Part shown: one piece after another, positions 1 to 64,000 of the stretch | Numbering within the stretch: the first letter of the stretch is position 1 | Layout: each line of letters starts with the position of its first letter | Source: Nostoc sp. UHCC 0870 | Lineage (GTDB): Bacteria; Cyanobacteriota; Cyanobacteriia; Cyanobacteriales; Nostocaceae | Direction: 5' to 3' | DNA length: 64,000 nucleotides | Assembly (NCBI RefSeq): GCF_022063185.1 | Contig: NZ_CP091913.1 | Location: forward strand, 2,109,501 to 2,173,500 | Program-made: the position numbers and the translations under genes | Notes under the pieces: model-generated | What the model saw: only the letters and a program-made list of their open reading frames with translations | What the model was told of the DNA's origin: nothing | Database searches by the model: none

Positions 1-1078
1 GATATCCCCCAACGATTAAATCTGGCAATGTCAATGGTAGTGCATTGACAATTATCAGGGTAAAAAGTAATAACCATATTTTTGGTGAAGTCTTGCGGCT
101 AATAAAATAGAAGGAGTAGGCAACCAACAGTAAGATGAGAGGAATGAGATAATTAGCAAATTTTAGATTCAAAGGAGATTTTGGGAAGTAGGTAAAATAA
201 AACCAAAAATCCATGAAACTATAACTTATATTCCTCATCCATTCCGATATCAAGCCCGATATTGGTATAGATTCTAATGCCCATTTTGAGGTCTCTTTCA
301 AACTATTTAAGTTAATAATTATCGTCACAATCCAAGGCGTAAATAACAGGATTGAGGTCAATGCTGAAACGAAATAACCAATAAATATCTTACTGAATTT
401 AAAATTTTCTCTAATCAATAGATATATACCATGACTAATCACAACTAAAATATTGAGTAGGTAAGAATAAAGTCCTAACACAGATGTTGCTGTATAAATT
501 ACCCAACTGACTTTAGTTTTTACCCTTAATGCTCTTAAAAATGATGCACTTGATAGTAAAACTGTAATCATCCACAAGCTATAGGGTCTTGCTTCCTGAG
601 CATACAAAACTTGCACTGGGGAAACAGCCATGATAACAATAGCAATCCACCCCACCAATGCTGATTCAAATAATTCTAAACATAACCAATAAGTTAACGG
701 AAATATTAGTATGCCAATGAAAGCAGATAAACTGCGGATGACGGCCACACTGTTTCCGAAACACTGTACCCAGAATCTAGCTGTTGCAAAATATATTGGT
801 GGAAACTGTGGTTCTTCCTGTGCTAAACCTTTGATGGTATCTTGTAATCCTTTTTCAGAATTTATCAGCTGATATTTTTGTATATCCTGTTGAGTGTAAA
901 TCTTGTCTTGACTTGTGTCTTGCTCTACTTCGGCTGAGGTATAACCGGATATTCTTAAAGAAGTATATGTCTCATCTCCCCAATAAACTTTTTTTCCTAA
1001 ATTCACAAATCTAAAAAATATGCCAATTACTAATATAGTAATTAATAAGAATTTAAATATTTTTGGTGGTTTCGTCAT
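1..1078 (-). CDS. Membrane glycosyltransferase, GT39/ArnT-like, 3' end cut by window edge
   Basis: The reading frame opens with ATG at 1078 and stays open for 359 codons to the left edge, so the C-terminus is missing. Residues about 8-24 form a membrane helix. A periplasmic-type segment follows with WGDE near residue 34 and a QFPPIYF stretch. Further hydrophobic helices come next, and the motif YAQEARPYSLW lies near residue 160. An acidic residue in the first loop and the QEARPY-like loop are typical of the PMT/ArnT/GT39 superfamily, which transfers sugars from polyprenyl-phosphate donors. Family assignment is by pattern only, and the acceptor is unknown. The neighbour downstream on the same strand is a separate kinase gene. 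Confidence 0.7.
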   Translation of the reverse strand, partial: MTKPPKIFKFLLITILVIGIFFRFVNLGKKVYWGDETYTSLRISGYTSAEVEQDTSQDKIYTQQDIQKYQLINSEKGLQDTIKGLAQEEPQFPPIYFATARFWVQCFGNSVAVIRSLSAFIGILIFPLTYWLCLELFESALVGWIAIVIMAVSPVQVLYAQEARPYSLWMITVLLSSASFLRALRVKTKVSWVIYTATSVLGLYSYLLNILVVISHGIYLLIRENFKFSKIFIGYFVSALTSILLFTPWIVTIIINLNSLKETSKWALESIPISGLISEWMRNISYSFMDFWFYFTYFPKSPLNLKFANYLIPLILLLVAYSFYFISRKTSPKIWLLLFTLIIVNALPLTLPDLIVGGY

Positions 1079-1299
1079 TGATAATTTTGGTAAAAAATTC
1101 AGATTTTCATATCATAACTATCAATATTAAAACGGAAGCTCACAAATATAATACATAGCTTCAAAAAAATTATTAATTCCTACATGGGAATCAGATTTGA
1201 TTTTTGAAAAAAATCTTTATAGTTACCTATTTACTGTAAGATTTCCCTGGCTACGCAAATAACTTCAATAATTAAAATAGATTATTATATATTTTAATT

Positions 1300-3534
1300 T
1301 TAAGATAATATATGTATTAAATTAGAAAATCGCTTTAAATCTTGCAGCACAGCATTAGCTGATTGATAGCGATCGCTAAAATGATAACGCACCATCTTAT
1401 CTAAAATTTCTGCCAATTCTGCACTAACTTCTGCGGATTCTCTCCACATCACATTACCTGTTTCGGGGTCTGGTTGGAGTTCTTGGGGTGATATCCCTGT
1501 TAATGCTTGAATCCCCATCATACCGAGAGCGTAAATATCACTAGATAAACGGGGATGTCCGGCAAATTGCTCTGGTGGTGCATACCCCCGCGTCCCAATG
1601 GCGACTGTGGCTAATTCTGTTTCATCGCTGCTGGGTGGCTGCATTAACTTGACTGCACCAAAATCAATTAATACTAATCGGTTATCTTTAGCAGACCTAA
1701 TAATATTCGTTGGTTTAATATCTCGATGAATAACCCGATGCTCATGTATAAATGCCAAAATTTCTAAAACTTCTTTGAGCATTGCAATCACAAAAGCTTC
1801 ACTTTTGATATTTTCTGTAGGGGGTAATTCCTCATTTAATGTGTGTCCAGAAATATATTCTTCTATTAAATAAAACTCTTCATCAGTTTCAAAATAAGCA
1901 AATAGTGTGGGAATTTGTTGATGTTTACCCAACACTTCTAAAATCTCAGCTTCAGTATTAAATAACCTGCGAGCAACTTGTAAAAACTTGGTATCCCGAC
2001 GGGCTGGCATTAACTGTTTTACTACACAACTAGGATTCCCTGGTCTTTGGGTATCTTGGGCTAAATAGGTGCGACCAAATCCCCCTGAAGCAATCACGGA
2101 AATAATATGATAACGACCACTTAATAATAAGTCCCCAGTATTTTTTTCTGGGGTGACAATAGCAGCATGATTGTGAGAATGTTGGTCATAAACTGCTGTA
2201 GTAGCTATAGTTGCTTGAGTTTCTTGTAACAGGATATTTAACTGCTCAATAGCTGCTTGTTGTTGTTCCACTTGCAGCAGTATGACCTTGGTTTGCTGCT
2301 GTGTTTTGTAGGTGGTGTAGGTCATGACACTCACACTACTCATCACTAAAGCTAAAGCTGGAGGAATCAGGGGAAGCCATCCAGCTTGGAGAAACAAACC
2401 AGTACATATCCCTACTAAACCAGCTAGAGTTATACCGCCCACTACTACCAACAATAAAGGATGTCGCAGTCGCCATCCCAAAACACTCCCCATTAATGAC
2501 CAACCCCCAAGCCAAATTAGTTCTACCCAGTCAGGCCAATACCACATTAGGGGTCGTTTGTCCAAGACTGTGCTGAGGAGTTGACTAGCTATTTGCGCGT
2601 GAATAAAAACAGCAGGTGTTCTAGCTGGTTGTTTGGATGCAGCCGTGTAGGGTGTATATAATCCAGGGTGAACACTGGCGGCTGTTGTGCCAATAATTAC
2701 TAGTTTATCTTTGACCCAATTGGGGTTAACTTGATTATTCAGAACTTGAGTGAGAGTAACAGTTTGAGCCAAGTGGTTGGGGTGGCGGTAATTTAAGAGA
2801 ATTTGATAACCACGAGCATTGATAGCTTGATAACTACCAGAATTAGCTGAGAGAATGGGGAAGATAGTTTTGCCGAGATAAAAATTGTGTTTTGCAAAAT
2901 CAACATTAATATCGGCTTGTTCTAGATAGTTAATCGCTGCTAAAGCGGCGAATGAAAATTGTGTATCACACTTTTGATCTATTGGCTCAGAAAATAATAA
3001 AGCACGGCGAATAATTTGGTCTTCCTGACTGTCAGGAATTAAATCGTTATAACCAATATTCTCTGGCGGTAAATTGGGAGGGGCTGAAATTTCTGACCTA
3101 CCCATACTGCTAAACAAACAAGTGCCAATAATATTATGAGGATTTTCTAGACCATTGGCTAAATTGTTTTGCGTCGGCCGGTAAATATTTAGAGCAATAA
3201 CACGGGGTTGATAAGATTCTAATTTTGCTAATAGTTTATTAATAGTGGCATCTGACAGAGGCCATTTTTCCAGGGTTAAATCTTCTTCAGTAATTGTTAC
3301 TACTAATATACGTGGATCTGGTGGTTCTATAGGACGCGATCGCAGCATCTGATCATAGGCTTTCAACTCCCAAGACTGCAACCATTTCAATTCTCGACTT
3401 CCCCAGACTAAAGCTGTCACCCCTAGACTAGTCACCAAAATTATCTGCCACCAGTGCTGATTAAAACTAGTGTCACGGTAACTTTTATCTTTGATGAATG
3501 CACTTTTGAGTCTGTTTAATATTCCACTAATCAC
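1300..3534 (-). CDS. CHASE2 sensor Ser/Thr protein kinase
   Basis: The 744-residue membrane receptor kinase has an N-terminal helix (about 29-47) and an extracytoplasmic CHASE2 sensory domain (about 60-325). Three close transmembrane helices follow (about 330-408), then a short Gln-rich coiled stretch and a C-terminal eukaryotic-type kinase domain (about 470-740). Kinase hallmarks are visible: the glycine loop ASGGFG, the VVKQL lysine, catalytic HRDIKPTN, the DFG in LIDFGAVK, and GTRGYAPPEQ in the activation segment. The kinase should therefore be catalytically competent. The start is a GTG codon, with no earlier in-frame ATG that looks better. CHASE2 kinases are common in Nostocales; the ligand is unknown. 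No adjacent phosphatase or obvious substrate gene is seen. Confidence 0.9.
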   Translation of the reverse strand: MISGILNRLKSAFIKDKSYRDTSFNQHWWQIILVTSLGVTALVWGSRELKWLQSWELKAYDQMLRSRPIEPPDPRILVVTITEEDLTLEKWPLSDATINKLLAKLESYQPRVIALNIYRPTQNNLANGLENPHNIIGTCLFSSMGRSEISAPPNLPPENIGYNDLIPDSQEDQIIRRALLFSEPIDQKCDTQFSFAALAAINYLEQADINVDFAKHNFYLGKTIFPILSANSGSYQAINARGYQILLNYRHPNHLAQTVTLTQVLNNQVNPNWVKDKLVIIGTTAASVHPGLYTPYTAASKQPARTPAVFIHAQIASQLLSTVLDKRPLMWYWPDWVELIWLGGWSLMGSVLGWRLRHPLLLVVVGGITLAGLVGICTGLFLQAGWLPLIPPALALVMSSVSVMTYTTYKTQQQTKVILLQVEQQQAAIEQLNILLQETQATIATTAVYDQHSHNHAAIVTPEKNTGDLLLSGRYHIISVIASGGFGRTYLAQDTQRPGNPSCVVKQLMPARRDTKFLQVARRLFNTEAEILEVLGKHQQIPTLFAYFETDEEFYLIEEYISGHTLNEELPPTENIKSEAFVIAMLKEVLEILAFIHEHRVIHRDIKPTNIIRSAKDNRLVLIDFGAVKLMQPPSSDETELATVAIGTRGYAPPEQFAGHPRLSSDIYALGMMGIQALTGISPQELQPDPETGNVMWRESAEVSAELAEILDKMVRYHFSDRYQSANAVLQDLKRFSNLIHILS

Positions 3535-3690
3535 GGCGTTGGGAAAGTAGCCTGAATTGGGGTGAGCGATTTAATTCAGTTATCAGTTATCAGTTATCAG
3601 GCGTAAAGTGGGGGACTTATACCCACGGATAAATAGATCACTGTTCACTGTTAACAAAATGTAGGGGTCTAAATCCCCGTTACAACACGT

Positions 3691-3737
3691 AATTGCGAAT
3701 TGCGAATTGCGAATTGCGAATTGCGAATTGCGAATTG
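3691..3737. repeat. Heptamer tandem repeat, unit AATTGCG
   Basis: Six perfect consecutive copies of AATTGCG (3691-3732) plus a partial copy lie just beyond the stop codon of the small membrane protein gene. Seven-base tandem repeats of this kind (STRRs) are characteristic of Nostocales intergenic DNA. Confidence 0.9.
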
Positions 3738-3739
3738 GT

Positions 3740-4006
3740 TTAAACTATCTCTTCTTGTTGAGCATCTACAACTTGAGTCGCCGATGTTAAAGGAATTGCG
3801 TCAGTAGATGGAGCAAAGGACTCTACTTGAGACTGTTCACTTCCATCACTAAAATAAGATCCAATAATCTTTTCATAGTTAGAAGCCACCGCTAAAAAAG
3901 CACCACCCAAAATATAGATAGGTAATGGCAGAGAAAATGCTTTTAACCAGTCAAAAAGTTCTGCTAAGGCAAATAATACCAAAAAGCAAGCCAACCAAAC
4001 CCTCAT
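3740..4006 (-). CDS. Small two-helix membrane protein, unknown function
   Basis: This is an 88-residue protein. It has a hydrophobic N-terminus (about 1-17), a second hydrophobic segment (about 28-43) and an acidic, Ser/Thr/Gln-rich soluble tail. The ATG at 4006 is preceded by a GGAG-type ribosome binding site (ggatggagat before the ATG), which supports translation from this start. I do not recognise a named family. It resembles small hypothetical membrane proteins common in cyanobacteria. The stop codon abuts the AATTGCG tandem repeat. Confidence 0.7.
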   Translation of the reverse strand: MRVWLACFLVLFALAELFDWLKAFSLPLPIYILGGAFLAVASNYEKIIGSYFSDGSEQSQVESFAPSTDAIPLTSATQVVDAQQEEIV

Positions 4007-4259
4007 ATCTCCATCCCCTCTATCTCAGTAACTATATATATAGGGTTTTAAACAGTGTTCAAGAACCTGCTCAAATTTCCTCAAAATCCTCTATAATTAG
4101 CATAAGCGAGAACCAAGCTAAAAAAAATTAAGGCTTGAGAACCTGTACAAAACTTTTAAGAGTAGCCAGCCTGTAGCAAGGTAACTGAGAAAACCCAGAA
4201 GTTTTAAATGGCTGAAAATAAGGGAGTAAAGTAGCGAAGTTTCTCACTCAATCAAAAAC

Positions 4260-4400
4260 TGAAAAATAGGGTGAGTTACACCCGATTTTAAGCCTGTGGA
4301 CTGGATAATGCCGACATTACCAGAGTGAAACAGGAAGCTAACGCCTTAAGTCTTCGAGTAGATTTGAGCAAGTTTAGTTTAACGGTAAACAGCTTGCATG
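4260..4400. ncRNA. Structured intergenic region, candidate noncoding RNA
   Basis: The 465-base gap 4007-4471 has no convincing gene but holds three strong consecutive stem-loops. The first is GGGTG-AGTTA-CACCC (4269-4283). The second is a two-level hairpin: CCTGT/ACAGG (4293-4297 with 4330-4334) encloses CTGG/CCAG (4301-4304 with 4320-4323), and inside that TAATG/CATTA (4306-4310 with 4315-4319) closes a CCGA loop. The third is GCAAG/CTTGC (4368-4372 with 4393-4397) enclosing GTTTA/TAAAC with an ACGG loop. Strand cannot be decided and no poly-T tract follows. It does not match tmRNA, RNase P, SRP or 6S RNA as I know them. It could also be a repeat relic. Confidence 0.35.
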
Positions 4401-4471
4401 ATACATGATGTCCAGTTTAACCACAATTTTAGAGGCAGCAAGCAGGAGAGACAAGGGGACGAGGACAAGTA

Positions 4472-5650
4472 TTAACAGCTATGAACTTCTCCTAACAAGA
4501 CCTCGCAAGGTGCGCCGGTCGCAGCAGGGAGGTTTCCAGGGAGGTTCAACTGTCGCCAATAGGCTAAAACAGCAAAGGCGATCGCTTCTTTAAAATTAGC
4601 ATTCAAACCTACGTCATCAGTTGTTGAAACTGGTATTTCTCCCAATAATAACTGCAACCTTTGCTGCAAATAAAGATTACGACTACCGCCGCCACATAAA
4701 AAGACGTGGTTGGGCATTTCTGGTAAAAATGTATGGTAACTGTGAGCAATGGAAGCCGCCGTCAATTCTGTCAGTGTTGCCAGCATATCAGCCGGACTCA
4801 GTTGATACGGTGTAGCATCTTGGAAACACTGATCCAGGTAATCTACACCAAACAACTCCCGACCAGTGGATTTTGGTGGGTGTAGATGAAAGTATTCGTG
4901 AGATAACCATTGTTCCACCAAGGGATCGCAGGGATTACCGCTAGCCGCCCATTTACCACCGTCATCGTAGGTTTTAGCACCATCTGTTAATTGCTGCACT
5001 GCTAAATCTAGCAAACTATTACCAGGGCCAGTGTCCCAACCACGAATTTTATTTAACCAGTCGTCACGACGGGGGGGAATATAAGCCACATTCCCAATCC
5101 CGCCCACATTTTGAATGCAACGACCCTCTTGGGGATGACTGAGTAAAAACGCATCAACTCTAGGTACAAGAGGCGCACCGTGACCACCAATAGCAATATC
5201 AGCCACGCGAAAGTTGCTCACAGTTGTAATTTTCGTTAGGTCAGCAATTACAGCACCACGACCCAGTTGTAAGCTATAGCCAAGAGAATGCTTCCCCACC
5301 CCCTTACTTTCAGGCGGTCGATGATAGACAGTTTGACCGTGAGAACCAATCAAAGTAGCTGGCTGGTGGTCTGTTTGAATATTTTGGGCGGCTTGGGCAA
5401 AACTTTTGGCGATCGCATCATCTAATTCTGCTAATTCTGCCATTGAGATAGCTAAACCCGCACAAACTGCCAATATTTTTTCTCTCAGTTCCTCAGGATA
5501 GGGATAGGTTTTCCCTGCTAGTAACTCAACTTGCAGATCCAAATCTGTACCAGAAATTTCTACCAAAGCAGCATCTATACCATCTACAGATGTACCACTG
5601 ATTAAACCAATCACGCGGGTAGGAGAAGCAGTTTGTCCAGTCTGGGGCAT
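4472..5650 (-). CDS. anmK: Anhydro-N-acetylmuramic acid kinase AnmK
   Basis: The 392-residue AnmK phosphorylates and opens 1,6-anhydro-MurNAc to MurNAc-6-phosphate during peptidoglycan recycling in the cytoplasm. The N-terminal phosphate motif [18 protein letters not shown] (about residues 15-32) is the family signature. [11 protein letters not shown] (about 103-113), the [15 protein letters not shown] block and FLCGGGSRN follow in the normal order of the ASKHA-fold sugar kinases. Length is normal. The ATG at 5650 is the first start in frame. No MurQ etherase gene is adjacent, so the partner must lie elsewhere. The gene appears monocistronic. Confidence 0.93.
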
Positions 5651-6159
5651 AAACAGAGGCTCTTATAAAAAGGTAAACGGTAAAAGGCAAACGATAAAAT
5701 ACCTACGCTGTAAGCTTTTTGCTAATTTTGAATAGTATTGTCTTCCTACCTTCCGCCATCGTGTAGTAGTTTAGTTGATGCCATTGCCCGTGTCAAAAAA
5801 CAGATGGTTGATTTGCTGTGATTATTCAGCTTTGAAGGATGCTAAAGGCTTCTGAGTAGTTTCCATCTAACAATAGCGTGAGTTTTCATCTCTTCTTTAA
5901 ATTCAGTGTTAGCCAAAAGACAATACTTTAAAGACTAATGGCGATTTCATCATAAGTTCATAATTGTTCCCAAGAACAAATATTGTTACCACATATTTTC
6001 TCTGTAATTACACCAATTTTTGCGATAAAAAAGTTGATTGAATCACTAACTTGTGTCCTTTTATTTGTTGATTAAATTCCAGTAATTACATCCTGGTTTC
6101 TATTACAAATTAGTTACACAATTTACTTATACACAACATCATCAGGGCAATTCAAAAAT
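5651..6159. other. AT-rich intergenic region between divergent anmK and PEP-CTERM gene
   Basis: These 509 bases separate the starts of two divergent genes and must hold both promoters. I see no convincing ORF, tRNA or strong hairpin, and no promoter motif clear enough to place. Confidence 0.6.
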
Positions 6160-6936
6160 ATGTTAATCAAAAAACTGGCTTGTGCTGCTGCTCTTTCTGC
6201 ATCTGCGATCGCTCCTCTTGCTTATGCTGGTTCTGCCCATGCTGTTAGCCTGACCTACACTGCTGGTGCTTACCGTACACCAGGCGTAACTAATGAAGGT
6301 GCTTTCTCTGAAAATGTTAACAATAAGAATTTTACAACTATTGATTTCAATGGTGTAACAGACAAAAACTTTCAAGGTAACGATCTGGTAAAATACACCT
6401 TTTCTGGCGGTAGCTATGCTACAAGCCCTGGAAGCACGGGTATATTTAATGATCGATGGGCCCCTGCTGGTGCTGGTGGTGAAGTAAATAAGAGCAAATA
6501 TTTAGCAGTTTTTCAAAATAACTCTGTCAGTATCACAGCCAAGAATGGTGGCGTTTTCAACTATTTTGGTCTTAATGCAGGTGCTTTAAGCACTGGCAAT
6601 ACTTTTGAGTTACTCAAGGGAGGAGTAACCGTTGGTAAATGGGACTACGCAGCGTTGAACAAGATTGCGACAGTTGTGGGTATCGACATGAACGACCAAA
6701 AGAATGGCTTCTTTGAGTTTTTCTCTGACAGCGCGCTAGACAACTTTGACGAAATTAAGCTTTCCCAAGTTGGAGGCGGTGGATTTGAAAGTGACAACCA
6801 CACATTTCGCATTGGTAGTGGTAAGTTCAATAACCCCCAATCTACTCCTGAACCTGGCGCAATCTTGGGGATGCTAGCTGTGGGTGGTATGGTGCTACAC
6901 CAACGCCGCAAGCAAAAGTTGCAAGATGCTAAATAG
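6160..6936 (+). CDS. Secreted PEP-CTERM sorting-domain protein
   Basis: The 258-residue exported protein has a classic signal peptide (about 1-28: positive MLIKKLA, a hydrophobic core, then SAHA as a likely cleavage site). A Gly/Asn/Phe-rich beta-type body follows. The C-terminus is TPEPGAILGMLAVGGMVL plus a basic QRRKQK tail. A PEP motif, one membrane helix and a basic end are the signature recognised by exosortase for sorting to the cell surface. The body carries repeated FNGV/FNDR-like segments but no recognised enzyme motif. No exosortase gene is in the window. It is probably a surface or sheath protein. Confidence 0.85.
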   Translation: MLIKKLACAAALSASAIAPLAYAGSAHAVSLTYTAGAYRTPGVTNEGAFSENVNNKNFTTIDFNGVTDKNFQGNDLVKYTFSGGSYATSPGSTGIFNDRWAPAGAGGEVNKSKYLAVFQNNSVSITAKNGGVFNYFGLNAGALSTGNTFELLKGGVTVGKWDYAALNKIATVVGIDMNDQKNGFFEFFSDSALDNFDEIKLSQVGGGGFESDNHTFRIGSGKFNNPQSTPEPGAILGMLAVGGMVLHQRRKQKLQDAK

Positions 6937-7036
6937 TATTAATTGAAACAATGAGAGATTAGCCAAATTAAAAATAGATGATACTCTTGGAAAACTTGGC
7001 TAGGCCTGAGACATTCTTTAATTGAAAATACTCATG

Positions 7037-7076
7037 ATTATCTCTCCACGATACTTTGTAAGTGTCTGGAGATAAT
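7037..7076 (-). terminator. Probable terminator after kdpD
   Basis: ATTATCT (7037-7043) can pair with AGATAAT (7070-7076) directly downstream of the kdpD stop. It lies between that gene and the convergent PEP-CTERM gene, and T/A-rich tracts flank the stem. Confidence 0.5.
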
Positions 7077-7078
7077 TT

Positions 7079-8191
7079 TTATCTAGATGTTTTCTCGCTA
7101 GCGATAATGTGTAAATCAATGTTTTTGAGTAACCGCACCAATTTTTGAGTTAAAGACCCTTTGAGGAGGATTTGCCAACGCGATCGCTGACTTTCACCGA
7201 TGACGATTTGAGTTATATGGTGTTTCTCTGCAACTTCGGCGATCGCGTTGGCTATGTTATTGTTAGTGACGCGGATAAAAGTGCCTGCAAATTCTCTACA
7301 CAACTTTTCGCAGGTATCGATATGTAAGCTTTCCTCTTTGGTAAGAAAGCGGTCTGGATCAGCTACAAATAAAACATATAAAGGGGCATTCATGTAACCG
7401 GCTAGTCTAGCACCCCGACGTAATAATTGTACCGAGTTGGGATAAGTGGACACACACACCAATACTCGCTCATGAATATTACAGAACTGTCCATTGGGAG
7501 TAATAGCGATCGCATCTTCTTCTACGTTGTCGGCTACTTCTCTTAAAGCCAACTCCCGCAACGCAATTAAATTGCGCCGTTGAAAAAAGTTATCGAGGGA
7601 TTGCTGAATTTTGGCTTGATCATAAATTTTGCCTTCCAGCAACCGTTCTTGTAAAGTTTCCGGTGTGACATCTACGACTACGATTTCATCTGCATCTTCC
7701 AGGATGCGATCGGGTACACGTTCTCTAACTACTACCCCAGTAATCCTTGCTACTATATCATTGAGGCTTTCCAAGTGTTGTACATTCATAGTAGAGTAGA
7801 CATCAATACCTGCTGCCAAGATGACTTCTACATCTTCGTAGCGTTTGGCGCGTGGTGAACCAGGGACATTAGTATGGGCGAGTTCATCGATTAACGCTAG
7901 TTGGGGCGTAGATGCGTAGCGGCTTGTCTCCAGACATCGGTTTATAATGGCATCGGTATCCATTTCTGTGAGTATCAAATCTCCCCGCAAAATTTGCCGA
8001 CGCGGTACAGTCTCTAGTCCCTCTGCTTTATCTGCTGTCTCTTTCCGTCCGTGGGTTTCTAAAAGCCCAATGAAAACATCAATACCTTCTTGTTTGAGTG
8101 CTTGGGCTTCTTCTAGCATTCGATAGGTTTTACCCACTCCGGGGGCCATACCAATAAAGATTTTGTGTTTTCCCTTCCGTGCTGCATACAT
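7079..8191 (-). CDS. kdpD: Short KdpD: sensor N-domain plus Usp domain, no histidine kinase
   Basis: The 370-residue protein corresponds only to the cytoplasmic N-terminal part of KdpD. It has the KdpD sensor domain with Walker A GMAPGVGKT (residues 14-22), IDELAHTN, and MNVQHLESLND. A universal-stress-protein-like domain follows (about 235-365, ending VIGESQRSRW...KGSLTQKL). The four membrane helices, HisKA and ATPase domains of the roughly 900-residue enterobacterial KdpD are absent, and no kdpE is nearby. A truncated KdpD of this kind has been described in Anabaena. Here it is separated from kdpABC by two plus-strand genes and must have its own promoter. The mechanism of K+ regulation is unknown; c-di-AMP binding by the Usp domain is a known property of other KdpDs. 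Confidence 0.93.
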   Translation of the reverse strand: MYAARKGKHKIFIGMAPGVGKTYRMLEEAQALKQEGIDVFIGLLETHGRKETADKAEGLETVPRRQILRGDLILTEMDTDAIINRCLETSRYASTPQLALIDELAHTNVPGSPRAKRYEDVEVILAAGIDVYSTMNVQHLESLNDIVARITGVVVRERVPDRILEDADEIVVVDVTPETLQERLLEGKIYDQAKIQQSLDNFFQRRNLIALRELALREVADNVEEDAIAITPNGQFCNIHERVLVCVSTYPNSVQLLRRGARLAGYMNAPLYVLFVADPDRFLTKEESLHIDTCEKLCREFAGTFIRVTNNNIANAIAEVAEKHHITQIVIGESQRSRWQILLKGSLTQKLVRLLKNIDLHIIASEKTSR

Positions 8192-8232
8192 AAATCACAA
8201 AAAGCCGTCCTAAAAGGCGATGCACTGAGCAG

Positions 8233-8262
8233 TTCGACAGGCTCACTGTATCACCTGTCGAA
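8233..8262. repeat. Perfect 9-bp inverted repeat upstream of kdpD
   Basis: TTCGACAGG (8233-8241) and CCTGTCGAA (8254-8262) are perfectly complementary across a 12-base spacer. They lie in the divergent region between kdpD and the DUF155 gene. It could be an operator or a dispersed repeat; the TTCGACAGGCTCA sequence resembles common bacterial palindromic repeats, which makes the latter more likely. Confidence 0.6.
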
Positions 8263-8421
8263 TTGACGGGGCTTTAAACCCAGTTTTTCGGTAATGTACT
8301 AGAAAATAAATAGAGGGAATTCCAAATAAAAAACGTCCCAAAATTTCTTGTGGGATAGGCAAGATGGGATAATTTATTTCCTGGTGTTCCCTTAATAGAC
8401 ACAATATAGTATTGGGCGATA

Positions 8422-9222
8422 ATGCAAAAACTCCTTTTTCATGACAGAGATAGCTTTAGAGCGCAGGCTTTATTTCTTGGTAAAAAAATTAACCTACAAA
8501 GATTAGAGAATTACATTTGCTTGGCGACTATGCCATTAATGGTTACAGTAGGTGAACACGGCTGTGCGGTGCTGCTGGGGTATGGTGCAGTGGTTCTATT
8601 CAACCTTGAACCTGCGGAAAAAGTAGCCTTTTTGACCAAACTATCCTCTCAAGTTAGTGATTCTTTTACTGAGCCAGAAACAGAAGAGGTAGAAGTTCAT
8701 CTCAATATTGTCGAAAGTGAGCGAGTTAAGGAAGGAAGAATTTCACTGCATGAATTTAGTGTAGAACGTTTGCAGATAGTGGCTGACATTCTTGCTAAAA
8801 GTGTTGTTCTGTCTCACTATGAAACGAGCCTAGCAACTGTATTTGATCAAATTGAACCGTTTGCGGCTAGTCTCCAGAGTGATAACAGAAGTAAACGCAA
8901 AAGTCAAGAATTATTACGTCAACTTGGGACTACCCTGTTAGTGCAACATAAAATTGTGGGTCGAGTAGAGATTATTGATAAGCCGGAGTTGCTGTGGGAG
9001 TCTCCACAACTAGAAAACTTATATCTGCGCTTAGAGGATGAATACGAAATTCGTGAGCGTCACAATGCCTTGGAACGTAAACTAGAACTAATTTCCCAAA
9101 CTGCACAAATAGTTCTGGAGTTCATGCAGCATAGCAGTAGCCAGCGAGTAGAGTGGTATGTGGTAATTCTCATTGTGGTGGAGATTCTGCTGTCACTGTA
9201 CGACATCATTTTTAAACACTAA
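8422..9222 (+). CDS. DUF155 (RMD1/RMND1/Sif2-like) family protein
   Basis: This 266-residue protein has the DUF155 layout. An N-terminal domain contains HGCAVLLGYGAVVLFNL (about 48-64), and a helical region follows with QIEPFAASLQ and a KIVGRVEIIDKPELLWE motif (about 176-192). A predicted coiled stretch leads to a single C-terminal membrane anchor (about 242-262) ending in a short basic tail. Eukaryotic relatives are mitochondrial RMND1/Rmd1; the bacterial function is not established. It starts with ATG, and the next gene begins 17 bases later on the same strand, suggesting co-transcription. Lying between kdpC and kdpD may hint at a role linked to ion homeostasis, but that is inference. Confidence 0.85.
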   Translation: MQKLLFHDRDSFRAQALFLGKKINLQRLENYICLATMPLMVTVGEHGCAVLLGYGAVVLFNLEPAEKVAFLTKLSSQVSDSFTEPETEEVEVHLNIVESERVKEGRISLHEFSVERLQIVADILAKSVVLSHYETSLATVFDQIEPFAASLQSDNRSKRKSQELLRQLGTTLLVQHKIVGRVEIIDKPELLWESPQLENLYLRLEDEYEIRERHNALERKLELISQTAQIVLEFMQHSSSQRVEWYVVILIVVEILLSLYDIIFKH

Positions 9223-9341
9223 CGGCTTAGTGCCTAAAAATGCCATTAGTATGTTTATTTGCACATGAATCAAAGTTTAATTCTTATCAATATCAATTAA
9301 AATCTGAACATCATTCCAAATCACTCAGTAAACTAGAGCAT

Positions 9342-9677
9342 ATGTCTCAACTGTTTGCCGTTGTCGTAGCTACTGTTCCAGAGTATTACGACTATAAAAA
9401 CGCTCACCCAGAACATGACCAAAATCAACTGGCTTGGTTTCGTGAGCAGCAGGAGAAAGGAACACTACTGTGCTGTGGCCCGTTTTTTCCCCATGATGGA
9501 ACGGGGCTGTGGGTAATTCAGGCGGAGAATTTAGAAGCGGCTCAAGCGATTGTCAATAGTAGCCCCCGTGTGCGAGATGGGATGTTAGCTGACTCTGCTA
9601 GAGTTGTGGAGTGGCAGGTTCATATTGGACATAAGCTTTTTGAGCAAGCAATTTCTACGACTGGCTTGAGCGAATGA
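9342..9677 (+). CDS. YciI-like protein
   Basis: A longer frame is open from 9240. The recognisable domain, however, begins at the internal ATG at 9342 (MSQLFAVVVATVPEY), giving 111 residues, the normal size for YciI-like proteins. DQNQLAWFREQQEKGTLLCCGPF and DGMLADSARVVEWQV match the ferredoxin-like YciI fold, whose members are small putative enzymes or dehydrogenase-like subunits of uncertain role. It directly follows the DUF155 gene and converges on kdpC. The function is not known. Confidence 0.75.
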   Translation: MSQLFAVVVATVPEYYDYKNAHPEHDQNQLAWFREQQEKGTLLCCGPFFPHDGTGLWVIQAENLEAAQAIVNSSPRVRDGMLADSARVVEWQVHIGHKLFEQAISTTGLSE

Positions 9678-9728
9678 GCTATTGGTGCAGCTTGGTAAAA
9701 GCTGATTTATGAAGTTGACATAACAAAA

Positions 9729-10331
9729 TTACGGGCGATTTTCACGGTTAATATCTTGGAGGTCAAGAGCATAATTTAACCGCAAAATATTGACTCCTGG
9801 CTCACCAAAAATTCCTAAGAATCTACCATCAGTATATTGATTAATTAGAGGTAGAATTTCATTTTCTTTCACATCACGGGCGCGGGCAACTCTTTCTAAC
9901 TGTTGTCTAGCGGCATTGACGGAAATATGGGGATCTAATCCAGAGCCAGAAGTGTAGATTAAATCCGCCCAAGGTTGCACATTTTCGTCTCGTAGTTGAT
10001 TAGCTTTTTCGATGATTCTGTTAGCTAATTCTGGATTGCCAGGAGCGAGATTGCTAGCACCAGAGATACCCGTGGGCTTGGCTTTGCGGCCTTGGGAGTA
10101 TCTAACTGCACTAGGACGACCATGAAAATATTTCTCGGAGGTGAATACCTGACCAATTAAAGCTGAACCAATTGGTTGATCGTCTATATTTTTCATCATG
10201 CTACCGTTAGCTTGAGAGGGAAATAAACCTTGACCAATTACTAAAATAGCTAGGGGATAAATGATGGCTGTGATTAACCAAAGTACCAGAGTAATACGAA
10301 TTGCTTTGATGATTTCTCGAATAAAAGTCAT
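9729..10331 (-). CDS. kdpC: KdpC subunit of the Kdp K+-transporting ATPase
   Basis: The 200-residue single-pass subunit of the high-affinity KdpFABC potassium pump has an N-terminal helix (about 13-35, LVLWLITAIIYPLAILVIGQ). The periplasmic domain contains the conserved GSALIGQVF, YFHGRPSA, SGASNLAPGNPEL, SGSGLDPHIS and GEPGVNILRLNYAL blocks. KdpC stabilises the complex and aids K+ affinity at the membrane. It is the last gene of the minus-strand kdpAB(G)C operon. The ATG at 10331 is the natural start. It converges with the YciI-like gene. Confidence 0.96.
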   Translation of the reverse strand: MTFIREIIKAIRITLVLWLITAIIYPLAILVIGQGLFPSQANGSMMKNIDDQPIGSALIGQVFTSEKYFHGRPSAVRYSQGRKAKPTGISGASNLAPGNPELANRIIEKANQLRDENVQPWADLIYTSGSGLDPHISVNAARQQLERVARARDVKENEILPLINQYTDGRFLGIFGEPGVNILRLNYALDLQDINRENRP

Positions 10332-10368
10332 ATAAAAATTTCTGGTTATTGTAATTTATTCGTAAGAG

Positions 10369-10446
10369 TTATTTACTTGGCAAACCGGGGTGATCATCTA
10401 TCATTAATGATTTACTTGGGTTAAAGCCATTAATTTCTTTCTTCAT
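10369..10446 (-). CDS. kdpG: Tiny kdpG-like ORF between kdpB and kdpC
   Basis: This 25-residue ORF ends in MIDDHPGLPSK. The same frame is open further upstream to about 10485, with the residues ILFVWAVLELES. No standard start codon exists in that extension, and two stops (TAA TAA) close it. Anabaena kdp operons are reported to carry a small kdpG between kdpB and kdpC, and the position and size here fit. I cannot tell whether translation begins at this ATG, at a non-standard codon upstream, or whether the N-terminus is lost. It should co-transcribe with its neighbours. Confidence 0.4.
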   Translation of the reverse strand: MKKEINGFNPSKSLMIDDHPGLPSK

Positions 10447-10516
10447 ACTTTCTAACTCTAGAACCGCCCAAACAAATAAAATTTTTTATTACTTCTTTAT
10501 TTGGCCTTTTGTCTTG

Positions 10517-12601
10517 TTAAGCCAGTCCCACCAAGGTAATCAGCACATCTATTAATTTAATGGCAATGAATGGTGCAATCACTCCACCTAAGCCATAAAT
10601 CAAGATATTGCGTTGTAGCAATTCGTTAGCTGTGAGAGGTCTAAACTTGACACCTTTTAAGGCTAAGGGAATTAAAGCGGGAATAATCAAGGCGTTGTAA
10701 ATCAACGCTGACAGTATCGCCGAGTTGGTACTGGTCAAATTCATAATATTGAGACTTTGCAGATTAGCCCCCATAAAGATAACTGGGAGAATCGCAAAAT
10801 ATTTAGCAATATCATTAGCAATGGAAAAGGTTGTTAATGCTCCCCGTGTAATTAGCAGTTGTTTACCAATGCTGATGATATCAATTAATTTAGTGGGGTC
10901 GGAGTCCAAATCTACCATGTTGGCGGCTTCTTTGGCGGCTTGTGTACCTGTGTTCATGGCTACACCAACATTAGCTTGCGCGAGGGCTGGTGCGTCGTTA
11001 GTGCCATCTCCTGTCATGGCTACGAGTTTACCTTGGGCTTGTTCCCGTTGAATCACACTGATTTTGTCTTCTGGCGTGGCTTCGGCGATAAATTCATCAA
11101 CCCCTGCTTCTTGGGCGATTACAGATGCAGTAATGTGGTTGTCACCTGTGAGCATGATGGTACGTACACCCATGCGGCGTAATTGCTCAAAGCGATCGCG
11201 GATGCCGGGTTTAACAATATCTTTAAGATAGACTACGCCATAGATGCGATTATCTAAGCAAACTGCTAACGGTGTACCTCCCTGTTGGGAGACTTTTTCG
11301 TAAGCGGCATCTAATTCTGGTGTACTTTGACCATTACGAGAACGGACAAATCCTTTAATTGCGCCTACAGCCCCTTTACGCGCTTCCCTTCCCCCTGGTA
11401 AGTTAGTACCACTCATGCGGGTTTTAGCAGAAAATTCCACACCTTGGGCTTGGTTGAAGTCGAAATCAAATCTTGCACCCAGCTTTTCGGCGAGACGGAC
11501 AATGGATTTACCTTCAGGGGTGTCATCAAAGACGCTAGCCACCCAAGCTACACTAGCAATTTCCGCCATTGCATGACCGTTAATGGGGATAAACTCTTCC
11601 GCCAAGCGATTCCCTAGGGTAATTGTGCCGGTTTTATCAAGAACTAGGGTATTAATATCACCACAGGCCTCTACTGCCCGGCCTGATGTGGCAATGACGT
11701 TAAATTGGGCGACTCTATCCATACCAGCGATACCGATGGCACTAAGTAAGCCGCCGATGGTGGTGGGGATTAAGGCTACCAGTAAGGCGACTAAAATTGG
11801 CACACTGACGGGACTATCTACGTAGTAAGCAAAGGCGGGTAAGGTAGCGACAACCAACAGAAACACCAAGCTCAAAACCGCTAATAATACCGTCAGGGCG
11901 ATTTCATTGGGGGTTTTGGTGCGTTCTGCCCCTTCTACGAGGGCAATCATCCGGTCAATAAAGCCTTTACCGGGGTCGGCGGTGACGCGGATAATCAATT
12001 CATCGGAGAGGATGCGTGTACCACCAGTCACAGAACTAGCGATATCTGAGCCTGATTCTTTCAGGACTGGTGCAGATTCCCCTGTAATGGCTGATTCATC
12101 GACGGAAGCTACGCCCATAATTACTTCCCCATCGGCGGGTATGGTATCCCCCGCGACTAGATAAATTGTGTCGCCTTGCCTGAGACTAGCGGAAGGAACT
12201 TCCGATATTGCGCCATCGGGGGAAAGTTTTCTCGCTAGGGTTTCTGATTTAGTGGAACGCAAAGTATCAGCTTGGGCTTTACCTCTTGCTTCAGCTAAGG
12301 CTTCGGCAAAGTTAGCAAACCAAACGGTGAAGAATAATACTCCGGTTAAAATGCCGTTGAATAGTTGGGGGTTTTGCTGTTGGGTTATGCCAAATAGATT
12401 GGGATTGATGGTGACAGCTAAGGTGATGAGTGTCCCCACCCACACCAAAAACATCACGGGGTTGCTGATGGCAGATTTGGGATTGAGCTTGATAAAAGCA
12501 TCCCCGATGGCTCTGAGGTAGATGTTTCTAGTCTTGATTCTGCTCTTTTTGCGGGCTTGACGGCGCGATTTAGTTTTGGGGGTAGGTGCAACTGGATTCA
12601 T
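10517..12601 (-). CDS. kdpB: KdpB, catalytic P-type ATPase subunit of Kdp
   Basis: The 694-residue type IA P-type ATPase energises K+ uptake through KdpA. In order it has an N-terminal basic tail (rich in [11 protein letters not shown]), membrane helices, the actuator motif TGES (173-176), the phosphorylated Asp in DKTGT (D322), then MLTGDN and [11 protein letters not shown] of the P domain and the C-terminal helices. All catalytic residues are present. kdpA lies upstream with a gap of heptamer repeats; the small kdpG-like ORF and kdpC lie downstream. Long reading frames on the opposite strand are shadows of this GC-richer coding sequence. Low K+ induction is expected from the family. Confidence 0.97.
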
Positions 12602-12602
12602 A

Positions 12603-12680
12603 TTGGGGATTGGGGACTGGGGATTGGGGATTGGGGACTGGGGATTGGGGATTAACAGTGAACAGTGAACAGTGAACAGT
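12603..12680. repeat. Heptamer tandem repeats between kdpA and kdpB
   Basis: GGGGATT/GGGGACT heptamers (about seven units, 12604-12652) are followed by AACAGTG units (about four, 12653-12680). They separate kdpA from kdpB inside the operon without interrupting either gene. Confidence 0.85.
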
Positions 12681-12723
12681 TATCAAGTGACTGATAGCTG
12701 ATTTAAGTATCCCCTGATCCCTT

Positions 12724-14409
12724 CTAACTACCAGATGCTAGTTTAAACCCTTCGGCAATAGGGCCTAGTGCTAACACTGGGAAGAATGTTAACACTCCCA
12801 AAATCAAGACGATGCCGGCTGTAACTGTTGTAAATATTAAGGAATCTGTTTTGAGTGTGCCAGGGGTTTGGGGTACTGTTTGCTTACGGGACATACTATC
12901 AGCTAACAGTAAGACGGCAGCCATTGGAATGTAGCGTCCGGCGACGATGGTGAAGCTGGTGCTTAAGTTCCACCACAGGCTATTATCGGCGAGTCCCTCT
13001 AAGCCAGAACCATTGTTAGCACTAGCTGAGGCATACTCATAAACCACTTGAGAAATCCCATGAAAACCTGTATTGGTAATGCCAGAAAGGGAAAAGGGAT
13101 AGGCGAGGGCGATCGCACTGGGAATTAAGATTAATATGGGGTGAATCAGTAAGACGACGCTGGCGAGGACGATTTCGCGTTTTTCGATTTTGCGTCCAAA
13201 AATTTCTGGGGTGCGTCCCACCATCAAGCCGGTTAAAAATACGGTGAGAATTAGATAAACAAATAGATAAGCTGTTCCTGTACCTTGCCCACCCCAGATA
13301 ATTTGCAGGAGTAAGTTAAATAATGTCGCAAATATTCCTGATGGCATGAAGGAATCGTGCATCCCGTTGACTGCACCTGTCATAGTGGAGGTTGTCGTGA
13401 CTGCCCACAGTGCCGTTTCTGCCCAACCAAATCTTAATTCCTTCCCTTCTAAATTTGGTTGATCTACACCTAATGTCCCGTTTACTATGGGATTTCCTTG
13501 GAGTTCTCCCCCAGCAGCTACCCAAATTAGAATTACAAATACTACAAATACCATCCAAAATAATAGCCAAGCCTGTTTCATGTTTTTGGCAAATACGCCA
13601 TAGGCATAAATCATGGCAGATGGGATCGCAATCATGGCAATAATTTCGAGCAAGTTAGAAGCACTGTTAGGATTTTCAAAGGGGTGGGCGGAGTTAGCAG
13701 TAAAGAAACCGCCGCCGTTTTCACCCAACATTTTGATCATTTCCCAGGAGGCTACTGGCCCTCTGGCTATATATTGAGTGCTTCCCTCTAGGGTGGTGAC
13801 TTCTAAGGGGGGTTGTAATGTTTGCGGTACACCTAATAAAACTAAGGCGATCGCGCCAATCACTGAAATAGGCAATAATATTCTGGTAATGGCACGGATC
13901 AGATCAACGTAAAAGTTACCCAGTTTTTTCCCTGTTAATCCCCGAATAAAGGCAATACCTACTGCTATCCCCGTAGCTGCTGAGGTGAACATCAAAAATC
14001 CTAACGCGGCAACTTGGGAAAAGTAACTCAGGGTTGTCTCAGGAGTATAGTGTTGCTGGTCGGTATTAGTGACAAATGAAACTACTGTATGCAGTAAGAT
14101 ATCCCAACTAGGAGCAGCGAAGCCATTAGGATTCCAAGGTAACAACCTCTGAAAATATATCAGTGAATATACAAGAACACCCATACACAGGTTACTGTAT
14201 AGAATCGCTCTTACATACTGCCAACCAGTCATTTCATCTTTTGGGCGAATGCCAGTCAGAACGTAGAAGCTGCGTTCTATCGGATTCATTAAGCGATCTA
14301 ATACAGTCCTTTCACCGAGGAACACACGGGCTATGTATCTACCCAAAAGGGGTGTGATTGCTATCACAATACACAGCGTTAAGCCAATTTGTAATAAACC
14401 TTGTCCCAT
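12724..14409 (-). CDS. kdpA: KdpA, K+-translocating subunit of Kdp
   Basis: The 561-residue SKT-superfamily channel-like subunit binds and moves K+ across the plasma membrane. About ten hydrophobic helices are visible. The four selectivity-filter loops are present around [38 protein letters not shown] and NNGSGLEGL. Length and order match cyanobacterial KdpA. The ATG at 14409 is the first gene start of the minus-strand operon, so the operon promoter should lie in 14410-14600. No typical kdpE operator can be recognised. Confidence 0.97.
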
Positions 14410-14601
14410 TTATTTTGTACTCAATACTATCTAAATTCTTAGAGATAAAAAATAACCCACTTGTCTAGAGGAGTGTGAGCAATTTGGCAATATTTCACAC
14501 AACCTCATTCATTTAGCGATAGTTACGGTTTGCTGTCTTGATGATTTTGTAGTAGATGTTTAAAGTTTCCATCAAGAACACTTAAATTAATTTCATTTGT
14601 A

Positions 14602-14670
14602 CTCTGTGCCTCTGTGTCTCTGTGGTGAAATTAAGAGATTTTTAACCACAGAGGCACGGAGACACAGAGG
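14602..14670 (-). terminator. Long imperfect inverted repeat after priA
   Basis: CTCTGTGCCTCTGTGTCTC plus TGTGG (14602-14625) pairs with CCACAGAGGCACGGAGACAC plus AGAG (14646-14669) with few mismatches. The hairpin sits directly after the priA stop and before the kdpA start region. It is probably a dispersed repeat acting as terminator for priA. Confidence 0.6.
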
Positions 14671-14672
14671 GA

Positions 14673-17357
14673 TCATATGATATTTAATGGGTCTACATCT
14701 ATTGTTAAGCTAACGCTATCACAACAGAGCGATCGCACTGCGTCCCAGTCGGGTAATTGTGGTAAGGCTTCTGAGTCGAATTTGAGTAATATTTGCCAGC
14801 GAAAACGGTTGGCGACTCGCATGACACTAGCTGGTGCTGGGCCTAATATTTCAAATCCCTCATTCGCTGTTAAAGCTGTGGCGATGATTTGGGCTGTATT
14901 CTGGACTTGAATGGGGTCAAGACTACTCAAGCGCAATAAAATTAATCTGCCTGTGGGTGGATAATTGAGGTCTTGCCGTTGTTCTAATTCGGCTTGGACA
15001 AAAGAATGATAATCGTGGTTTCTGACTGCTTCAATGACGGGATGTTCTGGGGTATAGGTTTGCATAATTACTCTACCGCGATCGTCACCTCTGCCGGCAC
15101 GTCCGGCTACTTGGGTGAGGGTTTGAAAGGCTCGTTCGCTGGCGCGATAATCTGACAGATGCAGTAAGCCATCAGCCGCAACTACACCCACTAATGTGAC
15201 CTGGGGTAAATCTAAGCCTTTGGTAAGCATTTGTGTCCCCACTAGTAAATTTGCTTCCCCGTTAGCAAACCGAGTCAGTAGGGTACGATGTGCGCCTTTG
15301 GTGCGGGTGGTATCGCTATCAAAACGGATATATGTCAATTCTGGGAACTGTCGGCTTAATTCCTGGGTGACTCGCTGAGTCCCGCTACCAAAGAATTTCA
15401 GGTAAGGGGACATACATTCGGGGCAATTTTGGGGATGCGATCGCACATAATTACAATAATGACAGCGTAACAATTGCGGTGCGTCTACTTCGGTTTGGTG
15501 GTAGGACAAGGACACATCACAATGGGGACATTCCAAGACATAACCACAGCTACGACAAGAAACAAAGGTGCTGTGTCCCCGACGATGGATAAATAAAATG
15601 CCCTGTTGTTTTGTCTGTTGTAGTTGTTGTAATGCTTGTTGTAGCGACCGACTAAATATAGACCGATTCCCGTCTTGCAGTTCTTGCCGCATATCCACTA
15701 TTTCTATCGGTGGTAAGGGGCGGGAGTTAATGCGTTCGGGGAGGGAGAGGTAATGAGTGCTGAGTGCTGAGTGCTGAGTGCTGAGTTCTGAGTTCTGAGT
15801 GCTGAGTTCTGAGTTCTGAGTTCTGAGTTCTGAGTAAGGGAGTGAGGGAGTGAGGGAGTGAGGATTGGGGTAAAATCTCCCCTGCTCCCCTGTTTCCCCT
15901 GCTTCCTGATCAAAGTTCTTTAATTTTGAATTTTGAATTTTGAATTTTGAATTAATTAGCCCTCCTCCCCCCACATTCACCCAACTTTCCAAGGAAGGTG
16001 TCGCTGAACCTAAAACTAAGGGGCAATTTTCCAATTCTGCGCGCCACTGGGCGACGGTGCGGGCGTGGTAGGTGGGGATGGGTGAGTCTTGTTTAAAGCT
16101 GGAGTCGTGTTCTTCGTCGAGGATGATTAAACCTAGGTTGGGTAAGGGTGCAAAAATCGCGCTACGTGTGCCGATGATAATTTGCGGCTCGCCTGTGAGC
16201 ATTTGTCTCCAGGTGTCGTAACGTTCGCCTTCGGAGAGTGCGCTGTGATAGACGCTGATTCTACTACCAAAGCGGGCGCGAAACCGATCTGTGAGTTGGG
16301 GTGTGAGTCCAATTTCTGGGACTAAAACTAAAGCTGATTTACCCTGGGCGATTATTGGGGCGATCGCTTGCAAATATACTTCTGTTTTGCCTGAACCTGT
16401 GATGCCATGCAACAACACTTGATGAAATCCATCTAGCTGTTGAATGGTTTCTAAGGCATTGGCTTGGGCTAGATTTAATGATTTGGGTGTATCTGAAGCT
16501 AATGCTTGACCTTGTTCTCTTCTCAAGATTTCCCGTTCTTCTATAACAATGTAACCCTTTTGTTCCATCGTCTTGAGGATAGAGGAACTGGCGTTAGTAA
16601 TTTGCAATAATTCACTTTGCCACAACTCACCCCCACGTCTTCGCAATACTTCTAAAATCTCTCTCTGTCGCGTGGTTATATCCCTCTCAATGGTGTCAAT
16701 TAATATCACTGCCTTTTGTCTTTTTGGTCGAGTTGTGCGGGGAGGTTCTAAATAGCTTTCTACTAACCCAATTCGCAGCAGTTCCCGCACTCCCTGATAG
16801 GCAGATTTGACTTTTTGTTGTAAATAAGCGAAACTATAATTCCCTGCTGATTGAGCCTGTAAAAGTTTAAGAATTTGCTGCGCTGTTGGACTCAAAAAAG
16901 CAGTTGAAGTTAATAGGTCTTTTTGTTTGCTAATTAACCGGATACGACGTTGCGATCGCCCCAATAATCCTGGTGGTAATGCCACTCGTATCACTTGAAT
17001 CAGAGGTGTATAGTAATATGATGCTACTTTATTTAATAATTCCCAATAAGCAGTGCTAAAAAAGCCGGATGTGACTACATCTTCTACTTCTCGAATTTTT
17101 TCTGGTGGTATATCAATGTTGGGTTGGCTTAATAATCTAACTGCGATCGCGCCTAATTGTTGTGCGCCAAAAGGTACACTTAATATGTCTCCTGGTTGGA
17201 TTTCTAGTTGGGCTGGTAAACGGTAAGTAAACAGTCCTACATTACCTGGACAGTCTACTAGGACTTCAACGTAGCGATTTCTATTAGTTGATGTACGGTA
17301 AAAGTCTGTCGTCTCATGAACCATCAAACTCTGTGAATTTACGTTATTAATATACAT
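14673..17357 (-). CDS. priA: PriA primosomal helicase with a repeat-derived insert
   Basis: The 894-residue superfamily 2 3'-5' DNA helicase restarts stalled replication forks. It has an N-terminal DNA-binding region, Walker A GITGSGKT (318-325) and the DEEH box (414-417, LIILDEEHDSSFKQ). The paired zinc-binding cysteines are in CRSCGYVLECPHC and CHYCNYV...CPEC, and helicase motifs V/VI include VAGRAGRGDDRGR. All core motifs are intact. Between SWVNV (residue 461) and YLSLPERI (about 536) lies an insert of about 75 residues. It is translated from heptamer repeats and is rich in TQNSELS-like units. This makes the protein longer than a usual PriA. The frame is open through the insert, so the gene is probably functional. 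Confidence 0.95.
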   Translation of the reverse strand: MYINNVNSQSLMVHETTDFYRTSTNRNRYVEVLVDCPGNVGLFTYRLPAQLEIQPGDILSVPFGAQQLGAIAVRLLSQPNIDIPPEKIREVEDVVTSGFFSTAYWELLNKVASYYYTPLIQVIRVALPPGLLGRSQRRIRLISKQKDLLTSTAFLSPTAQQILKLLQAQSAGNYSFAYLQQKVKSAYQGVRELLRIGLVESYLEPPRTTRPKRQKAVILIDTIERDITTRQREILEVLRRRGGELWQSELLQITNASSSILKTMEQKGYIVIEEREILRREQGQALASDTPKSLNLAQANALETIQQLDGFHQVLLHGITGSGKTEVYLQAIAPIIAQGKSALVLVPEIGLTPQLTDRFRARFGSRISVYHSALSEGERYDTWRQMLTGEPQIIIGTRSAIFAPLPNLGLIILDEEHDSSFKQDSPIPTYHARTVAQWRAELENCPLVLGSATPSLESWVNVGGGGLINSKFKIQNSKLKNFDQEAGETGEQGRFYPNPHSLTPSLPYSELRTQNSELSTQNSELSTQHSALSTHYLSLPERINSRPLPPIEIVDMRQELQDGNRSIFSRSLQQALQQLQQTKQQGILFIHRRGHSTFVSCRSCGYVLECPHCDVSLSYHQTEVDAPQLLRCHYCNYVRSHPQNCPECMSPYLKFFGSGTQRVTQELSRQFPELTYIRFDSDTTRTKGAHRTLLTRFANGEANLLVGTQMLTKGLDLPQVTLVGVVAADGLLHLSDYRASERAFQTLTQVAGRAGRGDDRGRVIMQTYTPEHPVIEAVRNHDYHSFVQAELEQRQDLNYPPTGRLILLRLSSLDPIQVQNTAQIIATALTANEGFEILGPAPASVMRVANRFRWQILLKFDSEALPQLPDWDAVRSLCCDSVSLTIDVDPLNII
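15754..15955. repeat. Heptamer tandem repeats inside priA
   Basis: Eleven tandem units of TGAGTGC/TGAGTTC (15754-15830) are followed by GGAGTGA units (about 15839-15861) and four AATTTTG units (15922-15949). All lie within the priA reading frame and are translated in frame on the minus strand as Ser/Thr/Gln/Leu-rich and FKIQNSKLK-like peptide. Confidence 0.95.
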
Positions 17358-18139
17358 GGTGACTAAAATCTAAAGATAAATATTCTTATTTGTGTGAACT
17401 GTAACTGCAAAATTAGCTCAAATAGCCAAAATTAAAAATTTTCCTCCTAATAAAGTAAATTGTATTTCACAATACTTTTATCACCCATAATACTTGATAA
17501 GTTTCCTCTTATGTAATCTACTAGACAAATTGAACTCACCCATACGTGCAATAAATATTTGAAGTCTACTATAAAAAATAAAAGTATATCCCTGAAGATG
17601 TCCAAAATAGTTTATCTATTTACTAAATAGGGAATAGCGTTTTTCAGCCCCTTGATAGATATTCAATCCTTTCTGTATATGAGATGCTTTTATACAAAGA
17701 TTTTTTTTGCAATAGTAAATTGCCCGATTATTAGCATTAATAATTTTTATAAGCAACTGACCAGTCCAGTCCAACAAATACACCGATTAATTTCATAAAT
17801 CTCAATTAAACACCCAAAAAGTTTACAAAAGTTCAAATTTCGTGATATCCAAGTGTATTTTATCTAAATTGTTCAGGTTGAGAAAAGTTGAAGGGGTTTG
17901 ACAGATTCGGAAATTAATAAAACAATAAGCATATATATGTTGTGACTGGAAAAATAAAATTTGGGTGCAAAATCAATATTATTTAGAAGTTTAAGTTAGT
18001 GGCAACACATAACTGCCAACAAAAAATTAATTTTAACTTCTATCAATGAATTCGCATCAAGTTGGGTTTTGTGATTAAACAGGTGCATTCTTGCTGAGGG
18101 AACTGTCAATTATTAGTAGTGAACAGCTGCCATTAAATT
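17358..18139. promoter_or_regulatory. Long AT-rich upstream region of the sigma factor gene
   Basis: This is a 782-base gap between the divergent starts of priA and the sigma factor gene. No ORF, tRNA or strong repeat is seen. A modest hairpin, GGCA/TGCC with flanking GTT/AAC (17995-18020), lies 120 bases before the sigma start. The length suggests several promoters or a long 5' leader for the sigma gene, but no promoter elements could be placed with confidence. Confidence 0.4.
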
Positions 18140-19315
18140 ATGTACCAAACCAAGCAAAAATCCCTTAAGGAAAATATGAATATTGCTAAATTAGAAACGA
18201 TGGACATACTTGAGAATACTGTTGAAATTGAAGAAGAAACTTTTGAAAGTTTGGAACTAGTCATAGAAGAAGAAGTCCCAACCGTAGAACATCTGGAGTC
18301 AGATGAGCGGGATGGGGATCAAATGGCAGCTGCTCGTCCTTCTGGGTATAATAAAACCGAGCATGATGATGCTGTCGGGGCATTTTTTAAAGAAATGGCA
18401 CGCTATCCATTACTCAAACCCGATGAAGAGGTAGAGTTAGCTAGGCGAGTCAAATTTTTAGAAGACGTAAAAGATTTACAAGATGCGTTGCAGTTAGAAT
18501 TAGAATTAGCAGAGCCACCTACCAAGGCTCAAGTAGCTGCTCGATTAGAAGTTACAGAAAAGCAGCTAGAACATCGTTTATATCAAGGTCGAGTTGCCAA
18601 GCGGAAAATGATTCGCTCGAACTTGAGATTAGTAGTCTCAATTGCGAAGAGATATTTAAATCGGGGAGTTCCTTTCCTGGATTTAATCCAAGAAGGAGCA
18701 ATGGGTTTAAATCGCGCGACAGAAAAATTTGATCCCGATAAAGGCTATAAGTTTTCTACCTACGCTTACTGGTGGATTAGACAAGCCATTACCAGAGCGA
18801 TCGCTAATGATGCCAGAACCATCCGTCTACCTATCCACATTGTAGAAAAACTTAACAAACTCAAAAAAGCTCAACGGGAACTCAAGCAGAAACTCCATCG
18901 CAACCCTTCCGAAGCAGAAATGGCAGAGTCGCTAGAAATCAGCGTCCAACAACTGCGCCAACTGCAACAGTTAAGAAGACAAGCATTGTCTCTCAACCAC
19001 CGTGTCGGTAAAGAAGAAGATACCGAACTGATGGATTTATTAGAAGATGAAGACAATCTTTCCCCTGAAGCAAAAATGAACGAAAACATGATGCGTCAGG
19101 AGATTTGGGAAGTCTTAGGCGATGTTCTTACCCCACGGGAAAAAGATGTGATTTCTCTCCGCTATGGTTTGACAAGCAGCGAACCATGCACCCTAGAAGA
19201 AGTGGGTAATATGTTTAATCTCTCCCGTGAACGAGTGCGCCAAATTCAAAGTAAAGCCATGCGGAAGTTACGCCGTCCTCACATAGCGAAACGTCTCAAG
19301 GGTTGGCTGATTTGA
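18140..19315 (+). CDS. sigE: Group 2 RNA polymerase sigma factor, SigE-like
   Basis: The 391-residue sigma-70 family factor directs RNA polymerase to promoters. An acidic N-terminal region (1-75) precedes region 1.2 (DAVGAFFKEMARYPLL) and region 2 (SNLRLVVSIAKRYLNRG, GYKFSTYAYWWIRQAI). Region 3 follows, then region 4 with the helix-turn-helix TLEEVGNMFNLSRERVRQIQ. It lacks the long region 1.1 and non-conserved segment of the primary factor, so it is group 2. The following GNAT and petJ genes match the neighbourhood of sigE in Anabaena as I remember it; there SigE acts in heterocyst differentiation. ATG at 18140 is the longest start. ATG at 18176 has an AAGGA just upstream and is an alternative. 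Confidence 0.85.
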   Translation: MYQTKQKSLKENMNIAKLETMDILENTVEIEEETFESLELVIEEEVPTVEHLESDERDGDQMAAARPSGYNKTEHDDAVGAFFKEMARYPLLKPDEEVELARRVKFLEDVKDLQDALQLELELAEPPTKAQVAARLEVTEKQLEHRLYQGRVAKRKMIRSNLRLVVSIAKRYLNRGVPFLDLIQEGAMGLNRATEKFDPDKGYKFSTYAYWWIRQAITRAIANDARTIRLPIHIVEKLNKLKKAQRELKQKLHRNPSEAEMAESLEISVQQLRQLQQLRRQALSLNHRVGKEEDTELMDLLEDEDNLSPEAKMNENMMRQEIWEVLGDVLTPREKDVISLRYGLTSSEPCTLEEVGNMFNLSRERVRQIQSKAMRKLRRPHIAKRLKGWLI

Positions 19316-19319
19316 AGAC

Positions 19320-19440
19320 AGGGAGCAGGGAGCAGGGAGCAGGGGAAGCAGGGGAAGCAGGGGGAGAAAAACTAATGACTGTTGACTGTTGACTGTTGAG
19401 TGTTGACTATGGACTAATGACTATGGACTATTAACCATAG
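19320..19440. repeat. Mixed heptamer tandem repeats
   Basis: GGGAGCA-type units, AGGGGAAGC units and TGACTGT/TGACTAT units fill the whole gap between the sigma factor stop and the GNAT start. The GNAT ribosome binding region is made of repeat sequence. Confidence 0.85.
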
Positions 19441-19444
19441 ACTC

Positions 19445-19942
19445 ATGACTGTACATGGTGATTTAATTGTGCGTTTTGCTGAACCTGATGATAGCAAAGC
19501 ACTTTTTGACTTAATTCAAGGGCTAGCGGAGTACGAAAAACTATCTCATGCTGTAACTGGCGATGCTTCGGCATTACAGGAGCATTTATTTGGCTCACGA
19601 AAGTATGTAGAGGCAATATTAGCCGAATACTCAGGGAAAGCTGTAGGTTTTGCCTTATTTTTTCATAATTACTCAACATTTCTCACTAAACCAGGTCTTT
19701 ATCTCGAAGACTTGTTTGTTTTACCAGATTATCGACGACAAGGCATTGGTAAAGCCCTGCTGATAAAATTAGCTCAAATTGCTGTTGAAAGAGATTGCGG
19801 CAGATTAGAGTGGAGTGTTCTCGACTGGAATGAGTCAGCGCAGGCATTTTACCGAAGTATGGGAGCATCCATTTTAGACGACTGGCGAATTTGCCGCGTC
19901 ACAGAGTCAGCAATTAGCCAGTTAGCAGCTAAAGAATCATGA
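19445..19942 (+). CDS. GNAT-family N-acetyltransferase
   Basis: The 165-residue GCN5-related acetyltransferase transfers acetyl from acetyl-CoA to an amine. The acetyl-CoA binding motif A is LYLEDLFVLPDYRRQGIGKALL (about 85-106) with the R-x-x-G-x-G/A core QGIGKA. LEWSVLDWNESAQAFYRSMGA provides motif B. It resembles the spermidine/spermine-type acetyltransferase (SSAT) branch with its VLDWN and FYxxxGA signature, but the substrate is not established. It lies between the sigma factor and petJ. An ATG twelve bases further in is not a better start. Confidence 0.88.
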   Translation: MTVHGDLIVRFAEPDDSKALFDLIQGLAEYEKLSHAVTGDASALQEHLFGSRKYVEAILAEYSGKAVGFALFFHNYSTFLTKPGLYLEDLFVLPDYRRQGIGKALLIKLAQIAVERDCGRLEWSVLDWNESAQAFYRSMGASILDDWRICRVTESAISQLAAKES

Positions 19943-20042
19943 AGTTTGACAAACCGTCATTTGACGCAGGCAATTAAATCACCTGAGAATTATATAGGAA
20001 GATATTGGGCTGAATAAGCCTTTGTTGCAGAGAGAACACAAA

Positions 20043-20375
20043 ATGAAGAAAATTTTTTCAATCCTACTGTTAGGCATAGCAATCTTCACGTTTGCCTTCA
20101 GTAATTCGGCTTTGGCTGCTGACAGCGTAAATGGAGCAAAAGTCTTTAGTGCTAACTGTGCTTCCTGTCATGCAGGTGGTAAAAATTTAGTGCAAGCTAA
20201 CAAGACCTTGAAGAAAGATGCCTTGGAACAGTTCGGTATGTACTCAGCAGAGGCAATTATTGCTCAAGTAACAAAAGGTAAAAGTGCCATGCCTGCCTTC
20301 TTAGGTCGTTTAAAGCCTGACCAAATTGAAGATGTAGCGGCTTACGTCCTGGAACAAGCAGATAAAGGCTGGTAA
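20043..20375 (+). CDS. petJ: Cytochrome c6 precursor
   Basis: The 110-residue precursor of the soluble thylakoid-lumen haem protein carries electrons from cytochrome b6f to photosystem I or to cytochrome oxidase. It has a signal peptide (about 1-25, ending ALAA), then mature [20 protein letters not shown] with the haem-binding CxxCH. The distal Met ligand is in KSAMPAF, and the C-terminal [12 protein letters not shown] helix follows. The frame is open to a TTG at 20022, but ATG at 20043 has a purine-rich GAGAGAAC upstream and gives the normal precursor. c6 usually replaces plastocyanin under copper limitation. A strong terminator follows at 20460. Confidence 0.97.
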
Positions 20376-20459
20376 GTAGAATCGGGTAGAGGCAGAAGAG
20401 CAGAAGACTTGTTGGATAATTTTTTTTGACTCAGTAGTTATTTCTGCCAAAATGCACTT

Positions 20460-20490
20460 AAAAGTAGTGGTATTATCTCCACTACTTTTT
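20460..20490 (+). terminator. Intrinsic terminator downstream of petJ
   Basis: AAAAGTAGTGG (20460-20470) pairs with CCACTACTTTT (20479-20489) across an 8-base loop and continues into T-rich sequence. It lies 85 bases after the petJ stop. Confidence 0.85.
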
Positions 20491-20760
20491 CTATATTTAA
20501 ACTTGTTTGTAGTGAGGACTTTAGTCCTCTTTTCGAGACTCTACGAAAAGAACTTAAAAACATAAACCTCTAATTTATGTCTAATTATTTAATTTATGAT
20601 GCTTAATTAATTAGATAAAATCAAAATTAAGTTAGACAGAATATTAGACTGATTGCAAAAATATTGACCAACTTGAAACATGGCTGTAAAAATTTATTTT
20701 TTGCGGTCTGATTCGCGCCTGCCATTATTTATATGCAATGTTGTTCAGGCATATTCAAGT

Positions 20761-20866
20761 ATTTATGCAAGTTGTCTATATATTCAATAGACCTCTTGCA
20801 TAAATGCTTAACCTGTCATGTTGAGCGAAGCGAAACATCTCATTTTCGGACTTTTGCAAAAGGTCG
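20761..20866. repeat. Hairpin and miniature palindromic element upstream of the RiPP-like gene
   Basis: ATTTATGCAAG (20761-20771) and CTTGCATAAAT (20795-20805) form a perfect 11-bp stem. Nested inside is GTCTAT/ATAGAC (20774-20779 with 20787-20792). Partly overlapping, GACCTCTTGCATAAA (from 20790) is an imperfect inverted match to the sequence ending GCAAAAGGTC (20866), so a 77-bp miniature element is possible. The internal TGTTGAGCGAAGCGAAACATC is a repeat I associate with Nostoc genomes. The rest of the gap 20491-20920 shows a further short GAGGACTTTAGTCCTC palindrome. Confidence 0.6.
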
Positions 20867-20920
20867 AATAAAATCTAACTAATTTTTTTGTTAAACATGA
20901 TTGATTTAGGAGCAAGTTAG

Positions 20921-21181
20921 ATGGCGAATATCAAAATTGATGAACTGTATGCTACAGGTTATGATTTATTTCAAGATTCGGAAAACTTTCTCAATGAATT
21001 GACTAATCCGACCATAGACTTGATTGCAGGTGGTGGTTTTAGTGGTGGCTTTGGATTTGGTTCTTACAGTGCTTCTTATTCGCAAGGTTCTTACAATTCT
21101 TTTCCTAGAAGCTACTACTCAGGTGGCTCTGGTTATGGCGGCTTTGGCGGCTTTGGCTATGGACATGGAAAGTGGTGTTAA
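20921..21181 (+). CDS. Double-glycine leader RiPP/bacteriocin-like precursor
   Basis: This 86-residue ORF is preceded by a good ribosome binding site (AGGAGCAAGTTAG before ATG). The leader-like part (1-38) contains LYATGYDLFQDSENFLNEL and ends DLIAGG. This is the pattern of cyanobacterial double-glycine precursor peptides with an L-F-x-D-S-E-x-F-L-x-x-L core. The following 48 residues are almost only Gly, Ser, Tyr and Phe, with a single Cys at the very end (GKWC). Cleavage after GG37-38 would release this core. No modification enzyme, C39 protease or transporter is adjacent, so maturation would depend on genes elsewhere. It could instead be a Gly-rich structural protein with a shared leader. 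Confidence 0.65.
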   Translation: MANIKIDELYATGYDLFQDSENFLNELTNPTIDLIAGGGFSGGFGFGSYSASYSQGSYNSFPRSYYSGGSGYGGFGGFGYGHGKWC

Positions 21182-21190
21182 TTCATAGCT

Positions 21191-21232
21191 TATCGAGAAA
21201 TTGGGTTTTAGAACCAATTTCTCGATAAATTT
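21191..21232. terminator. Bidirectional terminator between RiPP-like gene and ycf34
   Basis: TATCGAGAAATTGG (21191-21204) and CCAATTTCTCGATA (21214-21227) form a perfect 14-bp stem with a 9-base loop. AATTTT follows on the plus strand. It serves both convergent genes. Confidence 0.88.
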
Positions 21233-21255
21233 TCCGATTTTTGTAGGATGGAATA

Positions 21256-21504
21256 TCAAGTTGGGACTAATTCGCCTGGACGTAGCTTCGACCATTTACC
21301 AGTTTCTTGTTTAAAGCTGAGACAACCAACCACATCCCATTCCATTTCAATCACATCTTCTGTGGTACGGATATTAACGTTGATAGAAGGTTCATTAGGA
21401 TCAAAATTGGGGGTTTCTGTTAAGTGGGGCTGTTGGTGCTGTGTCTCGACGGCATTATAAGTTACACAGCGATCTACATAGTGGCAGTTTACGCAAATAC
21501 ACAT
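21256..21504 (-). CDS. ycf34: Ycf34 family protein
   Basis: The 82-residue protein begins MCICVNCHYVDRC, the Cys-rich Ycf34 signature. EWDVVGCLSF and GKWSKLRPGE follow at the C-terminus. Ycf34 is conserved in cyanobacteria and red-lineage plastids. In Synechocystis it has been linked to an iron-sulfur cluster and to photosynthetic electron transport; four conserved cysteines are seen here (C2, C4, C7 and C13, plus one near residue 61). It converges on the RiPP-like gene and is divergent from the CCA-enzyme gene. An overlapping plus-strand frame is a shadow. Confidence 0.93.
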   Translation of the reverse strand: MCICVNCHYVDRCVTYNAVETQHQQPHLTETPNFDPNEPSINVNIRTTEDVIEMEWDVVGCLSFKQETGKWSKLRPGELVPT

Positions 21505-21593
21505 AATAGAACCAACTCCAGATGCCTTTATTATTGTTAATCTAGCTTAAGCCAAACCTTTATTCACCTGTTGCTGGGTTGATTTTTATTAAG

Positions 21594-22883
21594 ATGTATC
21601 CCCCTATTGTCTCTACCTTAGCTCCTGAAAATTGGCCTTTTAGTCTGGAATGGTTGCCACGAACAGCTTACATGGTAGGTGGTGCAGTGCGGGATGCCAT
21701 CTTAGGTAGAACTCGTGAATATTGGGATCTTGATTTTATTATCCCATCGGATGCGGTCAAGGTAGCAAGAGCGATCGCACATCATTACCAAGCTGGTTTT
21801 GTCTTACTCGATTCTGAACGCCAAATTGCTCGTGTGGTGTTTCCTGATGCAACTGCTGATTTTGCTCAACAGGAAGGTGAGAGTTTAGAGACTGATTTAC
21901 ATAGAAGGGATTTTACAATAAATGCGATCGCCTATAATCCCCACACCCAAGAAATCATCGACCCGCTACACGGCTGTGATGATATAGAGTTGGGTCTATT
22001 ACGCATGATATCACCCAGCAATTTAGCAGATGACCCTCTACGCCTATTACGTGCCTATCGCCAAGCTGCTCAACTGGGTTTTAATATTGAGTCAAATACC
22101 CAAAATACTATCCGGGCTTTAGCATCGCGTATATCCCAAGTAGCAGCAGAACGAGTCCGGGTAGAAATTGGTTATTTGCTAGCTAATTCTCAGGGTACAC
22201 CTTGGATAACCGAGGCTGGGGAAGATGGGTTACTTGCACCGTTCTTTCAAAACGCCACCCATGAAAACTTTGACAAATTAGCCGCAGTTGACGCCGTAGC
22301 GGCCTTAGTTACAGAACATTGGCCCCAACTAGGTGTAGAACTACAACATTATGTGCGTGATACAGTCAAAACTACTTGGTTAGGTATTGCTAAACTGGCC
22401 TGTCTTGTCCATCCAGAGCCAACAGCCGCAGAAAACGAACTACAGGAACTCACCTATAGCCGCGCTGAAGTTCGCGCTGTCACCACTGCTTTGAAATTGT
22501 TCCCTCAGCTAAAGTTAGCTGATACTGTGCGAGAACAGTATTTTTTATTCCAAGAAGCAGGAATTGTATTCACGGCTACAATTCTGTTAGCCTTAGTATA
22601 CGATAATCTGGTAGAGCCGATGTCTGGCACAAATCCTTTCGGGGTATACGCACCATTGATCAGCCGCTACCTTAACCCTGATGATCTGGTCGCTCATCCC
22701 ACTCAGCTAGTAAGTGGTAAAGATATAATGATAGCACTAAATATCCCGCCATCGCCAGTTGTAGGTCAACTGCTGACGGAAATTGGTGTAGCACAAGCTG
22801 AGGGGAAAGTCTCAACACCCCAAGAGGCGATAGATTTGGCGAGGGAAATAATTCGTAATGGGCTGCGCCCCGCTACGCTCTAA
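21594..22883 (+). CDS. cca: CCA tRNA nucleotidyltransferase / poly(A) polymerase family
   Basis: The 429-residue class II nucleotidyltransferase adds C or A residues to tRNA 3' ends. The head domain has MVGGAVRDAILGR (about 25-37) and the metal-binding DLDFII (about 44-49). RRDFTINAIAYNP and the RNA-binding/neck motif DDPLRLLRAYRQAAQL follow. No HD phosphohydrolase motif is seen. In some cyanobacteria CC- and A-adding activities are split between two enzymes, so this may be only one of them. The ATG at 21594 is preferred over a TTG at 21579. The last codons (RNGLRPATL and stop) are encoded by a dispersed repeat. Confidence 0.88.
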   Translation: MYPPIVSTLAPENWPFSLEWLPRTAYMVGGAVRDAILGRTREYWDLDFIIPSDAVKVARAIAHHYQAGFVLLDSERQIARVVFPDATADFAQQEGESLETDLHRRDFTINAIAYNPHTQEIIDPLHGCDDIELGLLRMISPSNLADDPLRLLRAYRQAAQLGFNIESNTQNTIRALASRISQVAAERVRVEIGYLLANSQGTPWITEAGEDGLLAPFFQNATHENFDKLAAVDAVAALVTEHWPQLGVELQHYVRDTVKTTWLGIAKLACLVHPEPTAAENELQELTYSRAEVRAVTTALKLFPQLKLADTVREQYFLFQEAGIVFTATILLALVYDNLVEPMSGTNPFGVYAPLISRYLNPDDLVAHPTQLVSGKDIMIALNIPPSPVVGQLLTEIGVAQAEGKVSTPQEAIDLAREIIRNGLRPATL

Positions 22884-22925
22884 GCGCAGCTATGCCGCAG
22901 GCTTTACGTAATGGGCTGCGGAATA
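22855..22925. repeat. Dispersed GC-rich repeat at the 3' end of cca
   Basis: CGTAATGGGCTGCGCCCCGC plus TACGCT (22855-22880) recurs, degraded, at 22908-22921 and near 44380-44455. The stop codon of cca lies within it. The stem GGGCTGCGCCC is self-complementary. Confidence 0.7.
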
Positions 22926-23060
22926 AGTGTTGCAGATTTAAATCCAAAATTCTGGTTGAATTAAGTCAATAGCGATCGCTAACAGATTAGCAAAGTCCAA
23001 CTTTTGACGTACTCCCCGGCATGAATGCGCGGGGATTCTCAAAGGATGTTCCGAGCGAGG

Positions 23061-24311
23061 CTAAAGCCGCCGCTCTCCACTCTTTTTCCTGCTTCGTTGA
23101 CTCTTAACTAGACTGTTGCCAGTCCCCGTCAGACCGTCTCCACAGGCAATTTGTTCCACGCTGCGTCCCAGCGCGTTGACCCCTCTGTTACGGATCACTT
23201 GTGCGGCTGCTACATCTCTATGTGTTGTGTAGCCGCATTCAGGACAAGAATGTATCCTGTCCTTTAATTCTTTCTTCCCGGTGTGGGCATCACATTGAGG
23301 GCAAACTTGAGATGTGTAGTCTTTGTCAACCTTCGCAAAATATACCCCTCGTTTCCAACATACCCATTGCAAGATTGAGACAAACCGCCCAAATCCGGCA
23401 TCAAGAGTATGTTTGCAAAACATTCCTTTTGCCCACACACGGAAATCAATATCCTCAACAAAAATCATTCCTGCATCGTCACAAAGTTTATGCGCTAACT
23501 TAAAGTGCCAATCTTTGCGAGTATCAGAAATGCGTTGATGTAATCTTGCAATTTTCCGGTTTAATTTGTGACGATTGTTAGACCCTTTCTGTTTTTTCTT
23601 CAGTCTACGTTGTAGCAATTTCAGCTGACAGTGTAGTGTCTGAAGAAATCGAGGACGTTCAATCAATTCACCATCGGAAGTAGCTGCAAATTTATCTAAA
23701 CCTAAATCAATACCTCTGGGATTACCAAAAGCAACAGGATTAGGAACATCAACATTACATTCCAGAGTAAACATCAAGAAATATCCTGATGCTTTGCGAA
23801 CTACCCTAACTTGTTTAACTTTAAAACTGTCAGGGATTTCTCGTGACTTCACATACTCAACCCATCCCAGTTGCGGTAACTTAATTTGATTACCTTTAAG
23901 AACTTCCCCCTTTCCTAGTTGTGGATATACAAAAGACCGCATTCTATAACGATTCTTGAATCTAGGAAACCCCATACCCTTGCGTTTCATGTCCACAAAA
24001 GCCGTTTCTAGCTTGCGTAGAACTTGCTGCAATACTTGGGAGTGGACTGTTCCTAACTCTGGAAATTCATTTTTAGCGCGAGTCAAAGCATTTGCTTGCT
24101 CATAGTAGTTGGGGTAGGGTTGGTCTGCTGAGATGATGTATTCGGAGATAATTGAGCAGGAGTTAACCGGACACTTGCGAGAATTAAGCCAGTCCTTGCG
24201 TTCACGTAGAGCAAAGTTCCAGACCTGGCGACACACATTAAGAGTATGTTCAATCTTCTCGACTTGCTCATCCGTTGGTATGGCTTTGTACTCGTAAGTC
24301 AGAGTTAACAC
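23061..24311 (-). CDS. tnpB: TnpB RNA-guided endonuclease (OrfB)
   Basis: The 416-residue TnpB is the ancestor-type relative of Cas12 nucleases. An N-terminal helix-turn-helix/REC-like part precedes the split RuvC domain, with D202 in GIDLGLDKFA, E286 in IFVEDIDF and D366 in THRDVAAAQVI; all three catalytic acids are present. The zinc ribbon has CPQC (337-340) and CPEC (356-359). Length is normal, so the nuclease looks intact. It would use an omega-RNA from its own 3' end to cut DNA next to a short target-adjacent motif, promoting element retention. The frame starts at ATG 24311. Confidence 0.93.
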   Translation of the reverse strand: MLTLTYEYKAIPTDEQVEKIEHTLNVCRQVWNFALRERKDWLNSRKCPVNSCSIISEYIISADQPYPNYYEQANALTRAKNEFPELGTVHSQVLQQVLRKLETAFVDMKRKGMGFPRFKNRYRMRSFVYPQLGKGEVLKGNQIKLPQLGWVEYVKSREIPDSFKVKQVRVVRKASGYFLMFTLECNVDVPNPVAFGNPRGIDLGLDKFAATSDGELIERPRFLQTLHCQLKLLQRRLKKKQKGSNNRHKLNRKIARLHQRISDTRKDWHFKLAHKLCDDAGMIFVEDIDFRVWAKGMFCKHTLDAGFGRFVSILQWVCWKRGVYFAKVDKDYTSQVCPQCDAHTGKKELKDRIHSCPECGYTTHRDVAAAQVIRNRGVNALGRSVEQIACGDGLTGTGNSLVKSQRSRKKSGERRL

Positions 24312-24325
24312 TACTCATCACCTCC

Positions 24326-24355
24326 TTTTACAAAATCATACACTGTTTTGTAAAA
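24326..24355. repeat. Left-end inverted repeat of the TnpB element
   Basis: TTTTACAAAA and TTTTGTAAAA are exact complements separated by TCATACACTG, 15 bases upstream of the tnpB start. The remaining gap to 24764 holds only AATTCAA heptamer repeats (about 24630-24655) and no supported gene. Confidence 0.8.
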
Positions 24356-24764
24356 TAGCTCAAGATATTGAAAATGTGGCTGAAAAGCCACACTTGCTTT
24401 TCATCCCCTGCATCTATTGCACGAAAAATGCAACTACGTCGCTGTTTCTCAGGGGTTTTCAAGCTAACCTTTATAAAATAGTATCCAAAACCGAACTCGT
24501 TCCCGCATTTGCTCAACACCACCAGCAAATATCACTCGTCTACCCTGTATAACCAGAGATAACCAGGGGGAAGTTTTGCGAATGAGACGAAACTAGAGAT
24601 AGCAAGGTCTTGTCAAGTCGCTTCGCTCCAATTCAAAATTCAAAATTCAAAATTAAATACCTCACGGATAAATCAGGGGGCTTGAATTAATGCTGTTTCA
24701 CTTTTTTTCTTCTCCATAAATAAATTTAGGGGCTTGTCTCCTTTTTTCTTTGGTCAACATAGAA

Positions 24765-25466
24765 TTAGGCGTTCAATGGTTGAATATTTAATTCAGCTTG
24801 CCATTGAGATAGAGGTTTTTCCCAAGCATCTTCCCACTTTTGAGCAAATAAGGGCTTTGCTTTTAATCCCATCATCCAGCCTTGGGCAATGGTTTCGAGC
24901 AGTTGGGGTAAATCTTCTGGAGTGAGCAAAGTTATGCCTATTAAAGCATTGGCAATTAACATCCCAGCCAGGGGTAGGCGAAACTGTGCTAAATAAAATG
25001 CCTGTAGTCCAATTTCCTCAATGCTGCTCGCACTAAAGCCTGTAATTAGATGCCAAATATCATGAGTTTGTTGCCAGCGATACTCGATATAAGCGGTATC
25101 TGAATTGATGTCAATGTCTAAATCAATACGTTCAAAACCCAATTCTTTGAGTCTGGAAGCGTAGAGATAACCCAAGGAATCAGGTGGAAGTTGCAACAGT
25201 TGCTCTAAATCATGGGTTGGAGGACTGTAACGTTCTTGGATTAAACTTGCCACATCGGGATTAATCTGCATATCTTCAGCCGCCAGTTCAAAAGCACGGC
25301 TATGAATTAAGATGCTACTCAGTTCATCAACGGCATCTAGACTGTCTTCTGTCGTGAGTAATGTAAAAAAGGCTTTCATCGCGGTCAAAAACTGGAAATT
25401 CATCTGCCGTTGGACTTCCGAATCAAGTTTAAGCGGCTGAATAGTTGCAGGGTTGAGGGTTTGCAT
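24765..25466 (-). CDS. COQ4-like protein
   Basis: The protein has 233 residues from the ATG at 25466 (MQTLNPATI). The COQ4 family signature is seen as QTHDIWHLITGF (about 140-150): an H-D-x-x-H metal-binding type motif followed by TGF, within a mostly helical protein. In eukaryotes Coq4 functions in ubiquinone biosynthesis. Cyanobacteria make plastoquinone instead, so the role here is uncertain. The frame extends to a GTG at 25505, but that codon lies inside the operator, so the ATG is preferred. It is divergent from a TetR gene with shared palindromic operators, so it is probably the regulated target. Confidence 0.75.
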   Translation of the reverse strand: MQTLNPATIQPLKLDSEVQRQMNFQFLTAMKAFFTLLTTEDSLDAVDELSSILIHSRAFELAAEDMQINPDVASLIQERYSPPTHDLEQLLQLPPDSLGYLYASRLKELGFERIDLDIDINSDTAYIEYRWQQTHDIWHLITGFSASSIEEIGLQAFYLAQFRLPLAGMLIANALIGITLLTPEDLPQLLETIAQGWMMGLKAKPLFAQKWEDAWEKPLSQWQAELNIQPLNA

Positions 25467-25498
25467 GACAAAAACTCGTGAAGAGGGGATAATTAATA

Positions 25499-25536
25499 TG
25501 AACACAGTTCACGTTTTAATATATGAACATTGTTCA
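25499..25536. promoter_or_regulatory. Two palindromic TetR-type operators
   Basis: TGAACACAGTTCA (25499-25511) and TGAACATTGTTCA (25524-25536) share the form TGAAC-N3-GTTCA. Their centres are 25 bp apart, between the divergent COQ4-like and TetR genes. The spacing and symmetry fit binding of two TetR dimers that repress both genes. Confidence 0.75.
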
Positions 25537-25558
25537 TGTTTTGTCAAGGGTTAAATTG

Positions 25559-26212
25559 ATGACAGCGAAAAATTCCCCCAACGCCTCAAAAATGCGTCGC
25601 CAACCGCAGCAGTTGCGGAGTCAAGAGCGAGTGGATAGCATTTTGAATGCAGCAGAGGAGTTATTTATTGAGGTGGGATATGAACAGACGACGACGCGGG
25701 CGATCGCAACTCGTGCTAAAGTTCCCGTAGGTTCGTTGTACCAGTTCTTTCCCGATAAAGAAGCTATTCTCAAAGCTTTAGCAACTCGATATTTCCAACA
25801 GGAGTATCAGTTGTTTGCCCAACTGCACACACAAGAAGCAGAGACTTTACCTGTAGAGGTGTATGTTGATAGGGTGATTAATGCTTTCGATCATTTTATG
25901 AATAGCCATCCGGGATATCGGGCAGTTTATGAACAACTGCTGAATTTGATGACATATCCAGCAATTGAGGCTATGGATAAGTACGAATATCGGATTGTTG
26001 ATGAACTGGCGGTTTTTTTTGGTAGAATTAACTCTACGCTAGATGCTGAAAAATGTCAGGCGATCGCTTTGTTAGTGGTGAAAGTAGTAGGTGATTTGCT
26101 TTGGCTAGCGACAAGCCAACATCCTCAAATGCGTCAACAGCTTTTAATAGAAACTAAGATATTAATGTTGGGTTATTTGAATCACTATCTAATAAATCAA
26201 CCAATTGGCTGA
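25559..26212 (+). CDS. TetR/AcrR-family transcriptional repressor
   Basis: The protein has 217 residues from the ATG at 25559, preceded by AAGGG. The N-terminal DNA-binding domain (about residues 10-65) has SILNAAEELFIEVGYEQTTT and the helix-turn-helix RAIATRAKVPVGSLYQFFPD. The helical C-terminal ligand domain (about 70-215) is unassigned. An ATG at 25523 in the same frame lies within the second operator and is unlikely to be the start. It probably represses itself and the divergent COQ4-like gene. Its last 16 bases overlap the end of a convergent gene. Confidence 0.9.
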   Translation: MTAKNSPNASKMRRQPQQLRSQERVDSILNAAEELFIEVGYEQTTTRAIATRAKVPVGSLYQFFPDKEAILKALATRYFQQEYQLFAQLHTQEAETLPVEVYVDRVINAFDHFMNSHPGYRAVYEQLLNLMTYPAIEAMDKYEYRIVDELAVFFGRINSTLDAEKCQAIALLVVKVVGDLLWLATSQHPQMRQQLLIETKILMLGYLNHYLINQPIG

Positions 26213-26805
26213 TTACCAGGGTTGACAGCATGAATAAACTCACTACCTGATTTTGGTCTACCACGTTTATAACTGGCTTCTTCTGGTTTACCCCATCCCA
26301 TCTGTAAAATCATCTCTAAAAAATTAGCATTTTCCCACTTCGAGAAACTAGCCCATTCTGTTATTTGGGCAATTCTTTCTACATCAGGTACTGTAATTTT
26401 TTGATATTGTTTACTATTATTAAAACTCAAATATAAATCCATTTGTGCTGTGACTTCATACCAAAAATTCAAAATAGAATTTTTCGCTGATTTGATTACT
26501 TCCAAATCATTAGTCAGGGCAATTAATTGGGTGTCTACTTCTGGATAGCGCAGGCTTTTACCTTTGACTGTCATCTCGCGCCAAACAATTCCCGAAACTT
26601 GATTTTCTTGTTGATAAACGTGAATAGCCGCTTTAAAATCTTGATAGGCGGTGAATTTTTGTAGCCCATCTGTTCTAATAAACTGGTCAATCAAAGGATT
26701 ACCAGAAACTGTTACTTCTATTTTAAGACGTTCTCCTTTAAGGCAGGCTTGACGTTCGTCTGCCAAAATTTGAATTAGTTCCTCGGTAGTATAAACCTTT
26801 GACAT
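26197..26805 (-). CDS. Conserved hypothetical protein, 202 residues
   Basis: I do not recognise a named family. It is a soluble, charged protein with no signal or membrane helix. The N-terminus (YTTEELIQILADERQACLKG) looks helical. The C-terminus reads GRPKSGSEFIHAVNPGNQPIG. The ATG at 26805 has only heptamer repeats upstream. The 3' end overlaps the convergent TetR gene by 16 bases. Codon use and frame length support a real gene. Confidence 0.65.
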   Translation of the reverse strand: MSKVYTTEELIQILADERQACLKGERLKIEVTVSGNPLIDQFIRTDGLQKFTAYQDFKAAIHVYQQENQVSGIVWREMTVKGKSLRYPEVDTQLIALTNDLEVIKSAKNSILNFWYEVTAQMDLYLSFNNSKQYQKITVPDVERIAQITEWASFSKWENANFLEMILQMGWGKPEEASYKRGRPKSGSEFIHAVNPGNQPIG

Positions 26806-26819
26806 CAGAATACACTCTA

Positions 26820-26895
26820 CTCGTCATTGGTCATTAGTCATTAATCAATAGTCAATGGTCAAAAATTATGGACTGTTGACTGTTGACTCTTGACT
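26820..26895. repeat. Heptamer tandem repeats
   Basis: Variant units of GTCATTA/GTCAATA and TGACTGT lie directly upstream of the 202-residue gene. Confidence 0.75.
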
Positions 26896-26960
26896 AAAAA
26901 AGCTGATATCTCAACATTAGCTTTTACAGGATGAAGAATACAGTAACAGGCGGTACGAAA

Positions 26961-26988
26961 ATTTAGGGCAGACCAATTTGGTCTACCC
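26961..26988 (-). terminator. Terminator of the thioredoxin-fold gene
   Basis: On the minus strand GGGTAGACCA pairs with TGGTCTGCCC (one mismatch) and is followed by TAAATTTT. It lies immediately after the stop codon at 26995. Confidence 0.75.
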
Positions 26989-26994
26989 CCAAAG

Positions 26995-27582
26995 TTATTG
27001 GGCTAATTCACTACTGAACTCATTAAAAGATCGGCGTTTTAACTGTGTTGTTTCGGTGCGGGGTAATAAATCAAACACTTTTCGCAGACTGTCATCTATA
27101 TCTTCATAGGCGACTTGACCCTGCTTATTTAAAACCACCTCACCTGACTGATTAAACACTACAACTTGAGGCACACCTCCAGTATAGTAATATCCTGCTT
27201 CTGTGGGTTCATAGCTTTGTTTGGCTGGAATGGTGTCAATATTAAGTGGCATAATCTCAGCCACTTGGCCATAAAATTCTTGTATCCGTGAAATAACGAT
27301 CGCATATTGTTTACAATCACGGCTATCATCCAGATAGAAAGCCAACACCGTTGGTTTATGTTCGGCTAAAGATTGCGCTAGGGTTACTTTAGGTGGTACT
27401 AGCGAACCGTTACCAGCATAAACTACGAAGATATTGCCATCATAAAGGTCATCGTTAACACCTGCTAAAGCTGGCTGTATACTAACAATTAACAATAAAG
27501 TCAGTAAAAACAGGCATTTGGAAACCAACCGCCGCCAGTCAGCAATTTTTTTATGTAAAAAAGGAAACATGATACTAATCAT
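26995..27582 (-). CDS. Membrane-anchored/lumenal thioredoxin-like protein, possible PSI accumulation factor
   Basis: The 195-residue protein has a signal/anchor helix (about 20-41, CLFLLTLLLIVSIQPALA) and a thioredoxin-like fold: TVLAFYLDDSRDCKQYAIVI, then GGVPQVVVFNQSGEVV with the cis-Pro-type VPQ. The usual CxxC is reduced to a single Cys in SRDCKQ, so classic disulfide reductase activity is doubtful. It resembles the cyanobacterial thylakoid protein family annotated as photosystem I accumulation factor; this is from memory. Start: the ORF could begin at TTG 27585, ATG 27582 or ATG 27570. Confidence 0.7.
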   Translation of the reverse strand: MISIMFPFLHKKIADWRRLVSKCLFLLTLLLIVSIQPALAGVNDDLYDGNIFVVYAGNGSLVPPKVTLAQSLAEHKPTVLAFYLDDSRDCKQYAIVISRIQEFYGQVAEIMPLNIDTIPAKQSYEPTEAGYYYTGGVPQVVVFNQSGEVVLNKQGQVAYEDIDDSLRKVFDLLPRTETTQLKRRSFNEFSSELAQ

Positions 27583-27695
27583 CAAAATGCACCTTGCAAG
27601 CTACTATTTATCGTTAGGTGTGCTGAATTAGGCAAACTGGGCTGGATATATAATTACGCCCGTCCACTTTTTTTAAGATAACGCCTAGGGGTATC

Positions 27696-27795
27696 TATGG
27701 GATAGGTGATAGGTGATAGGGGACAGGTGATAGGTGATAGGGAGAGTGGGGAAGAAAAACTATTGACTATTGACTATTGACGATTGACTATTGAT
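27696..27795. repeat. Heptamer-type repeats upstream of murT
   Basis: GATAGGT/GATAGGG units (27702-27745) and TATTGAC units (27760-27795) fill the gap before murT. Confidence 0.8.
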
Positions 27796-27810
27796 CAAAA
27801 GAATTAGGGT

Positions 27811-29154
27811 ATGGATGTGGGTAATAAGATAAAACTTATAGATAGAGTGCGTTTAGGGTTTGCGGTGTTGGTGGCGAAAAGTGTCACCTTTGGGGTAAAA
27901 TCGCTGCGTCTGGGTGCTGCTAGTGTATTACCAGGGGCGATCGCTAGGCGTATTGAACCGCGACTGTTAGAATTATTGAGCCAGCAAGTCAAAAACGGCG
28001 TGATTATGATTGCTGGTACTAATGGCAAAACTACTACGGCGTTGCTGTTATGCACGATATTGGAAAACAAAGGTTTCCGTGTCTGTCATAACTCCACGGG
28101 TGCAAATCTGGAAAATGGTTTGATGACAGCTTTCCTAGAAAACAGTAACTTGGTGGGGACGCTGAATGTTGATTATGCAATTCTGGAAGTAGACGAAAAT
28201 ATTGTTCCCAAGGTATTAAAACCACTCCAGCCAAAAATTATCCTGTGTTTGAATCTATTTCGGGATCAACTTGATAGATACGGCGAAGTAGACACCATCA
28301 GCAAACGCTGGACAAAAGTTATCTCGACTCTCCCACCAGAAACAGTAGTAATTCCTAATGCTGATGACCCAACTTTATCCTATCTCGGTCAACAGTTACC
28401 CCAAAAAGTATTATTCTTTGGTTTAAATGAACCAGAACATTATTTAGAAGCTATTCCTCACGCTGTTGATTCTATTTATTGTCCGCGCTGTGGACATTCT
28501 TTAGATTACAAAGGTGTGTATTTATCTCATTTAGGAGATTTCACTTGTCCTAGTTGTGGTTTTACCAAGAGTCAACCAGCCTTAGCTAGTAGTGAATGGA
28601 AACAGATTTTAGTTGGTTTATACAACAAATACAACACCTTAGCCGCAGCCACAGCAGCTATAGAATTAGGCGTAGATGAAAGTACAATTCGCAATACTAT
28701 TAATAACTTTCAAGCTGCTTTTGGACGTGCGGAAGATTTAGTGATTGATGGTAAACGAGTCAGAATCTTATTATCAAAAAATCCTGTCGGGACGAATGAG
28801 ACGATTCGCGTTGTGACTCAAAGCACCGATACAACCACATTAATGGTGTTAAACGATCGCACTCCCGACGGTACAGATGTATCCTGGATTTGGGACGTAG
28901 ACACAGAAAAACTAGTCGAACGTGGTGGGACTTTAATCGTGAGTGGCGATCGCGTCTATGATATGGCCTTACGTCTGCGTTACAGTGAAAAATCGCCCCA
29001 GAGTAATCTAAATTTAATTGTTGAGGAAGACTTAAAGCAAGCGATCGCCACGGCGTTAGAACACACACCAGCAGATGAAACCCTGCACATTCTCCCCACC
29101 TACTCAGCCATGCTAGAAGTGCGAGAAGTCCTTACAGGAAGAAAAATCCTTTAA
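27811..29154 (+). CDS. murT: MurT-like Mur ligase (lipid II isoglutaminyl synthase subunit)
   Basis: This 447-residue Mur-ligase-family protein has the C-terminal MurT (DUF1727) domain. ATP-binding GTNGKTT is at 69-75. The MurT-specific zinc ribbon has C224/C227 (CPRC) and C246/C249 (CPSC). LVGLYNKYNTLAA and LNDRTPDGTDVSWIWDVD mark the central and C-terminal domains. In Gram-positive bacteria MurT with GatD converts the D-Glu of lipid II to D-isoglutamine. The partner gatD lies downstream on the same strand, separated by a repeat element. Whether cyanobacterial peptidoglycan is amidated this way is not known to me. Confidence 0.9.
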   Translation: MDVGNKIKLIDRVRLGFAVLVAKSVTFGVKSLRLGAASVLPGAIARRIEPRLLELLSQQVKNGVIMIAGTNGKTTTALLLCTILENKGFRVCHNSTGANLENGLMTAFLENSNLVGTLNVDYAILEVDENIVPKVLKPLQPKIILCLNLFRDQLDRYGEVDTISKRWTKVISTLPPETVVIPNADDPTLSYLGQQLPQKVLFFGLNEPEHYLEAIPHAVDSIYCPRCGHSLDYKGVYLSHLGDFTCPSCGFTKSQPALASSEWKQILVGLYNKYNTLAAATAAIELGVDESTIRNTINNFQAAFGRAEDLVIDGKRVRILLSKNPVGTNETIRVVTQSTDTTTLMVLNDRTPDGTDVSWIWDVDTEKLVERGGTLIVSGDRVYDMALRLRYSEKSPQSNLNLIVEEDLKQAIATALEHTPADETLHILPTYSAMLEVREVLTGRKIL

Positions 29155-29190
29155 ATCAGTCAACAGTTACGCAATGTGCGGCTTATTCTT

Positions 29191-29425
29191 AAAACCCCTC
29201 TCCTGCAAGGCTACCGTGTACACACAAGTTATCGAATCGCTATCAGTCCTCGAATTACCCCACCCTAACCCTCCCCTTGGAAAGGGGAGGGAACTAGATT
29301 TTCCGGTTTCCCCCCTTTCCAAGGGGGGATTAAGGGGGGTAAAGCCCGGATCTCAAAGTAACTCCGATTTGTGTGTACACCGTAGTTCCTACAAGGGAAG
29401 GGGTTGGGGGTTAGGTTTAAAAGAA
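29191..29425. mobile_element. Miniature element nested in another repeat, between murT and gatD
   Basis: CTACCGTGTACACACAA (29211-29227) and TTGTGTGTACACCGTAG (29369-29385) are terminal inverted repeats differing at one base. They enclose about 175 bp that contain another palindrome family (CCCTTGGAAAGGG and CCCCTTTCCAAGGGG). Flanking sequences TCCTGCAAGG (29201-29210) and TCCTACAAGG (29387-29396) form a near-perfect 10-bp direct repeat, as expected of a target duplication. The outer flanks (AACCCCTCTCC... and ...GGGGTTGGGGG) match the host repeat also seen near 33.2 and 46.1 kb. No coding capacity is seen; the ORF running through it is repeat translation. Confidence 0.75.
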
Positions 29426-29466
29426 AATTGTCACACAGCTTATAGTCCCTTCTACTCCCTAAAACC

Positions 29467-30288
29467 ATGACTTCCCAACAATTAGAATTAACAATCGGTT
29501 GGCTATATCCTACATTAATGAGTACCTATGGCGATCGCGGTAATGTGATTACTATAGAACGTCGCGCTCAATGGCGGGGATACAGTGTGAAAGTATTACC
29601 CCTTGACCAAAATTCCACAGCAGATGATATTAAATCTGTAGATGTAATAGTAGGTGGTGGCGCACAAGATAGACAGCAAGAGATTGTCATGCGTGATTTG
29701 CAAGGCGCGAAAGCTGAAGCCATCCGTGAGAAAATCGAAAACGGTACGCCAGGAGTTTTTACTTGTGGTTCACCCCAACTTTTAGGACACTATTACGAAC
29801 CAGCTTTTGGACAGCGCATTGAAGGTTTAGGAATACTCGATTTAGTCTCCATCCATCCCGGCGAAAATACCAAGCGTTGCATCGGTAACTTAGTGATAGA
29901 AGTTACAGCCAGCCGACTAGCGAAAGATTTAGCAGAAATGACAGGAAGCAAACCCTATTTAGTGGGTTTTGAAAATCACGGCGGACGTACCAAATTAGGT
30001 AAAGTGGAAGCTTTAGGAAAAGTCGTATATGGCTTAGGTAATAATGGTGAAGATGGTACAGAAGGCGCGTTTTATCAAAATGCTATAGCCACTTATTCCC
30101 ACGGGCCATTATTACCTAAAAATCCCTTTGTTGCTGACTGGTTAATTCAAACAGCATTGCGATTAAAGTATCAGCAGCCAATTAGTTTACAGCCTTTAGA
30201 TGATACCTTAGCTATGCAAGCTAGAGAAGCAATGTCTAAGAAACTGCAAGTTAACCTACCAAAATCTGCTGCGATAGGTAAAGTCTAA
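29467..30288 (+). CDS. gatD: GatD-like glutamine amidotransferase (partner of MurT)
   Basis: This 273-residue class I, CobB/CobQ-type glutamine amidotransferase supplies ammonia to MurT. The nucleophile C100 lies in GVFTCGSPQLLG, and the catalytic His is most likely H212 in YSHGPLLPKNP. VGGGAQDRQQE and GFENHGGRT (about 167-175) are typical GatD elements. All expected active-site residues are present. ATG at 29467. A good terminator follows at 30320. It forms a functional pair with murT even though about 310 bases of repeats now separate them. Confidence 0.9.
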   Translation: MTSQQLELTIGWLYPTLMSTYGDRGNVITIERRAQWRGYSVKVLPLDQNSTADDIKSVDVIVGGGAQDRQQEIVMRDLQGAKAEAIREKIENGTPGVFTCGSPQLLGHYYEPAFGQRIEGLGILDLVSIHPGENTKRCIGNLVIEVTASRLAKDLAEMTGSKPYLVGFENHGGRTKLGKVEALGKVVYGLGNNGEDGTEGAFYQNAIATYSHGPLLPKNPFVADWLIQTALRLKYQQPISLQPLDDTLAMQAREAMSKKLQVNLPKSAAIGKV

Positions 30289-30319
30289 AACTCATCTTAA
30301 TAGCAAAATCTCTATTAAC

Positions 30320-30350
30320 AACCCCTCTTGACAATTTTGAGGGGTTATTT
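30320..30350 (+). terminator. Intrinsic terminator after gatD
   Basis: AACCCCTC (30320-30327) pairs with GAGGGGTT (30339-30346) with an 11-base loop and is followed by ATTT. Confidence 0.8.
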
Positions 30351-30447
30351 CGTCACAATTACATAGAATTTGCATATTCTATGCTATTTTTGTACTAAAT
30401 AAGGCTGTTTTTTCTCATCTTCCTCTACAATTCTTGGTAACAAACAG

Positions 30448-33012
30448 ATGCTAATCACACCTCAAAGTGTACAACAAGAAATTCAAGAAGCGAAAGAAAA
30501 GCATCTTAAAAAATTAGATTTAAGTGGACTATGCCTAACTGAAATTCCTGATGAGGTATTTGAGTTGGAATGGTTGGATATCTTGATTGTTAGCTGCAAC
30601 CAATTAACACAGATACCAGAGGCGATCACCTGCCTGCAAAATTTAACTACCCTGGATTTAAGCGACAACGGATTAACACAGATACCCGAAGCAATCACCC
30701 GCCTGCAAAATTTAACTATCCTGGATTTAAGAAGCAACGGATTAAAACAGATACCAGAGGCGATCACCCGCCTGCAAAACTTAACTACCCTGAATTTAAG
30801 CTACAACCAATTAACACAGATACCAGAAGCAATCACCCGCCTGCAAAATTTAACTACCCTGTATTTACTCGACAACGAAATAACACAGATACCAGAAGTA
30901 ATCACGCGCCTGCAAAATTTAACTACCCTAGATTTAAGCTACAACCAATTAAAACAGATACCAGAAGCAATCACCCGCCTACAAAATTTAACTACCCTGT
31001 ATTTACGCGACAACGAAATAACACAGATACCAGAAACAATCACTCACCTGCAAAATTTAACTACCCTGTATTTACGCGACAACTATATCAAAAATGCACC
31101 ACTAGAAGTTGTTGAAGAAGGCATTGATGCAATCAGAGATTATTTTCGACAATTGGCAGATGAAGGTACAAATTATTTATATGAAGCGAAGTTGTTAATT
31201 GTTGGCGAAGGAGGGGCAGGTAAAACAACTCTAGCCAAGAAAATTGAAGACGAAAATTACAAAATGAAAGAAGAAGACTCAACAAAAGGAATTGAGGTAA
31301 TACAGTGGCATTTTGAAATAAAAACTGGGCAAAATTTTCGAGTCAATATCTGGGATTTTGGGGGACAAGAAATTTATCATGAAACACACCAATTTTTCCT
31401 CACCAAGCGTTCTTTGTATGCAGTGGTAGCAGATAATCGCAAGGAAGATACAAATTTTTATTACTGGTTGAATGTGGTGGAATTGTTGAGTGATAACAGT
31501 CCAGTATTAATTATCAAAAATGAGAGACAAGACAGGACTCGTGAAATCAACGAACCGCAATTACGGGGACATTTTAGCAACCTGAAGGAAACCTTAGCAA
31601 CTAACTTTGCTACTAACCGAGGCTTACCAGAAGTATTGCGAGAAATCAAACATCATATTGCTTCTCTACCTCATATTGGCGCAGCACTTCCCAAAACCTG
31701 GGTAAGAGTTCGTGAAGCTTTAGAGAATGAATCACGTAACTATATTAGCTTAGATGAATATTTGCAAATCTGCCAAACACATGGTTTTACCCAACGCAAA
31801 GACAAATTACAATTAAGCAACTATCTCCATGATTTAGGTGTATGCTTACACTTTCAAGATGACCCAATTTTAAACAATATAGTTATCCTCAAACCCAAGT
31901 GGGGAACTGATGCAGTTTACAAAGTATTAGACGATAAACAAGTAATTAATAACTTAGGTAAATTCACTTGGCGAGACTTGCAAAATATTTGGCAGGAAGA
32001 ACAATATGCCGCAAAGCAAGGTGAACTTCTACAACTGATGATTAACTTTAAGTTATGTTATGAAATTCCTAACAATCCTAAAAATTATATCGCTCCTCAA
32101 CTATTAACAGAAAAACAACCCAAGTATAACTGGGATAAACATAATAATCTTATTTTGCGCTACACTTATGACTTCATGCCCAAAGGAATTATTACTCAGT
32201 TTATAGTTTCTATAAATCAGTTAATTGATCAACAAAAATATGTCTGGAAAAGTGGCGTTATTCTCAGTCAAGACCAGACTAAAGCAGAGATAATTGAATA
32301 TTACGACCAACGAAAAATTAAAATTCGCGTTACAGGGTTACATAAAAGAGACTTATTGACCTGCGTCACCCACGAAATTAATAAAATTCATGCTTCATAT
32401 AAACAACTCAAATTTGATAAACTAATTCCTTGTAATTGCTCAGTTTGTAAAAATCAGCAAAATCCACACTTTTATAAATTTGATAATTTAAGAAATCGTA
32501 TTGCTAAACAAAAATATGATGTTGAGTGTGATATTAGCTTTGAAAAAGTAAATGTCTTGCAATTAATTGATGATGTCATGGACAAAAATCAGTTAAATCA
32601 AGAGGAGAAACAAAGACAAAACAGCAACGTAACTCATATTTATAACCAGATAAATGCAAATACTTTAAAACTGCAACAAGGAAATAATATTATGAACCAA
32701 CCTCCCGATAGTGAAGAAAAATCTAAACCTCAAGAGGAAGTTAAACTTTCTTTTGCTTTTAGGAATGGAATGTTTTATTTATTCATATTCGTAGTAGTAT
32801 TTTGTTTAATGACATTTTTTGGTGGCACATTACCATTTCATTATTTAGTTTTAATAATTCTAGGCACAGCAATATTTATCATTCTCATTGGTGTTCTGCA
32901 ATTAAGGCAAGATGACCGACTCTCAGAAACATCCTTTGTCAAATTAATCAAAATGGTGCTGAAACAGTTTCCTTTAATTGGCAATTTCATAGAGATGTTC
33001 CAGCGTAAATAA
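30448..33012 (+). CDS. ROCO protein: LRR - Roc GTPase - COR - membrane tail
   Basis: The protein has 854 residues. Leucine-rich repeats of 23 residues (about 40-215, units like LTTLDLSDNGLTQIPEAITR) lead into a Ras-of-complex-proteins GTPase domain. Its P-loop is GEGGAGKT (253-260) and its switch II is DFGGQE (303-308). VLIIKNERQD stands in for the usual guanine-specificity motif. A COR dimerisation domain (about 400-690) with a CNCSVCKNQQNPHF segment follows. Two hydrophobic helices near the end (about 773-825) predict a membrane anchor. Bacterial ROCO proteins are relatives of human LRRK2 and are common in filamentous cyanobacteria; partners are unknown. The LRR-coding DNA consists of near-identical 69-bp units. 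Confidence 0.92.
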   Translation: MLITPQSVQQEIQEAKEKHLKKLDLSGLCLTEIPDEVFELEWLDILIVSCNQLTQIPEAITCLQNLTTLDLSDNGLTQIPEAITRLQNLTILDLRSNGLKQIPEAITRLQNLTTLNLSYNQLTQIPEAITRLQNLTTLYLLDNEITQIPEVITRLQNLTTLDLSYNQLKQIPEAITRLQNLTTLYLRDNEITQIPETITHLQNLTTLYLRDNYIKNAPLEVVEEGIDAIRDYFRQLADEGTNYLYEAKLLIVGEGGAGKTTLAKKIEDENYKMKEEDSTKGIEVIQWHFEIKTGQNFRVNIWDFGGQEIYHETHQFFLTKRSLYAVVADNRKEDTNFYYWLNVVELLSDNSPVLIIKNERQDRTREINEPQLRGHFSNLKETLATNFATNRGLPEVLREIKHHIASLPHIGAALPKTWVRVREALENESRNYISLDEYLQICQTHGFTQRKDKLQLSNYLHDLGVCLHFQDDPILNNIVILKPKWGTDAVYKVLDDKQVINNLGKFTWRDLQNIWQEEQYAAKQGELLQLMINFKLCYEIPNNPKNYIAPQLLTEKQPKYNWDKHNNLILRYTYDFMPKGIITQFIVSINQLIDQQKYVWKSGVILSQDQTKAEIIEYYDQRKIKIRVTGLHKRDLLTCVTHEINKIHASYKQLKFDKLIPCNCSVCKNQQNPHFYKFDNLRNRIAKQKYDVECDISFEKVNVLQLIDDVMDKNQLNQEEKQRQNSNVTHIYNQINANTLKLQQGNNIMNQPPDSEEKSKPQEEVKLSFAFRNGMFYLFIFVVVFCLMTFFGGTLPFHYLVLIILGTAIFIILIGVLQLRQDDRLSETSFVKLIKMVLKQFPLIGNFIEMFQRK
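30628..31090 (+). repeat. 69-bp tandem coding repeat (LRR units)
   Basis: Seven consecutive 69-bp units encode 23-residue LRRs. Stretches such as CGCCTGCAAAATTTAACTAC and CAGATACCAGAAGCAATCAC recur almost unchanged at the nucleotide level, including synonymous positions. Confidence 0.9.
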
Positions 33013-33079
33013 TATAACTCTAGTTCGAGGAAAGCTTACCCCAACCCCTTACTTTATAGGGCTAGTGTATTTATCCCGC

Positions 33080-33163
33080 CTCGGAATCAATTCCGAGTCT
33101 AATAGTGCAAGTCCTCTCAAGAGGACTCAAAGAAAAATTCCATCTAGTCCACTTGAGTGGACT
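33080..33163. repeat. Three consecutive perfect 18-bp palindromes
   Basis: CTCGGAAT-CA-ATTCCGAG (33080-33097), AGTCCTCT-CA-AGAGGACT (33110-33127) and AGTCCACT-TG-AGTGGACT (33146-33163) follow each other within 84 bases between the ROCO gene and the convergent glycosyltransferase gene. Each has an 8-bp arm and a 2-bp centre. They may act as terminators or belong to a palindromic repeat family. Confidence 0.85.
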
Positions 33164-33169
33164 TTGCTA

Positions 33170-33258
33170 TATAGCGTTTCCTAATCACATGGGTATATCA
33201 TAGCCCCCTCCTTGCTTGCTCTTAGGGGGTTGGGGGTGGGGTTCTTGTACCTCACTAT
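33170..33258. repeat. Dispersed repeat overlapping the 3' end of a glycosyltransferase gene
   Basis: The stretch from TATAGCGTTTCCTAAT to GGGTTGGGGGTGGGGTTCTT plus GTAC matches the element at 46038-46135. Here it supplies the last roughly 24 codons and the stop codon of the minus-strand glycosyltransferase gene. Confidence 0.75.
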
Positions 33259-34326
33259 ATCTCTAAACCACTGCTCAGTGCGATCGCCCATTGCTTGTTG
33301 AGAATATTCTACCTCAGCCTGTTGACGACAAGCACGGCGATCGATTTTATCTAATTGTGCGATCGCATTCACCAATCCGTCAACGCTATCTGGTTCTACT
33401 AAAAAGCCCGTTTCACCATCTTTGACAATTTCCGTGAGTCCCCCACGACGATAAGCAATCACAGGTACACCACAGGCTAACGCCTCAATCGCCACATTAC
33501 CGAAAGCTTCTACCCAACGCGGTGTAACTAATAACGCCCGACATTTACCTAATTCCTGTTGTAGTTGCTCAGTGGGGAGAAAGCCTACATATTCTATGGG
33601 AGCATTGGGATATTGTTGCAAAATTTCTTGCCAATATTGTTCATTTTGTTTAAACCCAAAGATTTTTAGGGTAAATCCGGTAATTTGCGCTGCTGCTACT
33701 GCATCTTCTAAAGCTTTTTCCGGTGCAATTCTACCTACCCAAGCCAAGGAATCACCGGGTTCACCACAGAAATCATAAATCGATAAGTCCATTCCATTAG
33801 CTAAACAACGACATTCCTCTGCAAAAGTAAACGTCTGTGCTTGTGTCAGTGAATGAACGCCAATCGTACCAGGAAAGTTAGTTGCTATTTGCTCAAGTAT
33901 GCCGTCCATTGCATCGGTTAAAGAACCCATGCTAATTAAATGAGCGATGGGACGGCTAAAAAATGGAGTCAGATATAAAGGTAGCCAATCATAGGCAAAG
34001 TTGACGATTAAATCATAATCTGTCTGAACTTGGTGAGCATAGTCCCACATATTCGCCAAGACAGAATTTTTCGGCAAAATAATTGGCTCATCACGAGTCT
34101 GAGTTTGCGCTGGTGTCTGCACTTCACCGGAAATTTCTACAACTGACACATTTTTTACTACTGACCCACTAGGAGCTACTATTTTTACAGTATGTCCGCG
34201 TCGGCTCATTTCCTGGACAATATTGCTGAGAGTCAGTTCTACACCGCCTCCCACACCCGAACCAATCGCACCCACAGGGGTAGATAACATTAGCAACTTG
34301 AGCAAATTACTTTGATCTATAGTCAT
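33181..34326 (-). CDS. GT4-family glycosyltransferase
   Basis: The protein has 381 residues from the ATG at 34326; a GTG at 34344 is possible. The N-terminal Rossmann domain opens with LLMLSTPVGAIGSGVGGGVE and contains RRGHTVKIVAPSGS. The C-terminal domain has the donor-binding pattern APEKALEDAVAAA and VEAFGNVAIEALACGVPVIA with the E-x7-E motif, then GGLTEIVKDGETGFLV. This is a retaining GT-B enzyme, probably nucleotide-sugar dependent; the acceptor is unknown. The last 24 residues (from about YKNPTPNPLRASKE) derive from a dispersed repeat and are not conserved family sequence. The gene is divergent from an LD-carboxypeptidase gene. Confidence 0.88.
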   Translation of the reverse strand: MTIDQSNLLKLLMLSTPVGAIGSGVGGGVELTLSNIVQEMSRRGHTVKIVAPSGSVVKNVSVVEISGEVQTPAQTQTRDEPIILPKNSVLANMWDYAHQVQTDYDLIVNFAYDWLPLYLTPFFSRPIAHLISMGSLTDAMDGILEQIATNFPGTIGVHSLTQAQTFTFAEECRCLANGMDLSIYDFCGEPGDSLAWVGRIAPEKALEDAVAAAQITGFTLKIFGFKQNEQYWQEILQQYPNAPIEYVGFLPTEQLQQELGKCRALLVTPRWVEAFGNVAIEALACGVPVIAYRRGGLTEIVKDGETGFLVEPDSVDGLVNAIAQLDKIDRRACRQQAEVEYSQQAMGDRTEQWFRDIVRYKNPTPNPLRASKEGAMIYPCD

Positions 34327-34404
34327 GGTATTTATGAATAACACTTAGTGTAGGATATTACTCTTATGGGCTATGCTAAATTTTGATTTTTGCACAAATT
34401 ATTG

Positions 34405-35301
34405 ATGAAATCGACTATCTTACCTGAACCTCTCAAAAGAGGAGATTTATTGCGAGTGATTGCGCCTAGTGGTGCTTTGCGAGAATTTGCAGACTTTGAG
34501 CGCGGTCTAGAAATCTGGCGATCACGCGGTTATTATATAGAAGTTACCTCTGATATTGATCAGCGTTGGGGATATTTAGCAAACACAGATAAAAACCGCC
34601 GTCATCAATTAGCTACTGCTTGGCAAGATCCCGATTGTCGCGGTATTCTCTGTGCTAGAGGTGGTTTTGGTAGCACTCGCATCTTAGAAAATTGGCATTG
34701 GCAAGTTAAATCGACTCCTAAATGGCTGATTGGCTTTTCTGATATCACAGCTTTATTATGGAGTCTTTACAACGCAGGTATATCTAGTGTTCACGGCCCT
34801 GTCCTGACGACATTAGCCGATGAGCCAGATTGGTCAATTGAGCGTTTATTCAATTTTTTAGAAGGACGACCCCTCACACCACTTCAAGGTTGTGGTTGGG
34901 GTGGAGGTGTGGCTACTGGTCTATTACTTCCAGGAAATCTCACAGTGGCTACCCATCTTTTAAGCACAGCCATTCAACCTAATTTTGATGGTGTAATTTT
35001 AGCCTTAGAAGATGTCACAGAAGCACCATACCGCATCGACCGGATGCTAACGCAGTGGCGTTTAAGTGGTCTTTTAGCCAAAGTTAGCGGTATTGCTTTA
35101 GGTGGTTTTACTAAATGCGAAGCACCTACAAATATACCCAGCTTTAGTGTAGAGGAAGTTGTGCGCGATCGCCTGGGTGATTTGGGTATTCCCATTGTTT
35201 CTGACTTACCATTTGGTCATGACAGTCCTAATGCAGCCTTACCTGTGGGTGTATTGGTCACTTTAGACGCAGATCAAGGTACATTAACCAATCACCATTG
35301 A
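34405..35301 (+). CDS. LD-carboxypeptidase (peptidase S66, LdcA-like)
   Basis: The 298-residue cytoplasmic serine peptidase removes the terminal D-Ala from muropeptide tetrapeptides. APSGAL and the ARGGFGSTRILE loop lead to the nucleophile Ser in GFSDITALLW. VHGPVLTTL follows, then the Glu/His part in LALEDVTEAPYRIDRML and DLPFGHDSPNAALPVG, giving the S66 Ser-Glu-His triad. Start: ATG at 34405 is preferred to an in-frame TTG at 34390. Together with anmK and MurT/GatD it forms part of the peptidoglycan metabolism gene set of this window, though they are not clustered. Confidence 0.9.
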   Translation: MKSTILPEPLKRGDLLRVIAPSGALREFADFERGLEIWRSRGYYIEVTSDIDQRWGYLANTDKNRRHQLATAWQDPDCRGILCARGGFGSTRILENWHWQVKSTPKWLIGFSDITALLWSLYNAGISSVHGPVLTTLADEPDWSIERLFNFLEGRPLTPLQGCGWGGGVATGLLLPGNLTVATHLLSTAIQPNFDGVILALEDVTEAPYRIDRMLTQWRLSGLLAKVSGIALGGFTKCEAPTNIPSFSVEEVVRDRLGDLGIPIVSDLPFGHDSPNAALPVGVLVTLDADQGTLTNHH

Positions 35302-35495
35302 CCTTTTTTATTTTTAATTCTCATCAAAATAAATTAACGTACTATTCCTTTACTATTTGGTGCGAGCGATCGCATCATTTCAGTGATTTTAGCTTTTGCG
35401 TAGCATCCTGCGCTTATTGCACAGCTTGGTATAGTATACTCTGAAGTGCCTGGAGGATGAAGACATTATTTCAAATTTGAAGCAGGATATTTTTA

Positions 35496-36461
35496 ATGAA
35501 AATTGCTATTGTTGCTTGGGGTTACAACCCCAAACCCCCGTTATCGAATTCTATTTACACTTTGATGTATGAATACAAATCCTGTTTAGATGAATTAGGT
35601 TATGAAGTAGATATTTTAAATGAAAAAGATCCCGAAAAAGTCATAGAATACATAAACAATAGTAATTATGACTTCGTGCATTCCCACGCCTACAACTTTG
35701 TTGATGTATTTAATCATAAGCTCAAACAAAAGTATTGTTTCACCTCCCATTATGGTTATTTATTGAAAGAAAGTAGATGGGATGAAGAATTTCGCCAAGT
35801 ATTTAAAAGTTATATAGATGCACCTGGTATAATTACACCTTCTAATTTTTCAAAAGATTTTTTTATCAACAAGGGATATGCAGGATTTCTGAGATGTCAA
35901 CCTAACGGTATTGATACCAACAAAATCAACTTTAAAAAAAAGGGAAATAACAAAGCAGTGTGTTTAGGTTGGATTCAACCAAGGAAACAACAAAGATTAC
36001 TAGCAGAAATCATAGATGGGAAGTTAAGTTTAGATTTTGTTGGGCCTTTAGATGACCCTGATTTTATAGAAGGAAGTACAACAAAACATTTAGGTATCTG
36101 GAGTTTAGAACAAGTTTACGAGAATCTCACAGATTATAGTTGTTTGGTTTTAATTAGTGATGGAGAAGTTGCACCACTAGTAATATTGGAAGCTCTAGCA
36201 GCAGGTTTATGTATCGTTATTTCTGAATCAGCTAGTGCTAATTTACACACCAAGGAATTTATTAAAGTGTTACCAGATGACATTTTAACTAATGCCACTC
36301 CAGAAAACAAAACCATAATTAGTGAGACAATTATCGAAATGATTGAGAAAAATTCAACTTATCGACAAGAAATTGCAACATATGCTAAAGAAAATTTTGA
36401 TTTTAGTCACCTGATAAAAAACTATATTCAGATTATTGACGAATTTAATAGTTTTACTTAA
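35496..36461 (+). CDS. GT4-like glycosyltransferase
   Basis: The protein has 321 residues. FVHSHAYNFVDVF and CFTSHYGYLLKE lie in the N-terminal acceptor domain. ITPSNFSKDFFINKGY and PNGID precede the C-terminal donor-binding domain VCLGWIQPRKQQRLLAEI, then LISDGEVAPLVILEALAAG with the E-x7-E type motif. It fits family GT4/GT1-type glycosyltransferases involved in surface polysaccharide or glycan modification; the sugar is unknown. It is the first of four same-strand genes (two methyltransferase genes and a sugar-binding protein follow). Base composition is AT-richer than its neighbours, hinting at acquired DNA. Confidence 0.82.
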   Translation: MKIAIVAWGYNPKPPLSNSIYTLMYEYKSCLDELGYEVDILNEKDPEKVIEYINNSNYDFVHSHAYNFVDVFNHKLKQKYCFTSHYGYLLKESRWDEEFRQVFKSYIDAPGIITPSNFSKDFFINKGYAGFLRCQPNGIDTNKINFKKKGNNKAVCLGWIQPRKQQRLLAEIIDGKLSLDFVGPLDDPDFIEGSTTKHLGIWSLEQVYENLTDYSCLVLISDGEVAPLVILEALAAGLCIVISESASANLHTKEFIKVLPDDILTNATPENKTIISETIIEMIEKNSTYRQEIATYAKENFDFSHLIKNYIQIIDEFNSFT

Positions 36462-36617
36462 CAATAAAGAATATCATATCCTCTTTTGTAAGTAAGAATA
36501 TGTATTTACAAATGACTAATGACTAATAAATAATTAATTACACACTCATGTATAATGAGGATGCTTTAAGAAAAACAGATGTATAAATAGTCGTATTTTT
36601 ATTTATAGGAGGTCAAG

Positions 36618-37562
36618 ATGCCTAGCGTTGAAGAAAACTTGCATAAATGGTCTAGTTATAGTTGGAATGAACAGGGTAATGAGTGGTCTAAATCCTGGGG
36701 TGGAACAGAGAAATGCTTTTGGGGAAGCATATATCCTCGCATTCAAGCATTTATTCCCGGAGCAACAATTTTAGAAATAGCTCCTGGTTTTGGGCGTTGG
36801 ACGCAATATTTAAAAGATTATTGTGACAATTTAATAGTAGTGGACTTAACCGATAAGTGTATTGCTGCTTGTCAACAGCGTTTTGCTGATTGTTCGCAGA
36901 TTACTTATCATGTCAATGATGGTAAGTCATTAGAAATGGTTGCAGATGAATCAATTGATTTTGTTTTTAGTTTTGACTCTTTAGTCCATGCTGAGGAAGA
37001 TGTTATTAAAGCATATCTGCAAGAGATAGCTTTGAAACTTAAACCAAATGGTATTGGATTTATCCATCATTCTAACTTGGGTAGCTATCTTAATCCTTCT
37101 ACTGGTAAGTTAGAAGTAGAGCATCTGTATTGGCGGGCTGAAAGCATGAGTGCTAAACTATTTGAGCAATACTGTGATCAGGCTGGTTTGCAATGTTTAA
37201 GCCAAGAGATAATTGCTTGGTGTGGCAATATTCTGTGTGATTGTATTTCTGTATTCACACCTAAAATATCTAAATGGAATCAACCAAACCGTGTAGTTGA
37301 AAACATATATTTTATGGATGAAGCTGACCGATTGCTAATGAATCATTGTCTTTACAATTTGAACCAAGAAACAGATAAATTAGCTGATCCACAAATTTTA
37401 CAATGGCAACAGGCTCAGATGCAAAGACAACAGAATACAGCAGAGTTGGAAAACATAAAATATAAACTACAGCAAACTCAGTTAGAACTAGAAATATCTC
37501 ATGCTACCGTAAATGAGTTACGAGACTTGATTTTAAAGTTTGACCCAGAGTCTAAATTTTAG
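36618..37562 (+). CDS. SAM-dependent class I methyltransferase with C-terminal coiled coil
   Basis: The protein has 314 residues. The SAM-binding motif I is ILEIAPGFGRWTQYL (about 51-65). LIVVDLTDKCIAACQQRF and the acidic FVFSFDSLVHAEEDVI (motif IV type) follow. FIHHSNLGSYL and the W-rich CGNILCDCISVF strand complete the fold. The final 70 residues are Gln/Glu/Leu-rich and predicted to form a coiled coil. A perfect AGGAGGTC ribosome binding site lies seven bases before the ATG. Such enzymes occur among glycosyltransferases and often methylate sugars or polysaccharide chain ends; the substrate here is inferred, not shown. Confidence 0.82.
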   Translation: MPSVEENLHKWSSYSWNEQGNEWSKSWGGTEKCFWGSIYPRIQAFIPGATILEIAPGFGRWTQYLKDYCDNLIVVDLTDKCIAACQQRFADCSQITYHVNDGKSLEMVADESIDFVFSFDSLVHAEEDVIKAYLQEIALKLKPNGIGFIHHSNLGSYLNPSTGKLEVEHLYWRAESMSAKLFEQYCDQAGLQCLSQEIIAWCGNILCDCISVFTPKISKWNQPNRVVENIYFMDEADRLLMNHCLYNLNQETDKLADPQILQWQQAQMQRQQNTAELENIKYKLQQTQLELEISHATVNELRDLILKFDPESKF

Positions 37563-37687
37563 ATGTGCCTTTCCTATTTAGCAATTTCTATTTTTTAAAG
37601 CTCATGTAATGTGGTTTAATTAGTCATTTATAAATACAGTGATGGCTCATATTAAATTATCATGAAAAAATATTTAAGGGAAAAAAG

Positions 37688-39127
37688 ATGAATAAAGAAA
37701 CCGTAGAATTTATTGACAGATCATTGTTAGCAGATGGTGATTATGTTTCACCTGGATTAGAAATTATCAAGCCTGATAAATGTTTTCCTAATCTGATGAT
37801 ATCAGATACCAGTGTTTCTAATTGGCCTTACCTCAGACGCGAAATTTCCCATAACTGGTATGTAGATAAAAGACAAACATATGTGGGTTTTCTCAGTCGA
37901 GATGAAGCTCATATTCTCTATAATACTGCGTTGAAGTTTAGAGGTAAAAAAGCTTTAGAAATTGGCTGCTGGTATGGTTGGTCTGCTTGTCATCTAGCTT
38001 TGGCAGGTTTAGAGTTAGATGTGATTGACCCTTTATTAGCTCAAGAAGATATCTATGAAAGTGTCACTAATTCTTTACAATCTGCGGGTGTTCTAGAAAC
38101 AGTTAATTTAGTAAGTGGTTATAGTCCTCAACAAGTAGCAGAATTAGCAGAACAATTACAGCGCAGGTGGTCATTCTTTTTCATTGATGGTTGTCATGAA
38201 GCTCCCAGCCCACTCAACGATGCTATCATCTGCGAACAATTGGCAGAGACAGATGCTTTAATTTTATTCCATGATTTAAATTCCCCCGAAGTTGCACAAG
38301 GTTTAAATTACTTAAAACAAAAAGGGTGGAACACAATGATCTACCAAACTATGCAAATTATGGGAGTTGCTTGGCGTGGGAATATTGAGCCGTTACAACA
38401 TCAGCCAGATCCGAAAATTAATTGGCATTTACCAGAACATTTGCAAAACTATTCTGTAAGTGAATTATCTACGGATGGATTTAATGAATTTCAGGAAATA
38501 ATTACTGCTATTCGACCTTACACTTTATTAGGTGAAGCACGTTTATTTTCACTTTATACCTTAGCCAAGAAAGTTTGTTTAGAAGATATCCCTGGCAACT
38601 TTGTTGAATGCGGAAGTTGTAAAGGAGGATCAGCAGCACTGTTAGCAACAGTAATTAAGCGATACAGTCGTCGCCCACGCCTACTTTATGCTTGTGATAC
38701 TTTTGAAGGAATGCCCGAACCGACGGAAGTAGATATATACAATGGCATACCCGCAAACTTCACAGGTTATGGAGTTGGCACTTTAAAAGCTCCAATTACG
38801 GAAAATATACAATCAATTTGCCAGTTGTTAAAAGTCCAAGATATTGTTGTACCTGTTAAGGGTTTATTCGCTGACACATTGCCTCAATATAAGTCAGAAA
38901 TAGGTAGTATTGCCTTTCTCCACGCTGATGGAGACTGGTATGAATCAACAATGGACATCTTCAATAACCTCTACGACAGCGTTGTTGCTAATGCTAGGAT
39001 TCAGGTAGATGACTATGGTCATTGGGACGGTTGTAAACAAGCTCTACATGATTTTGAAGGGTTGAGAGCAGAGCAATTCAACCTGCGTTTAATTGATTAC
39101 ACTGCGGTGTGGTTTAAAAAACCTTAG
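37688..39127 (+). CDS. Two-domain methyltransferase: Methyltransf_24-like plus TylF/MycF-like
   Basis: The 479-residue protein appears to be a fusion. The N-terminal half (about 40-235) has ALEIGCWYGWSACHLALAG as SAM-binding motif I, then FFIDGCHEAPSPLNDA and ALILFHDLNSP, typical of Methyltransf_24. The C-terminal half (about 285-478) has NFVECGSCKGGSAALLA, CDTFEGMPEP and LHADGDWYEST, then VDDYGHWDGCKQA, the signature of TylF/MycF macrolide or sugar O-methyltransferases. Both halves keep their acidic SAM/metal ligands. It would methylate hydroxyls of a sugar, in keeping with the preceding glycosyltransferase, but the substrate is not known. Confidence 0.85.
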   Translation: MNKETVEFIDRSLLADGDYVSPGLEIIKPDKCFPNLMISDTSVSNWPYLRREISHNWYVDKRQTYVGFLSRDEAHILYNTALKFRGKKALEIGCWYGWSACHLALAGLELDVIDPLLAQEDIYESVTNSLQSAGVLETVNLVSGYSPQQVAELAEQLQRRWSFFFIDGCHEAPSPLNDAIICEQLAETDALILFHDLNSPEVAQGLNYLKQKGWNTMIYQTMQIMGVAWRGNIEPLQHQPDPKINWHLPEHLQNYSVSELSTDGFNEFQEIITAIRPYTLLGEARLFSLYTLAKKVCLEDIPGNFVECGSCKGGSAALLATVIKRYSRRPRLLYACDTFEGMPEPTEVDIYNGIPANFTGYGVGTLKAPITENIQSICQLLKVQDIVVPVKGLFADTLPQYKSEIGSIAFLHADGDWYESTMDIFNNLYDSVVANARIQVDDYGHWDGCKQALHDFEGLRAEQFNLRLIDYTAVWFKKP

Positions 39128-39150
39128 ATCCACTTGCTTAATTAATTAAC

Positions 39151-40470
39151 ATGAACTTGATCATCTTCCAATTCCGAATGCAGAATTTTTTTCACCACTT
39201 GATAAATTCTGCTTGGCGAGTTTCCCGGTTGTTAATTTCTCTGAGTATATGTCTAATATTTTTATCTGCTTGTCAGGTAGGCGCAGATAAGAATGATGGA
39301 GTAATTCATCTCAGCCTATGGCAATCAATCAATCCTCCTCCTAATCGGGATGTGTTTGAAAAATTAGTAAAAAAATTTAATCAAACTCATCCTGACATCC
39401 AAGTTGAATCTATCTTTGTAGGTCAACCCCAATTGCCGAAAATATTAACAGCCGTTGTAGGTAATGCGCCTCCAGATATTTTGTCATTTGACCCCCAAAG
39501 TACAGGTCAGTTTGCAGAATTAGGCGCAATTCTACCTTTAGATGATTGGTTAGAAAAATTCCCATTGAAGTCAGAAGTCATTCCTAACCTATTTGAAGAA
39601 TTGCGTTTAAACGGTCAGCTTTGGTCTGTTCCCCTATACACTGCCAATCTCGGTATTTTTTACCGACCAAAACTTTTCCAAGCTGCGGGAATTACAGAAA
39701 CGCCTAAGACTTGGGAAGAATTAAGGCAAGTGGCTAAAAAGTTGACTGTTGATAGTAATCAGGATGGTCAACCAGAACAGTATGGAATGTTACTCCCTTT
39801 AGGAAAGCAAGAATGGACTGTATTTAGTTGGTTTCCTTTTTTACTGAGTTCTGGAGGTGAAATAGTCACCAATAATAGACCTAATTTGACGAATCAGGAG
39901 GCTATTAATGCTTTGCAATTCTGGCAAGACCTAATGAAAGATGGTTCAGCAACTCTTTCTCCGCCAGAACGTGGTTATGAAGAAGACGACTTTATTTCAG
40001 GTCGGGTGGCGATGCAAATCACAGGGCCTTGGACTTATATTATGAAGTCTAATGTTGATTATCAGGTGTTTCCCATGCCTGCGAATACTGAACAGGCGAC
40101 GGTGACAGCTACGGGAGTCCTTTATCTCATGAAGACCACACCAACCAGAGAGCAAGCCGCGCTCAAGTTTTTGGAGTATGTATTGAGTGAAGAATTTCAA
40201 ACAGAATGGAGTATCGGCACGGGTTTTTTGCCAGTTAATATTAAAGCTACTGAAAGTGAAGCTTATCAACAATTTATCAGCAAACAACCAGTATTAGAAG
40301 TGTTTGCAAAACAGATGTCTGTAGCAGGAAATCGCCCGATTATAGCTGGATATACTCGTCTATCTGATAGTCTTGGTCGAGCGATTGAAGCGACCCTGTT
40401 GGGTGAGTCTCCTGAAAAAGCTCTCAAAACGGCACAAGAGCGTTTAGAAGTAATTTGGGACAGTCAATAG
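39151..40470 (+). CDS. ABC transporter sugar-binding lipoprotein (family 1), orphan
   Basis: This 439-residue extracytoplasmic solute-binding protein has a hydrophobic segment ending LIFLSACQVG, a lipobox with Cys near residue 42 as the lipid-attachment site. The UgpB/MalE-type fold shows LSLWQSINPPPNRDVFEKLV, PDILSFDPQSTGQFAELGAI, GQLWSVPLYTANLGIFYRP, GRVAMQITGPWTYIM and the C-terminal EATLLGESPEKALKTAQERL. It binds a carbohydrate at the outer face of the plasma membrane. No permease or ATPase gene is adjacent, so it must work with components elsewhere. ATG at 39151 or at 39178 are both possible starts. Confidence 0.88.
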   Translation: MNLIIFQFRMQNFFHHLINSAWRVSRLLISLSICLIFLSACQVGADKNDGVIHLSLWQSINPPPNRDVFEKLVKKFNQTHPDIQVESIFVGQPQLPKILTAVVGNAPPDILSFDPQSTGQFAELGAILPLDDWLEKFPLKSEVIPNLFEELRLNGQLWSVPLYTANLGIFYRPKLFQAAGITETPKTWEELRQVAKKLTVDSNQDGQPEQYGMLLPLGKQEWTVFSWFPFLLSSGGEIVTNNRPNLTNQEAINALQFWQDLMKDGSATLSPPERGYEEDDFISGRVAMQITGPWTYIMKSNVDYQVFPMPANTEQATVTATGVLYLMKTTPTREQAALKFLEYVLSEEFQTEWSIGTGFLPVNIKATESEAYQQFISKQPVLEVFAKQMSVAGNRPIIAGYTRLSDSLGRAIEATLLGESPEKALKTAQERLEVIWDSQ

Positions 40471-40494
40471 TTAAATGATGCTATTTAACTCGCT

Positions 40495-40626
40495 GGGAAG
40501 AAACCTAACTGTGTTAAGTAATGTAAAGTTATTGTAATCGAGTTCGTAGTGAGGACTTTAGTTCTAAAAGAAGGACTAAAGTCCTTACTACAAACTTTTA
40601 ATTATTTACGCGGCTCTACTTACTAG
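40495..40626. repeat. Dispersed repeat with a long hairpin (copy 1)
   Basis: GTAGTGAGGACTTTAGTTCT (40546-40565) pairs with AGAAGGACTAAAGTCCTTAC plus TAC (about 40569-40591). Flanks TGTTAAGTAATGTAAA and CAAACTTTTAATTATTTA are shared with the element at 50328-50526; smaller relatives of the hairpin lie near 20515 and 49055. Confidence 0.8.
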
Positions 40627-40667
40627 GGTTTAAACTAGTACAAGTGAACTATATATAAAAATCTACA

Positions 40668-42104
40668 ATGTCTGACTTAATTTTATTTTGGCATCGTCGT
40701 GATTTACGTATTGCTGATAATACTGGATTAGCTTTGGCAAGAAAGCAAACCGCTAAAGTAGTGGGTGTGTTTTGCCTTGACCCGAACATTCTGGAACGGG
40801 ATGATGTTGCACCTGCTAGAGTTACTTACATGATTGGCTGTTTGCAAGCACTACAACAGCGATATGTAGAGGCGGGGAGTCAGTTATTAATCCTTCATGG
40901 TGATCCTGTACAGAGTATTCCTAATTTAGCTGAGGCGTTGCCAGCCAAAGCTGTGTTTTGGAATTGGGATGTAGAACCATATTCCCAAACACGCGATCGC
41001 GCTATCATAGAAACTCTAAAAGCCAAAGGTATAGAATTTCTCACCCATAACTGGGATCAAATTCTCCACGCACCAGAGGAAATTTTCTCAGGTAATAATA
41101 CACCTTACACCGTTTACACACCCTTCTGGAAAAATTGGTACAGCAAACCGAAGGCGAAACCAGTAGAAACCCTGGAAAATGCAGCAGGATTAACAGAAGC
41201 AGAACAGGAACTTGCCAAACAAGCAGGAGCGATCGCATTACCCACAGCTAAAGAGTTAGGATTTGCTTGGGATGAAGACTTGATCATTCCTCCAGGGGAA
41301 GCAGCCGCACAAGAAAAATTAGAGGAATTTACCGCCAAAACCATTACAGAATATCAAGAACAGCGTAACTTTCCCGCCATTGATGGTACATCACAACTGA
41401 GTCCCGCTTTAAAATTTGGCGTAATTGGTATTCGCACCGTCTGGCAAGCGACAATAGAAGCATTAGAAAACTATAACAGCGAAGAAGCGATCGCCAGTAT
41501 CCGCACTTGGCAACAAGAACTAGCTTGGCGGGAATTTTATCAACACGCTATGTATAACTTCCCCGAACTGGCTGAGAGTGCTTACCGTGATGTCTTTAAA
41601 ACCTTCCCCTGGGAAAGTAACACGGAACATTTTCAAGCTTGGTGTGAGGGAAGAACAGGCTACCCCATTGTAGATGCAGCCATGCGCCAGTTAAATGAAA
41701 TTGGCTGGATGCACAACCGTTGTCGGATGATTGTAGCTAGCTTTCTGACTAAAGACTTATTAATTAATCCGCAGTGGGGGGAAAAATACTTTATGCAGAA
41801 GCTAATTGACGGTGATTTATCTGCTAATAATGGGGGTTGGCAATGGAGTGCTTCTAGCGGTATGGACCCCAAACCTGTGAGGATTTTCAACCCAGCTAGT
41901 CAGTCTCAAAAATTCGATGCTGACGCTGAGTATATCCGCCAATGGTTGCCTGAATTGCGGTCTATGGATACAGAATATTTGGTGACAGGTAAGATTACAC
42001 CCTTAGAACGTCATGCTGTTGGCTATCCTGAACCAATTGTGGATCATAAAAAACAGCAAGCCCTATTTAAGCAACGCTATCAACAGCAAAAGGATTTAAT
42101 CTAG
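40668..42104 (+). CDS. phrA: Class I cyclobutane pyrimidine dimer photolyase
   Basis: The 478-residue flavoprotein uses blue light to split UV-induced thymine dimers. The N-terminal alpha/beta antenna domain starts with [18 protein letters not shown]. The C-terminal FAD-binding helical domain has [46 protein letters not shown], and [14 protein letters not shown] with the conserved FAD- and DNA-contact residues. Length and motifs match the cyanobacterial 8-HDF-type photolyases, so a deazaflavin antenna is likely. It is probably monocistronic; a dispersed hairpin repeat lies upstream. Confidence 0.95.
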
Positions 42105-42197
42105 ATTTATTGACAAGGGTTTTACGCATCACATTTCATAACAGTTATTTGCGGAGTATCTTGGATATAGAGGTTTGATACTTGTGGAGTAGCGATC

Positions 42198-42512
42198 GTG
42201 AATACAGAAGAATTTCTGCGATTGATGGCAAAACAGCGTCCCTGTCCGCAAACCCTACCAAAAGCACTACAAGCCTTGTGGTATGACAAACAAGGTGATT
42301 GGAATCAAGCCCATGATATTGTACAGGATGCCCGTGATGCTGATAGTGCTTGGGTTCATGCTTATCTACACCGGAAAGAAGGCGATTTAAATAATGCCCA
42401 TTACTGGTATCAGCGCAGCAGTCAGCCAGCGTTTAGCGGGGATATCAACCAAGAATGGGAACAGATAACTTCTTTATTGTTGAAGAAGGTAAATACAACA
42501 AATGGATGCTGA
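42198..42512 (+). CDS. Conserved TPR-like hypothetical protein
   Basis: The 104-residue protein starts at GTG 42198. QALWYDKQGDWNQAHDIVQDA and AYLHRKEGDLNNAHYWYQRS resemble two tetratricopeptide-like helical pairs. The family is widespread among cyanobacteria and proteobacteria as a hypothetical protein, and I know no function. Its last 11 bases overlap the start of the pentapeptide-repeat gene, so the two are probably translationally coupled. Confidence 0.8.
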   Translation: MNTEEFLRLMAKQRPCPQTLPKALQALWYDKQGDWNQAHDIVQDARDADSAWVHAYLHRKEGDLNNAHYWYQRSSQPAFSGDINQEWEQITSLLLKKVNTTNGC

Positions 42513-42870
42513 GGAAATAAAACGGCGATATAAAGCAGGGGAGAGATATTTTCCCGCCACCAATTTAATTAGAGCCAAGTTAATTGCAGCCTATTTACCT
42601 GGAATAAATTTATGGGGAGCAGATTTAACTGGTGCTAACCTAGCTAAAGCCAAAATGTGGGGCGCAGACTTGAGCAGAGCAAATCTAGCCAATGCGAATT
42701 TGACTAGAGCAAATTTGTGTGGAGTTAAACTAAATGAGGCCAATCTGCGAGGAGCTAAACTTAATTTTACTAAGTTGTATGGTGCAGATTTAACTGGGGC
42801 TTATTATGATGAAACTACTCGCTTTTCTCAAGGTTTTGATCCTATTAGTAGAAATATGCAGAAGTTTTGA
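42502..42870 (+). CDS. Pentapeptide-repeat protein
   Basis: The 122-residue protein has about 14 tandem A(D/N)LXX pentapeptides from residue 34 on (for example ADLTGANLAKAKMWGADLSR and ANLTRANLCGVKLNEANLRG), predicting a right-handed quadrilateral beta helix. Pentapeptide proteins are abundant in cyanobacteria, mostly without known function. It overlaps the TPR-like gene upstream. The N-terminal 25 residues (EEIKRRYKAGERYFPATNLI) are a common cap sequence. Confidence 0.9.
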   Translation: MDAEEIKRRYKAGERYFPATNLIRAKLIAAYLPGINLWGADLTGANLAKAKMWGADLSRANLANANLTRANLCGVKLNEANLRGAKLNFTKLYGADLTGAYYDETTRFSQGFDPISRNMQKF

Positions 42871-42900
42871 TTTTGCCGCAAGTGTGGTTATTTAATTTTT

Positions 42901-43203
42901 CTATTCATCTGCGTCTGCAAACAAAGATTCTAAATCTCGATAACCATTCACAACATGAACCACAGTAATTCCGCTCTCTTGAGGGTAGTAAAATATAATG
43001 TAATCATCCACAACAAAACCGCGCAAATTTGCTGTAAGCCTGCCGTAACTTTTTCACATATTAGGAAAATCAGCTAGTAATTTACATTTCTGACGAATGT
43101 CATCAAAAAGCTTACTGGCTGCTTTTGGGTTGTGACGAGCAACATATTCACAAATTTCATCTAAATCTTGAATTGCTATATCTGAAAAGGAATAATTACT
43201 CAT
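42901..43203 (-). pseudogene. parE: ParE/RelE-type toxin gene with an in-frame stop
   Basis: Reading the minus strand from ATG 43203 gives 49 codons (MSNYSFSDIAIQDLDEICEY start, ending LLADFPNM). A TGA follows at 43056-43054, then 50 further codons of the same frame (KSYGRLTANLRGFVVDDY start). Joined, these make a normal 100-residue ParE toxin; families usually have a Gly at the stop position (M-G-x-x-Y), so one G-to-T change explains it. The ATG overlaps the antitoxin stop codon (ATGA). The toxin is probably inactive unless the stop is read through or is a sequencing error. Confidence 0.85.
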
Positions 43204-43457
43204 TCTTTAGACTCTTCAGTAATTTGACGAATTTTTTCTTGTAATCTGGCAAATACAACCTCACCATCGGTCACTTGACCCGCAGCAATTTGTTCAGTAC
43301 CTAGAGAAATTTCTTCTCGTAATTTTTTAATCTGCTGTTCTCTTTCTTGTAGTAGCTTAAAAGCTTCATTGACGACATCATCTGCACTAGCAAATCTACC
43401 ACTTGCAAGCTGTGCTTGAATAAATTGCTCTAGTTCTGGTGTAATTTGGATATACAT
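43200..43457 (-). CDS. parD: ParD-like antitoxin
   Basis: The 85-residue protein has a ribbon-helix-helix N-terminus (MYIQITPELEQFIQAQLASG and the RFASADDVVNEAFKLLQERE helix) and a charged C-terminal helix that would wrap the toxin. This is the CC2985/ParD layout. It overlaps the following toxin frame by an ATGA junction. Because the toxin carries a nonsense codon, this antitoxin may now be free-standing, acting as a repressor of its own promoter or against another ParE. Confidence 0.9.
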   Translation of the reverse strand: MYIQITPELEQFIQAQLASGRFASADDVVNEAFKLLQEREQQIKKLREEISLGTEQIAAGQVTDGEVVFARLQEKIRQITEESKE

Positions 43458-43544
43458 ACTGTCTACCTCTAGATAAATAGCACTCTACTTTTATCCATTT
43501 TCTAGCAACTTCACCACCCATCAGGCATAGATTTGATAGTTAAT

Positions 43545-44360
43545 TCAAGATTCTTCGGCGACGGGTAGGGGGAATATTTCACCAGATAGATATGCTGGAA
43601 AGTGCTTTTGGAAGTATAACCAAGATGTCATATCTTCACCATTATTAAGAGCCTTTGGAGCTTGCTTATATAAAGGTACGCGATAATTAATTTCATCTTG
43701 AAGTAACTGGGGCAATTCTGTTAAACCCTTGACTTTACTACCCAATGCACTATAGATAAGATAGCCGGGGCGATCGCTCATTTTCATCCAAGGCAACCAT
43801 TGACCAATCCTATCCCAACTTAGCCGCAATTGTGACACTGAAGTTAGTTCTGAGTTAAATAAATCTGCGGTTGGTACTGTGAGTTTAAATAATTCTGCGG
43901 CTTGATAAGTTTGATAGGGGCTGTATTCAGCTAATTTTGGATCGTCTGCTAAAGGGTTGGGATATGTAGGAAAAATATCAAACACAAAAGTTGTGTTATC
44001 TCCCTCGACTTGGGCGGGGAATTTGCCTTTAAAACAACCCTGCACAGGATTATTAGCGACATGAATTACTGGTACTGTTTCCCCTGTCCAGGGATTTTCC
44101 CATGTCCGTAAAATTTCGTCTGTTTCTGGGTTTAAATAATAGGTGAGTTCCCTAGAAGTAAAATCCCAGCTACCTACTTCTGTAGGAATGCACCTACTCA
44201 CACTCAAACCCAAAATTTTAAACAGTAGTTTTCTTCTCTCACCGGGAATAAAGGCGTAAATTTTACCTTTCCAGGTAAGGAAAGTTGATTCAGTTGAGTC
44301 AAGAGAAGAACGAGTTTTCACCCAATATTGAGCATCTAATTCTTGAGTTTCAGCAACCAT
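43545..44360 (-). CDS. DUF1838-type protein
   Basis: The 271-residue soluble protein contains FLTWKGKIYAFIPGERRKLL, a WDFTSRELTYYLNPETDEIL strand, TWENPWTGETVPVIHVANNP and a LRLSWDRIGQWLPWMKM stretch. These match the DUF1838 family as I know it; the function is not established. There is no signal peptide. The ATG at 44360 is preceded by degraded GC-rich repeats. It is a separate transcription unit on the same strand as the antitoxin gene. Confidence 0.65.
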   Translation of the reverse strand: MVAETQELDAQYWVKTRSSLDSTESTFLTWKGKIYAFIPGERRKLLFKILGLSVSRCIPTEVGSWDFTSRELTYYLNPETDEILRTWENPWTGETVPVIHVANNPVQGCFKGKFPAQVEGDNTTFVFDIFPTYPNPLADDPKLAEYSPYQTYQAAELFKLTVPTADLFNSELTSVSQLRLSWDRIGQWLPWMKMSDRPGYLIYSALGSKVKGLTELPQLLQDEINYRVPLYKQAPKALNNGEDMTSWLYFQKHFPAYLSGEIFPLPVAEES

Positions 44361-44374
44361 AATAAAATCCTTAA

Positions 44375-44577
44375 ATAATTCGTAATGGGCTAACGCCCCG
44401 CTCCGCTAACGTAATTCGTAATTCGTAATGGGCTGCGCCCCGCTACGCTAACGTAATTAGTCATTAGTTACTCTCCCCAATCCCCAGTCCCCAGTCCCCA
44501 GTCCCCATTGCCCCTTATCCCCAGAGGGGGCCCCGAGTTCCCCAATCCCCAGTCCCCAGTCCCCAATCCCCAATCAC
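44375..44577. repeat. Dispersed GC-rich repeat and heptamer repeats
   Basis: GTAATGGGCTGCGCCCCGCT-type units (44380-44455) are followed by CCCCAGT/CCCCAAT heptamers (44475-44577), interrupted by a GGGGCCCC palindrome near 44527. They directly follow the stop codon of the AbrB-type gene. Confidence 0.85.
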
Positions 44578-45765
44578 CTAAACCTCTAAACTGCTTTGAC
44601 TATCAAGATGGCGAAATAAAAATAACCACAGGGGTAAAGAACTGTTGATGGCGATGAGCCGTACTAAATGACCTGTTGTCACAATTTCTACATTATGATC
44701 TAATGCCAGTGCAACCAAAATCATTTCTGCTGCTCCCCCTGGTGCGGTGACTAATAAACAAGTCAACCAGTCCCATGAGGTTAATTGCATTGCTAGTATA
44801 GTCGCGATCGCACCAGTAATTAAAGTCATAACTACAGACATTAAAGCGTAACCTATAGCTCTTTTGCTAAAGGTGGGTTTTTCTCCCCAATACTCGCCAA
44901 TGGTGATTCCCAGAAGCGTTTGACCAATAATATTAATCAATTGTGGTGGGTTAAAATTAATCTCACTGACAAATGGCAACCAACCTAATACAGAATTGAA
45001 TGTGAGTCCTAGTAGTAATGCACCAAAAAAATCCCCCGCAGGTATCTTGAAAATGGCAACAACATAAACTATGAGGGCGGTGATTGGCAATGCTAATGCT
45101 AATAATTCTAATTGTGATAGATCAAAATTCAGCCAACCGCTATTAACTGATAGAGTTGGTAAATTCCAGTCATTCCCAACTGCTGTTCTCGCTATGAAGG
45201 GAATCAGTAAAACTACAGAGGTAACGCGAATAGCCTGCACCATTGCTACTAAGGTGACATTTTTATCATAATCAGCTGCGATCGCTGACATCACCCCCAC
45301 ACCCCCAGGAACTGTAGCTAGCATCGCTGTTAAGAGATTGGTGTTACTCAAGCGGGAGTAAATATAACCAATAAAACCCCCACACAACAGTAAAAATAGG
45401 GTCAACACTATAAATATGGGAATTCCAGCCCCTAGGCTAGTTAAATCACTATTAGCATTGGTAGCACCAACTGTCAGTCCTACTAACGCCATACCAACTT
45501 TTCTCGCCATCCGATTTGGGCGGGGCGAATGCTGGTAAAATATGCGACAGCATTGCAAAATCGCTGTACCCGCAGCAATACCGCCAAATATCCAGGAAAT
45601 TCCGCCAAAGTGTAACTTCGTTAACGCTATAGCTAGGGGAACGGATAACAGCACTTCCCATGTAAGGACTATGATTGGTTTCCCTATTAGCTGTGGTTTG
45701 GCAACTCCAATCTGTTGATTAATGGTTTCCTTTAGGGTGGAAACAGGACTTACACTTTGATTCAT
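44578..45765 (-). CDS. AbrB-family (COG3180) membrane protein
   Basis: The 395-residue membrane protein has about ten hydrophobic helices in two similar halves, each with the duplicated motif seen as TVPGGVGVMSAIAADY (about 150-165) and TAPGGAAEMILVALALDH. This is the AbrB duplication domain, often annotated as ammonia monooxygenase/AbrB family regulator but probably a transporter. It is not related to the DNA-binding AbrB of Bacillus. The substrate is unknown. The ATG at 45765 precedes an AT-rich gap. Confidence 0.85.
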   Translation of the reverse strand: MNQSVSPVSTLKETINQQIGVAKPQLIGKPIIVLTWEVLLSVPLAIALTKLHFGGISWIFGGIAAGTAILQCCRIFYQHSPRPNRMARKVGMALVGLTVGATNANSDLTSLGAGIPIFIVLTLFLLLCGGFIGYIYSRLSNTNLLTAMLATVPGGVGVMSAIAADYDKNVTLVAMVQAIRVTSVVLLIPFIARTAVGNDWNLPTLSVNSGWLNFDLSQLELLALALPITALIVYVVAIFKIPAGDFFGALLLGLTFNSVLGWLPFVSEINFNPPQLINIIGQTLLGITIGEYWGEKPTFSKRAIGYALMSVVMTLITGAIATILAMQLTSWDWLTCLLVTAPGGAAEMILVALALDHNVEIVTTGHLVRLIAINSSLPLWLFLFRHLDSQSSLEV

Positions 45766-46037
45766 CTATACGCGATTTGAAATGATTTAACTATGCACTT
45801 AAATTTATAGGGCTTACCGGAAAAAGGCTCGTATTTATCTGTATAACTATGTATTAAATAACACGTTTGATTTATCTTATAGAGTTCCACCATAACATTA
45901 ATTTAGAATAGTTTATAAATTATTAAATAATATAATCTTAATTAAATTTTTGAAATACACTTACAGGATGTTGGGTTTCGCATTGCTCATTTTAGCTGTG
46001 CCAGTTCAGTGTGTTAGGGTAAATAATAGTGCTTAGA

Positions 46038-46135
46038 TATAACGTTTCCTAATTAAATGATATATAAGCCCCTCTCCTCGCTGGCGGGGAGGGGGTTGGG
46101 GGTGGGGTTCTTGTACTCAACCGAGAAACGCTATA
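46038..46135. repeat. 98-bp miniature element with terminal inverted repeats
   Basis: TATAACGTTTC (46038-46048) and GAAACGCTATA (46125-46135) are inverted repeats with one mismatch. They enclose CCCCTCTCC...GGGGTTGGGGGTGGGGT. A related copy forms the 3' end of the glycosyltransferase gene at 33.2 kb. The rest of the gap 45766-46193 shows no gene. Confidence 0.75.
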
Positions 46136-46193
46136 GCTACACCAAAAGATATTAAGTAGGGACGCACAGATGCACACCCCTAAAGTAAATGTA

Positions 46194-46508
46194 TTAGTCT
46201 TCGTCTAAAGCTGGGAATGCTTCTTCAAACTTCCATAATTCCTCTTTATTGTTGAGAAACCATGTTCTAGTCACTGGGGTCAATTGTTCCCAAATAATAT
46301 CACTGGAAATATGAGGAGAGGCATAGCGATATTTTTGACCAAGTAATTGTAAATTCTCCGCCACTTCATCGGGAATACCAAATTCTTGCCAATCAACTTG
46401 TATGTATCTACCTGCAACCCCAGACGCAGGGTCAAATACTAACTGTGCGGTTCTGATTAAGTCAGCAAAGTGTGTTGGTTTAAGTGATTCTTCATGCTCG
46501 TGAGACAT
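46194..46508 (-). CDS. Conserved cyanobacterial hypothetical protein
   Basis: The 104-residue acidic soluble protein contains ADLIRTAQLVFDPASGVAGR, WQEFGIPDEVAENLQLLGQK and WFLNNKEELWKFEEAFPALD. It has no recognised domain, signal or membrane helix. Size, start (ATG at 46508) and amino-acid composition support a real gene. It is likely restricted to cyanobacteria. Confidence 0.7.
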   Translation of the reverse strand: MSHEHEESLKPTHFADLIRTAQLVFDPASGVAGRYIQVDWQEFGIPDEVAENLQLLGQKYRYASPHISSDIIWEQLTPVTRTWFLNNKEELWKFEEAFPALDED

Positions 46509-46918
46509 ATTCGCTGGAGTAATAAAAGGTGTGTGAAGGCTGAATTTACTACCAGAGATTTTGCTCCCAATATTCCTAGTTTAGCGCACCAGTAAGTGCG
46601 ATGGGTTAGGGGGTGATCTGTAACATAACTATGGAATTAATTTTAGACGTTGATTTTTATTAATTATGTCAATGTTTTAGCAAATTAGCAGCGATAATTT
46701 AGTTATAAAAATTAGTTATGTTTCCAACTAGTCATTAAACCCCACCCCCAATCCCTCCCCGTTCATGCGGAGGGGAGACAAAGCGTGGCTGTGGCGGGGT
46801 GGGGTTCTTCGGGTTTCATCAGCAATCAAGCGAACATGATATTACTCCAAGAAACCGGGGTGATGAGTTCTCGAAGTGTCTAAGTTTTTTCTTGAGCATA
46901 GTTTTAGAGGTGATCAAA
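46509..46918. other. Intergenic region with a dispersed repeat
   Basis: The gap is AT-rich up to 46735. Then comes AACCCCACCCCCAATCCCTC...GGGGTGGGGTTCTTCGGG (46738-46813), an inverted arrangement related to the GGGGTTGGGGGTGGGG repeats. The longer frame opening at 46799 begins inside this repeat, so only its 3' part is annotated as a gene. Confidence 0.55.
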
Positions 46919-47035
46919 ATGATGGGGATATTTTGGTTGACCGTTATTGGTATAGTTTGGCTATTTGGTTTCACTTTATTAGCAGAAATGTGGTTTTATG
47001 AAGAAGAACAGGAGTTAGAAAATAAGGAGTTGTAA
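46919..47035 (+). CDS. Small single-helix membrane protein
   Basis: This 38-residue ORF has a strong AGAGGTGATC ribosome binding site before ATG 46919. One transmembrane helix (MGIFWLTVIGIVWLFGFTLL) is followed by an acidic tail (EEEQELENKEL). I do not recognise it. The same frame is open upstream to 46799 but that part is repeat-derived. Topology resembles small photosynthetic or regulatory membrane peptides. Confidence 0.5.
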   Translation: MMGIFWLTVIGIVWLFGFTLLAEMWFYEEEQELENKEL

Positions 47036-47056
47036 GTTATTGGGTGATGGGTAATA

Positions 47057-47443
47057 TCAAGAGCGCAATTGTGCGATCATCTGCGCTGGATTCCAGTAAG
47101 CGCGAGTGGTTTGAATCTTACCTTCAGCGTTGACTTCAAAAATAGTAATTCCCTCAAATTTCACTGACTTACCACTTTTGCTAACTCCTGTCATTGTCCA
47201 TTTGACGGCTGCTTCATTGCTAGCAATAAATATATGTTCAGTTGTCGGTTCTAATTTGGCAAATACAGCTTGCAACTGTCCGATAAATTCGCGGAATCCT
47301 TCATGAACTTTTGCTGGTGGTTCACCTACAGGATCGTGACTTATAGCATCTTCAGCAAAGTTATTAACCCAACCTTCTGGGTTCATGGCTGCAATATTGC
47401 TAAAATAAGCAGCAACGGCTTTTTCAATTGTTTCAGTTGACAT
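47057..47443 (-). CDS. SnoaL/NTF2-like protein
   Basis: The protein has 128 residues from ATG 47443 (MSTETIEKAVAAYFSNIAAM). The cone-shaped NTF2 fold is indicated by GWVNNFAEDAISHDPVGEPP, the AAVKWTMTGVSKSGKSVKFE strand pair and the ITIFEVNAEGKIQTTRAYWN end. Such proteins are polyketide cyclase- or ketosteroid isomerase-like small enzymes or binding proteins; the substrate is unknown. A GTG at 47464 would extend it by seven residues. The gene follows the Lin0512-type gene closely and is probably co-transcribed. Confidence 0.85.
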   Translation of the reverse strand: MSTETIEKAVAAYFSNIAAMNPEGWVNNFAEDAISHDPVGEPPAKVHEGFREFIGQLQAVFAKLEPTTEHIFIASNEAAVKWTMTGVSKSGKSVKFEGITIFEVNAEGKIQTTRAYWNPAQMIAQLRS

Positions 47444-47464
47444 AATTTGGTTGTATCTCAGCAC

Positions 47465-47839
47465 TCATGACTTTTCACTAGTTTCTACCAAAACTGTCAC
47501 GGCTGCGATCGCCACTAACATTTCGTCATTTTTGTCGTTCAGGGAAGCAATAGCGCGTCCTTGTACCACCATTCCCCCTGATTCTACAGTCAGGCTTTTG
47601 CGTCCAAAGGGTAATACAGCCAAGACTTCAGCTTCTCTGACTTGTTCAGGATAGGGTACTGCTACCTGGACTTCCACAATCATCTCATTCGGGTCATTTA
47701 AACCAGCAACTTCCCATACACCCAGTAAAGCATTGTGGGCGATCGCATTGCGAACAGCTCTTGCTGCGGCTACAGTTGGTTCTTGTCCGTGTTGATCTAC
47801 ACCCATTCCCATCTCAATAATTAAGCGTTTACGAGCCAC
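47465..47839 (-). CDS. Lin0512 family protein
   Basis: The 124-residue protein begins MARKRLIIEMGMGVDQHGQE (GTG start at 47839), the family signature. AARAVRNAIAHNALLGVWEV and a VALPYPEQV-like stretch, written VAVPYPEQVREAEVL here, follow. It is a small alpha/beta protein found in bacteria and plants; the function is unknown. It ends at the first base position before the longest frame of the SnoaL-like gene, suggesting an operon. Confidence 0.88.
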   Translation of the reverse strand: MARKRLIIEMGMGVDQHGQEPTVAAARAVRNAIAHNALLGVWEVAGLNDPNEMIVEVQVAVPYPEQVREAEVLAVLPFGRKSLTVESGGMVVQGRAIASLNDKNDEMLVAIAAVTVLVETSEKS

Positions 47840-47918
47840 AGTTAACTCCCATAATCTTCACTTTTAACTATAGATAGGAGTAGTGTATTTCAATCTGATG
47901 ATTTTCTAATTACAAATT

Positions 47919-48941
47919 ATGATGCGCGATCGCACTCACACTAATATTTCTACTGATTTACAACAAGTCACCGCCGACTTACATCAAGTTAACCCTGGAG
48001 TGGGATTACTGCGGTTTAGTCTCGTTGGCTTGGTATTTATCAGTTGTGTAGCTTTGGCTTGGTTGATGCAGAACAATATTTTATTTGTGAGTGCAACAAT
48101 CATAGCGGGAATTTCCTACTGTTTTTGGCTAGTTTGTACCCATGATATGAGTCATTGCACTTTGACGGGGTGGATTTGGTTTGATACAGTGATACCTCGA
48201 TTGATTAGCTGGCCGATGTTGTGGCCTTATAGTCTCTATGCAGAGTTACACGGCTTACATCATGGTTGGAATGGCAGCGATTTCAGAGATCCTGAACGGG
48301 TACAATGGACTTGGCAAGAATACCAACAAGCACACCCGATTTTACAATGGTATGTCCGCCATCAGTGGGGTTGTGATATTTTCCTCCTCGGTGGACTTGG
48401 GTTAATTATTAAAACTTTTATGATGGCTGTGCGCTTGCAAAATTTAAGTTCGCGGATGCGTCGCCAATTGCTGTTGGATGTCTCAGGGATGCTGATGATA
48501 CAAGTTGTGCTGCTGACTATCGTGATTTTGCATGGGGAGTTGCTGCGCTACATCTTATTTTGGGTGATGATGGAACGGGTGATTGGAATCATCATGCAGA
48601 CACGCGATCATTTGGAACACTACGCACTGTGGGGGAAGTTTACCAATCATCAGTTAACCCAGCTTTATACTTCTCGCAATTTGAGAACTATTCCCCTCTT
48701 GGGATGGTTCATGGGTGGTTTAAATTATCATGCAGTACATCATGCTTTTCCGGGGATTCCTTTTAATCAGCTTCCAGCAGCATTTGAGCGCGTTCAGGGG
48801 GTGTTAGTAAAACATGGACTTCCCCCTATGCAATTAGATTCTGGTTATATTAAATCAAGTTATGAATTGAGTCATCATCCTTCCTTGATTGGTGAAGCTA
48901 CTACATCTGAGATTTGTGGCGATCGCATGATGCTAATTTGA
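47919..48941 (+). CDS. Membrane fatty-acid-desaturase-family protein
   Basis: The 340-residue di-iron membrane enzyme has the histidine boxes HDMSH (about 70-74), HGLHH (about 111-115), and NYHAVHH near residue 270. A fourth possible ligand lies in QTRDHLEHY. Hydrophobic helices flank them. The family introduces double bonds or hydroxyls into lipids or carotenoids. Spacing of the boxes suits a fatty acid desaturase or a CrtR/CrtW-like carotenoid enzyme, and I cannot separate these. ATG at 47919, divergent from the Lin0512 gene. Confidence 0.82.
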   Translation: MMRDRTHTNISTDLQQVTADLHQVNPGVGLLRFSLVGLVFISCVALAWLMQNNILFVSATIIAGISYCFWLVCTHDMSHCTLTGWIWFDTVIPRLISWPMLWPYSLYAELHGLHHGWNGSDFRDPERVQWTWQEYQQAHPILQWYVRHQWGCDIFLLGGLGLIIKTFMMAVRLQNLSSRMRRQLLLDVSGMLMIQVVLLTIVILHGELLRYILFWVMMERVIGIIMQTRDHLEHYALWGKFTNHQLTQLYTSRNLRTIPLLGWFMGGLNYHAVHHAFPGIPFNQLPAAFERVQGVLVKHGLPPMQLDSGYIKSSYELSHHPSLIGEATTSEICGDRMMLI

Positions 48942-49079
48942 TCAATCATTAGTAGATTAGGGTGTTAGGTTTCCTTACGTCAAACACTACGCGCTTCAAG
49001 TTGGGAAACCCTTCCACTGAGATGGCTTTCCTATCTACACCTTAAGCTGAAATAAGGACTGAAGTCCTTACTACAAACT

Positions 49080-49961
49080 TTAAGCAATCGGTTCAAACAC
49101 CATTTGGGGAATTAATACACCCGCTTGTAATTCCCCAATTCCTAAAAAACGGGTTTCTGTTTCGTAAACTCGCACATTACCAGCCATTTCTGGATTTAGG
49201 GAAATACGCTGTCCTTGACACCATTTTTGTGCAGAAATATTGGGTAAAGTCACAGATGGTAAGTGTTGTAAGACTGCATCTGGGGAGATGGGTTGAAATG
49301 TCCCGGCTTGTAGTTGGGTTTCTAAGTCAGCGAAGGTGAGACTATCTGTTAAATTAAAGCCACTGCTTTGAGTACGGGTTAAAGCGGCGAGAGTTCCAGC
49401 AGTATTTAACACTGTACCTAAATCACGAGCGATCGCGCGAATATATGTCCCCCCACCACAGGCTATCTCTACATCCAATTCTGGAAAATCACCAACGCGC
49501 CAATCCAAAATTTCTGTACTATAAATTTCTACCATCCGTGGGGGAACTTCTACTGTTTCCCCTTGACGAGCTAAATCATACAGGCGTTTCCCTTCTACTT
49601 GAATCGCGCTATAAATTGGTGGTATTTGCTCAATTTTACCGATAAATTTTGCGAGTGCGGTTTTTACATCGGCTAAATCTAATTCCCCACAGGGTTGGGA
49701 AGTGATGATTTCACCTTGCAAATCATCCGTTGTAGTCCGCACCCCTAAGCGGATAGTGGCTTTATAGGCTTTGTCACTGGGGAGATATTGTAATAATCTT
49801 GTAGCTTTACCAACTGCAATTGGTAGCACACCAGTAGCGGCTGGATCTAAAGTTCCTGCGTGTCCTACACGTTTGAGCTTTAACAATTTTCGCACCCGCG
49901 CCACGCAATCATGAGAAGTCCAGCCAAATGGCTTGTTTAAGTTAATAAAACCTTGCACTGT
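49080..49961 (-). CDS. truB: tRNA pseudouridine(55) synthase TruB
   Basis: The protein has 293 residues when started at GTG 49961 ([21 protein letters not shown]). The frame is open to a TTG at 50033, but TruB proteins begin at this QGF motif. The catalytic Asp is in [20 protein letters not shown] (about residue 39). The substrate-binding [28 protein letters not shown] and the C-terminal PUA-like part are present. It makes pseudouridine at position 55 in the T-loop of tRNAs. A hairpin repeat lies at its 3' side. Confidence 0.95.
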
Positions 49962-50122
49962 GAAATTTGGTAATTTGCCGATCAGCCATAATTTTAATAT
50001 TATCGGGTGGCTTTCGGCGTAAGTTTTGAGCAAGACAGGGAATAGGCAAATTTCTCAGGTTTTTGGTTGACTCTCATGGGAGCGATCGCACATGGGCGAA
50101 TATCATACTTATTACAGCAGCG

Positions 50123-50145
50123 AAAAAAAACCCCCTTTTGGGGGA
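50123..50145 (-). terminator. Perfect intrinsic terminator
   Basis: On the minus strand CCCCC-AAAA-GGGGG is followed by eight T residues. No protein gene ends here, which argues for the upstream sRNA. Confidence 0.9.
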
Positions 50146-50227
50146 TAGGATAATAGACGTTTATTCGTAGTACAATCTACTTTGTATAGTTAATTCGTCT
50201 ACGATCACGGTTATCACTGTGGTCGTT
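50123..50227 (-). ncRNA. Candidate small RNA with promoter, three stems and terminator
   Basis: On the minus strand a TAGAAT -10-like box (50239-50234) precedes a start near 50227. Three helices follow: ACGA-C-CAC with GTG-A-TCGT (50226-50219 and 50208-50201); TAGACG with CGTCTA (50201-50196 and 50159-50154) enclosing GTAG/CTAC (50180-50177 and 50170-50167); and a perfect terminator at 50145-50123. No ORF of note is inside. It stands alone between truB and the cupin gene and has the architecture of an independent sRNA of about 105 nt. I do not recognise it as a known family; Yfr1 and 6S do not fit. Confidence 0.55.
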
Positions 50228-50327
50228 TTCTTTATTCTACGTTGTGGAACTCAATACCGGGGTGAGGGGTCATAGCTCCCACCGCTAAATAGTAGGGGAG
50301 CAGGGGAGCAGGGGGAGACAAAAAATT

Positions 50328-50526
50328 AAGTAGAACAACTTGAAAAAACCAAACTATGTTAAGTAATGTAAAAAGACTAGGATTAAGTTCGTAGTAAGGA
50401 CTTTAGTCCTTTTTTGTTCCCTGCGGGACGCTCCGCGAACGGAGAGAACGCAGAGAGAACTAAAGTTCTCTCTACGAGACGCTCCGCGAACACTACAAAC
50501 CTTTAATTATTTACCCTGTTCTACTT
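50328..50526. repeat. Miniature inverted-repeat element (copy 2)
   Basis: AAGTAGAACA (50328-50337) and TGTTCTACTT (50517-50526) are perfect terminal inverted repeats. The interior shares TGTTAAGTAATGTAAA and CAAACCTTTAATTATTTA with copy 1 near 40.5 kb. It also contains two copies of GACGCTCCGCGAAC and a GAGAGAACTAAAGTTCTCTC palindrome. Another GGGACGCTCCGCGAA lies at about 51415. Confidence 0.75.
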
Positions 50527-50536
50527 ATTATTTGTT

Positions 50537-50878
50537 TTAATTTTCATCACGTCCGTGAATTTGGGCAGGGGGGCTAGTTGCTTCTACCGCAGTAAATGGC
50601 TCTAGAACTTTGTAGTGATGGTTTGCCCCTTTTGGTACTACCCAAGAACTTCCCGGTTCTAGTAATATCATTTGTCCTTCAATGTGCAGTTCTGCACGAC
50701 CATTAATTACATAACCAACGGTTTCATATTCACGGCTTGTTGGGTGTTTATCTTCTTCTGGTTGTTCATTTTCCCAAAGACGCATAGAAACAGTTTTGCC
50801 AGAGGCTAAATATTTCTGACCTAGTTTACCTTTGGGAGAATGGGTAGAGTCAATTTTTTTAACGCTGGTATCACTCAT
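50537..50878 (-). CDS. Cupin-domain protein
   Basis: The protein has 113 residues. The small beta-barrel cupin has motif 1-like REYETVGYVINGRAELHIEG and motif 2-like LEPGSSWVVPKGANHHYKV. Metal ligands are partly present (E and H). There is no signal peptide. It is likely a small binding protein or enzyme. It is the first of a run of same-strand genes that look stress-related (exported small protein, DJ-1/PfpI fusion, DUF2267). Confidence 0.85.
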   Translation of the reverse strand: MSDTSVKKIDSTHSPKGKLGQKYLASGKTVSMRLWENEQPEEDKHPTSREYETVGYVINGRAELHIEGQMILLEPGSSWVVPKGANHHYKVLEPFTAVEATSPPAQIHGRDEN

Positions 50879-50931
50879 AATTTCATCACCTTAAGGTTTG
50901 AGTACGACTGTGTTTAAAATTGTCTCCCAAT

Positions 50932-51318
50932 TTATCGTTGAGACTCCGGTCGTTGGTAATAACCACGTTTCTCACCAGTAATTGGCTCAACTGCTTTTCC
51001 TACTTTTCTTTGAACATTCTCTTTAAACTCTTTTGTAGCTTTAGGAGTTTCTTCATTTAAATTTAGCTTTTCTCGAACATTATCAACAGTTCCTTTGAGC
51101 TTTTCTTGGGCATTTCTTACTTGAGTATCATTTCTAATCCCTTCATTATCGGGTGTACCTTTGTAATAAATACCCTCTGGGGTTTTAACATCAGCCTGGG
51201 CAATCATGGCATTAGTGTATATAAAAGACTGACCTATAAAAAAGGTAGCTCCTATCAAACAAATAACTAGAACTTGACGCAGAAGAAAATTTTGTACCCA
51301 ATAAATTACGCGATTCAT
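50932..51318 (-). CDS. Exported/anchored small hydrophilic protein, low-temperature-induced type
   Basis: The protein has 128 residues from ATG 51318. An N-terminal membrane helix (about 12-35, VLVICLIGATFFIGQ) is followed by a polar, Lys/Glu/Asn-rich region (TQVRNAQEKLKGTVDNVREK, TKEFKENVQRKVGKA) resembling LEA-like or low-temperature-induced proteins of Nostoc. It ends TGEKRGYYQRPESQR. It would sit in the membrane with the tail outside the cytoplasm. No enzyme motif is seen. A GTG at 51330 is possible. Confidence 0.65.
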   Translation of the reverse strand: MNRVIYWVQNFLLRQVLVICLIGATFFIGQSFIYTNAMIAQADVKTPEGIYYKGTPDNEGIRNDTQVRNAQEKLKGTVDNVREKLNLNEETPKATKEFKENVQRKVGKAVEPITGEKRGYYQRPESQR

Positions 51319-51492
51319 AACATTCCTCACTTATTATCATGTGTATATTGATCATGGGAAATGAATTTGCAAAATTTGACATCTCAAACTCTTACTCTCT
51401 GCGTCTTCCCTGCGGGACGCTCCGCGAATGCGCCTCTGCGTGAGTAAATTCATACCCAAATTCAGCAACGCCCAATTTTGCTCCCTATTCCC

Positions 51493-52593
51493 TCACATCG
51501 AGACAGCCGCCCCTGTCGTCGGCTTAGGAGGCTTAACTTCAGCAGCCATCCGCGCCGTCCGATATAGCTCTACTAATCGCTGTTCATACTGCACTAAGTC
51601 TTGGTAAATTCCTTTAAAAATAGCCGTTGCAACTGGGTCAGTATACATTGCACACAAGTTACCAATATCACCAATCCCTGTTTGCAAATCACCCAAGGCG
51701 CAGCGTATCTGGTAAATGTCATCACTACCTGTAAAAGTTGCTTTCACCTTTGCATATTGATTGGCAATATTCGCGCCAAAAGAAGGTTTCTCACCGAGTC
51801 TGTGCAGATATGTTTCTAGTCTTTCAATATGGCGTTGTTTATTGACAATCATTTCTTGAAACAACGCCTTAGCTTGTGTATCCGATTCTTTTTCTACGTA
51901 ACTCTCCAGTGCTTCTAGTGAATAACGTTCTCCACCCAAAGCTGTATTCAAGCCGCGAACAATATCACCTTTAGTTGAACCACCCCAAGCATCAGCTAAT
52001 TTCCACCATTCTGCACCCGTATCTTTCTCATCTGGTAATGCAGCTTCTTTACCGCCATAACCCAAACGGCTCAAAATCGCCGTCGTGAAAATTGGTAAAT
52101 CTCCAGGTTCGCGGGATGTAATCAAGTTTCCATCAACTACCAATGGTTCATCTTGATAGTTTGCACCCGCATTAATCATATCTTTGCGGATAGCACTAAA
52201 ACCAGTAACTCGCTTACCCTGGAGCAAATCGCCTTCAATTAAAAGCTGTGGCCCATGACAAACCGCAGCCACCAATTTTCCTTGCTGCATCGCCTCTTGC
52301 ACAAAGCGGACTGTGTTGGGGTTGCGGCGCATTTTATCAGGGGCCATCCCACCAGGAATTATCACAGCATCAAATTCAGATGCGATCGCCTCTGTAGTGG
52401 TAGCATCAGCTTGTATAGAAAGTTTGCCTCGTTTGCCCTTGTATTTTTCATTCATCCGCGAACCAAGGACAACAACCTCAAACCCTGCTTGTTTCAGCCC
52501 ATTGCAAGGAATAATAAATTCTACATCTTCTACAGCTTGTTCAATCAGAATAGCTATTCTTTTTTTCCCAGAGTGATTATTATGGTTAGTCAT
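51493..52593 (-). CDS. DJ-1/PfpI domain fused to a ferritin-like helical domain
   Basis: The protein has 366 residues. Residues about 10-180 form a PfpI/YhbO-type DJ-1 domain with an acidic EQAVEDVEFI, IIPGGMAPDK, and the nucleophile elbow AAVCHGPQLLI with its Cys-His pair. Residues about 195-350 are helical (DIVRGLNTALGGERYSLEAL, QRHIERLETYLHRLGEKP), resembling DUF2383/ferritin-like stress proteins. DJ-1/PfpI proteins act as chaperones, glyoxalases or deglycases; the fused domain suggests a protective role. It lies between the small exported protein and the DUF2267 gene on the same strand. The fusion boundary is near residue 190. Confidence 0.85.
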   Translation of the reverse strand: MTNHNNHSGKKRIAILIEQAVEDVEFIIPCNGLKQAGFEVVVLGSRMNEKYKGKRGKLSIQADATTTEAIASEFDAVIIPGGMAPDKMRRNPNTVRFVQEAMQQGKLVAAVCHGPQLLIEGDLLQGKRVTGFSAIRKDMINAGANYQDEPLVVDGNLITSREPGDLPIFTTAILSRLGYGGKEAALPDEKDTGAEWWKLADAWGGSTKGDIVRGLNTALGGERYSLEALESYVEKESDTQAKALFQEMIVNKQRHIERLETYLHRLGEKPSFGANIANQYAKVKATFTGSDDIYQIRCALGDLQTGIGDIGNLCAMYTDPVATAIFKGIYQDLVQYEQRLVELYRTARMAAEVKPPKPTTGAAVSM

Positions 52594-52631
52594 ATTCTTT
52601 CCTATCTAAATAATGTGGAATTTTGAATTGT

Positions 52632-53033
52632 TTACGCTGTTACTTCGCTAGTAGGTGGTGTAGCAAACATTTCTTCGTAATCGTGAGAAAAATGATGATG
52701 TAGTTTAGCAAACTCTACTGGTGTGACAGCACTTTGCAACACAGCAAAAACAGCACGAACATGAATTGCTGTTGTTGTAGGTTCTAGATTTTCTTTTTGA
52801 CTTGCACGCACAATAAAATCTTGGAAATTAAAGCTTTCGTCTGGTTGTCCCTCTCGCCCTTTCAAACAATCACCAAGTTCCTGTGGCAATTGAGTAGATA
52901 AATTTAGAGCTTCATCACCAGAAATGCGTTCTTTAATAGTTTCTAGCGTCGCACGAGTAGCACGTTCTGCCTCTTCACGAGAGTTTGATTGAGCCAAGCT
53001 TTGTACGTGGGTAATAAACTCGTTGTATTCCAT
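52632..53033 (-). CDS. DUF2267 protein
   Basis: The protein has 133 residues from ATG 53033 (MEYNEFITHV), with a strong AAGGGAGGG ribosome binding site just upstream. RATRATLETIKERISGDEAL, the LSTQLPQELGDCLKG segment and FIVRASQKENL with HVRAVFAVLQ match the helical DUF2267 family. This family is often found in stress islands with DJ-1/PfpI, cupin and LEA-like genes. No biochemical function is known. It is separated by 38 bases from the fusion gene downstream and probably starts the operon. Confidence 0.9.
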   Translation of the reverse strand: MEYNEFITHVQSLAQSNSREEAERATRATLETIKERISGDEALNLSTQLPQELGDCLKGREGQPDESFNFQDFIVRASQKENLEPTTTAIHVRAVFAVLQSAVTPVEFAKLHHHFSHDYEEMFATPPTSEVTA

Positions 53034-53151
53034 TTTGCCCTCCCTTGAACACAATTCAGCCTTTTGTGATCTCAGATATTTTTCAGCGATAAATAAAAAT
53101 AAAAATCCAATTTTAATGATTAAGATTAATATTTAAAAATCCACAAAAAAA

Positions 53152-53216
53152 TAGTTATGAGTAGGAAGTTTTTTATCTAACTTCGACGTGGGTTGAGAAC
53201 TCCTAGCTCATAACTA
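53152..53216. repeat. Nested inverted repeat in the stress-cluster intergenic region
   Basis: TAGTTATGAG (53152-53161) and CTCATAACTA (53207-53216) are exact complements and enclose GAAGTT/AACTTC (about 53165-53184). A second exact pair, AGTTGTAC/GTACAACT, lies at 53323-53348. They sit between divergent DUF2267 and DUF6335 genes and may be operators or a small RNA. Confidence 0.65.
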
Positions 53217-53395
53217 CCAGATTCAACTACAAGTGGCTTGACCTTAGATTTCATACTTTTAAGATTAAGTTGAAATCTCTAGATTTACTTCGTTCTTAGG
53301 AAATAGATTGCCTTATTTCTCAAGTTGTACATCTTATGAAGTACAACTAATCAACTAAAAATAGTTATGGTGATAATATAGTAAAGGCTAGTTTT

Positions 53396-53788
53396 ATGAC
53401 AGAAAATAATCATCCAGAAATTAAATCAGAAGACTTACCACAGGAAATCACCGAATCCTATGGTACTGGTGTAAAAGACATCCCAGGATACAATATTGGA
53501 GGGCGTACCCTCCAGGAAAGAAGACATGAATACACCCAAACCAGTCCCGAACTGACTGGTGGTGATGTTGATGCTTATTGGCAAAATGCAGACTCAGTAG
53601 GAGATGAAGCTGTTGGTGGTACTGCTCCCACTCCCGACCAAAATGTCACAGAAGAGATAGAAGCAGCAGTCGGCTTAGAAATGAATGATAACGAGTTACT
53701 TCACACCCAAGACATCTTAGAACACCGCGACGATGCACGTTGGGAATTAGACCCCACCTCTGCCGAAGATTACCAAGAACGCCATTAA
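53396..53788 (+). CDS. DUF6335 family protein
   Basis: The 130-residue acidic, soluble protein contains ESYGTGVKDIPGYNIGGRTL, SPELTGGDVDAYWQNADSVG and DEAVGGTAPTPDQNVTEEIE, the DUF6335 signature common in cyanobacteria. EEIEAAVGLEM and the RDDARWELDP end follow. It is mostly polar and may be disordered. It is divergent from the DUF2267/DJ-1/cupin run and thus part of the same putative stress region. No function is known. Confidence 0.85.
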   Translation: MTENNHPEIKSEDLPQEITESYGTGVKDIPGYNIGGRTLQERRHEYTQTSPELTGGDVDAYWQNADSVGDEAVGGTAPTPDQNVTEEIEAAVGLEMNDNELLHTQDILEHRDDARWELDPTSAEDYQERH

Positions 53789-54275
53789 CAATTCAAAATT
53801 CAAAATGACGCTCGATGACTCGCTAACGCTGCGCTAACAAAATTCAAAAGTAAAATTTCTCAACAACTCTCCGCGCCCCTACCCTGTGGGAACACTTATC
53901 AGCGAATGAGTTTAAATATTCGCCTTTGGCATTCCCGGTAGGATAGGCGCAAATTAGACCACAAAAACCAACATATAGGACTCATATTTGATTTTTGAAC
54001 AGATAAATAGTCCAGTAGGGTGTGTTAGCGACAGCGTAACGCACCTTCCCCAACGCCTTCGGTGCGTTGCGGCTTACGCCCAACACACCCTACTTTTACT
54101 TAGATTGTTTCATAAATCAAATCGGATTCCTATATCTAATTTGGCGTTGCATAAATGCGGGATGAATTCAGATTTTTGACCAAAGCTAAAGATTGATTCT
54201 TCGAGCCTTTGCGCCTTTGCGCCTTTGCGCGAAACAAAATTCATCCCATCAATCAGCAACGCCCATATCTAATTT
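53789..54275. repeat. Repeat-rich intergenic region
   Basis: There is no gene. It contains AATTCAAAATTCAAAAT repeats (53790-53806), CGCTAACGCTGCGCTAAC, a GC-rich palindromic block (54020-54092, GGTGTGTTAGCGACAGCG to CCAACACACCC) and CTTTGCGCCTTTGCGC units (54205-54228). Confidence 0.7.
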
Positions 54276-55970
54276 CTAACCAATCCCAAACACCGACCCC
54301 ACAGTAGATTTAATCGAATCCCGCGCATCTTTCAAAGTCTGAGTTATCGGGTGCTTAGTTTGCAAAAATACCCGCGCACAATTACGTCCAGGCATTCCCG
54401 AAATCGAACCACCTGGATGAGTCCCTGCACCAGTCAAAAATAGATTATCAATGGGGGTTTTGTAATTAGCTAACTCAGGTAAGGGGCGGAAAAACACCAT
54501 TTGATCTAATGTCATATCAACATGGTAATAATTACCCTTGTACGCGCCTAACCTCTCACCTAATTCTGCCGGACTTTCGACACGACGCGCAATAGTTGCA
54601 GTTTTTACATTCGGTGCATAGGTTGCTAACTTATCAACCACCCTATCAGCAACCTGGTTTTTCAACTCATCCGTCCAACCAGTCCCTTTTAAACCTGTAC
54701 CTTTCGCGCCAGCAATTTGATAGGGGGCGAAAAATTCAATCCATACTGTATGTTTACCTGGAGGTGCGAGGGTAGGGTCAAGGAAACTAGGCATGACCAC
54801 ATACATAGAGGGGTCAGAATCAGGAATCTCTCCCAAGGTACATTTACTATGTGCTTGTTCTACATGAGCAACGGAGTCTGCAATTAAGATAGAACCAACA
54901 AGATATTCATCTTTATGGGCGTGGTAGGGAAAACGCAGGGGTTCATCTAAAGCCAAGTCAATTTTCAGGATAGTTTCATTGTTATTAACAATGCGGCGTT
55001 CCAATCTTTCCCATAAATCGGGGTCGGCTGCATCGATATCGCTTTTATCGGTCATTTGTAAAAATAACCGTTTGGCATCAATATTAGAAATGACCCCATA
55101 TTTAGCACGATATTCAGTACCACCACCAACTCTGACACCAACGGCCTTACCGTCATCAATTAAAACTTTTTCTACCTGTTGGTCTGTGAGAATTTTACCA
55201 CCTTTAGAGGTAACTAACTTGACCAAAGCTTCCACCAATGCACCAGTACCGCCCCGTGGTCTAGCCATACCAGGGTCATGACGCATAGCCATCATAATTG
55301 CCCCAATGGCAAGAGTTTTTTGGGATGGTGGCGCACCTAATTCTGATGCTAGTCTGGCGAGGGGTGCTTTGAGAAACTCTGAATCAAACCACTCATCGAG
55401 TAAATCTTCTGCACTGGTCAACATATTACGGATAAAGTCCAGGGTTTTGTTTGGAGAACCAATTACAGAAAGTAAATCTTTTAACTTGGTGATGTCGTAG
55501 TTACCGGCGATATCAATGATTGATTTTGGTGGTGCATTAAAAATGGGTATCATTGCACCTATAGCCCGTTGCCAATAGTCTGTAAATTCTGCATATTTCT
55601 TGGCATCACGTTCACTATAACGGGCAATCTCAGCACAGGTTTTTTCTAGAGATTTATGACCTAAAAAATATTTACCATCAGGATGGGGACAGAAAACAAC
55701 TGGATCACATTCTAGATATTCTAAACCGTATTTTGTTAATTCTAATTCTTCAACAACTGGCCCTAGATGAATAAATTCATGATCAATAGCACACAAATTA
55801 AATTTAAATCCAGGTGCTTCTTTAGGTAAACATTCTTCAGTTGTGGCTGCACCACCTGGAACAGAACGTTTTTCTAGAAGTAAGACACTATAGCCAGCTT
55901 TGAGCAAATAAGCTGCACAAACTAGCCCATTATGTCCTGCACCGATAATTACTACATCATATTCTTGCAT
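54276..55970 (-). CDS. crtO: CrtO-type beta-carotene ketolase
   Basis: The 564-residue FAD-dependent enzyme of the CrtI/phytoene-desaturase family adds a 4-keto group to beta-carotene to give echinenone. The N-terminal Rossmann motif VVIIGAGHNGLVCAAYLLKA lies at about 5-24. AIDHEFIHLGPV, WFDSEFLKAPLARL, GGTGALVEALVKLV and the C-terminal FAD motif LFLTGAGTHPGGSISGMPGR follow. The blocks match the cyanobacterial CrtO I remember from Synechocystis over the whole length. The product is membrane-associated. It stands alone, without other carotenoid genes next to it. Confidence 0.88.
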   Translation of the reverse strand: MQEYDVVIIGAGHNGLVCAAYLLKAGYSVLLLEKRSVPGGAATTEECLPKEAPGFKFNLCAIDHEFIHLGPVVEELELTKYGLEYLECDPVVFCPHPDGKYFLGHKSLEKTCAEIARYSERDAKKYAEFTDYWQRAIGAMIPIFNAPPKSIIDIAGNYDITKLKDLLSVIGSPNKTLDFIRNMLTSAEDLLDEWFDSEFLKAPLARLASELGAPPSQKTLAIGAIMMAMRHDPGMARPRGGTGALVEALVKLVTSKGGKILTDQQVEKVLIDDGKAVGVRVGGGTEYRAKYGVISNIDAKRLFLQMTDKSDIDAADPDLWERLERRIVNNNETILKIDLALDEPLRFPYHAHKDEYLVGSILIADSVAHVEQAHSKCTLGEIPDSDPSMYVVMPSFLDPTLAPPGKHTVWIEFFAPYQIAGAKGTGLKGTGWTDELKNQVADRVVDKLATYAPNVKTATIARRVESPAELGERLGAYKGNYYHVDMTLDQMVFFRPLPELANYKTPIDNLFLTGAGTHPGGSISGMPGRNCARVFLQTKHPITQTLKDARDSIKSTVGSVFGIG

Positions 55971-56080
55971 ATTGATAATTTGAAAATAGTGTGGCTTGAT
56001 AATATTACAAAGGGTGAGCAGAAATTACAACCTTGCTAATTAGTTCAAAAATCAGTTAAGGTGTACTAATAACCATATAA

Positions 56081-56839
56081 TCATTTAGTTAATTCCATGA
56101 TGGAATCAGGTACTTGACTTACATTAGCTTCTACCAAAAGAATTAAGATTTGTTTTTGCAACTCAATATTTTTAATGCTTAATTGCATATCTTCCCATTG
56201 TAAAGAAGGTAAATTTGCCAGGTCTTGAAATTTCTGCATCAAAGCCACAAGGAAATTGAGAGAAACACCCTCGCCTTCAGTACATTGAAAACTTTCTAGC
56301 ATAATCGGGTAGGAGTGGGTACGGGGGCGAATGATGGCTGTGAATCCTAGCGGGCGACTATGACCATTTTCTATTAATTGTACTTTTCCCCTCAATCGCA
56401 TTCGTTTATTATCAGATAAAACTATCTGCATTTGTTGTAGATCAAAATTTATAATTTTCCCTTCTACCTCCAACTCAAAATTCTGCACCAACTTGCGAGA
56501 AAAATCAGAAGTTAGCGCATGGTTAATATCAGTTTCGTTGAGGGTAACACGAGCTATTAAATTAACTGGCTTATTGAGTTGAATCTGCCCGATAATAGCC
56601 TTGAGAGGATGAATATCAATCCTGTCTGTTTGCAATTTAATTTCTTGGACACGGATATTTTCTTTTGTCACCAAGCCTTGTCCAGAAACTGTTACACCAT
56701 CTGCTTGACCCTGAACGATTTTTAATAAATCAGTTTCTACATATATATCAATTTGTTCTGCGGCTTCTAACTGATTAGCTATACTTCTTTCAGCTACTTG
56801 GGAGATGATTTGCTTGTCTAAACTTTGCTGTTCTGACAT
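56081..56839 (-). CDS. DUF2993 (LmeA-like) lipid-binding protein
   Basis: The 252-residue protein contains DKQIISQVAERSIANQLEAA, DIYVETDLLKIVQGQADGVT, NKPVNLIARVTLNETDINHA and RLRGKVQLIENGHSRPLGFT, the DUF2993 beta-rich arrangement. LmeA of mycobacteria binds phosphatidylinositol. Here no signal peptide is obvious, so location is uncertain. ATG at 56839. Confidence 0.82.
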   Translation of the reverse strand: MSEQQSLDKQIISQVAERSIANQLEAAEQIDIYVETDLLKIVQGQADGVTVSGQGLVTKENIRVQEIKLQTDRIDIHPLKAIIGQIQLNKPVNLIARVTLNETDINHALTSDFSRKLVQNFELEVEGKIINFDLQQMQIVLSDNKRMRLRGKVQLIENGHSRPLGFTAIIRPRTHSYPIMLESFQCTEGEGVSLNFLVALMQKFQDLANLPSLQWEDMQLSIKNIELQKQILILLVEANVSQVPDSIMELTK

Positions 56840-57218
56840 TAATCTACATTTTTTATGTACTACTGTTAGTTATTTTAAACTTTAAGTATTTCTGAGCGAA
56901 TCTATAACATGGTATATCTATTTTAAGAGAAAAGTCAGTAGACAGAATTAAAGGTAATCAGAACTATTACTTTTAACAGTGAAAAGTGTTGGGTAAAATC
57001 TCCCTTGGGAAACACCAAACCATACCCCTGATAACTGATAACTGGTTTAATATCAATTCTCTATGAAGTTGCACCAAATAAAAGAATTGCGGAATAAAGT
57101 AGTACCTTGTGATGGAGGGGATTGCTTCTCTGAAAGGATACCACTTCCTACTTTCTGCCTTATCCAATTTTAAAGCTAAAACAGTAAAATACTGATGAAA
57201 AAATAATTTCAGAGGTAG
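56840..57218. promoter_or_regulatory. Divergent intergenic region upstream of the MFS gene
   Basis: There is no supported gene. A frame on the minus strand (56973-57224) lacks a ribosome binding site and recognisable sequence. The DUF2993 and MFS promoters must lie here; a TAAAAT at 57185-57190 could be the MFS -10 box. Confidence 0.4.
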
Positions 57219-58472
57219 ATGCAAAATATGCGGCTTTTTGGTATGGCAGCAGAAAAGGGCAGATGGTTGCTGATTCCCCTGGGTGCAACTGTTTTACTCT
57301 GTCTTGGTACTGTTTATTCATGGAGTATTTTTAGAAAACCTCTAGAAAAATTACTGAACATTAATGCGACAGAAAGTTTATTACCTTTTACAGTCTTATT
57401 AGTGTTTTATGCGATATTAATGCCAATTACTGGCTTTTACATTCACCGCTTCGGTAGTCGTGTTGTCACCGCAGTTGGTGGGGTAATTATGGGATTTGGT
57501 TATATTCTGTCTAGTCTTGATGGCAATTTACAAACGTTAACTTTTACCTATGGTGTGATAGCAGGTGTGGGTGTAGGTATAGCCTATGGAGTACCGTTAG
57601 TAGTTGTAGCTAAATGGTTTCCTGATAAAAAAGGTATTGCTGTGGGGTTAACTGTGATTGGCTTTGGTCTTTCACCGTTAATTACAGCACCTTTAGCAAA
57701 ATTTTTCCTTGATAACTATGGAGTTCGGCAAACTTTTGTCATTTTGGGTATAGGATTTACGGCGATTATTCTGGCAATTGCTACTTTGTTGAAGACACCG
57801 CCACAAGACTGGAAGCCATCTGGCTGGAATCCTGGGGTATCAGTGCAGGGTGATAAATCTACCACTAGTAAAGGAAGAATACTGCAAACACCAGTATTTT
57901 ACGGTTTATGGCTATGTTATAGCATTGGCACATTCTCAGGGCTGGCTGCAATTGGGATTTCTAGCCCTTTAGCGCAAGAAATTATTAAACTAGATGAGGC
58001 CACAGCCGCAACTACAGTTTCATTATTTGCGGTGTTTAATGCTTTAGGACGGTTGTTTTTTGGCTGGTTGACTGACCGATTTAGTCCTAAGTTGGCAGCA
58101 ATCGTATCCTTTACATTGGTATTGATTGCTTCGGTGATGATGCTCAAAGCAGGTGAGGGTGATGTAGCTACTTATTTAGTCGGGTTTTCCTTATTTTACT
58201 TTGCTTTTGGTGGATGGTTAGCGATCGCTCCCACTACAACTTTAGTCTTATTTTCCCCAGCAGACTATGCCCAAAATTATGGTCTAGTTTTCACAGCTTA
58301 TGGTGCAGGTGCTTTAGGCGGAACTTTGCTAGCTGGAAGAGTTAGAGATATCTTCGGCAGTTACACAGCTTTTTTCTACCCTACTACAGCACTAGCAATT
58401 TTAGGTATTGTCTTAGCTGTGTTCATGCTCAAACGTAGCTTCTCTAGTTCTAGAGTCAGCGAAGTTAATTAG
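57219..58472 (+). CDS. MFS transporter, OFA (oxalate/formate antiporter) type
   Basis: The 417-residue membrane carrier has twelve helices. GTVYSWSIFRKPLEKLL marks helix 1. HRFGSRVVTAVGG in loop 2-3 is the MFS signature, and IAYGVPLVVVAKWFPDKKGI is the OFA pattern. GRLFFGWLTDRFSPK is the second-half repeat of the loop signature. The substrate is probably a small organic acid anion; unknown here. A GAGGTAG precedes ATG 57219. The C-terminus is a short Ser-rich tail. Confidence 0.88.
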   Translation: MQNMRLFGMAAEKGRWLLIPLGATVLLCLGTVYSWSIFRKPLEKLLNINATESLLPFTVLLVFYAILMPITGFYIHRFGSRVVTAVGGVIMGFGYILSSLDGNLQTLTFTYGVIAGVGVGIAYGVPLVVVAKWFPDKKGIAVGLTVIGFGLSPLITAPLAKFFLDNYGVRQTFVILGIGFTAIILAIATLLKTPPQDWKPSGWNPGVSVQGDKSTTSKGRILQTPVFYGLWLCYSIGTFSGLAAIGISSPLAQEIIKLDEATAATTVSLFAVFNALGRLFFGWLTDRFSPKLAAIVSFTLVLIASVMMLKAGEGDVATYLVGFSLFYFAFGGWLAIAPTTTLVLFSPADYAQNYGLVFTAYGAGALGGTLLAGRVRDIFGSYTAFFYPTTALAILGIVLAVFMLKRSFSSSRVSEVN

Positions 58473-58598
58473 GAGTGGGGTGTAGGGGAGGTAGGGGGAG
58501 AAAAACTCTTTAATTTTGTAGCTTGCTACTCTGCGAGAACGCCTTAGGGTGAACCCGTAGGGTATTTTGAATTTTTCTGCCCCATGACTAATATGTGA

Positions 58599-59984
58599 TT
58601 AACCTACGGTAGTGGGTTCTAAACTGCGAGACTTGATTTGACGCTGATTTTTTACAATCATTTGGATGGGATGGTCTGGGCCAGTGACTAAACCACGACG
58701 TTGAGGTTTAACTTCTCGATGATTAACCAGTTCTAATTCTCGCATGGTTAAGATTTTAGCGATCGCTAATTTCATTTCCCATTGAGCAAAGGCTAAACCA
58801 ATACAGCGTCTCGCACCTCCGCCAAAGGGTAAGTATTCGTAGGGGGAAAACTGCCTTTCTAGAAAGCGTTCTGGCTTAAACTGCTTCGGTTCTGGGTATA
58901 AATCTTCTCGTTGGTGAGTTAAGTAAATTGAACCCATAACTGGTGTTCCTGGTGCAAGTTCATAACCACCCACAGTTATAGGTGTTTTCACCCTTCTAGG
59001 AAAAGTCAGCATTCCCACAGGGTAAATTCGCAAAGTTTCCGAGCAAACAGCGTTGAGATAAGGTAATTTAAACACAGTATTGGGGTCTGGGTCATGACCT
59101 AAAGCATCTAGTTCTTGTAAGAGTTTTTCCTTAACTTGTGGTAGTTTATGAATCCAGTACATTGCCCAGGCCATAGCTGTAGCTGTAGTTTCGTGACCTG
59201 CTACCAACAGAGTCATCAGTTCATCTCGTAACTCTAAATCGGTCATCGGTTGACCTTCTGCATCCCTAGCATCCATGAGTAAGCTGAGGATATCTGTCCG
59301 TGATGGGTCTGGATGTTCGCGGCGTTCTTGGATTTCTTCGTAAATGAGTTGGTCGGTTTGTTGCTGGATTTGTTCTTGTTTTCCCCAAACTTTAATCGGG
59401 CCGAAATCTCTTTGTAACGCCGGAAAATAAAGCAAAGCCACACGCCACACAGAACTACCATTTTCTAAAGTTTCCCCCAAAAGCTGTTGGAGTTTTTTGG
59501 CGCGGACTCCTTCATATAGACCAAACACAGCCTGCATAATAACTCGCAGGGTAATAGCTTGGGTGACAGTGCGAATATTCAAAGATTGCCCGATTTGATA
59601 CTCGCTGATAACTTTGGCAGTAATATCGTTAATTATCTCACTGTAGCCCCGCATTCTTTCGCCGTGCAGAGGAGGCATAAGTAATTGTCGTTGGCGTTGG
59701 TGTTCTGCACCAGAAAGACTAACTACAGAACGCTTACCCAGCAAGCCTTCAAACAAACTATTTAAATCCCCTGGTGCTTCTAATTCTTTGGTATCGTGAC
59801 TCAAAATCTGCTGTTGGTCTTGGGGATTGCTAACAAATACCAAGGGAGGAATATTTTTTTGTAGTTTGAGAGCGAAAATGTCCCCATAGCGTTTAGTACA
59901 CTCCTCCATGTAAGGCATAGGCCGGAAGATCCAATTTAGCATTTGTATAACTGCTGGAGTTTTTGGGGTTTTCGGTAGCTGCAT
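58599..59984 (-). CDS. Cytochrome P450, CYP110-like
   Basis: The 461-residue soluble haem monooxygenase has the I-helix AGHETTATAMAW, the K-helix E-x-x-R in ETLRIYPVGM, the PERF motif FKPERF, and the haem-binding FGGGARRCIG with Cys 394. No membrane anchor is seen. The N-terminus and overall sequence resemble the CYP110 family, which in Nostoc oxidises fatty acids, alkanes or terpenes. Redox partners are not encoded nearby. ATG at 59984. Confidence 0.93.
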   Translation of the reverse strand: MQLPKTPKTPAVIQMLNWIFRPMPYMEECTKRYGDIFALKLQKNIPPLVFVSNPQDQQQILSHDTKELEAPGDLNSLFEGLLGKRSVVSLSGAEHQRQRQLLMPPLHGERMRGYSEIINDITAKVISEYQIGQSLNIRTVTQAITLRVIMQAVFGLYEGVRAKKLQQLLGETLENGSSVWRVALLYFPALQRDFGPIKVWGKQEQIQQQTDQLIYEEIQERREHPDPSRTDILSLLMDARDAEGQPMTDLELRDELMTLLVAGHETTATAMAWAMYWIHKLPQVKEKLLQELDALGHDPDPNTVFKLPYLNAVCSETLRIYPVGMLTFPRRVKTPITVGGYELAPGTPVMGSIYLTHQREDLYPEPKQFKPERFLERQFSPYEYLPFGGGARRCIGLAFAQWEMKLAIAKILTMRELELVNHREVKPQRRGLVTGPDHPIQMIVKNQRQIKSRSLEPTTVG

Positions 59985-60029
59985 AAAAAAATAAAAATAG
60001 ACGTGAGTGGATATCGTTATTTTTACATA

Positions 60030-60340
60030 GGTGGGGATTGGGGATTGGGGGCTGGGGATTGGGGACTGGGGAAAAAATTTCTCCCTTACACGTCTACAGC
60101 ATCCCCCTGCTATTGAAACTACTTATACTTAGCATTGCAAAACACTGATAACTCGTAACAACCCTAAAGATGTAAAATTTCTGTTAAATTCAACAGGCTG
60201 CGCTTAAGATTCTCTATTCTCCAAGCAGTGTTTTGGGGAAAATTGTGCGCTAAAGGACTGGGTACTGGGTACTGGGTACTGAGTAATCAGCTAATCTTCC
60301 CCAGTCCCCAATCCCTAATCCCCAGTCCCCAATACAAAAA
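60030..60340. repeat. Heptamer tandem repeats in the gap before the phosphoketolase-like gene
   Basis: GGGGATT/GGGGACT units (60032-60072), ACTGGGT units (60258-60285) and CCCCAGT/CCCCAAT units (60298-60334) occur in this 394-base gap; no gene is visible between them. Confidence 0.85.
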
Positions 60341-60378
60341 GCATCTATGTCTCCCGTAATTCTTACAAGGTACTCAGC

Positions 60379-62592
60379 ATGACTGCAATCTCACCAAAAG
60401 CATCTTCAGCACTGCCCAATTTTTATGAAGGAATTCAATATTTTGGGGAAATGCTACCAGGTTTTGAAACTTATGGTGCGACACCTGCGATAGAATCGGG
60501 TAAAGTAGCGATCGCAGATCCGACAGACCAAAAAGCTGTGTATCAAACCTTACTAGCTGCTGATGCCCTCCGCTATTTAACACTACAAGTCACTGCAAGT
60601 AAGGCATCTGGGCATCCCGGCGGCTTTGCTAGCCAAGCAGAAGCCTATGCAGCCTTGGTCATGCTGGGGTATAAAAACATTATTACCGAAGTCGGACATC
60701 ACGCACCCGGATTTTATAGTGCCATGTTCCTCGATCGCTCCTTAGAGGATATGGGCATATCTACAGTACAACAATTGCGCGATCGCTTCCGCGAAAAGCA
60801 TGGACTCTTAGGACACCTTTCCGGTTACATCCCCGGTATTCTCGCCCCAGCCGGCCCCCTGGGACAAGGACAGCACTTTGCAATGGCGGCTGCACTCCTC
60901 CACCGTGACAAACTTTTCCCCTTCACCCTCGGCGACGGTGGACTAGGTGAACCCTACATCATGAGTTCAATGGCGCACTTTAACACCGCCTATCCCAGCG
61001 TCACCAATTTTTTACCGGTGTTAGTGTGGAACGGTTACAGCCAAGAACATCACAGCATGGTTTCCTTGAAAACCAACGCACAGATGACAGCATTCTGGCA
61101 AGGTAACGGATTTGAGGAAGTCATCTTAGTCGATGCCAAAGAATTTGACGACCAAAACCAACCAGGGGATTACGTTGATAGTACCGCCTTTTCCTTTGAG
61201 CAACGCCTAGCCTTTACCAAAGCAATACTCGTAGCTGTAGATAAAGCCGCCCGTTCCGCCCTGGGTGGGAAGTTAACAGTCTTTATTATCAAACAACTCA
61301 AAGGTGCAGGCGTTCACGCCAGAGGTGCGAAATCACACAACCTCTACCCCAAAGACACCCTAGACGCACCCCACATTGTGAGTGCCTTAAAAACCCGTGC
61401 ATTACCCCTAGAAGCTTGGCAAATCGTCAGAACCAACGCCGAACGCGCAGGTGGCGGCCCCGCAGCTAAGACAGTGGTGACAGAGTTTGAGTTACCATTG
61501 CCAGATTTAGGCGCGTTACCTTTAGAAGAATACGCAGTAGGCGGCGAACCCAAAGTTTCAACCACCGCAATGGGACGAATTGTAGGTGCAGTCGGACAAA
61601 AAGATGCGAAATTCCTAGTCACCAACGCCGACGGTAACGAAGCATCAGGTATTGGTAACATCAACCAAGCCTTAAAGATTATCCACCCCACCACCGACGA
61701 ATTATATAACCAAGCACCCAACGGACAAGTTTACGAACCCTTGAGTGAAGATGCTTGTGCAGGTTTAGCCGTTGGTTTATCCTTGATGGGTGCAAGAACT
61801 CTCTGGTGTTCTTACGAATCTTTCGCCATCAACGGCTTACCAATATGGCAAACCGTCATCCAAGCAATGGCAGAATTACGCCGCCAAACACCCTCAACAA
61901 TTACCTTATTCACCGCCGGCGCATTAGAACAAGGACGCAACGGTTGGACACACCAACGTCCTGAAATCGAAGCTTACTTTGCTTCCATGATGCGGAATGG
62001 TAATGTTTTTCCAGTATTCCCCCCCGATGCTAACAGTACCCAAGTTTGTTATGACTGGGCGTTGACAACTAAGAATAAAGGAATTGTCATCACCGCCAGT
62101 AAATCACCCTTACCAATTCGCACCACCTTTGCACAAACTCGCCAAGGTTTAGAAGATGGTGCAGTAGTGTTACATGAAATTGCTGGTGGTAAGACAGTTG
62201 TGTTTGCTGTCATTGGCGATATGACATTAATTCCAGTATTTGAAGCCGCAGCATTTTTAGAAACTGAAGGTATTGGGGTGAAGATAGTTTCTGTGATTAA
62301 TCCCCGCCGTTTGTATCGTTCTCATGACGTAGCTTGGGATACCTGCTCTGAAGCTGATAACGGTTTCATTGATGATGCCAAATTCGCCGAGTTATTTGCT
62401 GGTGATGCCTTAATTGGTGTCACTGGTGGCGCGGCGGCGATGTTAGAACCCATCATGTTGCGGAGTAACAGCAAGCGCGATACCTTCGCCTGGAAGCGTG
62501 GGGAGACTACAGCTAGTGCAGGTGAGTTGATGGCGTTTAATGGTTTGACTGCTGAGGCGTTGACGAAGCGGGCGATTGAATTGGTGCATTAA
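60379..62592 (+). CDS. Phosphoketolase/transketolase-like thiamine-diphosphate enzyme
   Basis: The protein has 737 residues. The N-terminal ThDP domain has TASKASGHPGGFASQAEAYA, GHHAPGFYSAMF and a GDGGLGEP...VLVWNGYSQ cofactor motif (GDG followed by N after about 27 residues). The middle domain has SEDACAGLAVGLSLMGARTL and CSYESFAINGLP. The part GWTHQRPEIEAYFASMM and VFPPDANSTQVCYDWAL matches phosphoketolases. It is more distant from classical phosphoketolase and may act on another sugar phosphate. Phosphoketolases yield acetyl phosphate from xylulose-5-P or fructose-6-P. ATG at 60379. An imperfect terminator follows. Confidence 0.82.
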   Translation: MTAISPKASSALPNFYEGIQYFGEMLPGFETYGATPAIESGKVAIADPTDQKAVYQTLLAADALRYLTLQVTASKASGHPGGFASQAEAYAALVMLGYKNIITEVGHHAPGFYSAMFLDRSLEDMGISTVQQLRDRFREKHGLLGHLSGYIPGILAPAGPLGQGQHFAMAAALLHRDKLFPFTLGDGGLGEPYIMSSMAHFNTAYPSVTNFLPVLVWNGYSQEHHSMVSLKTNAQMTAFWQGNGFEEVILVDAKEFDDQNQPGDYVDSTAFSFEQRLAFTKAILVAVDKAARSALGGKLTVFIIKQLKGAGVHARGAKSHNLYPKDTLDAPHIVSALKTRALPLEAWQIVRTNAERAGGGPAAKTVVTEFELPLPDLGALPLEEYAVGGEPKVSTTAMGRIVGAVGQKDAKFLVTNADGNEASGIGNINQALKIIHPTTDELYNQAPNGQVYEPLSEDACAGLAVGLSLMGARTLWCSYESFAINGLPIWQTVIQAMAELRRQTPSTITLFTAGALEQGRNGWTHQRPEIEAYFASMMRNGNVFPVFPPDANSTQVCYDWALTTKNKGIVITASKSPLPIRTTFAQTRQGLEDGAVVLHEIAGGKTVVFAVIGDMTLIPVFEAAAFLETEGIGVKIVSVINPRRLYRSHDVAWDTCSEADNGFIDDAKFAELFAGDALIGVTGGAAAMLEPIMLRSNSKRDTFAWKRGETTASAGELMAFNGLTAEALTKRAIELVH

Positions 62593-62611
62593 TATTTAGG
62601 CTGAAATTTTT

Positions 62612-62658
62612 AACCGCAGATGCACGCAGATAAATATCGGTGTGAATCTGTGGTTTTT
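62612..62658. terminator. Bidirectional terminator after the phosphoketolase-like gene
   Basis: AACCGCAGATGCAC (62612-62625) pairs imperfectly with GTGTGAATCTGTGGTT (62640-62655) and is followed by TTTTTT. The convergent gene ends at 62658. Confidence 0.7.
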
Positions 62659-63398
62659 TAATAAATGATAGAAATTAGTTTTTCAAAATCTTGGCAATCG
62701 AAAGTTTGCTGTTTTTTAGAATATTGTCCACATATTTTATAATAAATTTTCTTATCTTGGACAGTAAACAAATATCCATCTATTACAGATAACTGATTTC
62801 TCAATTTAAAAACTATTGTATGATTAGTATATTCACCATATTTATTAATAAGATAAAGAAAACTCTCAATATTTCCATTTTGAGCATTTTCAAATGCTAA
62901 TAAATCCTTATCAATACTGCTAGTTGCCTGTAAAATTAATTTTTCTATATCTATAAAATTGTTAAGAGAATAGATTTGAAACTGATTATTTTTTTTAGTA
63001 AAAGTAATAATCTCATGATAATTATACAAAATTCCAATATTACAACCCGAATTTGTTAAGTATCTTTGTATCTGATTATAGTGGTTTTGTAAGTTCACAT
63101 CTTCTCTTTTTACTTCCACAATCATTAAAGGATTCTGATGTGGCTTAAAATTTTCATTTTCTTGTTTTTTATATATTTCTATATCATGATTATTGGCTTC
63201 AACCTTAATAATAATTTTATCTAATAATAATATACTTTCTTTAATCAGGAAATGAATAAATATTTGTCTAACTAACTCTTCTGGTCTGCCATTAATTGGT
63301 ATTTCTATATTCCTAATCAGACATTTTGTATATTGCTGGTTATATCCTTTAATATATATATCGAGTTTTTTATGGATTTCCTCATTCAAATATGTCAT
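62658..63398 (-). CDS. HSDR_N-type restriction-nuclease-fold protein
   Basis: This 246-residue protein has an N-terminal half resembling the HSDR_N nuclease domain (PD-(D/E)xK fold) of type I restriction subunits. RPEELVRQIFIHFLIKESIL, NNHDIEIYKKQENENFKPHQ and LMIVEVKREDVNLQNHYNQI supply the D...ExK core. RYLTNSGCNIGILYNYHEII follows. The C-terminal 90 residues show no known domain. Sequence is very AT-rich compared with flanking genes, suggesting acquired DNA. No methylase, specificity subunit or helicase is in the window, so it may be a stand-alone nuclease or part of a system to the right. Confidence 0.72.
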   Translation of the reverse strand: MTYLNEEIHKKLDIYIKGYNQQYTKCLIRNIEIPINGRPEELVRQIFIHFLIKESILLLDKIIIKVEANNHDIEIYKKQENENFKPHQNPLMIVEVKREDVNLQNHYNQIQRYLTNSGCNIGILYNYHEIITFTKKNNQFQIYSLNNFIDIEKLILQATSSIDKDLLAFENAQNGNIESFLYLINKYGEYTNHTIVFKLRNQLSVIDGYLFTVQDKKIYYKICGQYSKKQQTFDCQDFEKLISIIY

Positions 63399-63443
63399 AA
63401 ATGTTTTAGTAGAATTAACTAATGGTAAATATAATATTTTTAG

Positions 63444-63464
63444 GAGCGCAATTATATTGCGCTC
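63444..63464 (-). terminator. Perfect hairpin after the right-edge gene
   Basis: GAGCGCAAT (63444-63452) pairs exactly with ATTGCGCTC (63456-63464) around TAT. On the minus strand it precedes CTAAAAATATTAT and lies between the two right-edge genes. Confidence 0.75.
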
Positions 63465-63499
63465 TCAGAGGTGTATTAACTGCGAGGTAACAAAATTTT

Positions 63500-64000
63500 C
63501 TATTTTTGTCCAAAGAAGCTTAGAATTTTATTAACTAACTCCTTCCAATGTTCTTCAGCTTTACTCTGGTAAAATTTATTCAAATTTATCTCAGATGTAA
63601 GTTCTCGCTTAAATATCGCACATACATTATCTGTATATGTTTCTCCCTTACTGCGCTTTTCTTTGCCTTTCTCTGCAATTAGCGCATTCCAAAATTTAGA
63701 ATCTTCACTTTGAGGTAATAGCTTTCTTGTGAGTTCGTCTTGAATTTCTGTCCCTACATTGTATATAAACTCGTCATATAATGAATAAAACTCTCGTATT
63801 AATTCAGGAATTAGTGTCTTTAAAGATTCATTTGCGTAAGTAAGCTCACATAAGACATTCTCTAATTCCTGCTTGACTTCTCTAGTGAATTTTTTCAACA
63901 TTTCATCTTCACCTATTCCCTCAGCAACAACTTTTGCATCATAATATATGTCTATATCTCTTGGTTCATAGTAACCAAAATTTCTATGGATGGCGTGTTT
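63500..64000 (-). CDS. Unknown protein, 5' end cut by window edge
   Basis: The frame stays open from the right edge through 63500 (166 codons). The internal Met at 63901 is probably not the start, since 33 more codons lie upstream (KHAIHRNFGYYEPRDIDIYY and more). The visible part is charged and helical (MLKKFTREVKQELENVL, LIPELIREFYSLYDEFIYN, KAEEHWKELVNKILSFF). There is no signal or membrane helix and no recognised domain. AT-richness is like the neighbouring HSDR_N-type gene, on the same strand, so the two may belong to one acquired module continuing to the right. Confidence 0.6.
   Translation of the reverse strand, partial: KHAIHRNFGYYEPRDIDIYYDAKVVAEGIGEDEMLKKFTREVKQELENVLCELTYANESLKTLIPELIREFYSLYDEFIYNVGTEIQDELTRKLLPQSEDSKFWNALIAEKGKEKRSKGETYTDNVCAIFKRELTSEINLNKFYQSKAEEHWKELVNKILSFFGQK

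Follow-up and report, generated by a model that had tools for sequence, protein, structure and literature searches.

The intergenic stretch between truB and a cupin gene in Nostoc sp. UHCC 0870 appears to be a small-RNA gene that would be read on both strands. The better-supported and more deeply conserved RNA appears to be that of the plus strand, opposite to the strand proposed in an earlier sequence-only reading of this DNA. The plus RNA would carry a segment, GUAUAGUUAAUUCGUC, complementary to the translation start region of the mRNA of a CBS-PAS sensor kinase. The parts of the locus are listed below by their position in the window, the whole stretch of 64,000 nucleotides that was analyzed. 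Genomes are designated by G numbers, with G000 for the window genome.

50104-50109, plus strand: weak candidate -10 (CATACT) of the plus RNA; a -10-like hexamer lies upstream of an A-run in 13 of 16 homologs
50123-50233, plus strand: predicted small RNA of about 105 nt; covariance model match at 50125-50233, homologs in 19 genomes, hairpin conservation
50182-50199, plus strand: predicted seed, 18 nt pairing with the kinase mRNA start; alignment and an 18-bp contiguous helix
50201-50232, plus strand: predicted terminator with an 11-bp stem and a 4-nt loop, then TTTTCTT; fold and conservation of hairpin 1
50123-50227, minus strand: predicted RNA, complementary along its full length to the plus RNA; conserved -10 and terminator, 5' end placed from the -10
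50123-50144, minus strand: predicted terminator CCCCC-AAAA-GGGGG-T8; 13/13 genus genomes, and U-G pairs specific to the minus strand in G040 and G079
50234-50239, minus strand: predicted -10 TAGAAT; TARAAT in 13/13 genus genomes and G040
50259-50283, minus strand: imperfect inverted repeat GTGGGAGCTATGACCCCTCACCCC, candidate regulator site upstream of the minus -10; 13/13 genus genomes

Distribution and gene neighborhood

Each of the 13 genus genomes has one copy of the locus, and six more genomes of the family (G040, G079, G151, G154, G049 and, weakly, G231) bring the total to 19. The copies in G040 and G079 are divergent (about 75% identity), and those in G154, G049 and, more weakly, G231 were detected by a covariance model. 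Weak matches at the family and order level (L187-L193 and L218-L222) resembled generic hairpins or repeats and were discarded. The genes next to the locus differ among the genus genomes: truB adjoins it directly in the window genome only, and the cupin gene and other genes recur upstream (minus reading) in several. Because it is conserved amid differing neighbors, the locus is, judging from these comparisons, an independent conserved element, neither a truB leader nor a trailer of the cupin gene.

The earlier reading had proposed a probable undescribed small RNA, and a small RNA gene outside Rfam is supported, given the presence of the locus in 13/13 genus genomes, in differing contexts and with a conserved -10 and terminator. 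Its choice of the minus strand is less well supported, as the plus strand is conserved more deeply. Its minus-strand TAGAAT (50239-50234) and terminator (50144-50123) are both present as described, and, as it had stated, no protein gene was found to end at this terminator: no ORF of at least 60 aa does so, the cupin ORF ending at 50537 and truB starting at 50033, both on the minus strand. A cupin domain was confirmed in the neighboring protein. A small ORF within either RNA was also considered; the GTG-started frame of the minus strand varies in its end point and is shifted in G040, making coding unlikely from our unscored reading of the alignments.

Upstream on the minus strand (50537-52593), the cupin gene is accompanied by genes for a 132-aa protein without a Pfam match and a protease-I-like protein, and the three are again found upstream of the RNA in several relatives. 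In these relatives there is often also a 304-aa protein that resembles manganese catalase and that the window genome lacks at this position.

Strand of the conserved RNA

The sequence-only reading had proposed three helices of exact or near-exact complementarity on the minus strand. The TAGACG/CGTCTA stem is indeed exact in the window; however, its partner is changed in five of 13 close relatives (G003, G006, G008, G010 and G012), as well as in G040 and G079, and loss of the stems in close relatives was what that reading had itself named as evidence against its proposal. Hairpin 1 (50226-50201 in the minus reading) has two A-C mismatches on the minus strand in the window, while on the plus strand it forms an unbroken 11-bp stem followed by a pyrimidine-rich run.

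When a transition falls in a stem, pairing survives, as G-U, on one strand only. Across 15 sequences the consensus stem of hairpin 1 has no broken pairs on the plus strand, whereas the same sequences read as minus have four pairs broken and two more mostly mismatched. Counted as pairing cells in 16 sequences, 170 of 176 are paired on the plus strand versus 139 of 176 on the minus. In the outer seven pairs all changes keep plus pairing, each G-U on the plus strand being an A-C mismatch on the minus. Since transitions spare one strand only, this asymmetry suggests selection on the plus RNA; it is a strong but not overwhelming sign, resting on about six to eight independent changes, by our count, among related sequences. 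The C5/G5 hairpin behaves in the opposite way, with U-G pairs in G040 and G079 that keep it on the minus strand, as would be expected for a minus terminator.

Folding points in the same direction. The minus strand folds better than chance (z -2.87), but when the same stretch is folded on both strands the plus strand gives z -4.40 versus -2.83 for the minus, and the plus strand has the better z-score in 14 of 15 sequences. Both G151 and G154 have a perfect plus-strand TATAAT just 5' of the 5' hairpin and T7 after hairpin 1, and have no T-run for the minus terminator. In the genus the plus promoter is weak; the distance of the -10-like hexamer from the A-run varies among homologs, and the 5' end of the plus RNA, near this A-run, is uncertain. 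An internal plus promoter, TATAGT, was rejected as it is not kept in G151. The center of the 5' hairpin is inverted between the close relatives G151 (L214, CCCCCCCTGGGGG) and G154 (L215, CCCCCAGGGGGGG), resembling a flipped loop.

One alternative is the single minus-strand small RNA first proposed, with hairpin 1 serving merely to terminate plus-strand transcription and so protect the minus promoter from it. Promoter elements are best conserved on the minus strand, its terminator is a textbook one, and in several genomes a neighboring gene on the plus side is directed toward the locus. However, G079, G151, G154 and G049 keep the core and the plus terminator without the minus promoter elements, the minus RNA folds less well in all but one of the 15 sequences, and its longest helix with the kinase start is much shorter than that of the plus RNA (see below). 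We regard this alternative as unlikely. If the two-stranded reading is true, a promoter and terminator that convince by eye on one strand can mask a better-conserved RNA on the other.

Promoter and upstream element of the predicted minus-strand RNA

The minus -10 and hairpin 1 are 6-8 nt apart in 12 of the 13 genus genomes and in G040; in G009 an insertion displaces the -10. This insertion of about 20 nt (L126), between hairpin 1 and the -10, resembles a partial duplication of a terminator arm and T-run, with TCGTTTTTTTATTT occurring twice. The imperfect inverted repeat upstream of the -10 forms a 24-bp block, GTGRGAGYTRTSACCCCTCAYCCC in nearly all, which is located 18-19 nt upstream of the -10 in all genus genomes, while the sequence of the spacer between them varies freely. 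A block at fixed distance with a freely varying spacer looks like a promoter pattern.

The full pattern of the upstream element was found at the RNA locus only, with no other copies in the genus genomes searched. A regulon sharing this element was therefore rejected; the shorter TNACCCCTCAYCCC gives just scattered extra matches. Control by HetR was also rejected. HetR sites are reported to require GGGnnnnnCCC (PMC4192349), and this pattern is absent from the element, which has CCCC and no GGG at 5-nt spacing. Further upstream of the minus promoter, the gap at 50284-50520 is filled by interspersed repeats (CCCCTGCTCCCCTGCTCCCC and GGGACGCTCCGCGAACGG). Several other genus genomes have, near -85, an element resembling TAGGTTAMACTTTTT that the window genome lacks.

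Because the promoter elements and terminator are kept in 13/13 genomes, a fully overlapping minus antisense RNA is likely in the genus, as a partner of the plus RNA rather than the main product. An alternative is that the plus RNA acts alone, the minus promoter having no functional product or interfering by transcription only. The more distant homologs without a minus promoter fit this idea, but the conservation of the -10, the upstream element and the terminator together throughout the genus speaks against it, and we consider it distinctly improbable.

Complementarity to a sensor kinase mRNA

The core of the predicted seed (50184-50199, plus strand) is invariant in the genus, and the segment containing it sits directly 5' of the plus terminator hairpin. 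Targets were sought in the 13 genus genomes with one 12-mer of this core, from the complement of GUAUAGUUAAUUCGUC. One of the matching loci is common to all 13 and lies at the start of a gene encoding a CBS-PAS sensor protein. Its CBS and PAS domains were found by domain search, while its kinase and receiver parts were judged from the protein sequence. In the window genome this gene (G000:C1:2596895) is about 0.44 Mb from the RNA locus.

The segment can form a contiguous helix with the kinase mRNA over a putative start codon, 16-19 bp long in 13/13 genus genomes and 18 bp in the window genome. A conserved seed of this kind, able to pair with a translation start region, is expected of a trans-acting small RNA. 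The longest helix among 742 other start regions is 15 bp, 3 of 2000 shuffled RNAs reach at least 18 bp, and the minus RNA forms 8 bp at most with the same kinase start. Contiguous helix length was used here instead of raw duplex energy, since gapped duplexes made the background of the latter uninformative. The AUG under the helix is probably the start codon of the kinase, because the upstream ATG is lacking in most of the other family orthologs inspected. Outside the genus the helix is 16 bp in G040 and G079 and 15 bp in G151, and it is shortened by broken pairing to 12 bp in G154, 11 bp in G049 and 10 bp in G231. Beyond the core, one position co-varies (U-A versus C-G in G001 and G005). Predicted folds of the plus RNA leave the seed only partly open. 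In G004 the two genes share a strand, with 99 nt from the kinase stop codon to the RNA gene downstream.

Another possibility is that the 14-mer GACGAATTAACTAT acts at the DNA level, for instance by binding a protein, with no RNA pairing involved. It is present at the RNA locus, at the kinase start and in the spacer of a tRNA promoter or of the equivalent site without a tRNA, and the kinase site, exact or with one or two changes, is also kept in orthologs of 16 family genomes in which the model search gave no convincing RNA. The exact sequence GACGAATTAACTATGC occurs in 18 of 19 RNA-bearing genomes versus 6 of 16 others, a comparison confounded by phylogeny. Against a DNA-level signal, the RNA locus and the mRNA site differ mostly at positions where an RNA duplex would still pair as G-U, save in G154, G049 and G231. 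Moreover, the tRNA case is confined to a promoter spacer and to 5 of 13 genus genomes, and the segment of the RNA locus abuts an RNA hairpin conserved on the very strand that would pair. A purely DNA-level signal thus seems quite unlikely to us.

In the window genome this third site lies at L323, ~1625-1700 (G000:C1:4162137), and it also occurs in G006, G009, G010 and G012, with GACGAATTAACTAT in the spacer between the TTGACT and TATAAT of an apparent promoter. That promoter immediately precedes a tRNA-like gene, missing in G006, which itself follows a histidine-kinase-like gene. The site upstream of tRNA-Lys was rejected as a second target, being a promoter spacer and not a start region. ACGAATTA belongs to local repeats.

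Proposed mechanism

Returning to the two-stranded reading, the plus RNA would end at the conserved terminator hairpin and bind the kinase translation start region through GUAUAGUUAAUUCGUC, and pairing there would probably block initiation. In the genus, a second promoter would produce the complementary minus RNA. Since it would be fully antisense and would share the site found in the mRNA, the minus RNA could sequester the plus RNA, and the element upstream of the minus promoter would therefore indirectly set kinase synthesis. That the plus RNA represses the kinase and the minus RNA, bearing a copy of the target site, antagonizes it is a tentative reading, which we place somewhat short of an even chance. 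The fuller version, in which translation of the CBS-PAS sensor kinase is set jointly by the small RNA and by its own full-length antisense decoy, with a target-site copy and a regulated promoter dedicated to it, is more doubtful. If true, a heterocyst-forming cyanobacterial lineage would have a small RNA with a specific conserved predicted target, a signaling kinase, and possibly a built-in antagonist.

Comparison with known RNAs

An Rfam 15 search of the window gave nothing at the gathering threshold, and the best permissive matches were far below it. The gene thus appears to be absent from Rfam, although the predicted small RNAs of Nostoc PCC 7120 in PMC4734099 (Table S3, 327 entries) may include a homolog. 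The predicted RNAs resemble those of that set and the Nostoc small RNAs NsiR1, NsiR8, NsiR9 and NsrR1 in being intergenic with their own promoter and terminator; NsrR1 is described as a regulator of mRNA targets (PMC6166021, PMC7281752). The locus differs from NsiR1 (RF02399), and membership in that family was rejected: its model scores 13.1 bits here versus a 39-bit threshold, the score resting on a generic terminator.

The closest working parallel is found in Campylobacter jejuni, where the trans-acting small RNA CJnc190 represses translation at a ribosome-binding site and is antagonized by CJnc180, a cis-encoded RNA of the opposite strand (PMC8687705). In our case the target is a sensor kinase, and no sequence relation is expected. 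For an overlapping opposite-strand RNA with its own promoter, the minus promoter and terminator are kept in the genus, and the plus promoter is weak. The likeness is one of arrangement, a trans-acting repressor with an opposite-strand antagonist, and on the Nostoc side the two RNAs, their pairing and the antagonism are all predictions.
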